Of a stretch of 37,947 nt of DNA, positions 1 through 37,947 are shown one piece after another. How positions within the stretch are numbered: position 1 is the stretch's first letter; each line of letters opens with the position of its first letter. Origin of the DNA: Betaproteobacteria bacterium (lineage in GTDB: Bacteria; Pseudomonadota; Gammaproteobacteria; Burkholderiales; CAIKXV01). Under the pieces are notes generated by a model. The model did no database searches. It saw only the letters and a program-made list of their open reading frames with translations, and was not told the origin of the DNA. A program made the translations under genes and the position numbers. Where the stretch lies: assembly GCA_947458835.1 (NCBI GenBank), contig CANHBC010000010.1, positions 1 through 37,947 of the forward strand, in the 5' to 3' direction.

Positions 1-2
1 CC

Positions 3-1934
3 ATCAACATCCGCGGCGAGCGTTCGGTCACCTGCAAGGGCGACTTCGATCGCCATCCGTCGCTCGGCCCGCTGCCGCCCGGCGCGCCGCCGATCTGCGA
101 CGAGTTCCGCCACCAGCCCGATGCGCTGGAGCGGGCGGCCGAGCTCGATGCGCAGTACGGACGCAACCCTGACCTCGAAAAGATGCCGATGTACGGCGTG
201 GTGTTCTCGTTCAAGGATCCGTTCGACACGAAGGACATGCGTTCCACCGGCGGCGGCGATACGCGCTACGACATCGACGTGCCGGCGCGCGACCACGTGC
301 TGGTCGAGCAGCTGCGTGCCAAGGGTGCGATCATCTTCGCCAAGGCGGTATGCACCGAGTACAACGGCCGCGCGCACGATCCCGGTGGCCGGCACAAGCC
401 GGCGAAAGTGCTGCCCTCGACCATCGGCTACCAGCGCAGCACCTGGGGCGGCAATCCGTCCAACCCGTACGACACCACCCGCTCCGGCTCGCTCGGGTCC
501 AGCTCCGGCTCCGGCGTCTCGGTCAGTGCGAACCTGTGCATGGCCAGCCTGGGCGAGGAGACGCGCGCATCCTGCCGCGGTCCTTCGAACCACAACTCGG
601 TCGCCCTCATCCTGCCGCACAAGTCGATGATCGGATTCGATGGCGGTGCGATCGGCGTGGACATCTACGTCGACCGCACCGGTATCCTGTGCCGCACCCT
701 GGGTGATTGCGCGAAGGTGCTCGATGCGCTGAAGGACCCGGAGCGCGGGTACTACGATCCGCGCGACGAGTGGACGACCGTGCCGCGTTCGTCGGTCGTG
801 GCCGGTGGCTACGCGCGACATGCCCGCAGCGGGCGCGAGCCGGGTGCGCTGGCCGGCATGCGGCTGGGCGTGATCCGCGAATCGATGGTGTATCCGGCGG
901 GCTCGAAGAGCGAGCAGCCGATCGTCGACGCCGCCTGCGCGGAGATCAAGTCGGTGCTTGGCCGCCACCTGGGCGCGACGCTGGTGGAATCGGGCGACCC
1001 GCTGTGGACGCCCGACCCGGACTGCGAACGGATGACAGTCGACTTCCGTCGTGCACTCGCGCGCATGGTTCCGGTGCTGATGCCCGAGCTCCTGTTCCGG
1101 CTGGGCGCCGACGGCCTGCCGCTGTTCCGCGAGTTCGCCGAGTCGATCGTGCGCACCGAGTTCCAGCCCGGCAAGTTCTTCGGCTCCGGCTCGATGCAGC
1201 CGATCGACTACTTCGTGAACCTCGCCGAGGGCCTGGTGCAGGCGCCGTCGAACCTCGACCTGCCGACGGTGCAGCAGCAGGAGATGGCGATGGCTTTCCG
1301 CTTCCACCTGACCCAATACCTCGGCCGCCGCTCGGCCGACTGGAAGGCGCGCGGCTTCACCGAGTCGGTGGTGGACTTCCCGACGCTGAACGCGCGCACG
1401 AAGTTCTGGGGCGACGACCAGCGCGCCTGGTTCGCCAACTGGGAGGCCGTCGCCGACATGCGCAACCCGCTCGGACAGCGCCAGGGCATCAACGAGCGCA
1501 TCATGCTGCGCGAGCTGCTGCGCCGGGTCGACATGATGGTCATGTACGAGAACCGGCTCGACGCGCTGGTGCGGCTGCACTCGCCGTATCCGCCGGCGAA
1601 GATCGGCAGCGCCGGACAGCCAGGCGTCTGGCAGAACCTGCGGCCGGAATCGCTGAACGGTCCGAACGCTGGGCTGACCGAGGTGCTGGTGCCAGCCGGC
1701 TATGTCGATACGGTCTACGACCCCGAGTTCCGCCTCAGTGCCGACTGCCAGCGCTACGAAACGGTCCGCTCGGAGCGGGCGCAGAAGGTCGCCGCGCCGG
1801 GCCTGCCGTTCTCGCTGGTGTTCCGCTGCGAGCCGGGGCGGGAGGATGTCCTGCTGAAGGTGGCCTCGTCGTACGAGGCCGCCTCGAAGCGGCGGGTGTC
1901 GCCACCGGCGTTCCCGCCGCTGCCGCCGGCCTGA
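3..1934 (+). CDS. Amidase signature family protein (5' end truncated by window edge)
   Basis: Frame is open from the window start (INIRGERSVTCKGDF...) into the 183..1934 ORF. Contains MYGVVFSFKDPFDTKDM (catalytic Lys region) and GSLGSSSGSGVSVSANLCMASLGEETRASCRGPS (Ser-rich amidase signature, divergent). Confidence 0.88.
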   Translation: MNIRGERSVTCKGDFDRHPSLGPLPPGAPPICDEFRHQPDALERAAELDAQYGRNPDLEKMPMYGVVFSFKDPFDTKDMRSTGGGDTRYDIDVPARDHVLVEQLRAKGAIIFAKAVCTEYNGRAHDPGGRHKPAKVLPSTIGYQRSTWGGNPSNPYDTTRSGSLGSSSGSGVSVSANLCMASLGEETRASCRGPSNHNSVALILPHKSMIGFDGGAIGVDIYVDRTGILCRTLGDCAKVLDALKDPERGYYDPRDEWTTVPRSSVVAGGYARHARSGREPGALAGMRLGVIRESMVYPAGSKSEQPIVDAACAEIKSVLGRHLGATLVESGDPLWTPDPDCERMTVDFRRALARMVPVLMPELLFRLGADGLPLFREFAESIVRTEFQPGKFFGSGSMQPIDYFVNLAEGLVQAPSNLDLPTVQQQEMAMAFRFHLTQYLGRRSADWKARGFTESVVDFPTLNARTKFWGDDQRAWFANWEAVADMRNPLGQRQGINERIMLRELLRRVDMMVMYENRLDALVRLHSPYPPAKIGSAGQPGVWQNLRPESLNGPNAGLTEVLVPAGYVDTVYDPEFRLSADCQRYETVRSERAQKVAAPGLPFSLVFRCEPGREDVLLKVASSYEAASKRRVSPPAFPPLPPA

Positions 1935-1950
1935 CCGGCCCGGGGGCCGG
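1935..1950. terminator. Possible bidirectional hairpin between convergent amidase and Bug genes
   Basis: Perfect inverted repeat CCGGCCC-gg-GGGCCGG between two convergent stop codons. The loop is very short and there is no U-tract. Confidence 0.25.
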
Positions 1951-1980
1951 GCAGGGTCAGCTTACGGGGCGGTTCGAGGA

Positions 1981-2976
1981 TTACTCGAACTTGCCCTTGC
2001 GGATGATCGGCCCCCAGCGCTTCTCTTCCTCGCGCACGAAGCGGGTGAACTCCTCCGGCGAACTCGGCGCCGCTTCGATGCCGCGGTCCTTCAGCTGCTG
2101 GCGCACGTCGGCCGTATTGAGCGCGGCTACCATGTCCTTGCTGAAGCGGGCGATCGCGGCCTTCGGCGTCTTCGCCGGCGCGATCAGGCCGTACCAGTTC
2201 GTGGCCTGGTAGCCGGGCACGCCCGCTTCCGCGACCGTGGGCACGTCCGGCAACGCCTCGGCGCGCCTGGCCCCGGTGACCGCCAGCGCGCGCGCCTTGC
2301 CAGCCTGCACCTGGGGCACGGCGGTCGAGATGACCGCGGTGAACATCGGCACCTGGCCGCCGATCAGATCGGTCAGCGCAGGGCCGCCACCCTTGTAGGG
2401 AACGTGGCTCAGCGTGGTGCCGGTCATCGTCTCGAACAGGACGGTCGCAAGGTGGCCGGGACTGCCCACGCCGGAGGTCGCGTAGTTGATCGTGCCCGGC
2501 CTGGCCTTCGCGAGCGCGATCAGGTCCTTCAGCGACTTCGCCTGCACCGACGGATGCACGATCATGATGTTCTGCAGCGTGACCATCATGCCGATCGGCT
2601 CGAAGCTCTTGTACGGGTCGTAGGGCACCTTCTGGATCGCCGGGCTGATCACCAGGTTGCCGATGTGGCCGAACGCCACGCTGTGCCCGTCGGCATCGCT
2701 GCGCGACAGGATCTCCAGCGAGATCACGCCGTTGGCGCCGGGGCGGTTGTCGACCACCAGTTGCTGGCCGAAGGCGTCCTGCAGCTTCGGCTGCAGGATG
2801 CGCGCGACCAGGTCGGTCGCACCGCCCGGCGGGAAGCCGACGATCATCCGCACCGGGCGTGACGGGAAGGACTGTGCCGACGCTGGCACTACGGTGAGGA
2901 GCGCGAGCGCGGCCGCGCCCAGTGCGGCCGGGGCGGTTGGCCGCGGGGGACGGGCGGCGAGGAGGGGCGATTGCAT
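1981..2976 (-). CDS. Bug/TctC family tripartite tricarboxylate transporter substrate-binding protein
   Basis: Signal peptide then SFPSRPVRMIVGFPPGGATDLVARILQPKLQDAFGQQLVVDNRPGANG...; typical Bug core motifs, including YATSGVGSPGHLA and HVPYKGGGPALTDLIGGQV. Confidence 0.95.
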   Translation of the reverse strand: MQSPLLAARPPRPTAPAALGAAALALLTVVPASAQSFPSRPVRMIVGFPPGGATDLVARILQPKLQDAFGQQLVVDNRPGANGVISLEILSRSDADGHSVAFGHIGNLVISPAIQKVPYDPYKSFEPIGMMVTLQNIMIVHPSVQAKSLKDLIALAKARPGTINYATSGVGSPGHLATVLFETMTGTTLSHVPYKGGGPALTDLIGGQVPMFTAVISTAVPQVQAGKARALAVTGARRAEALPDVPTVAEAGVPGYQATNWYGLIAPAKTPKAAIARFSKDMVAALNTADVRQQLKDRGIEAAPSSPEEFTRFVREEEKRWGPIIRKGKFE

Positions 2977-3102
2977 GGCGTCTCCGGTGTCAGGAATGGA
3001 TATTGCCGAGCATAGCCCGAAGCCTCCCGTGTCGCAGGTACGACCGGCGCGTCGACACCGTTGCCCGTGCGCGGGTGATCCCGCGCTGGCGAGCTGCCCG
3101 GT

Positions 3103-4077
3103 TCAGTCGACCAGCACGATCCCGGCACGCCGGATCGCAGCGCCCAGCCGGTTGCGCTCCTCGGCCATGAACCGGCCGAACTGCTCCGCCGTGCCCCCGC
3201 GCAGGACGGCTCCCTGCTGGGTCAGTCGTTCGCGCAGTTCGGGCAGGCGCAGCACGGCCTGCAGTTCCTGGTTGAGCCGCTGCACCAGCGGCTGTGGCGT
3301 CCTCGCCGGTACCACCATGCCCCACCACTGCGTGATGGCGTAGCCGGGCAGCACCTCGGCCACCGGCGGCAGGTCGGGGAGCAGCGGGTCGCGCTGAAGG
3401 CCCGTGGTCGCAATCAGTCGCACGCGTCCGCCCGCCACGTGCGGGACGGCCGCGATCGGCGAAGTGATGATCAGGTGGACCTGGCCGGCGAGCACATCGG
3501 CCAGCGCCGGACCGGCACCCTTGTACGGTACGTGCGACATCTTCACGCCGGCCGCCAGGTTCATCATCTCGCCCGCCAGATGGGCGGGTGTCCCGGTGCC
3601 CGCCGATGCGTAGAGCAGCGGCCGCGACTTCGCGAGTTGCACCAGGTCGGCGACCGTCTTCACCGGCAGCGCACCATGGATCGCCACCACGTTCGCCGCC
3701 GAAGCCAGCAGTCCGACCGGCGCGAAGTCGCGCTCGACATCGAAGGGCAGCCGGTTGCGCATCGCGGGCAGCATCGCGAACACCGTGGTCGATGCGAGCA
3801 GCGCGGTGTGGCCATCCGGGGCAGCCTGTGCGGCGATCTCCGCGCCGATGATTCCGCTCGCCCCGGCTCGGTTGTCGACGACCACCTGCTGGCCGATGCG
3901 TTCGGCGAGCGCCTGCGCGACCGCACGACCGATGATGTCGGGCGCGCCGCCCGGCGCGGAATTCACGATGAAGCGCACCGGCCGTACCGGCCACGGCTGC
4001 TCCGCCGCGGGTGCGGGGGCGGCTACGACCAGCCCCAGCAGCGTGGCCGCCGTACCCCGGGCGACGGATGCATGCAT
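3103..4077 (-). CDS. Bug/TctC family substrate-binding protein
   Basis: Start set at MHASVARGTAATLLGLVVAAPAPAAEQPWPVRPVRFIVNSAPGGAPDIIGRAVAQ (signal peptide). Contains HVPYKGAGPALADVLAGQV. Confidence 0.93.
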   Translation of the reverse strand: MHASVARGTAATLLGLVVAAPAPAAEQPWPVRPVRFIVNSAPGGAPDIIGRAVAQALAERIGQQVVVDNRAGASGIIGAEIAAQAAPDGHTALLASTTVFAMLPAMRNRLPFDVERDFAPVGLLASAANVVAIHGALPVKTVADLVQLAKSRPLLYASAGTGTPAHLAGEMMNLAAGVKMSHVPYKGAGPALADVLAGQVHLIITSPIAAVPHVAGGRVRLIATTGLQRDPLLPDLPPVAEVLPGYAITQWWGMVVPARTPQPLVQRLNQELQAVLRLPELRERLTQQGAVLRGGTAEQFGRFMAEERNRLGAAIRRAGIVLVD

Positions 4078-4091
4078 GGCGGGATTTCCGT

Positions 4092-5573
4092 TCAGGTCTT
4101 TGCGAAGTACCGTGGCTGGACACCGGGCGGCGGCGTATAGCGGAAGGTGCCGAGCCCGAGGATGGCCTCGGCCCCGCCATGGCGGTCGATGTACACCTGC
4201 TGGTCTGCGCGGGCCAGTGCATCGGCCGCCTGCGGATCGACGATCTTCATCAGGGCGGCCAGGCACTCGGCCCGCACGCCTGCGTGGGCCGGATCGCTGG
4301 CGAGGTCGACCGTCTCCTCCGGATCGGCCTCGAGGTCGAACAGCATCGGCGGCGGAACGAAGTCGCGGAACGCCGCGTAGTGGATGTACTTGTAGCGGCC
4401 GTGCCGGATCATGAACGAGCCCGAGGGAGACGCGGCCGCGTGATACTCGGACAGCACCGTGCGCTGCGGCCGTGCACCGTTGGCCATCGCGATCAGCGAA
4501 TGTCCGGGCAGGTCGGCGTCGTCCGGATGGGCCGGCACGCCCAGCGAATCGAGCGTGGTCTGGAACACGTCGACCAGCGACACCGGCGCATCGATGCGCG
4601 CCCCTTGCGGGACGCCGGGGCCGGCGAGCAGCATCGGGATGCCGGCCGACTCCTCATACATGGTCGACTTGCCCCAGAGGCCGCGGGCGCCCAGGTTGTC
4701 GCCGTGGTCCGACGAGTAGAGCACCCGCGTGTTCGACCACAGCCCGAGATCCTCGACCGTACCGAGGATCTGGCCGACGTTGTCGTCGAGGAAGCTGGTC
4801 AGGCCGAAGTAGCCGGCGAGCGCCCGGCGCACCATGTCGTCGTCGGTGAAACCCTCGTCGAAGCACATCGACCAGCGCTGCCGGTCGATGAACGGATGCC
4901 GTGGCCGCGCCTCCTTCGCATAGAGCTTCGGCCAGGGCAGCGAATCCGGCGGATACAGGTCGTAGAACGCCTGCGGGGCGATCAGCGGGAAATGCGGCGC
5001 GACGAACCCGACATAGAGCACCCACGGACGGTCCCGGTGCTTGGGGGCTTCCTCGCGCAGCCACCGGCGGGTCGCGGTGACGATGTCGCGGTCGTAGCGG
5101 GTGTAGTCGGATTCGCCCGGGCCAGCCTCGGGCCCGAGCTTCATCGCGCCCACGCGCTTCGGCAGTTCGTCGCGGATGAGTCCCAGCAGGTCGCCGACCC
5201 CGTTGACGATGTGCATCGGCAGGATCTCTTCGTCGAACCCGTTGCGGCGTGGGTCGGAGTCCTGATAGTGCAGCTTGCCGATCGACACCGTGCGGTGGCC
5301 GGCCGCCATGGTGCGATGGCCCCAGCTCGGCGGCGAGCCCTCGTAGGCGATCGCGTTGTCCCAGCAACGATGCTCGTGCACGTGGCGGCCGGTGGCGAGG
5401 CTGGCCCGGCCCGGCACGCAGATCGGGCAGTTCGTGTAGGCGCTCGCGAAGCGCGTGCCGCGGGCCGCGAGGCGATCCAGATTGGGTGTCTGCACGATCG
5501 GGTGGCCGGCGTACCCGGCCACCTTCGGGTTGTGCTCGTCGGACAGGATGACGATCAGGTTCGTCGGTTGCAT
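4092..5573 (-). CDS. Sulfatase (arylsulfatase/choline-sulfatase-like, FGly type)
   Basis: Start set at MQPTNLIVILSDEHNPKVAGYAGHPIVQTPNLDRLAARGTRF. CVPGRASLATGR fits the CxPxR formylglycine motif. Later YSSDHGDNLGARGLWGKSTMYEES. Confidence 0.93.
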   Translation of the reverse strand: MQPTNLIVILSDEHNPKVAGYAGHPIVQTPNLDRLAARGTRFASAYTNCPICVPGRASLATGRHVHEHRCWDNAIAYEGSPPSWGHRTMAAGHRTVSIGKLHYQDSDPRRNGFDEEILPMHIVNGVGDLLGLIRDELPKRVGAMKLGPEAGPGESDYTRYDRDIVTATRRWLREEAPKHRDRPWVLYVGFVAPHFPLIAPQAFYDLYPPDSLPWPKLYAKEARPRHPFIDRQRWSMCFDEGFTDDDMVRRALAGYFGLTSFLDDNVGQILGTVEDLGLWSNTRVLYSSDHGDNLGARGLWGKSTMYEESAGIPMLLAGPGVPQGARIDAPVSLVDVFQTTLDSLGVPAHPDDADLPGHSLIAMANGARPQRTVLSEYHAAASPSGSFMIRHGRYKYIHYAAFRDFVPPPMLFDLEADPEETVDLASDPAHAGVRAECLAALMKIVDPQAADALARADQQVYIDRHGGAEAILGLGTFRYTPPPGVQPRYFAKT

Positions 5574-5669
5574 GTGCAGCTCCTCCGGGGCACGACTCGG
5601 GTGGCCGCGCACTTGAATGCTGCCGGCATTCTAGCGGGATCGCGTGCGTGCCGGACCGGCGCCACATAC

Positions 5670-5840
5670 TGGAATCGCGCGATCGTCGCCGCGCTTGCGA
5701 TGCCGGAGGTTCGCAGCCGCCTGGCGGCCGAGGCTGGAGAGCCGGTCGGCATGACACCCGCTCAGGCCGGCGCGTTTCATCTCGAGGTAGTCACCCGCTG
5801 GGGCGAGCGGATGCAGCAATCCGGCATCAGACCCGAGTGA
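5670..5840 (+). pseudogene. Truncated 3' remnant of a Bug/TctC receptor gene
   Basis: In-frame WNRAIVAALAMPEVRSRLAAEAGEPVGMTPAQAGAFHLEVVTRWGERMQQSGIRPE* matches the C-terminal pattern of Bug proteins. No Bug N-terminus lies upstream; the opposite-strand sulfatase starts at 5573. Confidence 0.75.
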
Positions 5841-6043
5841 TCTTCCGGGAGTGCGACCGAAGCCGGACGACCGACGACAGCCCGGTGCACGGAGCGCCGA
5901 TGCGCAGCGTGGTTTCCTGATGGGTGGGGTCCGTGTCGATCAAGCGGGCAAGCGCGATCCGCTTCCACCGGGGGCATGCGTATCCCGCCCTCCAGGTGCC
6001 GGCATGGAACTCACGTGGACGGACGCCGAGCGGTGGCATCCGC

Positions 6044-7021
6044 TCACGGCGCGAGTCTTGCCGCCTTCACGACCCGGGTCCACCGCTCGATATCCTCGCG
6101 AATGATGCGGTCAAAGGCCTCGGGAGTGCCCACCTGCGGCTCCAGGCCCATTCCGGCGAAACGCTCCTTGACGTCGGGTGACGCGACGGTCGCGTGCAGG
6201 TCGCGGGCGATCCGCGCTATCAGCGGGCGCGGCGTGCCGGCGGGCGCAGAAATGCCGAACCAGATGTTGACATCGTAGCCCTTCATTCCCTGCTCGCTGG
6301 TGGTCGGGACGTCGGGGAACACGTCGAGCCGCCGGTTGCCCGCGACGGCGAGTGCCTTGATCTTGCCCGCGCGGATCATCCCCTGCGCGGTGACCGGCGT
6401 GGTGAAGATGATGCTCACCTGCCCTGCGATCATGTCGGTGATCGCAGGTGCGGCACCCTTGTACGGCACGTGCAGGATGTCGGTGCCCGAGAGCATCTTG
6501 AAGTACTCGAGCGCGAGGTGGCTGCTGCCGCCCGCGCCCGAAGATCCGCCCGTAAGCTGGCCCGGTCTCGCCTTGGCGATCGCAATCAGCTCTTTCATGC
6601 TCGCCGCGGGGAACGTCGCGCTGGTCAGCAACATGATCGGCGACCAGCCGAGCAGCGTCACCGAGGCGAAGTCTTCCGGGCGGTAAGGCGTCTTCGCGCG
6701 CAGCGCGAAGTTGATGGCATTGGAGCCCGGGTTGGTCATCAGCAGCGTGTAGCCATCCGGATTGGACCGTGCGACGATTTCGGCGCCAACGAGGCCACCC
6801 GCGCCGCTGCGGTTGTCGATCACGACCTGCTGTCCCCAGGCCTCTGACAGCTTCTGCCCGAGGAGCCGCGCGACGACGTCGTTCGATGCGCCCGGCGGAT
6901 ACGGGACGACAAGCCGCACGGCCCGTACCGGAAAGTCGCTGGCCTTCGGCTGGGCATGCGCGGGAGCGCCAGGCAGCATGGCGGAAAGCAGCACGGTGGC
7001 CACCGCGGATTGAACCCTCAT
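6044..7021 (-). CDS. Bug/TctC family substrate-binding protein
   Basis: Start set at MRVQSAVATVLLSAMLPGAPAHAQPKASDFPVRAVRLVVPYPPGASNDVVARLLGQKL. Contains HVPYKGAAPAITDMIAGQVSIIFTTPVTA. Confidence 0.95.
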   Translation of the reverse strand: MRVQSAVATVLLSAMLPGAPAHAQPKASDFPVRAVRLVVPYPPGASNDVVARLLGQKLSEAWGQQVVIDNRSGAGGLVGAEIVARSNPDGYTLLMTNPGSNAINFALRAKTPYRPEDFASVTLLGWSPIMLLTSATFPAASMKELIAIAKARPGQLTGGSSGAGGSSHLALEYFKMLSGTDILHVPYKGAAPAITDMIAGQVSIIFTTPVTAQGMIRAGKIKALAVAGNRRLDVFPDVPTTSEQGMKGYDVNIWFGISAPAGTPRPLIARIARDLHATVASPDVKERFAGMGLEPQVGTPEAFDRIIREDIERWTRVVKAARLAP

Positions 7022-7169
7022 GTTCCCCTCCTCCGTGTGCGCTCGGAGCGTCCAGAGCATCACCAGAAACAGCGATCCGGTTTCTTCGACCGGCACACAT
7101 GATAGACGTGGAAACGGCAGGCTGTCCCGCAGGCCGCCTCGGGTGGCGTGAACGGGAACGCGAGGTGGC

Positions 7170-7262
7170 CGCCGACCGGGGCGGGAGTGTGTTGTGTTGC
7201 GCGTCGTCTCTTTCTACGAAGCGGCCTGGAGGCGGCGGATTCCGTCCCCGGCGTTCCCGCCG
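7170..7262 (+). pseudogene. 3' remnant of an amidase gene, related to the amidase at 3..1934
   Basis: Translated frame RRPGRECVVLRVVSFYEAAWRRRIPSPAFPP aligns with the amidase C-terminus CEPGREDVLLKVASSYEAASKRRVSPPAFPP (about 19/31 identical by eye). Exact shared 15-mer ccggcgttcccgccg. Confidence 0.72.
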
Positions 7263-7897
7263 CGGGCATTCGCGCGCGCCGCTGCACCGAGACCGGCCAG
7301 GCCGGACATCAGCAGCAGGAGCGGCGCCGGGAGCGGGACTACCGGCGTCGGTGCGGCAAAGATCGCGTCGAACACGACCGGTCTGTAGCCGGACGCGTCG
7401 GGTGGCACGGAGGCAAACTCGACGATGCGCATTGCCGCACCCCAGCCCTTCGCGTTGTCGAACGTGAAATCCGACAGGGTGAGGCCGGGACGCGATAGGC
7501 TGAACTGGAACTGCGGCACCGCGAACGGCCCCGGGAACGGGACGACGTTGAAGGTGAATTCGCCGAAGCCGCCGACGTCTCCCAGGTTAAGGATGTAGCC
7601 AGGTACGCTGAACACCAGGGGCTGTCCGTGTGTGACGTTGAACCACACCCCGGCGACGGCGAAATTCTGCTGGGTCGATGGCCGGTTGAGCAGGTCACCA
7701 ACGGTAGCCGAGAAGAGCACGCTGTCCGCGCCGGTTTCGGTCAAGGTGAGCGAGCCGTAACGGTAGAACTCCGGCAGCAGGGGGGCGTTCGCCGTACCCA
7801 TCACGTAACTCACGCTGTTCGCTGCAGCGAGGCTGGACGCGAAACCCGCCATCGCGACGCACAGGCAACCGGTCAATCGGACGACGGACTGCATCAT
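7214..7897 (-). CDS. VPLPA-CTERM (PEP-CTERM-like) sorting-domain secreted protein
   Basis: N-terminal signal MMQSVVRLTGCLCVAMAGFASSLAAANSVSYV. C-terminal VPLPAPLLLLMSGLAGLGAAARANARGG is a tripartite sorting signal. The last ~15 residues lie antisense to the amidase remnant. Confidence 0.8.
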   Translation of the reverse strand: MMQSVVRLTGCLCVAMAGFASSLAAANSVSYVMGTANAPLLPEFYRYGSLTLTETGADSVLFSATVGDLLNRPSTQQNFAVAGVWFNVTHGQPLVFSVPGYILNLGDVGGFGEFTFNVVPFPGPFAVPQFQFSLSRPGLTLSDFTFDNAKGWGAAMRIVEFASVPPDASGYRPVVFDAIFAAPTPVVPLPAPLLLLMSGLAGLGAAARANARGGNAGDGIRRLQAAS

Positions 7898-7993
7898 GGC
7901 ACTCTCCCGATGGTCGGAACATGAGACCGGATGATTGGCCACTCGGCGCCCTGGCGTGTTGACGTGGATCAACCATACAGCGTCGAATAGCAG

Positions 7994-8647
7994 GTGAGCG
8001 ACCGCACGGCAGGCGGGCTTGATCGATGCTTTGCCCTGTCGATCGTGGGCGCCATCGTCGCTGCATTGACCGGCTCCGCCGCTGCCGCCACCGTCACTAC
8101 TGACGCGGTCGGCACCGGCTTCGGTGGCACTAGCCTGATGTTGAACAGTTCATCGGGCGCCGCCGCCACGCTGTCATACGTTGCCGCGCCGACTACCGCC
8201 ACCGGCACCCCCTCGAATGTGAAGTACGGAATCTTCACGCTCGCGTGCCCGGGCTGCTCCCTCCAGGAACTGGGCACCGGCGCCACGCTCAATGCGTTCA
8301 CTTTCGACCTGCTCGTTCAGGACATCAACGAAGGCGGAACGGGCAAGTTCGTCGGATCATCCGCCAGCGGGACGATCTTCAGCGATGTCAGCCCGATCAT
8401 CCTCAACTGGGCGCCGACGTCCATCGGGCCGGGCGCGAACGGCGCTTTGCGCGTTACCTTTGGCATGTCCATCTTCAGCCTGGACGGGTTCACTGGCATC
8501 GTCGCGCCAAACTCGGGGGCAGTGCTCGGACAGACGACGGTCTAGGGTGTGGTCATTGAGAACATTCCGGTGCCTGGCAGTGCGCTGATTACTGCCAGCG
8601 GGCTGGCGCTGTTCGGCCTGCTGCGCAAGAAAGGTCGCAGCGCGTAG
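7994..8647 (+). pseudogene. PEP-CTERM-type secreted protein interrupted by an in-frame amber codon (TAG at 8543-8545)
   Basis: ORF 7994..8545 has signal peptide CFALSIVGAIVAALTGSAAAATV but no sorting tail. Same-frame continuation after TAG reads GVVIENIPVPGSALITASGLALFGLLRKKGRSA*, a complete sorting tail (PxPGS, hydrophobic helix, basic end). Start codon (GTG) uncertain. Confidence 0.72.
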
Positions 8648-8904
8648 CAGCAGGAACGATTGTCCGCGGGCTGTACGCCCGTGGCCATGTCGCTTCGGCC
8701 CTCGACCTCACCGACTTCTGAGACCCGCATCACATGATGGTCATCGAAGCTGCAGGCCGTCGCCGATGAATCGAGCGCTCCCCGTGCCTGGGCGCAGCCT
8801 CTGCCTCGCACCGTAGCGGCACCGCGGGCCGCCTCCGGTGCCCGACGGCGCGGTCCCGCGCGCTGCCTTACACTCGCGGCCACACACCACGGACGGGCAC
8901 CGAG

Positions 8905-10635
8905 ATGGCAGACGACACTCCGCGCGGCATGAAGAAGGGCCTCACCGCTTACGGTGACCAGGGCTTCTCGTTGTTCCTGCGCAAGGCCTTCATCAAGGCC
9001 ATGGGTTACACCGAGGATTCGCTGAACCGTCCGATCATCGGCATCACGAACACCTTCTCCGGATACAACGCCTGCCACCGCAACGTCCCCGACCTGATCG
9101 AAGGCATCAAGCGGGGCGTGATGCTCGCCGGTGGCCTGCCAGTCGAGTTCCCGGTGGTCTCGCTGCACGAATCGTTCGCGCATCCGACCAGCATGTACCT
9201 TCGCAACCTGATGGCGATCGACACGGAAGAGATGGTCCGTGCACAGCCGATGGACGCCTGCGTGCTGATCGGTGGTTGCGACAAGACGGTGCCCGCGCTG
9301 CTGATGGGCGCGGCCAGCGCGAACGTGCCTTCGGTACTGATGGTCACCGGGCCCATGATGACCGGCGACCACAAGGGCGAGCGGTTGGGCGCCTGCACCG
9401 ACTGCCGCCGCTTCTGGGGCAAGTACCGAGGCAAGGAGATTGACGCCCGCGAGATCGGCGAGATCGAGGAAAAGCTCTGCCCGACCGCCGGCACCTGCAT
9501 GGTGATGGGCACCGCCAGCACGATGGCCTGCTGCGCTGAGGCGCTGGGCATGATGATCCCCGGCGGGGCGGCGATACCGGCGGTGATGGCCGATCGCATC
9601 CGCAACGCAGAAGAGACCGGCGCGCGGGCGGTGGCGATCGCCGCCGAGGGGCTCACGCCGGACAAGGTGATGACCCAGGCAGCTTTCGAGAACGCGCTGA
9701 CCATGCTGCTGGCGGTCGGTGGCTCCACCAACGCGCTGATCCACATGGCCGCCATCGCCGCGCGGCTGGGTTTCGAACTCGACCTCGAAGGCTTCGACCG
9801 GATGGGTCGGAAGACGCCGGTGCTGGTGGACCTCAAGCCTACCGGACAGGGCTACATGGAAGACCTGTACCGCGCCGGTGGTGCCACGACCATCATGCGC
9901 CAGCTGAAGCCGCTGCTGAACCTGGACGCACTCACCATCACCGGGCGCACGCTCGGCGAGAACCTCGACGCGGCGCCGCCTGACTGGGACCAGAAGGTCG
10001 TGCGCGGCTTCGACGACCCGGTGTACCGGGACGGCGCGATGGTGGTGCTGCGCGGCAACCTCGCCCCCGGCGGCGCGATCATCAAGCAGTGCGCGGCCTC
10101 GCAGGCGCTGCTGCAGCACGAGGGCAGGGCGGTGGTGTTCTCGTCGCTTGCGGACCTCGCCGAGCGCATCGACGCCCCGGCACTGGACGTGACGCCGGAC
10201 GACATCCTGGTGCTGCAGAACTCCGGCCCCAAGGGCGTCCCGGGCATGCCCGAATCGGGCTATCTGCCGATCCCGAAGAAGCTCGCGGAGCAGGGCGTGA
10301 AGGACATGGTGCGGGTCTCCGACGCGCGGATGAGCGGCACGGCGTTCGGCACCATCGTGCTGCACGTGTCACCGGAGTCCGCGGTCGGCGGGCCGCTCGC
10401 GCTGGTGCGCAACGGTGACCGCATCCGCCTCGACACCGCCGGGCGGCGCATCGACCTGCTGGTCAGCGACGCGGAACTTGCCGAGCGCCGCGCCGCGTGG
10501 GTCGCGCCCGAGCCCAGGCCCGAAGACCGCCGGGGCTATCGCAAGCTCTACATGGAGGACATCGAGCAGGCGGAGCGTGGCGTGGACTTCGCGTTCATGC
10601 GGGCACCGACGCGCGGAGTGGTGCCGCGCGCGTGA
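8905..10635 (+). CDS. IlvD/Edd family dehydratase (dihydroxy-acid or sugar-acid dehydratase)
   Basis: GITNTFSGYNACHRNVPDLIEGIKRGV, IGGCDKTVPALLMGAASANVPS, GACTDCRRFWGKYRG, CPTAGTCMVMGTASTMACCAEALGM, PESGYLPIPKKL...VSDARMSGTAFGTIVLHVSPE. Confidence 0.93.
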   Translation: MADDTPRGMKKGLTAYGDQGFSLFLRKAFIKAMGYTEDSLNRPIIGITNTFSGYNACHRNVPDLIEGIKRGVMLAGGLPVEFPVVSLHESFAHPTSMYLRNLMAIDTEEMVRAQPMDACVLIGGCDKTVPALLMGAASANVPSVLMVTGPMMTGDHKGERLGACTDCRRFWGKYRGKEIDAREIGEIEEKLCPTAGTCMVMGTASTMACCAEALGMMIPGGAAIPAVMADRIRNAEETGARAVAIAAEGLTPDKVMTQAAFENALTMLLAVGGSTNALIHMAAIAARLGFELDLEGFDRMGRKTPVLVDLKPTGQGYMEDLYRAGGATTIMRQLKPLLNLDALTITGRTLGENLDAAPPDWDQKVVRGFDDPVYRDGAMVVLRGNLAPGGAIIKQCAASQALLQHEGRAVVFSSLADLAERIDAPALDVTPDDILVLQNSGPKGVPGMPESGYLPIPKKLAEQGVKDMVRVSDARMSGTAFGTIVLHVSPESAVGGPLALVRNGDRIRLDTAGRRIDLLVSDAELAERRAAWVAPEPRPEDRRGYRKLYMEDIEQAERGVDFAFMRAPTRGVVPRA

Positions 10636-10642
10636 CCGGCAG

Positions 10643-10665
10643 CGGGGCGCGGACTTCGCGCCCCG
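10643..10665. terminator. Hairpin between convergent dehydratase and transaldolase genes
   Basis: CGGGGCGCG-gactt-CGCGCCCCG, perfect 9-bp stem in a short convergent intergenic gap. No strong U-tract. Confidence 0.45.
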
Positions 10666-10677
10666 GAGATGTCCGCT

Positions 10678-11784
10678 TCAGCCCACCGCCTTCATCCGCG
10701 CATCGAGCGTACCCAGCAGTTCGTGCCAGGACTTCACGAAGGCGGCTGCACCGTCCTGCTGCAGCTTCAGCGCGAGCGCGTCGATGTCCACGCCTGCCGC
10801 CCGGATCATCGCCAGCGTCGCGGCCGGTTCGCCATTGCGGCCCGCACCGATCGTGCCGGCCACCCTGCCGTGGTCGGCGAAAGCGAGCAGCGTTTTCTCG
10901 GGCATAGTATTGACCGTGTCCGATGCGGCGAGCGCCTCGACGTACAGTGTGTCGGGGGCGGCCGGATCCTTGGTGCCGGTGCTGGCCCACAGCAGGCGCT
11001 GGGGATGCGCGCCGGCGGCCACCACCCGCTTCCAGCGGGCGGTGGCGAGCAGTCCACGGTAGGCAAGCCAAGCCTGCTGGCCGACCGCGATGCCCAGGCG
11101 GTTGTTCGACGCGGGCGCTACCTTGCCGGCGACCGCGGCATCCCAGCGGCTGATGAACAGGGAGGCCACCGAATCGACGCGCGGATCGAGTCCGGCGTCG
11201 AGCCGGCGTTCGATACCGCGCAGCCAGGCCTCGGCGGCCGCCTCGTACTGCGCACAGGAGAACAGCAGCGTGACGTTGACCGGCACGCCGGCGAAGATGG
11301 CTTCCTCGATCGCCGGCAGCCCCTCCGGCGTACCCGGGATCTTCACGAACAGGTTCGGCCGCGCGGCCAGTCGATGGATATGCAGCGCCTCGGCGATGGT
11401 GCCGGTGGTGTCGCTCGCCAGCAGCGGCGAGACTTCCATCGACACCCAGCCATCCACGCCGCCGGTGCGCTGGAACACCGGCAGGAACAGGTCAGCGGCC
11501 CGGCGCAGGTCTTCAAGCGCGAGTTCGACGAACAGCGCCTCGCCGGAGAGGCCGGCCTTCGCCCGGGCTGCGATGCCCGCATCGTAGGCCGGGCTGCCGC
11601 CGATCGCCCCGGCGAAGATCGTCGGGTTCGAGGTCAGCCCGGTCACCGACAGTTCGGCGATGTAGCGCGCGAGCGTGCCGTTGTCGAGCAGGTCGCGCGT
11701 GATGTTGTCCAGCCAGAGGCTCTGGCCGAGGTCGTGCAGCCCGCGGGTGGCGGCGTTGGGGCGGGGGCTTGCGTGTGCGTTCAT
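10678..11784 (-). CDS. tal: Transaldolase
   Basis: GQSLWLDNITRDLLDNGTLARYIAELSVTGLTSNPTIFAGAI, FVKIPGTPEGLPAIEEAIFAGVPVNVTLLFS, RLLWASTGTKDPAAPDTLYVEAL. Confidence 0.95.
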   Translation of the reverse strand: MNAHASPRPNAATRGLHDLGQSLWLDNITRDLLDNGTLARYIAELSVTGLTSNPTIFAGAIGGSPAYDAGIAARAKAGLSGEALFVELALEDLRRAADLFLPVFQRTGGVDGWVSMEVSPLLASDTTGTIAEALHIHRLAARPNLFVKIPGTPEGLPAIEEAIFAGVPVNVTLLFSCAQYEAAAEAWLRGIERRLDAGLDPRVDSVASLFISRWDAAVAGKVAPASNNRLGIAVGQQAWLAYRGLLATARWKRVVAAGAHPQRLLWASTGTKDPAAPDTLYVEALAASDTVNTMPEKTLLAFADHGRVAGTIGAGRNGEPAATLAMIRAAGVDIDALALKLQQDGAAAFVKSWHELLGTLDARMKAVG

Positions 11785-11863
11785 CGGGGTGGCGGGACGG
11801 ATGTCGGATGCGACATGGTAGCGCCACCCCGTGGCAGGCAGTGTTAAGCCGACCTTCTGCAGG

Positions 11864-12637
11864 CTACAGAACGCCCGACAGGCCGCCGTCGACGTTCACG
11901 CAGGTGCCGGTGATGTAGCCGGCGGCATCGGAGACCAGGAAGGTGATCGCGTTGCCCATGTCCTCCGGATCGCCCATCCGCTGCAGCGGGACCACCTTCG
12001 CGTTGCGGGCGTAATGTTCCTCGACCGTCAGCTTGTTGCGCTGGGCACCGCGGGCCTGCTGTGGTGTCTTGATCTTGCCGACACAGACCACGTTGACGCG
12101 GATGTTGTGCGGGCCGAGTTCCTTCGACAGTGCCTTGGCCAGGGTCGCGCCAGCCTGGCGGCTGACCACCGTTGGCAGCTGGTTGGCGCCCGGCGTCGCC
12201 GCGGCGGCCATCGTGAGGTTGATGATCGAGCCGGATTTCTGCGCCTTCATGTAGGGCAGCACCAGCCGGATCAGGCGCATCGGCGCAAACAGCTTGACCG
12301 AGACGTCCTCCTGCCAGCGCGCCTCGTCGACCTCGTCGAACGACAGCTGGCCGGAGCCGCCGGCGTTGTTGACCAGGATGTCGATCCTGCCGAAGCGGTC
12401 GTGTACCTGCTTCACCCACTGCTGCATCTGCTCCGCATCGGTGGCATCTCCCTGGAAGGCGAGCACCGTGGCGCCGATGGCCTGCAGTTCCTTCTCGACG
12501 GCCGCCAGCGGCTCGGCGCGGCGTGCGCAGAGGGAGACGATCGCACCCTCCTTCGCCAGGCAGAGTGCGGTGGCGCGGCCGATGCCTTCACTGCCGCCAG
12601 TGATCAGGGCGACCTTGCCCTTGAGTCCGAGTTCCAT
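11864..12637 (-). CDS. Short-chain dehydrogenase/reductase (SDR) family oxidoreductase
   Basis: MELGLKGKVALITGGSEGIGRATALCLAKEGAIVSLCARR, DILVNNAGG, C-terminal DAAGYITGTCVNVDGGLSG. Catalytic Tyr not in the usual YxxxK context (reads VVSRQAGATLAKAL). Confidence 0.9.
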   Translation of the reverse strand: MELGLKGKVALITGGSEGIGRATALCLAKEGAIVSLCARRAEPLAAVEKELQAIGATVLAFQGDATDAEQMQQWVKQVHDRFGRIDILVNNAGGSGQLSFDEVDEARWQEDVSVKLFAPMRLIRLVLPYMKAQKSGSIINLTMAAAATPGANQLPTVVSRQAGATLAKALSKELGPHNIRVNVVCVGKIKTPQQARGAQRNKLTVEEHYARNAKVVPLQRMGDPEDMGNAITFLVSDAAGYITGTCVNVDGGLSGVL

Positions 12638-12690
12638 TGCGTTCCTTCCGGGTGTGTGAAGCGTCGAGGCATTCTAACTCGGGGGACGCG

Positions 12691-15390
12691 TCATCCCGCG
12701 CGGCCACGCAGCACGGCCTTCTCCACTTCCAGCACCACCAGCAGCGCCACGCCGGCCAGCAGGATGATGGCGCCCCACTGCAACGGCAAGGGCTCGGTGT
12801 GGAACAGTGCGTTCATCGGCGGCGCAGAGGTGAACAGCAACTGCAGCACCAACACGCCGGATACCGCAGCCAGCACGCGCGGGGTACCGCGTACGCCCCG
12901 CCAGGTGAACGAGGGGGCCTTCAGGTAGCGCACGCTGAACAGGTAGAACACCTCCATGCAGACCAGGGTGTTGACCGCGGCCGTGCGCGCGGCCTCGATG
13001 CTCGCGCCCTGCGAGAGCGTCCACTCGAACATGCCGAAGATGCCTGTGAGGAACAGGCTGGACACGAACACGATGCGCCACGCCAGGAAGCGCGACAGCA
13101 GCGGTTCGCCGACCGGCCGGGGCGGACGGCGCATCACGCCGGCCTCGGTCGGTTCGAAGGCGAGCACCATCGCCAGCGCGACCGAGCTCACCATGTTCAC
13201 CCACAGCACCTGGGCCGGCAGGATCGGCAGCGCGATCCCGAGCAGCACGGCCAGCAGCAGGGTCAGGGACTCGCCACCGTTGACCGGCAGCAGGAAGGTG
13301 ATCGTCTTCCTCAGGTTGTCGTACACCGTGCGTCCTTCCTCGACCGCATGGGCGATGGACGCGAAGTTGTCGTCTGCGAGCACGACCGCGCCGGCCTGCT
13401 TCGCGGCCTCGGTGCCCTTGCGGCCCATCGCGACGCCGACATCGGCCTGCCTGAGCGCCGGGGCGTCGTTGATCCCGTCGCCGGTCATCGCGACGATCTC
13501 GCCGTTGGCCTGCAGCGCCTGCACCAGGCGAAGCTTGTGTTCCGGACTCGCCCGCGCGAATACGTGTGCCTCGCGTACCGCCTCGCGCAGCGCGACATCG
13601 TCCATTGCCTCGACCTGCGGTCCGGTGATCGCCGGCTGGCCACCGGCCATGCCCAGCTGCCTGGCGATCGCGGCGGCGGTGACGGCATGGTCTCCGGTGA
13701 TCATCACCACGCGGATGCCGGCCGCCTGGCAGCGGGCGACAGCCTGAACCGCTTCCGGCCTGGGCGGATCGATGATGCCGACGATGCCCAGCAGCGTGAG
13801 CGATTGCTCGATATCGGCATGCTGCAGGTCATGCCGGTCGCCGGGCAGTACCCGCGCGGCGAGCGCGAGCACGCGCCGGCCGGCACCGGCCTGTCCTTCG
13901 ATGGCACTGCGCCAGGCGGCTTCATCCAGCGGTTCGTCGCGGCCGTCGCGACCGGCCTGGCGGTCACACATCGCGAGCACGCGCTCGGGCGCACCCTTCA
14001 CCTGCACGACCGTCGTGTCGCCGTCCGGATGCAGCGTGGCCATGAATCGGTGCGCTGACTCGAACGGGATCAGGTCCAGCCGTTCGCGCTCGAGCCTGAG
14101 CTCGGTCGGGTTGATCCCCGCCTTCATCGCCAGCGTGAGCAGGGCGCCTTCGGTCGGGTCGCCCGCCAGGTGCCAGCCGCCGGCGTCCTCGTGCAGGCTG
14201 GCATCGTTGCACAGCGCAGCGACCTGGGCCAGCCGCATCAGCACCGGCTCGTTCACGGCCGCCCGCGCGGGATCCAGCGGCTGCCCGTCGCGCGAGATCG
14301 TGCCCTTCGGTGCATAACCGGCGCCGTCGACGTCGAACGTCCGCCCGGCGCAGGCCACCGACTGGACGGTCATCTCGTTGCGGGTGAGCGTGCCGGTCTT
14401 GTCGGAGCAGATGACGGTCACCGAGCCCAGGGTCTCCACGGCGGGCAGCCGCCGGACCACCGCGTGGCGGCGGGCCATGCGCTGCACGCCGATGGCCAGC
14501 GTGATGGTGAGGATCGCGGGCAGGCCCTCCGGGATCGCAGCCACCGCAAGGCCGATCGCGGCGATGAAGGTTTCCGCGGTGCCCATGTCGCGCACCTGGG
14601 TACCGAAGGCGAACAGCGCTGCCGCGGCGGCCAGGATCACCAGCGTCAACCGTCGGCCGAATGCGCTCATCTTCCGGAGCAGCGGCGTGGTGCCCGGTTC
14701 GACCGATTCGAGCATGCGCCCGATGCGGCCGATCTCGGTGTTTGCGCCGGTGGCCACCACCACCGCGCGTGCCTGCCCCTGGGTCACCAGCGTGCCGGCA
14801 TAGCCCATGCACAGCCGGTCGCCGATCGCGGCATCGACGGCGACGGGGGCGGTGTCCTTGTCCACCGGCATCGATTCGCCGGTGAGCGCGGACTCGTCCA
14901 CGCGCAGGTTGCGTGCCTGCAGCAGTCGCACGTCGGCGGGCAGGCTGTCGCCGGAGGCGAGCAGCACGATATCGCCCGGAACCAGGTCGGCGGCGTCGAT
15001 GTCGTGCTGGACGCCGTCACGCAGCACCACGGCATGGGGCGCGAGCAGGTGGCGGATCGCCTGCAGTGCACGCTCGGCCTTACCCTCCTGCACGAACCCG
15101 ATCACCGCGTTGAGCAGCACGACCGCGGCGATCACGCCGCTGTCGATCAGGTGACCCATCGCAGCGGTGATCGCCGCGGCGATCATCAGCACGACCAGCA
15201 GCAGGTTACTGAACTGGCGCAGCAGCCGCGCGAGGGTGCCGGGAGGACGGGCTTCTGCGAGACGGTTCGGGCCGCACGCTGCAAGGCGGCGCAGGGCTTC
15301 GGGCTGGCCGAGGCCGTGCATCCCGGTACCCATCGCCTGCAGGGCAGTCGCCGCTTCGGAGGCATGCCACGGGGCATCGGGATGCGTCAT
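12691..15390 (-). CDS. Type II cation-transporting P-type ATPase
   Basis: Start set at MTHPDAPWHASEAATALQ. IPEGLPAILTITLAIGVQRMARRHAVVRRLPAVETLGSVTVICSDKTGTLTRNEMTVQS (phosphorylation site), MTGDGINDAPALRQADVGVAMG hinge. Confidence 0.95.
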   Translation of the reverse strand: MTHPDAPWHASEAATALQAMGTGMHGLGQPEALRRLAACGPNRLAEARPPGTLARLLRQFSNLLLVVLMIAAAITAAMGHLIDSGVIAAVVLLNAVIGFVQEGKAERALQAIRHLLAPHAVVLRDGVQHDIDAADLVPGDIVLLASGDSLPADVRLLQARNLRVDESALTGESMPVDKDTAPVAVDAAIGDRLCMGYAGTLVTQGQARAVVVATGANTEIGRIGRMLESVEPGTTPLLRKMSAFGRRLTLVILAAAAALFAFGTQVRDMGTAETFIAAIGLAVAAIPEGLPAILTITLAIGVQRMARRHAVVRRLPAVETLGSVTVICSDKTGTLTRNEMTVQSVACAGRTFDVDGAGYAPKGTISRDGQPLDPARAAVNEPVLMRLAQVAALCNDASLHEDAGGWHLAGDPTEGALLTLAMKAGINPTELRLERERLDLIPFESAHRFMATLHPDGDTTVVQVKGAPERVLAMCDRQAGRDGRDEPLDEAAWRSAIEGQAGAGRRVLALAARVLPGDRHDLQHADIEQSLTLLGIVGIIDPPRPEAVQAVARCQAAGIRVVMITGDHAVTAAAIARQLGMAGGQPAITGPQVEAMDDVALREAVREAHVFARASPEHKLRLVQALQANGEIVAMTGDGINDAPALRQADVGVAMGRKGTEAAKQAGAVVLADDNFASIAHAVEEGRTVYDNLRKTITFLLPVNGGESLTLLLAVLLGIALPILPAQVLWVNMVSSVALAMVLAFEPTEAGVMRRPPRPVGEPLLSRFLAWRIVFVSSLFLTGIFGMFEWTLSQGASIEAARTAAVNTLVCMEVFYLFSVRYLKAPSFTWRGVRGTPRVLAAVSGVLVLQLLFTSAPPMNALFHTEPLPLQWGAIILLAGVALLVVLEVEKAVLRGRAG

Positions 15391-15418
15391 GGTGTCGCCC
15401 TGTCGGGGCCGCGGGAGT

Positions 15419-16669
15419 TCACATGGCCGACTGCAATTCCTTGATCTTTGCGAGCGGTGCACCGATCTCGCGCAACACGTTCTCCGGGCCCGGCTGCATC
15501 ATGTTCTCAGGGTGGAGGCGTTTCGGCTTGCCGTGCCACTGCACGTAGCCGCCGACCCAGCGCGAACGTGCCACGACGTGGTGGCCGAAGTTGCGCCGGC
15601 GCACATCGTACGTCGCGAGCGCGCCCGGGATGTCGCCGGGCAGGGCATCGAGCTGGTTGACCAGGTCCAGCGCATCGAGGGCGGCCTTGCTCACGCCGGC
15701 ACCGATGTGCGGGCGGGCGACGAAGGCGGCGTCGCCGAGCAGTGCGACGCGTCCCTTCGCGACCGTGGTCGACTCCAGGTCGTAGATCGCCTGGAAGAAC
15801 GGCTGCTCGGTCAGTTCGAACGCCTCGGCGATCGGCGGCGCAAGCACCTCGTGCGCGGTCTTCTTGATCGCGCGGATCACCTCCGGCCGGATCAGCGGCG
15901 GTGCGATCGACTGGCCGTGGCAACGGCCGCTGGCGTCTGTGCAGAGGTCGGGCAGTTGCGTGTGCTCGTCGGTGGGACGGTACCAGACGAAGTTGTAGCC
16001 ACGATGGCCCGGGCGCACGTCGTCGCCCTTGCCCGGCACCGGGTAGGCCAGCATCATCTCGCCCTCGGGCAGGCCGAACGCGTAGTTGGGCATGAGCTGC
16101 GCATGCAGCGCCGGGGGCATGGCGCTCTCCTGGAGCACGCCCCGCCAGGCGATGTACCCCACGTACACCGGCAGGGCCGACGGTTGCCAGAGCCCGCGCA
16201 GCGTCGATCGGATGCCGTCTGCGCCGACCAGCAGGTCGCATTCGTCGCGCGTGCCGTCCGACAGTTCGACCACGACGCGGTCGTCGTGCTCGGTGAAGCC
16301 GGTGAGCGCGGTGCCGGGCCGGTAGCAGCGATCGGGCAGCATCGCCTTCAGCGGGCGGTACACGCGTGCCCACGCACTCATGATCTGCGGTACGGTCAGC
16401 TCGTGCACCAGAGAGCCGTCACGGTCGAGGCAAATCCGCCGGTTCACCGCGACGCCGATCGTCTCGTCGATGGTCACGCCCACTTCGCGCATCACCGCGA
16501 ACAGTTCCTCGTGCGTGCCGATGCCGGCGCCCCGGGTGGCGAGGTCGTCGCTCGCGCGCTCGTAGACCTTCACGTCCCAGCCCCGGGCGAGCAGCAGGTT
16601 GGCGCCGAACAGGCCGCCGAGCGAGCCGCCGATGACGATCGCGCGGCCCTTGCCTTTCGTGGGTTCCAT
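15419..16669 (-). CDS. FAD-dependent aromatic-ring monooxygenase (2,6-dihydroxypyridine 3-monooxygenase / 6-hydroxynicotinate-type)
   Basis: N-terminal GKGRAIVIGGSLGGLFGANLLLARGWDVKVYERA; GADGIRSTLR; GRVALLGDAAFVARPHIGAGVSKAALDALDL. Confidence 0.88.
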   Translation of the reverse strand: MEPTKGKGRAIVIGGSLGGLFGANLLLARGWDVKVYERASDDLATRGAGIGTHEELFAVMREVGVTIDETIGVAVNRRICLDRDGSLVHELTVPQIMSAWARVYRPLKAMLPDRCYRPGTALTGFTEHDDRVVVELSDGTRDECDLLVGADGIRSTLRGLWQPSALPVYVGYIAWRGVLQESAMPPALHAQLMPNYAFGLPEGEMMLAYPVPGKGDDVRPGHRGYNFVWYRPTDEHTQLPDLCTDASGRCHGQSIAPPLIRPEVIRAIKKTAHEVLAPPIAEAFELTEQPFFQAIYDLESTTVAKGRVALLGDAAFVARPHIGAGVSKAALDALDLVNQLDALPGDIPGALATYDVRRRNFGHHVVARSRWVGGYVQWHGKPKRLHPENMMQPGPENVLREIGAPLAKIKELQSAM

Positions 16670-17688
16670 CAGGACTGTCCTTCCCCGAGCAGTTCGAGCG
16701 CGTTCAACCCGTGGATCAGGTCGCGCTGCTGGTTGGTGAGGCCGGGAAGCTGGTCCAGCATCCCGAGCGGGTCTTCCTCGCCCATGTCGTAGGGCGCATC
16801 GGTGCCGATCACCACGCGATCGGCGCCGACCCGGTCGACCAGGTACTTCAGTGCCATCGCGTCATGGGTCAGGGCGTCGCACCAGAATCGGCGCAGCAGT
16901 TCGAGCGGGGAGGTTCTGGTCCGTGCCCGGGTCTCGTCGCGGCAGGCATGCCCATGGGCGAGGCGGCCGACCTGGTAGGGCAGGTAGCCGCCGCCGTGGG
17001 CGAGGATGATCTTCAGGTCGGGCAACTCGTCGAGCGTGCCGCTGAACATCAGATGGCTAGCCATCAGCACGGTGTCGAGCGGATGGCCGACCAGGTTGGC
17101 GAGGTAGTAGCACTCGAACGAGTCGCGCACGCCGCCGACGAAGTGCGGATGGGCGAACAGCACCACCTTCAGCTCCGCCGCGCGCTTGAGGATGGGCCGG
17201 AACCGTGGTTCGGAAAGCTGCAGGTCCTGCACCGTGCAGCCGACCTCCAGCGCACGGAAGCCGTGCTCGCGCACGCAGCGCTCCAGTTCGGCGATTGCGG
17301 CATCGGCATCCTGCATCGGCAGGGTCGCCATGCCACGCAGCCGGGTCGGGTGCCGGGCCACCATGCCCGCGATGCCGTCGTTGGTGACCCGAGCCGCAGC
17401 CAGCGCGCGGTCGGCCTGCAGCCAGTAGAAGAACACGAACGGCGTGGTCGACAGCACAGAGATGTCGATGCCCTTCCGGTCCATGCCCGCCACCTTGGCA
17501 TCGGCGTCGTGAAACTCCGCCGGGATCGGCGTCTGGTGGCCGTCGCTGCGCCGGAAGCGGCTGACCGCGCCCTGCGCGTCGCGGACCACCTCGATGTCGT
17601 GTTCGCGTGGCCGGGCGGCGATCGCCTCGATCAGCGGCCTGGGCAGCACATGGCTGTGCACGTCCACCACCGGAGTCCTGCCTGTCAC
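16669..17688 (-). CDS. Amidohydrolase family protein (ACMSD/gamma-resorcylate decarboxylase-like)
   Basis: VVDVHSHVLPRPLIEAIA metal-binding N-terminus, ILAHGGGYLPYQVGRL, VIGTDAPYDMGEEDP. GTG start at 17688 favoured because AAGGAG lies ~6 nt upstream; alternative ATG at 17703. Confidence 0.9.
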   Translation of the reverse strand: MTGRTPVVDVHSHVLPRPLIEAIAARPREHDIEVVRDAQGAVSRFRRSDGHQTPIPAEFHDADAKVAGMDRKGIDISVLSTTPFVFFYWLQADRALAAARVTNDGIAGMVARHPTRLRGMATLPMQDADAAIAELERCVREHGFRALEVGCTVQDLQLSEPRFRPILKRAAELKVVLFAHPHFVGGVRDSFECYYLANLVGHPLDTVLMASHLMFSGTLDELPDLKIILAHGGGYLPYQVGRLAHGHACRDETRARTRTSPLELLRRFWCDALTHDAMALKYLVDRVGADRVVIGTDAPYDMGEEDPLGMLDQLPGLTNQQRDLIHGLNALELLGEGQS

Positions 17689-17705
17689 GCGTCTCTCCTT
17701 CATCA

Positions 17706-17750
17706 AACCCGGGTCAGACACGGGTTTCAAATCCGTGTCTGACCCGGGTT
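17706..17750. repeat. 45-bp near-perfect palindrome (REP-like / hairpin)
   Basis: AACCCGGGTCAGACACGG gttt c aaat CCGTGTCTGACCCGGGTT. Perfect 18-bp outer arms; the only interior mismatch would be a G-U wobble in RNA. Confidence 0.85.
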
Positions 17751-17765
17751 CCTGGCCACTGATCT

Positions 17766-18764
17766 TCAGGGCAGGGGCGCTTCTACGGGGGTACCGTCGC
17801 GAAGCGATCGCGCGACGGCTTCCACTGCTGCAATGGTACCGAGCAATTCGGTCGGGGGGATCGGCCAGTCCGCGGGTTGCGCGCGCGCGGCGACCGCGGC
17901 AGCGAACGCTTCCATCTGCAGGCGCAGGCCGTCCGACGGGGGTAGTTGCATGCGCTGCGGCGGCTGGCCACTCAGCCGAAGGACCACTTCGCGGTCGCCG
18001 ATGGCTTCCACTGAACCGTCGCGGCCGAACACGTGCAGGCGCCAGAACAGCGGGGTGGGACGCACGCCGCAGAGCACGGCCGACACTGGACGCCGGAAGC
18101 GGTAGACCATCGTCAGCGCGTCCAGCGCCTCGTCGGGCGGGGGCTGCGAGACGGTGGTGGCGCTCACCTGGGCGACCGGGCCGAACAGCCGCACCATCGC
18201 GTCGAGCACGTGTATGCCGGTGGCGGTCAGGCTGGCGGCCGGGGCCTCTTCCGGCCGCTCGCGCCAGCTGGTGAAGAAGTTCTTCTGGTTCTCGTTGCTG
18301 AAATGCCCTTCGGCATGCAGGACCGGGCCGAGCACGCCGCTGGCGACCACCTTCCCCAGCTCGTGCATCGAGGGCCAGTACCGCTTGTCCTGCCCGACCG
18401 TGAGCACGACCCCGGCCTCGGTGCAGGCGCGCACTGCCGACCGTGCGTCCTCCAGCGTCAGCGCCAGCGGCTTCTCGCTCAGCACCGACTTGCCCGCGGC
18501 CGCGCAGGCGCGTACCTGTCCGGCATGCTGCGAGTTGGGCGTGGCAAGCACGACCGCGTCGATCGACGGGTCGGCCAGGACCGCCTCGAAGTCGGTGCCC
18601 AGTTCGACGCCGTGATCGTGGGCGAAGTCGGCCGACTTCGCGGGCGTCTGCACCACGGCCCGTACGAAACGAAGGTGCGGGCTGGGCGCCGCGCCGCTGC
18701 CCTGCACCGACCGGACGTGGTTGCGTCCCCAGCGGCCCAGGCCGATCACCGCGGCGCGGATCAT
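17766..18764 (-). CDS. Gfo/Idh/MocA family NAD(P)-dependent oxidoreductase
   Basis: MIRAAVIGLGRWGRNHVRSV, DAVVLATPNSQHAGQVRACAAAGKSVLSEKPLALTLEDARSAV (EKP motif). Confidence 0.93.
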   Translation of the reverse strand: MIRAAVIGLGRWGRNHVRSVQGSGAAPSPHLRFVRAVVQTPAKSADFAHDHGVELGTDFEAVLADPSIDAVVLATPNSQHAGQVRACAAAGKSVLSEKPLALTLEDARSAVRACTEAGVVLTVGQDKRYWPSMHELGKVVASGVLGPVLHAEGHFSNENQKNFFTSWRERPEEAPAASLTATGIHVLDAMVRLFGPVAQVSATTVSQPPPDEALDALTMVYRFRRPVSAVLCGVRPTPLFWRLHVFGRDGSVEAIGDREVVLRLSGQPPQRMQLPPSDGLRLQMEAFAAAVAARAQPADWPIPPTELLGTIAAVEAVARSLRDGTPVEAPLP

Positions 18765-18797
18765 CGTTGCGTCCGTTCCCGGGCCGGCGCGCCTCGC

Positions 18798-19682
18798 CTA
18801 GTGCCCTGTCTTCGCCGCGTCGGCGTGTTCCTCGCCGAACTGCTCTTCGATCGCACGCCAGCGGTCGATGCCGACCACCTTCAGGTAGTCGTCGAAGTTG
18901 GCACCGGTGCCGACGAGCTTCAGCTCGTCGCTGCGCAGGTCGGCCAGTGCCAGCTGCATGGTCTTCACCACGCGCAGCAGCAGGGTGATGCCGTAGAGCG
19001 CGATGCCGTAGCCCATCTCGCCCAGCACCGACGGCTTGACGATCGGCGAGAGCCCGCCTTCGAGCATGTTCGCCACGTGCACGGTGTCGATCTCGCGAAC
19101 GGCCCGGGCCATCTCCTCTTCGTCGAGCATCGACTCGATGAACACGCCGTCGGCGCCGGCGCGCACGTAGCGCTCGGCGCGGCGCAGTGCCTCGTCCAGC
19201 CCGTGGATCGCGCGCGCGTCGGTGCGTGCCACGATGAAGGTCTCGGGGTCCATGCGGTTCGCGCTCATCGCGCGCAACTTCGCCTCCATCTCCTCGGTGG
19301 GCACCACGCGCTTGCCTGCCATGTGCCCGCACCGCTTGGGCGCGACCTGGTCCTCGATGAACAGCGCGGAGATGCCCATCCGCTCGTAGCTGTGGAGCAG
19401 GTGAACGCAGTTCTTCACGTCGCCGTAGCCGTTGTCGGCATCGACCAGCACCGGCAGGTCGCAGGCGTTGACCATGTCGCGGAACGCCGCGCCGAACTCG
19501 CCCAGCTGGCACAGCCCGATGTCGGGTAACCCGTGCCGGGCGCCGGCGGTCTGGAATCCGCCGATGAAGAAGCCCTTGAAGCCGGCCTGCTTGATCAGCA
19601 GTGCGGACAGCGCGTCATGCGCCCCCGGCAGCACGAGGGGTTTCTCTTCATTCAGCAGGCTGCGGATGGTCTTCCTGGCCAC
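18798..19682 (-). CDS. Isocitrate lyase/PEP mutase family protein (oxaloacetate decarboxylase or methylisocitrate-lyase-like)
   Basis: LLNEEKPLVLPGAHDALSALLIKQAGFKGFFIGG, LPVLVDADNGYGDVKN, ALFIEDQVAPKRCGHMAGKRVVP, FIVARTDARAIHGLDEAL. Confidence 0.93.
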   Translation of the reverse strand: MARKTIRSLLNEEKPLVLPGAHDALSALLIKQAGFKGFFIGGFQTAGARHGLPDIGLCQLGEFGAAFRDMVNACDLPVLVDADNGYGDVKNCVHLLHSYERMGISALFIEDQVAPKRCGHMAGKRVVPTEEMEAKLRAMSANRMDPETFIVARTDARAIHGLDEALRRAERYVRAGADGVFIESMLDEEEMARAVREIDTVHVANMLEGGLSPIVKPSVLGEMGYGIALYGITLLLRVVKTMQLALADLRSDELKLVGTGANFDDYLKVVGIDRWRAIEEQFGEEHADAAKTGH

Positions 19683-19731
19683 GGTCTTTCCTTCGATCGG
19701 TTGCGACTGGGGGAGGCTGTGTGTGCGCGGC

Positions 19732-20724
19732 TCATTCGCCCTTGATGCCGGCGTCGCGGATCACCCGCCCGTAACGCACCGCCTCGCTGCGGATGAACTC
19801 GGCAAACTGCTCCGGCGTGCTGGTGCGCGATTCGATGCCCGAGGCCGCGAGCTTCTCGCGCAGGTCGGGCGAGGCGAGCGCCTTGACCACCTCGGTGTTG
19901 AGCCGCCCGATGAGCTCGCGCGAGGTGCCCGACGGGGACAGCACGCCGTACCAGATAGGCACTTCGAACCCGGCGACGCCCGATTCCGCCGCGGTGGGCA
20001 CGTTCGGCAGGTTCGGTACCCGCTTCTCGGACAGCACCGCGATCGCCTTCACCTTGCCCGCGGCGACCTGCGGCGCGGCGACGGCTGCCGCCATGATCAG
20101 CATGTCTGTCTCGCCGGACATCATCCCGACCAGCGCCTGGCCCGACCCCTTGTAGGGCACGTGCACGGTACGGATCTTCATCAGGCTGTTGAGCAGTTCG
20201 GCCGCCAGGTGGCCGGTGGTGCCGACTCCGCCCGAGCTGTAATTCAACCGGCCGGGGTTGGCGCGGGCGATCTTCACCAGATCGCCGAGGGTCTTCGCCG
20301 GCACCGACGGGTGGGTGATCAGGATGTTCTGGATCACCGCCACCAGCGAGATCGGCGCGAGGTCCTTCATCGGATCGTAGTTCAGCTTGGCATACAGCGA
20401 CGGGCTGATCGAGATCAGCGGCGAGGACAGCACCATGGTGTAGCCGTCGGGTGCCGCCTTCGATGCGATCTCCAAGCCGAGGTTGCCGCCGGCGCCTGGC
20501 CGGTTGTCGACCGTGACCGGCTGGCCGACCTGTTCCGAGAGCTTGGCCGCAACGCTGCGCCCGAGCAGGTCGGTCGGGCCGCCGGGCGGGAACGGCAGGA
20601 TCATGCGCATCGGCTTGACCGGGAACGGCTGAGCCTGCGCCATTGCGGCGCTCGAGGCCAGCACTGCCGCGGCCAGGGCAACGAGCTTGACGCCGCAGTG
20701 GCGCGCGGACGGATCGTGCGTCAT
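19732..20724 (-). CDS. Bug/TctC family substrate-binding protein
   Basis: Start set at MTHDPSARHCGVKLVALAAAVLASSAAMAQAQPFPVKPMRMILPFPPGGPTDLLGRSVAAKL. Contains YSSGGVGTTGHLAAELLNS and HVPYKGSGQALVGMMSGE. Confidence 0.94.
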   Translation of the reverse strand: MTHDPSARHCGVKLVALAAAVLASSAAMAQAQPFPVKPMRMILPFPPGGPTDLLGRSVAAKLSEQVGQPVTVDNRPGAGGNLGLEIASKAAPDGYTMVLSSPLISISPSLYAKLNYDPMKDLAPISLVAVIQNILITHPSVPAKTLGDLVKIARANPGRLNYSSGGVGTTGHLAAELLNSLMKIRTVHVPYKGSGQALVGMMSGETDMLIMAAAVAAPQVAAGKVKAIAVLSEKRVPNLPNVPTAAESGVAGFEVPIWYGVLSPSGTSRELIGRLNTEVVKALASPDLREKLAASGIESRTSTPEQFAEFIRSEAVRYGRVIRDAGIKGE

Positions 20725-20771
20725 CGTGTTTTTCCTCCGTTGGGCGTCCATCGCCTGGCGCCGTGGTTGCA

Positions 20772-20793
20772 CCGCCCCGCGGCAGCGGGGCGG
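20772..20793. other. Perfect intergenic hairpin between rlmJ and the Bug gene
   Basis: CCGCCCCGC-ggca-GCGGGGCGG, 9-bp perfect stem with 4-nt loop. Could be a transcriptional or leader element; no U-tract. Confidence 0.4.
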
Positions 20794-20947
20794 CACCCGG
20801 GCGGCCGGCGCCCGCGCTTGTGTCGCGCGGGTCGTCTTCACGGCCCCTCCGTGTCTGCCAGCAAGCTTATCAGCATGCGCGCAGGAGCCGCAAACCGCGC
20901 ATTGCATCGCACTGGCTGCGCGCCGTGCGCGCCCGGCCCGGGCTGCT

Positions 20948-21790
20948 TCAGGCGATCGTGTGCTGGAGGCGGTAGCTGGCGGTGGCGTCCTGCCCGAGCA
21001 GCCGTACCAGCGTCGGTAGCGCCTCCTGGAGCGTGTCTGGCAGCGTCCAGGGGGCGTTGAACACGAACAGCCCGCTGCCTTCCATGCCGATGCCGTCGGC
21101 TGCCGGTGCCTTTACCCGCAGTTCGACCTGCAGCCAGTCGTGTTCGCGCAGCGCGGCCAGCGCCTCGGGCAGGCGTTGCGCCTCGCGCCGGGCCAGCAGC
21201 GGATACCAGACCATGTACACCCCGGTGGCGAAGCGGCGCAGCGCATCGCCGACCGCATCGACTACCTGGCGGTAGTCGCCCCGGTCCTCGTAGGACGGAT
21301 CGACCAGCACGAGCGCCCGCCGCGGCTGCGGCGGCAGCAGGCCCTTCAACCCGGCGAAGCCGTCGGTGGCCAGTACCCGCACGCGCCGCTCATCTGCATA
21401 CTGCTTCTGCAGCTGCCGGCTGTCGGTGGAATGCAGGTCGAACAGGTGCAGCCGGTCGGAGGGCCGCAGCAGCTGCAGGGCGAGCTGCGGCGAGCCGGGG
21501 TAGCGCAGCAGCCGCCCTGCGCGGTTCACCTGCCTGACCTGCTCGACATAGGCCTGAACCGATGCGGGCAGGTCGGGCTGCTCCCATAGCCGTCCGATGC
21601 CGTCGCGGAACTCCGCCGTCTTCAGGGCGACCGGCGTGTCGAGCGCGTACAGCCCCGCGCCGGCATGGGTGTCGACGTACCAGAACGGCTTGTCCTTCTG
21701 CTTCAGGTAGCCGATCAGTTCGACCAGCAACAGGTGCTTCAGGACGTCGGCGTGGTTGCCGGCGTGGAAGGCGTGGCGGTAGCTGAGCAA
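20948..21790 (-). CDS. rlmJ: 23S rRNA (adenine(2030)-N(6))-methyltransferase
   Basis: MLSYRHAFHAGNHADVLKHLLLVELIGYLKQKDKPFWYVDTHAGAGLY is the hallmark N-terminus; ALVLVDPSYEDRGDY is the catalytic DPSY-type motif. Confidence 0.95.
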   Translation of the reverse strand: MLSYRHAFHAGNHADVLKHLLLVELIGYLKQKDKPFWYVDTHAGAGLYALDTPVALKTAEFRDGIGRLWEQPDLPASVQAYVEQVRQVNRAGRLLRYPGSPQLALQLLRPSDRLHLFDLHSTDSRQLQKQYADERRVRVLATDGFAGLKGLLPPQPRRALVLVDPSYEDRGDYRQVVDAVGDALRRFATGVYMVWYPLLARREAQRLPEALAALREHDWLQVELRVKAPAADGIGMEGSGLFVFNAPWTLPDTLQEALPTLVRLLGQDATASYRLQHTIA

Positions 21791-21803
21791 CCCGGTCAGC
21801 CGC

Positions 21804-23348
21804 TCAGCCGGTCACGCCAATGTTCCACGGCACGAACTCGTGGTCGCCCAGCCCCAGCAGTTCGCTCTTGGTCTTCTCGCCCGAACAGGTGCGCAGGATA
21901 TGCTGGAAGATCTCCTCGCCCATCTGCTGCAGCGTGTGCGTGCCGTCCAGGATGCCGCCGCAGTTGATGTCCATGTCCTCGGTGAGGCGGTTGTACATCG
22001 GCGTGTTGGTGGCAAGCTTGATCGAGGGCGCCGGTTTGGCACCGAACATGGAGCCGCGGCCGGTGGTGAAGCAGATCACGTTCGCGCCGCCGGCGATCTG
22101 GCCGGTGGCAGATACCGGGTCGAAGCCGGGCGTGTCCATGAACACAAAGCCCTTCTGCGCGACCGGCTCGGCGTAGCGGTAGACCTCCATCAGCGGGCCG
22201 GTGCCACCCTTCATCGACGAGCCGAGCGATTTCTCGAAGATGTTGGCCAGCCCGCCGGACTGGTTGCCCGGGCTGACCACGCCGTTGATCTGGGTGTCGC
22301 GGCCGGGGGTGTACTCGTCCTTCCACCAGCGGATGCGGTCGATCAGCTTCTCGCCGACTTCGCGCGAGCGCGCGCGGGCGGTGAGGGTGTGCTCGACGCC
22401 GTAGATCTCGGGCGTCTCCGACAGGATCGCGGTGCCGCCGTGACGCACCAGCAGATCCATGGCCGCGCCCAGCGCCGGGTTGGCGGTGATCGATGAGAAG
22501 CCGTCGGAGCCACCGCACTGCAGTCCGACGGTGATGTGGCTCGCCGGTACGCGCGTACGCGTCACCCTGTTCGCCTCCGGCAGCATCGACTTCACCGCGG
22601 CGACGCCGGCCGCAATGGTCTTGGTGGTGCCGCCCTCGTCCTGCATCACGAAGGTGTGCAGCCGCGCGCCTGCGGTGAGCTTCTGCTCGGCGAGCAGCTT
22701 GTTCACCTGGTTGCGCTCGCAGCCCAGGCCGACGATCAGCGCGCCGGCGAGGTTGGCATGAAGTGCATAGCCGGCCATCGTCCGGCGCAGCAGGTCCATC
22801 GGCTCGCCGGTCATCTCCATGCCGCAGCCGGTGCCGTGGGCGAAGGCGACCACGCCGTCGACGTTCGGGTACTCGGCCAGCCGCTCCGGGGTGAAGTACT
22901 CGGCGATCTTGTGCGCGACGGTGGCCGAGCAGTTCACCGTGGACAGCACGCCGATGTAGTTGCGGGTGGCGACCTGGCCATTCGCACGCACGATGCCCAT
23001 GAAGGTCGCGCGCTCGGCCTCGGGGATCATCTCGACCGGCTTGTAGTCCCGGGTGTACGCGTAGTCGCGCTGGTACTCGCGGAACTCCATGTTGTGCGAG
23101 TGAACGTAGGCACCGGCCGCGATGTCGGCAGATGCGAAGCCGATGGTCACGTTGTACTTGCGGATCGGCTCGTCCTTCGCGATCGCGCGGGCGGCGATCT
23201 TGTGGCCGGCGGGTACCTGCCCACGGCTGACCAGGCCGCCATCGAGCTTCGCACCCAGTTCGATCAGCGTGCGGGCGATCAGGACGTTGTCGTCCGGATG
23301 CAGGCGGATGGTCGGCCCGGCGGCGGGGCGCTGGTTGATTTCGATCAT
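21804..23348 (-). CDS. UxaA/GarD family dehydratase (altronate/galactarate dehydratase-like)
   Basis: SAF-like N-terminus (LHPDDNVLIARTLIELGAKLDGG), HGTGCGM, LGCERNQVNKLL, GLQCGGSDGFSSITANPALG, C-terminal GLGDHEFVPWNIGVTG. Confidence 0.92.
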   Translation of the reverse strand: MIEINQRPAAGPTIRLHPDDNVLIARTLIELGAKLDGGLVSRGQVPAGHKIAARAIAKDEPIRKYNVTIGFASADIAAGAYVHSHNMEFREYQRDYAYTRDYKPVEMIPEAERATFMGIVRANGQVATRNYIGVLSTVNCSATVAHKIAEYFTPERLAEYPNVDGVVAFAHGTGCGMEMTGEPMDLLRRTMAGYALHANLAGALIVGLGCERNQVNKLLAEQKLTAGARLHTFVMQDEGGTTKTIAAGVAAVKSMLPEANRVTRTRVPASHITVGLQCGGSDGFSSITANPALGAAMDLLVRHGGTAILSETPEIYGVEHTLTARARSREVGEKLIDRIRWWKDEYTPGRDTQINGVVSPGNQSGGLANIFEKSLGSSMKGGTGPLMEVYRYAEPVAQKGFVFMDTPGFDPVSATGQIAGGANVICFTTGRGSMFGAKPAPSIKLATNTPMYNRLTEDMDINCGGILDGTHTLQQMGEEIFQHILRTCSGEKTKSELLGLGDHEFVPWNIGVTG

Positions 23349-23501
23349 GGCGGATCCTCTGGCGGGTGGCTCAGGCGGCGAGGCGCGTCAAGGCCGCGAG
23401 GCGCGCACTGAGGGGCGGGCAAGAATCTACCACGGTGGCGGGCGGGCCCTCGTGCCAGCGCAGGCGCCGACCCTGTCGATGTCCGACCGCCTCGGGGTGG
23501 C

Positions 23502-23897
23502 TCAGTCGCCGAGCAGGAGCGTGACCACCAGGGCGGCCAGCAATACCCCGGAAGCCGTCAGCCGCAGCCCCGGCGCCAGCCCCCGGAATGCGTAGTGCAG
23601 CGCGCCCATCGTGGCCGCGGCGATCGCCGGCCACGCCAGCCCGTACAGCAGCACGGCGCCGATCACGGCCGATGGCGCGTCCGGCAGCGTCGCCGCGCCC
23701 TCCGCGGCTGAACCGGCCGCTCTGGCCGCCTGTGCCGCGATCCAGGGCCAGGCGTTCCAGCAGAGCAGGCCGGAGAGCAGGAAGGCGAACACCGCCTCGA
23801 CCGCGACCGGAGGGTCGAGCAGCCGCGGCCGCTCGGGCGGGGGAGCGTCGGGCTCGTGCACGCCGTCGTTCATCGCATCTTTGCCCTCAGGTTGCAT
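23502..23897 (-). CDS. Small hypothetical membrane protein
   Basis: Hydrophobic segments AVFAFLLSGLLCWNAWPWIAAQAA and AVIGAVLLYGLAWPAIAAATMGAL. Start may be 23873 (MNDGVHEP). Directly follows, and may overlap, the ABC ATPase gene. Confidence 0.6.
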   Translation of the reverse strand: MQPEGKDAMNDGVHEPDAPPPERPRLLDPPVAVEAVFAFLLSGLLCWNAWPWIAAQAARAAGSAAEGAATLPDAPSAVIGAVLLYGLAWPAIAAATMGALHYAFRGLAPGLRLTASGVLLAALVVTLLLGD

Positions 23898-24918
23898 CGT
23901 TCAGGTGACAGGCCGACTGGCGTCCGGGCGCGACCGCCTTCAGCGCCGGCGCCTCGACCGCGCAGCGCGGCATCGCATGCGGGCAGCGTGGGTGGAAATG
24001 GCAGCCCGGGGGCGGCGCGAGCGGCGAGGGGATCTCGCCCCGGACCGGCTGGTAGCTGCGCCGGCGCTGCGCCAGCGTCGGCACTTCGGCGAGCAGCGCC
24101 CGGGTATAAGGATGGTTCGGCGCGGCGAACAGCTCGGCCGTCGGCGCCGACTCGACGATACGCCCGAGGTACATGATCAGCACCCGATCGGCGAGGTGGC
24201 GGATCACCCCGAGGTCGTGGCTGATGAACAGGTAGGTCAGGCCCAGTTCGTCGCGCAGCCGCATGAACAGGTTGAGTACCTGTGCCTGGATGGACACGTC
24301 CAGGGCGGCTACCGCCTCGTCGCAGACGAGCAGTTCCGGTCGCACGGCGAGCGCGCGCGCGATACCAATGCGGCTGCGCTGGCCACCGGAGAACTGGTGC
24401 GGCCAGCGCCGCTTCGCCGACGGGTCGAGGCCGACCTGGCGCAGGGTCGTGTCCACCAGCGCGTCCTTCTCTGCGCGCCGGATCAGCCGGTGTGCGAGCG
24501 GTGCTTCCGCGACCAGGTCGTCCACCCGCATCCGCGGGTCGAGCGAGGCGAACGCGTCCTGGAAGATCATCTGCACCTTGAGTTCGGTGGCGATCCGTTC
24601 AGCCCGGGGCATCGCGGCGACCGGACGGCCCTGCCACAGGCGCTCGCCACGGCCGGGTTCCAGAATGCCGGCGGCGATGCGCGCCAGGGTCGACTTGCCA
24701 CAGCCGGACTCGCCGGCGAGCCCGACCACCTCGCCCGTGGCGAGCGCGAGATCGACGCTGTCCACCGCATGCACGACCTGGGCATCGATGTCGGCGCCCA
24801 GACGGTTAGCGATCCGTGCGGCGAGGTCGAGCGGACGCCCGAACCGCCGTTCGATCCCGCGCAGTTCCAGCAGCGGGACGGCCTGGGCCGCTGACGAGGA
24901 CGCCGGGCCGGCACTCAT
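23887..24918 (-). CDS. Oligopeptide/dipeptide ABC transporter ATP-binding protein (DppF-like)
   Basis: GLAGESGCGKSTLARIAAG (Walker A), QFSGGQRSRIGIARALAVRPELLVCDEAVAALDVS, C-terminal CHFHPRCPHAMPRC oligopeptide ABC signature. Confidence 0.95.
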   Translation of the reverse strand: MSAGPASSSAAQAVPLLELRGIERRFGRPLDLAARIANRLGADIDAQVVHAVDSVDLALATGEVVGLAGESGCGKSTLARIAAGILEPGRGERLWQGRPVAAMPRAERIATELKVQMIFQDAFASLDPRMRVDDLVAEAPLAHRLIRRAEKDALVDTTLRQVGLDPSAKRRWPHQFSGGQRSRIGIARALAVRPELLVCDEAVAALDVSIQAQVLNLFMRLRDELGLTYLFISHDLGVIRHLADRVLIMYLGRIVESAPTAELFAAPNHPYTRALLAEVPTLAQRRRSYQPVRGEIPSPLAPPPGCHFHPRCPHAMPRCAVEAPALKAVAPGRQSACHLNDAT

Positions 24919-25919
24919 CGTGCGTCCACCGATGGCAGCGGGACCGGATCCCAGCAGCGCACCGTACGCCCGGTGGCCGGCGGCTCGTCCCCGGGCGGGT
25001 TCAGTGGTGGCATCGCTGCGCAGCGCTCGTCGCCCCGCGCGCAGCGTGCGCGGAACGCGCAGCCCGGAGGCAGCCCGACCGGGGATGGCGTGCTGCCCGG
25101 GATCTGCGCCAGCGGCCGCCCGGGCGGGTTCATCGCCGGCACCGAGTCGATCAGCCCGCGCGCATATGGATGACGTGGCGCGTCGAGCACTGCGTCCACC
25201 GTGCCGGACTCGACGATCCGGCCGGCATACATCACGCAGACCCGGTCGGCCAGGCCGGCGACCACGGACAGGTCGTGGGTGATCCAGACCAGGGCGGTGC
25301 CGGCCTCGCGCACCAGCGACTGCATCTCGTGCAGGATCTGCCCCTGGATGGTGACGTCGAGCGCGGTCGTCGGCTCGTCGGCGATGATCAGGTCGGGCCG
25401 GTTGAGCAGCGCGATGGCGATGGCGACCCGCTGGCGCATGCCCCCGGAGAGCTGGTGGGGATAGGCAAGCAGGCGCTCGTCTGGGGCGGCGATCCCGACC
25501 TGCGCCAGCGCCGCGCGCGCGCGCTCGCGTGCGCGGGCCCGGGCGACCGCCTCGTGCGCGGTGATCGCCTCGATCATCTGCGTGTCGATGCGCAGCACCG
25601 GGTTGAGCGTCATCATCGGGTCCTGGAAGATCATCGACACCCGCCGGCCGCGGATCGCGCGCCTTGCGCGCTCGTCGAGGCTGAGCAGGTCGACGCCGTC
25701 GAGCAGGACCCGGCCGGCCTCGATCCGCCCGGGCGGGTCGACCAGCCCGAGGATCGAGAAGCCGGTGACGCTCTTGCCGGAGCCGGATTCGCCGACCAGG
25801 CCGAGCACCTCGCCGCGCTCGAGGGTGAAGTCAACGCCGTCGACCGCGCGCAGCAGCCCCGCGCGGGTCGGGAACACCGTCCGCAGCCCCTCGACCCGCA
25901 GCAGCGGCGCGGCGCTCAT
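24915..25919 (-). CDS. Oligopeptide/dipeptide ABC transporter ATP-binding protein (DppD-like)
   Basis: Start set at [99 protein letters not shown] overlaps with neighbours. Confidence 0.95.
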
Positions 25920-26824
25920 CGCGACAGCCTCGGGTTGAGCACGTCGCGCAGTTGGTCGCCGACCAGGTTGATCGCGACGATGGTCAGCACCAGGGCGATG
26001 CCCGGGAAGAAGCTGATCCAGTACTTGCCCGAGAGCAGCTGCGTGTAGCCGTTGGCGATCAGCAGCCCGAGCGAGGGCGAAGTGATCGGCATGCCCAGTC
26101 CCAGGAAGGACAGCGTGGCCTCCAGAGCGATCGCATGCGCGACCTGCACGGTCGCGATCACGATCAGTGGGGGCAGGCAGTTGGGCAGCAGGTGGCGCAG
26201 CACGATGCGCCAGGCGGGCAGTGCGAGGCAGCGCGCCGCCTCGATGTATTCCCGATTGCGCTCGGCCAGCGCGCTGCCACGCACGGTGCGTGCGTAGTAC
26301 GCCCACTGCACGATCACCAGGGCCAGCACGACCTTGTCGACACCCTGGCCGAGCACCGCGAGCAGGACCAGCGCGACCAGGATGGCCGGGAAGGAGAGCT
26401 GCAGGTCGACGATGCGCATCAGCAGCGCGTCGAACCGGCCGCCGAACCAGGCCGACGCGAGCCCGGTCAGCGTGCCGAAGGCCATCGCCACCAGCGTGGC
26501 CATCACGCCCACCCCGAGGCTGATGCGCAGCCCGTGCAGGATCGCGCTCAGCAGGTCGCGTCCCTGCTCGTCGGTGCCGAGCAGGAAGCGGGCGCCGGCG
26601 GCGCCGCGGGCGCCCGGCTCCAGCTTCGAGTCCATGATGTCCAGGGTCGCGAGGTCGTAGGGATCCTGCGGCGAGAGCAGCGGCGCGAACAGCGCCGCGA
26701 ACAGGATCGCGGCGAGCAGCACCGCGGCCCCCAGCGCGACGCGGCTGGCCGCGAATTCGGCGGCGAAGCGGCGCAGCGGGGAGGCCTCGACGATCGCCGG
26801 CAGTGCGGGCGGGGGCGTGCTCAT
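25916..26824 (-). CDS. Oligopeptide/dipeptide ABC transporter permease (DppC-like)
   Basis: Multiple TM segments; FLLGTDEQGRDLLSAILHGLRISLGVGV and YIEAARCLALPAWRIVLRHLLPNCLPPLIV (EAA-type loop). Confidence 0.94.
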   Translation of the reverse strand: MSTPPPALPAIVEASPLRRFAAEFAASRVALGAAVLLAAILFAALFAPLLSPQDPYDLATLDIMDSKLEPGARGAAGARFLLGTDEQGRDLLSAILHGLRISLGVGVMATLVAMAFGTLTGLASAWFGGRFDALLMRIVDLQLSFPAILVALVLLAVLGQGVDKVVLALVIVQWAYYARTVRGSALAERNREYIEAARCLALPAWRIVLRHLLPNCLPPLIVIATVQVAHAIALEATLSFLGLGMPITSPSLGLLIANGYTQLLSGKYWISFFPGIALVLTIVAINLVGDQLRDVLNPRLSR

Positions 26825-27804
26825 CGGGCACCGCCCGCGTCGGCCAGGCGGATGCGCGGGTCGAGCAGGGAGTACAGCACGTCGACCACCAGGTTGATCA
26901 GCACGAACATCAGCACGATCAGCAGAACGTAGGCGACGATCACCGGCCGGTCGAGCTGGTTGATCGAATCGATCAGCAGCTTGCCCATGCCCGGCCAGGC
27001 AAAGATGCTCTCGGTCACCACCGCGAACGCGATCACCGATCCGAACTCCAGCCCGACGATGGTCACGATCGGGATCAGGATGTTCTTCAGCACGTGGACG
27101 CCGACGATGCGGCCGTCCGACAGCCCCTTGGCGCGGGCGAAGCGGATGTAGTCCTGCAGCATCACCTCGCGCGTGCCGGCCCGGGTCAGCCGCACCAGCA
27201 GCGCGAGGTTGAACAGCGCCAGGTTGGTCGCTGGCATCAGCAGGTGGCTCCAGCCGTCCAGCGTGAGGAAGGACACCGGCACGCCGAACAGTTCGACCGT
27301 GTCGCCGCGCCCGGTGGGCGGCAGCCAGCCGAGCCAGACCGAGAACACCATGATCAGCATCAGCCCGACCCAGAACGTGGGCAGGCTGAAGCCGAGGATG
27401 GACCCGGCCATGATCGCCTTCGACAGCCGTGACGAGGGCCGAAGGCCGGCGTACAGGCCCAGCGGTATGCCCAGCGCGATGGCGATCAGCATCGACACGG
27501 CCGCCAACTCCAGCGTCGCCGGCATGCGCTGGAAGATCAGCTCGAGCGCCGGGATGCCGGTCGAGAACGACCGCCCCAGGTCCCCCGACAGCGCGTTCGA
27601 GAGGAACTGCCAGTACTGCAGGTGCAGGGGCTGGTCCAGGCCGAGTTCGGCGATCGCGCGCGCGATGTCCTGCTGGTCGGCGTTCGGGTTGACGAGGATG
27701 TCGACCGGGTTGCCGATCGCATACACGCCGATGAACACCAGCAGCGACATCGCGAACAGCACGCCGATGCTCTGCATCAGTCGGCGCAGGATGAAGGCAA
27801 GCAC
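26821..27804 (-). CDS. Oligopeptide/dipeptide ABC transporter permease (DppB-like)
   Basis: MLAFILRRLMQSIGVLFAMSLLVFIGVYAIGNPVDIL; DYIRFARAKGLSDGRIVGVHVLKNILIPIVTIVGLEFG. Confidence 0.95.
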   Translation of the reverse strand: MLAFILRRLMQSIGVLFAMSLLVFIGVYAIGNPVDILVNPNADQQDIARAIAELGLDQPLHLQYWQFLSNALSGDLGRSFSTGIPALELIFQRMPATLELAAVSMLIAIALGIPLGLYAGLRPSSRLSKAIMAGSILGFSLPTFWVGLMLIMVFSVWLGWLPPTGRGDTVELFGVPVSFLTLDGWSHLLMPATNLALFNLALLVRLTRAGTREVMLQDYIRFARAKGLSDGRIVGVHVLKNILIPIVTIVGLEFGSVIAFAVVTESIFAWPGMGKLLIDSINQLDRPVIVAYVLLIVLMFVLINLVVDVLYSLLDPRIRLADAGGAR

Positions 27805-27832
27805 GGGTCGGGCGTCCGGCGACGGCGCGGGG

Positions 27833-29425
27833 CTACTTCTCGAGCCGGAACTCGTGCGCCCAGGTCGCCTCGTCGGTGCGCGCGCTGTAGCCGACGCCGC
27901 GCCGCATGCCCCAGACGCCGACCTGGTGGTAGAGCGGGATCAGGCCGACGTCGGCCATCGCTGCCTCGGTGGCGGCCTGGAACAGCTTCTCCCGTGCGGC
28001 GTCGTTCATCGTCGCGAGGCCGCGGTCGGTGAGCTGGTCGACCTTCGGGTTCGAGTAGCGGCCGCGGTTGGACACGCCCAGCCCCTTCTCGCGGTCGAAG
28101 GTCGACAGCAGCGAGCGCAGCGAGGACGATGCCTCGCCGGTGGCTGCGCCCCAGCCAGCCAGCAGGAAGCTGAACTCGAGGTTGTTCGCGCGGCTGAAGA
28201 ACACCGCCGAGGGCATCGCCTCTACGCGCGTGCGGATGCCGACCTTCGACAGCATCCCGGCCACCGCCTGTGCTACCTGCTCGTCGTTCACGTAGCGGTC
28301 GTTGGGTGCGTGCAGGGTGATCGTGAAGCCGTCCGGGTAGCCGGCCTCGGCGAGCAGCCTGCGCGCGCCGTCCGGGTCGAACGCCGGCGGGCGCAGCCCC
28401 GGCACGTGGCCGAACAGCCCGGGCGGCAGCAGCTGGCCGGTGGGCACGGCTGCGCCTTCCATCACCTTGTCGGCGATCGCCTGCCGGTTGATCGCCATCG
28501 ACATCGCGCGGCGGACGCGAACATCCTTCAGCGGGTTCCTGTCCAGCGGCTTGCCGGTGGCATCGGCGACGAAGGGCGAGCGGTCGCGCGCGCTGTCCAT
28601 GTGCAGGTAGATGAACCGGTTGGAGATGCCGCGCGCGAGCGTCAGTTCCTTGTTCAGCGCGAGCCGCGCGATGTCGGCGGTGGGTACGTTCTCGATCGCC
28701 CGCACGTCGCCGGCGAGCAGCGCAGCCACGCGCGTGGGGTCCTTCGCCAGGATGCGCAGCACCACCCGCTCCCAGGCCGGTTTCGGGCCCCAGTAAGCCT
28801 CGTTGCGCGCCAGTTCGATCCGGTCGTCGAGCTGCCAGCGGACGAAGCGCCACGGGCCGGTGCCGTTGACCGCGCGGCCGGCGTTGAAGTCCTCGGTGGA
28901 TGCCTTCTCATGCTTGGCCGAAACCACGTAGATGGTCGACAGGTCGTTCGGCAGCAGCGGATAGGGGGTCTTCGTGCGGATGCGCAGCGTGAACGGATCG
29001 ACCACCTGTACCTCGGCGATCTGCCGGGTGTAGATGCCGAACGAGGACGGGCTCTTGGGCACGCTGGGGGCGCGGCGCAGGCTTGCCACGACGTCGGCCG
29101 CGGTGAACTCGGTGCCGTCGTGGAAGCGTACGCCCTTGCGCAACCGGAACTCCCAGGTGAGTTCGTCGATCGTGCGCCATGACTCCGCGAGCCCCGGCCG
29201 GAGTCGGTAGCTGCCGTCCTTCGCGACGAGCGTCTCGTAGAGGTGCTCCATCACGTTGTTGTTCGGCGACAGGTTGTGGAAGTGCGGATCCATCGACGTG
29301 ATCGCAGCCGAGAGCCCGATGGTCAATTCCTGCGCGCGCGCCGTCGTGGCGGGCAGCGTGCTCAGGCAGGTGGCTGCAGCCAGCAGCAGGGCAGCGGTGG
29401 CGATCGCGCGGCGCATTGATGGCAT
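27833..29425 (-). CDS. ABC transporter substrate-binding protein, family 5 (peptide-binding)
   Basis: Signal peptide (MRRAIATAALLLAAATCLSTLPATTARA), AITSMDPHFHNLSPNNNVMEHLYETLVAKDG, WEFRLRKGVRFHDGTEFTAADVVASL. First gene of the dpp-like operon. Confidence 0.95.
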   Translation of the reverse strand: MPSMRRAIATAALLLAAATCLSTLPATTARAQELTIGLSAAITSMDPHFHNLSPNNNVMEHLYETLVAKDGSYRLRPGLAESWRTIDELTWEFRLRKGVRFHDGTEFTAADVVASLRRAPSVPKSPSSFGIYTRQIAEVQVVDPFTLRIRTKTPYPLLPNDLSTIYVVSAKHEKASTEDFNAGRAVNGTGPWRFVRWQLDDRIELARNEAYWGPKPAWERVVLRILAKDPTRVAALLAGDVRAIENVPTADIARLALNKELTLARGISNRFIYLHMDSARDRSPFVADATGKPLDRNPLKDVRVRRAMSMAINRQAIADKVMEGAAVPTGQLLPPGLFGHVPGLRPPAFDPDGARRLLAEAGYPDGFTITLHAPNDRYVNDEQVAQAVAGMLSKVGIRTRVEAMPSAVFFSRANNLEFSFLLAGWGAATGEASSSLRSLLSTFDREKGLGVSNRGRYSNPKVDQLTDRGLATMNDAAREKLFQAATEAAMADVGLIPLYHQVGVWGMRRGVGYSARTDEATWAHEFRLEK

Positions 29426-29526
29426 CGGTGTCTTCCGGTTGGGTTACGCGGGCAGCATAGCCGAACGCCGTCGATTGTCGAGGTCGGTCGCAGCAGGTGG
29501 ATGTCGGCCGGTCACCGGTGCAGGGT

Positions 29527-29556
29527 TTGACAGTGGCACGGGGCGCTGCCTATGCT
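29527..29556 (+). promoter_or_regulatory. Sigma70-like promoter for the argE-like gene
   Basis: TTGACA (29527-29532), 18-nt spacer, TATGCT (29551-29556). GGAG at ~29570 and ATG at 29582 follow. Confidence 0.6.
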
Positions 29557-29581
29557 CCGATCCGATACCGGAGTGCCACCC

Positions 29582-30808
29582 ATGACCGTCCAACCTTCCG
29601 CCGCTGCCGCTGCCGGTGTCCGTTCGCAGGCGCCGTCGCGCCCGTCGGATGCGACGATCGGGATGATCCGCCAGCTGATCGGATTCCCCACCACCAGCCG
29701 CGACTCCAACCTCGAACTGATCCACTTCGTCCGTGACTACCTCCGGTCGAACGGCGTCGAGGACGTGCGGCTTACCTTCGACGACGATCGGCGCAAGGCG
29801 AACCTGTTCGCCACCTTCGGCCCCCGGCTCGAGGGCGGGCGCGGTGGCCTGGTGCTGTCCGGCCATACCGACGTGGTGCCGGTCGAAGGGCAGCCCTGGG
29901 ACACCGATCCGTTCGCGATGGTCGAGCGCGACGGTCGCCTGTACGGGCGAGGGGCCGCCGACATGAAGGGCTTCGTCGGCGTGGTGCTTGCGAAGCTGCC
30001 GCGCTTCCTCGAGCATGACCTGAAGACGCCGGTGCATTTCGCGTTCTCGTATGACGAGGAGATCGGCTGCATCGGCGTGCGCCGCCTGATTGCCGATCTC
30101 GCCGATGCCGGTGTCAGGCCGACGGCCTGCATGGTCGGCGAGCCCACGCTGATGCGGCCGATCGTCGCGCACAAGGGCAAGCACTCCTGGCGCTGCAAGG
30201 TGCGCGGCCATGCCTCGCACTCGGCGTATGCACCGCAGGGGGTCAATGCGGTCGAGGCCGCCTGCGAGATCGTCGCCTTCCTGAAGGCGATGCAGCGCCG
30301 CTTCCGCGACGAGGGTCCGTACCTGCCCGAGTTCGATGTGCCGCACACCACGGTGCACACCGGCGTCATCCGCGGCGGCACCCAGCTCAACATCGTGCCG
30401 CACGAGTGCACGTTCGACTTCGAGTTCCGCTTCCTGCCCGGTGCCGATCCCGACGCCCTGTTCGATGCGGTGAAGGGCTATGCCGAAGGCACGCTGCTGC
30501 CCGAGATGCACCGTGTGCAGCCGGGCACCGGCTTCAGCTGGGAACTGCTTTCCTCGATGCCCGGCCTGAACGTCGATCCCGACGATGAGATCGTACGGCT
30601 GGCACGCGCCTTGTCGGGTCTTTCCGATACCGGCCGGGTGTCCTACGGGACCGAGGCGGGGCTGTTCGAGCAGGCCGGCATCCCGGCGGTCATCTGCGGT
30701 CCCGGCAGCATCGAGCAGGCGCACAAGCCAAATGAGTGGATCGCACTCGACCAGGTCCTGCAATGCGAGCGCTTCATCGATGGCGTGATCGAGCGCGTAT
30801 CCGCCTGA
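29582..30808 (+). CDS. argE: Acetylornithine deacetylase / M20 family metallohydrolase
   Basis: GGLVLSGHTDVVPVEGQPWDTDPFAMVERDGRLYGRGAADMKGFVGVVLAKLP, SYDEEIGCIGVRRLI, YGTEAGLFEQAGIPAVICGPGSIEQAHKPNEWI. Confidence 0.93.
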   Translation: MTVQPSAAAAAGVRSQAPSRPSDATIGMIRQLIGFPTTSRDSNLELIHFVRDYLRSNGVEDVRLTFDDDRRKANLFATFGPRLEGGRGGLVLSGHTDVVPVEGQPWDTDPFAMVERDGRLYGRGAADMKGFVGVVLAKLPRFLEHDLKTPVHFAFSYDEEIGCIGVRRLIADLADAGVRPTACMVGEPTLMRPIVAHKGKHSWRCKVRGHASHSAYAPQGVNAVEAACEIVAFLKAMQRRFRDEGPYLPEFDVPHTTVHTGVIRGGTQLNIVPHECTFDFEFRFLPGADPDALFDAVKGYAEGTLLPEMHRVQPGTGFSWELLSSMPGLNVDPDDEIVRLARALSGLSDTGRVSYGTEAGLFEQAGIPAVICGPGSIEQAHKPNEWIALDQVLQCERFIDGVIERVSA

Positions 30809-30910
30809 GTCCGGCACCTGACAAACGTGCAGGTTACGTGCCCGGACGGCACGGCAATTGCATAAACTCGCGCACTTGCAGTCGGGGATGCCGGGCTAGA
30901 CGCGGACCGG

Positions 30911-30989
30911 GATCCCCTCAGGGAGGATCGACGCCCCACGGAAGGGCGCGACCGACAACGGCTGCACCCGCTTCATGCGCGGGGTGCAG
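30911..30989 (+). ncRNA. Candidate structured 5' leader (riboswitch/attenuator-like) of the NMT1-type importer operon
   Basis: Hairpin A GATCCCC/GG-A-GGATC (30911-30929) and hairpin B GG(A)TCG(A)CGCCC-cacggaa-GGGCGCGACC (30925-30953) compete for 30925-30929. Hairpin C CTGCACCCGC/GCGGGGTGCAG (30962-30989) follows. Confidence 0.4.
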
Positions 30990-31028
30990 GCCGCCGCTAC
31001 CGACCCCCATTGTTCCCCCGGAGATTCC

Positions 31029-32150
31029 ATGTCGCACCAACCTGTCCGCTCCCCGTCCCGTCCTGACGCTGGCCGCCGCCGCCTGGTTGCCGGAGCCGCT
31101 GCCGCCGGTGCCGCGGCGGTGGTCTCGCCGTTCGCCAACGTGTACGCGCAGACGCCGCGCAAGGTGTCGATGACCCTGCCGTGGGTGGTCAACGGATCGA
31201 ACTTCTGGCCGGTGATCGGCCGCAACCGCGGGTACTTCAAGAGCCGCGGCATCGACCTCGAGGTCTCGCGCGGCTTCGGCTCGCCGGCGGCCACCCAGTC
31301 GGTGGCCAACAACAAGTTCGACTTCGGCTTCGTGTTCACCCCGGGCATCGTGGTCAATGCCGCGCGCGGACTGTTCACGACCGCGGTGGCCACCGTCGGC
31401 TACGACTCGCTGATGGGGGTCGCCGTGCCCGAGAACTCGCCGATCCGCAAGCCGGCCGATCTCGAGGGGCGGACCGTCGGCATGGTGCTCACTTCCGCCG
31501 AGGCGCCGTACTTCAACGCCTGGCTCGACCGCAACAAGGTCGACGGCAGGAAGATCACCCGCCAGACCCTCGACAGCCAGCTCATCGAACGCGCGCTGAT
31601 CAACAAGCAGGTCGATGCGATCACCTGCATCGGCACCTCCAGCCTGCCCCTGTTCCAGTCGCTCGGCTTCGACACCCGCTTCATGGGTTGGGCGCAGACC
31701 GGCCTGGACTTCTACTCGGGGCAACTGATCTGCCGCCCGGAGATGATCGAGAAGGACGCGCCGTTCGTGCAGGCCATGGTCGATGCGTTCATCGAATCGG
31801 TCGTTTTCACGCTGCGCAACCCCGAGGAGGCGATCGACATCATCGTCCGCGAGCAGCCGGAGATCGCTGCAGTGAAGAGCGGGCGCGAGAACTTCTCGCT
31901 GGCGCAGGCGCTGGCGCACCACACGATGGTGAGCGAAGAGGCGGTCAAGGGCGGGCTTGGCTTCGCCGACCTGAAGAAGGTGCAGGGCATGGTCGATGCC
32001 ACGCTCAAGTTTGCGGTCAGCGATGGCAAGCCGTTCTCCGCCGAGCAGGTGGTGACCAACCGCTTCGCCGGTCGAATCAAGCTGTCGGGCGCCGAATGGG
32101 ACGCGATCCGGCGCAACACGGAGAAGGTTCGCAAGCTGCTGACCACCTGA
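31029..32150 (+). CDS. ABC transporter substrate-binding protein, NMT1/THI5/SsuA-like
   Basis: RRRLVAGAAAAGAAAVVSPFANVYAQ Tat-like signal; RKVSMTLPWVVNGSNFWPVIGRNRGYFKSRGIDLEVSRGFGSPAATQSVANNKFDFGFV. CGGAG precedes the ATG. Confidence 0.93.
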   Translation: MSHQPVRSPSRPDAGRRRLVAGAAAAGAAAVVSPFANVYAQTPRKVSMTLPWVVNGSNFWPVIGRNRGYFKSRGIDLEVSRGFGSPAATQSVANNKFDFGFVFTPGIVVNAARGLFTTAVATVGYDSLMGVAVPENSPIRKPADLEGRTVGMVLTSAEAPYFNAWLDRNKVDGRKITRQTLDSQLIERALINKQVDAITCIGTSSLPLFQSLGFDTRFMGWAQTGLDFYSGQLICRPEMIEKDAPFVQAMVDAFIESVVFTLRNPEEAIDIIVREQPEIAAVKSGRENFSLAQALAHHTMVSEEAVKGGLGFADLKKVQGMVDATLKFAVSDGKPFSAEQVVTNRFAGRIKLSGAEWDAIRRNTEKVRKLLTT

Positions 32151-32154
32151 GGCC

Positions 32155-33039
32155 GTGATGCAGACTGCATCGACGGTGGACGCATCGGCGCAGGCCGCTG
32201 CCGCGCAGGCGGCGGCTGCCTCGGCTGGCATGGCCGCCGCGCAGGCGGCCTCGGCAGCGGCCGGGCGCCGCCGTGCGAGGCTGCTCGCGCTGCGGCGGAT
32301 CCTGCTGCCGGTGGTGGCCGCCGCCCTTTTCCTGCTGGTGTGGGAGGCCGGCACGCGCTGGGCACAGGTGCCCGAGGTGCTGCTGCCGCCCCCGTCGGCG
32401 GTGCTCGACCGGCTGGTCAGCGCGTTCCCGTTGCTGATGAAGCATGCCTGGCCGACGATCTGGCAGAGTCTGGCCGGGTTCGCGATCGCCACCGTACTCG
32501 GCATCACGCTGGCAACGCTGCTGTCGGCCTCGACGATCATCCGCGAGACGCTCTACCCGAACGTCGTGTTCTTCCAGCTGATCCCGAAGATCGCGCTGGC
32601 ACCGCTGTTCGTGGTCTGGTTCGGCCTCGGCCCCGAGGCGCGACTGTCGTTCTCGGTGTTCGTGAGTTTCTTCCCGGTCGTTATCGCCACGCTGGCCGGG
32701 CTGGACAACGTCGAGCGCGACCTGTTGCGGTTGTGCCGCGCGCTCACGGCGTCGAGCTGGCAGACCTTCGTGTCCGTGCGCCTGCCGCATGCCGTGCCTT
32801 ACATCTTCAGCGGCATGAAGATCGCGTCGACCTTCGCGATCATCGGCGTGATCGTTGGCGAGTTCATCACGTCCAAGATGGGCCTGGGCTACCTGATCCT
32901 GTTCGCATCGGCGCAGGCCGAGACCGCCCTGATCCTCGCCGCGATCAGCGTGTTGTGCGTGTTCGGCCTGGCGTTCTATGGCGTGGTCGCGCTGTGCGAG
33001 CGCTGGACGATCGAGCGCTTCGGCGACCGGCCGCGCTGA
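32155..33039 (+). CDS. ABC transporter permease (SsuC/TauC-like)
   Basis: FFQLIPKIALAPLFVVWFGLGPEARLSFSVFVSFFPVVIATLAGLDNVERDLLRLCRALTASSWQTFVSVRLPHAVPYIFSGMKIAS. ATG at 32158 equally likely. Confidence 0.93.
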   Translation: MMQTASTVDASAQAAAAQAAAASAGMAAAQAASAAAGRRRARLLALRRILLPVVAAALFLLVWEAGTRWAQVPEVLLPPPSAVLDRLVSAFPLLMKHAWPTIWQSLAGFAIATVLGITLATLLSASTIIRETLYPNVVFFQLIPKIALAPLFVVWFGLGPEARLSFSVFVSFFPVVIATLAGLDNVERDLLRLCRALTASSWQTFVSVRLPHAVPYIFSGMKIASTFAIIGVIVGEFITSKMGLGYLILFASAQAETALILAAISVLCVFGLAFYGVVALCERWTIERFGDRPR

Positions 33040-33059
33040 CGCAATCCTTGGGAGTGTCG

Positions 33060-33923
33060 ATGCAGATCCATGCCGATCCGGCGGCCGACCCGGCCGCCGA
33101 GTGGCGCCACCCGCAGCCGGTGGCGCCCGACCGCGACGCCGCCTACCTGTCGCTTCGCCACGCGCGCAAGGTCTACCAGACGCGCACCGGCGACGTAGAG
33201 GCGGTAGGCCTCGCCAACCTCGACATCGCGGCAGGCGAGTTCGTGTCCATCCTCGGGCCAAGCGGCTGCGGCAAGAGCACGCTGCTGTCGATGGTCGGCG
33301 GCCTGGAGAGCGTGACCGAGGGCGAGATCTGGCTGGAGGGTGCCCGGGTGACCGGTCCCCGGCGCGACTTCGGCTACATCTTCCAGGACCCGACACTGCT
33401 GCCGTGGAAGAGCGTCCTCGACAACGTGCTGTTCCCCATCCGCACGCAGAAGCGCCCGGTGGCCGACTACGAGGCTGAGGCGCACCGGCTGCTCGAGATG
33501 GTGGGCCTGGGCGAGTTCAAGGCGAAGCGGCCGCGCGAACTCTCGGGCGGCATGCGCCAGCGGGTGGCGCTGTGCCGCGGACTGATCAATGATCCGCGGC
33601 TGATGCTGATGGACGAGCCGTTCAGCGCGCTCGACGCCATCTCGCGTGACGACATGAACCTGGCGCTGGTGCGCCTGTGGGACAGTTACCACAAGACCGC
33701 GTTGTTCGTGACGCACTCTATCCGCGAGGCGGTGTTCCTGGCCGACCGCGTGCTGGTGATGACCGCGCGTCCGTCTCGCATCGTTGCCGACCTGCGGCTC
33801 CCGTTTGCCCGTCCGCGCGACGTGACCGTGCAGGACACGCCCGAGTTCAACCGCATCTGCGCCTGGCTGCGCGACCAGATCCAGGCGGGCTACGGTCGCC
33901 CGGAGCAGACGCGCGGCGGATGA
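33060..33923 (+). CDS. ABC transporter ATP-binding protein (SsuB/TauB-like)
   Basis: Start set at [72 protein letters not shown]. Confidence 0.95.
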   Translation: MQIHADPAADPAAEWRHPQPVAPDRDAAYLSLRHARKVYQTRTGDVEAVGLANLDIAAGEFVSILGPSGCGKSTLLSMVGGLESVTEGEIWLEGARVTGPRRDFGYIFQDPTLLPWKSVLDNVLFPIRTQKRPVADYEAEAHRLLEMVGLGEFKAKRPRELSGGMRQRVALCRGLINDPRLMLMDEPFSALDAISRDDMNLALVRLWDSYHKTALFVTHSIREAVFLADRVLVMTARPSRIVADLRLPFARPRDVTVQDTPEFNRICAWLRDQIQAGYGRPEQTRGG

Positions 33924-34648
33924 CCGGCGCGGCCCCTGACGCACGCGGTGCGGGTCCGGCGCGATTCCTGCACCCGACCACTGAGTGCTGGCAGCGGCTG
34001 TGCACGCATGAGGCGCTCGCATGCAGCCTCGCGCCGCCTTACCGCTGGCGCTTCCCTGTACGCCTGCCCGACGACCGGTGGCTGGAATTGCCGCTGCGCG
34101 CGCTCGCATCCGACGCGGACCGGGCGGTCGCCTCGCTGATCCCGAACCAGGCGTCGTTCACCGTCGTGCGCGCGCTGGCCGAGGCGATGACCGCACTCGC
34201 CCGGCGGCTGGGCGCGGAAGTGGTCGTCGGACCACCGACGCTGGGCATGGCGCTGTCGCCACTGGTCGCCGAGGGCCTGGGCTTCGAGCGCTACGTTCCG
34301 CTCGGGTACTCGCGCAAGTTCTGGTACAGCGACGCGCTTGCGCAGGACGTGCGCTCGCTTACCACGCCGGGCGATGGCAAGAAGGTCTATCTCGACCCGA
34401 ACCAGTTGCCGCTCGTGTCCGACCGTCTAGTCGTCGTGGTCGACGACACCGTCTCCAACGGCACGACGCTGTCCGCGGTCGCCCGGCTGCTGGCGACTGC
34501 CGGCGCACGACTGGGCGGCGTGGTGGTGGCGATGCGTCAGGGCCACGGCTGGCGATCCGCAGCCGAGACGCTGCAGGTACCGGTGCTGGGCGTGTTCGAC
34601 ACGCCGCGCCTGCGCTGGGGCGGCGACGGCTGGTACCCGGAGGAATAG
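33920..34648 (+). CDS. Phosphoribosyltransferase domain protein
   Basis: Start ATG overlaps the ATPase stop (ATGA). VVVVDDTVSNGTTLSAVARLL is the PRPP-binding motif. Also LGYSRKFWYSDALAQDVRSLTTPGDGKKVYLDPNQLPL. Confidence 0.85.
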   Translation: MTGAAPDARGAGPARFLHPTTECWQRLCTHEALACSLAPPYRWRFPVRLPDDRWLELPLRALASDADRAVASLIPNQASFTVVRALAEAMTALARRLGAEVVVGPPTLGMALSPLVAEGLGFERYVPLGYSRKFWYSDALAQDVRSLTTPGDGKKVYLDPNQLPLVSDRLVVVVDDTVSNGTTLSAVARLLATAGARLGGVVVAMRQGHGWRSAAETLQVPVLGVFDTPRLRWGGDGWYPEE

Positions 34649-34656
34649 CGAAGGCC

Positions 34657-34802
34657 GGGGTCAGGTCTTGCCTTTTGCCTCAGCGCGAGGATGGGGTCAG
34701 AGGATGGGGTCAGGTCTTGCCTTTTGCCTTCTGAGGCAAAAGGCAAGACCTGACCCCATCCGTGTGCTGAGGCAAAAGGCAAGACCTGACCCCATCCGTG
34801 TG
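34657..34802. repeat. Cluster of four copies of a 25-27 bp GGGGTCAGGTCTTGCCTTTTGCCT(CA) element in both orientations, with a palindrome and a tandem duplication
   Basis: + copies at 34657-34683 and 34706-34730; inverted copies at 34732-34757 and 34768-34793. Perfect 28-bp inverted repeat (34702-34729 / 34734-34761, spacer tctg). Perfect 36-bp tandem repeat (34731-34766 = 34767-34802). Confidence 0.95.
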
Positions 34803-34840
34803 ACCCCGAGCCGTGACCTCGGCCTACAGCCGATGTGCCG

Positions 34841-36910
34841 CTACTTCAGGATCCTGAACAGGTTATGGTGTGAATCGGTGAAGGTCGGCAGATCCCTGCG
34901 GTCGATGATCTGCTCGGCATCTTTCAGCCGTGCATGCGCCAGCAGCGCCTTGTTGCGCGTGACGATCACCTGGTCGGTCGACGAGTTCCAGTAACTCGCG
35001 CCTCCGGCGTCGGGCGGATTGTCGGACACCAGCACCGCCTCCATGCCGAACTCGGAAGCCAGCCGCTTGATGACCGGCATCAGGTCGATATAGCGGTTGG
35101 TCGCCTGGAACATGATCACGCCGTCGGGTGCGAGGTGCTTGACGTACAGCGCCATCGCCTCGCGCGTGATCAGGTGCATCGGGATCGAGTCGCCCGAGAA
35201 CGCGTCGATGCCCAGTACGTGGTAGCCGCGGGGTTGCTCGCGCTCGAGCGACAGCCGTCCGTCACCGATGATCACCGAGGTTTTCGCCGGGGTGTCGCGC
35301 AGGAAGGTGAATTCCCGCTTCTCGATCTCGATCACCTTCGGGCTGATCTCGTAGAAGATGATCTCGTCGCCCTGGCGGCCGTAGGCTGCGACCACGCCGG
35401 CCCCCAGGCCGATCACGCCGATCCGGCGCGGGGCGGGTGCGATCTCGTTGATCGCGGCGAACATGCGTCCGTAGCCGGACGTGACGCTGAAGTAGTCGCT
35501 CGGTACGCCCTTGTATTTGTCCCCGAGCAGCTGGCCGCCGTGGATGATGCTGCCGTGGAGCATCGCACGGTAGGAGGTGCCGTCGTACTCGCGGTCGCGG
35601 ATGCGCACCACGCCGTAGAAGTCGCGCTCCATCACGCGCATGTCGTCGGCGTACTCCTGCGCGCCCTTGGTCGCGTACCAGGATGTGGCGAACACCACGG
35701 CGATGCCGATCAGCAGCTGCTTGCCTTCGAGCTGCAGCATCAGCAGCAGCGCGAGCGCGACCAGCGAGATGTTGAGCTCGAAGTAGCCTTCCAGCGTGAG
35801 CGGGGCGACGATCGCGATCAGCACCGCACCCAGCGCGCCGCCGACCGACATCATCAGGTAGAACCGGGTCAGGTGCCGAGGGTCGGGCTTGTGCCTGGCG
35901 AGTTCGCCGTGGCAGAACATGCAGGCGACGAACAGGCCGGCGAGGTAGAGCGGGGCGGCGACCGACAGCGACAGCGAGGGGATCTTCCACGCCATCAGCG
36001 GGAGTCCGGGGATCAGCAGCGCGATGTACAGCCAGCGCACGTACCAGCGCGGGTGGTCGAAGCACAGGATGAAGGTGATCAGGTACAGCGACAGTGGGAC
36101 CACCCACATGAAGGGCACGCTGGCGATGTTCTGGGTAATGTGGTTGCTGATCGCCAGCAGCATCACCGAGCCCATCGCCGACAACGACAGCCACTGGATC
36201 TGGGTGCCGATCGACGGCTTGCTCGCCGCAGCCTCGGAAGCCTCGGCAGCGGTCGGTGCCGGCATCGGGTTGTCCCGTGCCGCCTTGATCGAGATCCAGC
36301 CCGTGGCCGCGCACACGACGACGAATCCTGCGTAGATCAGCGACCAGCCCCAGCCCAGCGCGTTCAGGTCGAGCCACGGCTCGAACAGCACCGGGAAGCC
36401 GAGCAGCGCGAGCAGCGAAGCGAAGTTCGACAGCGCGAACAGGCGGTAGGGCACGCCGGTGCGGAAGCGCTGCCAGTACCAGGTCTGCAGCAGCGGTGTA
36501 GTGGTGGACAGCAGGAAGTAGGGAAGGCCGATGGTCACCGTGAGCAGCAGCAGGATGCGCAGGATCGGTTCTTCGTCGCCGACCGGCTTCCAGGCGTCGG
36601 ACGCCAGGATCGGCAGCGCGATGATCGACAACAGCATCAGCCCGATGTGCAGCCAGGTCTGCCGCTTCTGGCCCAGGCGCGTCGTCAGGTCGGCGTAGGC
36701 ATAGCCGGCGAGCAGGGTGCTCTGGAAGAACACCAGGCAGGTCGTCCAGACCGCTGCCGAGCCACCGAACCACGGCAGGATCTGCTTGGCGATGATCGGC
36801 TGGACCAGGAACAGCAGGAACGCCGAGAGGAAGATCGTGCCGGCGTAAGGCAGGATCGCGGACGCCGACATCGTCGACGGGGGCGGGGCGGTCGGGGCAG
36901 TGGCGGACAT
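34841..36910 (-). CDS. Fused MFS-type membrane / spermidine-synthase-like protein
   Basis: N-terminal multi-TM (SAILPYAGTIFLSAFLLFLVQPIIAKQILPWFGGSAAVWTTCLVFFQ); C-terminal IGVIGLGAGVVAAYGRQGDEIIFYEISPKVIEIEKREF...VLGIDAFSGDSIPMHLITREAM. Confidence 0.93.
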   Translation of the reverse strand: MSATAPTAPPPSTMSASAILPYAGTIFLSAFLLFLVQPIIAKQILPWFGGSAAVWTTCLVFFQSTLLAGYAYADLTTRLGQKRQTWLHIGLMLLSIIALPILASDAWKPVGDEEPILRILLLLTVTIGLPYFLLSTTTPLLQTWYWQRFRTGVPYRLFALSNFASLLALLGFPVLFEPWLDLNALGWGWSLIYAGFVVVCAATGWISIKAARDNPMPAPTAAEASEAAASKPSIGTQIQWLSLSAMGSVMLLAISNHITQNIASVPFMWVVPLSLYLITFILCFDHPRWYVRWLYIALLIPGLPLMAWKIPSLSLSVAAPLYLAGLFVACMFCHGELARHKPDPRHLTRFYLMMSVGGALGAVLIAIVAPLTLEGYFELNISLVALALLLMLQLEGKQLLIGIAVVFATSWYATKGAQEYADDMRVMERDFYGVVRIRDREYDGTSYRAMLHGSIIHGGQLLGDKYKGVPSDYFSVTSGYGRMFAAINEIAPAPRRIGVIGLGAGVVAAYGRQGDEIIFYEISPKVIEIEKREFTFLRDTPAKTSVIIGDGRLSLEREQPRGYHVLGIDAFSGDSIPMHLITREAMALYVKHLAPDGVIMFQATNRYIDLMPVIKRLASEFGMEAVLVSDNPPDAGGASYWNSSTDQVIVTRNKALLAHARLKDAEQIIDRRDLPTFTDSHHNLFRILK

Positions 36911-37081
36911 CGGCGGCTCGGTTGGCGCGGCAGGGCCGCGGGGGTCACGGCAAAGCCGCGCATTATCCGCGAAACGCGGGCGGGCGGATATCGTTGACCG
37001 GGAGCGCGGCGCGCCTGGCCGGCTCGACGGGCAGGGGTGCGTGGGGAGGGAAGGCAGCGAGCAGTTGCCCTGGGCAGGTCA

Positions 37082-37947
37082 TCACTGGATCCGGTAGGCC
37101 ATAGCTCCCGGCTTGCCCGCCAGACGCAACTCGAACTCGCCGGATCCGATGTCCCAGACTTCGAAGCAGTCGTGCATCGATACCGCCCGCTCGCGTATGC
37201 CGATGCTGTTGACCGCAAAGCAGACAACGTCCCGCGTGCGGTCGAGCCGCACCCTGCCGCTGGGTGCGGTACCGTCGAGTTCAACCGCTGTCAGGTTGGC
37301 GCCTCTCGTGGTGAAGGAGCGCATCTCGTTGCCACCGCGAGTGAAGACGAAGGTGCGCGACGTTGCCGGAAAGTGCTGGGCCAGCGCGTCGCCGACGAGC
37401 CGCTGACCTTTACCGGTCGCCTCCGAGTCCTTCAGCTTTGCGGCGGCTTCGGCGCGCCGAGTCGCATCCGCGGCGAGGGCAAGGCGGCCGCGTTCGGGCA
37501 CTTCGCGCACCTGCTCGGCGGGCACGGCGAAGGCGAGGTTGCCGGTCAAGCTTGTGAGCGTGGTTATCCCGATCAGCCGGCCCTGTTCGTCGAACAGGCC
37601 GCCCCCGCTCGATCCCGGGGAAATCGGGGCCGAGGTCTGTATCCAGGGTTCGACGCGGTCCTTGCTGACGAGTGTGCGTAGCGACGAGATCAGCCCGTCG
37701 CTGAGGGTGAGTTCCAGGCCCACTGGCGCGCCGATCGCGTAGACGCGCTGGCCGATCCGCAGGCCGGCGCTCGAACCCAGAACGACCGCTGGCGCCGTCA
37801 GCCCGGGCACCCGCATCTGGCAGAGATCGCGCTCGACGTCGGGGAACTCGAGGATGGCCTGCAGCACCACCGGGCCGTTGACCACCTCGACGCGCTGGCT
37901 CTTGCGCAGCACGTGGCAGTTGGTGATGACGGTTTCGGGCCCGATCA
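37082..37947 (-). CDS. Trypsin-like serine protease (N-terminus beyond window edge)
   Basis: Minus frame stays open to the window end (IGPETVITNCHVLRKSQRVEV, catalytic-His context). IQTSAPISPGSSGGGLFDEQGRLIGITT carries the catalytic Ser. Confidence 0.88.
   Translation of the reverse strand, partial: IGPETVITNCHVLRKSQRVEVVNGPVVLQAILEFPDVERDLCQMRVPGLTAPAVVLGSSAGLRIGQRVYAIGAPVGLELTLSDGLISSLRTLVSKDRVEPWIQTSAPISPGSSGGGLFDEQGRLIGITTLTSLTGNLAFAVPAEQVREVPERGRLALAADATRRAEAAAKLKDSEATGKGQRLVGDALAQHFPATSRTFVFTRGGNEMRSFTTRGANLTAVELDGTAPSGRVRLDRTRDVVCFAVNSIGIRERAVSMHDCFEVWDIGSGEFELRLAGKPGAMAYRIQ

Follow-up and report, generated by a model that had tools for sequence, protein, structure and literature searches.

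A probable pseudogene of a small PEP-CTERM exported protein with a lost start region and a premature amber codon in a betaproteobacterial genome

We describe a locus in a 37,947-nucleotide stretch of DNA from an environmental betaproteobacterium (hereafter the window) that, judging from comparison with its relatives, is very probably a gene for a small exported protein of the PEP-CTERM type that became a pseudogene fairly recently. Set against two syntenic orthologues, it displays two disabling lesions, namely a TAG codon in the place of GAG and a 128-bp loss that encompasses the start region; both are present in the assembly and neither is found in the relatives. An earlier note on this DNA had seen only the first of these, which is real, and had missed the second. 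It had offered recent inactivation as one of three options, the others being a sequencing error and a rarer readthrough of the stop, and it is the first option that the sense codon and intact tail of the orthologues bear out. As the start signal has been lost in addition to the gain of a stop, we favor ordinary gene decay over a mechanism by which the protein would alternate between a released and an anchored form. Such decay is of a known type, and there is nothing new in kind here: the locus shares with other bacterial pseudogenes bearing nonsense and deletion lesions the lineage-unique nonsense codon, the loss of the start, and the intact syntenic orthologues. Nor does it differ notably from the typical members of that class; its tail after the stop is well preserved, and the decay would therefore be recent. 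The case carries a more general caution, in that little can be read into an intact frame downstream of a stop codon before the gene's translation start has been compared with that of orthologues.

The frame beginning with a GTG at 7994 runs uninterrupted to a TAG at 8543-8545 (ORF 7994..8545, + strand). Past this codon, another 33 sense codons (GVVIENIPVPGSALITASGLALFGLLRKKGRSA) follow in the same frame before a second TAG closes it at 8645-8647 (+), exactly as first described; this second TAG is the original stop after the sorting tail. Read through the internal TAG, the remnant of this PEP-CTERM family gene thus spans 7994..8647 (+). The segment severed from the body by the premature amber codon includes an intact-looking exosortase-type sorting tail (8564..8644, +), in which an IPVPG motif, a hydrophobic stretch predicted to form a helix, and a basic end (RKKGR) are visible. 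Taken by itself, this tail matches the curated PEP-CTERM models slightly below their cut-offs, with 15.6 bits against Pfam PF07589 (cut-off 20.7) and 14.2 against TIGR02595 (cut-off 16). It can be aligned to the very end of the two orthologues, which belong to the same genus, and of a paralogue in the same genome; its presence in these homologues shows that the frame is not open by chance, and the exosortase-type tail first noted there is real. Directly 3' of the original stop lies a stable hairpin (CCGCGGGC/GCCCGUGG, 8664-8685), which is also seen by inspection in both orthologues and may be a transcription terminator, though it is without a following T-run.

When 200 related genomes were searched in six frames, the gene was recovered in two others, both of the same genus (G010, contig C13, and G009, contig C155), whose public counterparts are metagenome-assembled genomes (MAGs) labelled Betaproteobacteria. 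Each of these copies shows 78% protein identity to that in the window over the body, and each adjoins the same divergent PEP-CTERM gene as in the window (7214..7894, - strand), which identifies them as syntenic orthologues. The genome to which the window belongs (G000) codes for a second, more distant copy on contig C113 with 54% identity, and all three of these copies are uninterrupted through the tail. Beyond the orthologues of G010 and G009, a scan of GTDB genomes for further relatives yielded only a single distant homologue (L048, JAPKYY010000732.1). This homologue, 54% identical and with a classical VPEPG tail, comes from a MAG labelled Acidobacteria, to be explained either by horizontal transfer or by a mis-binned contig. 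The position of the premature amber codon (8543..8545, +) is occupied by GAG in both orthologues, in the context TTV-E-GVV, and a Glu is also found there in the paralogue and in the distant homologue. Hence, Glu is invariant in 4/4 relatives, none of which has an in-frame stop at this point, and the TAG is unique to this genome. Given this invariance and the GAG of the orthologues, the TAG most likely arose from GAG, and not from CAG as had been proposed at the outset.

The second lesion emerges from a three-way DNA alignment, in which the window shows a gap between GATCGATGC (8021) and GCCCTGTCG (8033). The missing stretch measures 128 bp in comparison with each of the two orthologues, and its junction falls at 8029..8034 (+). 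In the relatives, these 128 bp encompass a hairpin (GGACGCACTGTGTGCGTCC), a Shine-Dalgarno sequence (CTGGAG), the start codon ATG, and the opening codons of the signal peptide (MRxKPLLT); by inspection, the complete N-terminus of the orthologues is signal-peptide-like (MRxKPLLTxALSIAG...ASAA), with its first codons deleted in the window. Through this loss, a segment (7994..8032, +) that in both orthologues has its counterpart ahead of the native ATG has come to be joined, in frame, with the coding sequence. GTG 7994, the apparent start of the frame originally delineated, thus corresponds to a position in the untranslated leader upstream of the gene in the relatives, and the window has lost the native start itself. 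This GTG has no ribosome-binding site, with a best anti-Shine-Dalgarno pairing of -0.3 kcal/mol, weaker than that of most start-like triplets in the window, versus -5.6 to -6.6 kcal/mol at the native starts of three intact relatives. The next in-frame start candidates down to 8066 reach at best -3.6 kcal/mol, with no usable Shine-Dalgarno sequence among them. In G010, the tetranucleotide GCCC is found at either edge of the missing stretch, which would fit a deletion between very short repeats. When the 128-bp stretch was searched elsewhere in the window's own genome as a check for misassembly, no match was found. The same alignment shows the window to be additionally without two codons after ATVT.

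The palindromic hairpin GGACGCACTGTGTGCGTCC, on which a folding run was performed, is conserved ahead of the ATG in the leaders of the two intact orthologues (L006/L007: G010:C13:79660-79678; G009:C155:5581-5599) and is possibly regulatory. Considered as a dispersed element, it was rejected, as its repeats elsewhere are not above chance.

We propose that the ancestor of this gene resembled the intact orthologues of its congeners: a body of ~150 residues would have been preceded by a signal peptide and followed by a tail of the IPVPG type, with translation beginning at an ATG behind a good Shine-Dalgarno sequence. Two events would have occurred in this lineage, namely a deletion of 128 bp that took away the start region, and a nonsense mutation from GAG to TAG that severed the sorting tail. 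The gene would now be without useful translation, and its role, if needed, would be filled by the intact paralogue. With respect to selection, the pairwise dN/dS of the window copy is 0.54 and 0.36 versus the two relatives, as against 0.29 between the relatives themselves. In tests that are based on small samples and were picked after the lesions were known, the lineage-specific nonsynonymous/synonymous codon changes are 14/11 for the window and 23/30 for the two relatives, a difference that is not significant (p = 0.34), while departures at residues that do not vary among the remaining four members of the family number 8/87 in the window, 2/81 in G010, and 1/80 in G009, an excess over these closest relatives (3/161 combined) with a Fisher p of 0.018 (0.035 once the indel column is removed). 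These figures lend modest support to a relaxed constraint on the window copy, which would be consistent with recent decay. Despite the lesions, the body and the tail stay open and look constrained; hence, either little time has passed since decay set in or the argument for a loss of constraint is modest.

The PEP-CTERM/exosortase (EpsH) sorting system was first described in PMC1569441, with its tails captured by TIGR02595/PF07589 and the exosortase by PF09721; the sole mention of a stop codon in that founding paper does not concern readthrough. The orthologues and the paralogue share with the substrates of this system a signal-peptide-like N-terminus, a body of low homology, and a C-terminus comprising (I/V)PxPG, a hydrophobic helix, and a basic end, and the distant homologue has the classical form of the motif. 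The own genome encodes an exosortase (PF09721, 233 bits, G000:C101:1070-1831). As the genome retains this exosortase gene together with the intact paralogue and the intact adjacent divergent PEP-CTERM gene (with a VPLPA-type tail, an ordinary TAG end, and synteny conserved in G009 and G010), the sorting apparatus is still there, and the damage concerns only the substrate encoded at 7994..8647. In contrast to intact substrates, the window copy is without its start region and is interrupted ahead of the tail, and a sorted product would not be expected from it.

Of the competing explanations, the one that survives best, even if we consider it unlikely, is that the real gene is intact and that the lesions are an artefact of assembly or strain mixture, with the draft having been collapsed or mis-joined. 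The draft comprises 257 contigs with an estimated contamination of 3.97%, the short GCCC repeats seen in G010 flank the missing stretch, and a second genome of the same species was not found among the 200 related genomes or in the GTDB scan. However, an artefact would need two separate errors within a single gene, the 128-bp loss and, at a distance of 510 bp, the nonsense base, on a contig whose neighboring genes are intact, and it leaves the raised rate of conserved-residue changes unexplained. It is distinctly improbable that the truncated copy is functional, with a restart at GTG 7994 and the amber codon rendering an anchored protein constitutively released. The fused frame, being open from this GTG to the TAG, does retain most of the signal peptide, its translation would still give a signal-peptide-like N-terminus, and the dN/dS of the body is below 1; yet the GTG is essentially without Shine-Dalgarno pairing, the leader with its conserved hairpin has been lost, and otherwise invariant residues are altered more often than in the relatives. 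A variant of this proposal, wherein the copy translated from the leader-derived GTG is a constitutively secreted form and rare amber readthrough furnishes the sorted form, appears slightly less probable still.

Decay also accounts better for the locus than programmed or leaky readthrough of the amber codon, by which the earlier note had envisaged released and exosortase-anchored forms, and which, if true, would be a new type of switch between the secreted and the anchored state of a bacterial surface protein. For bacteria, conservation and dN/dS have been used to argue for candidate functional in-frame stops, and genes with such stops under purifying selection were reported as possible cases of readthrough (PMC7918605). 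As in those cases, the homologous frame continues behind the stop in the window, with the tail in frame and intact; unlike them, the stop is not conserved, being kept in 0/4 relatives, and the translation start has been lost as well. The neighboring PEP-CTERM gene terminates in TAG, which therefore is an ordinary stop here. The check for a suppressor tRNA that had been advised returned no CTA anticodon in the set of tRNA genes that was recovered from this genome (Rfam RF00005, typed with ARAGORN), in a census that is partial, as the draft is without some tRNAs (no Tyr or Ile seen). With the stop unique to this genome, the native start, Shine-Dalgarno sequence, and leader deleted, TAG read by none of the tRNAs found, and no inverted repeat that might act as a recoding signal in 7975-8660, we regard readthrough as the least probable of these readings.

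In the wider neighborhood, four genes for TctC-type (Bug) periplasmic receptors (Pfam PF03401) are found in this one 38-kb window (1981-2976, 3103-4266, 6044-7096, and 19732-20907, all on the - strand). These genes cross-match in DNA, and further related copies lie near the orthologue in both G009 and G010.
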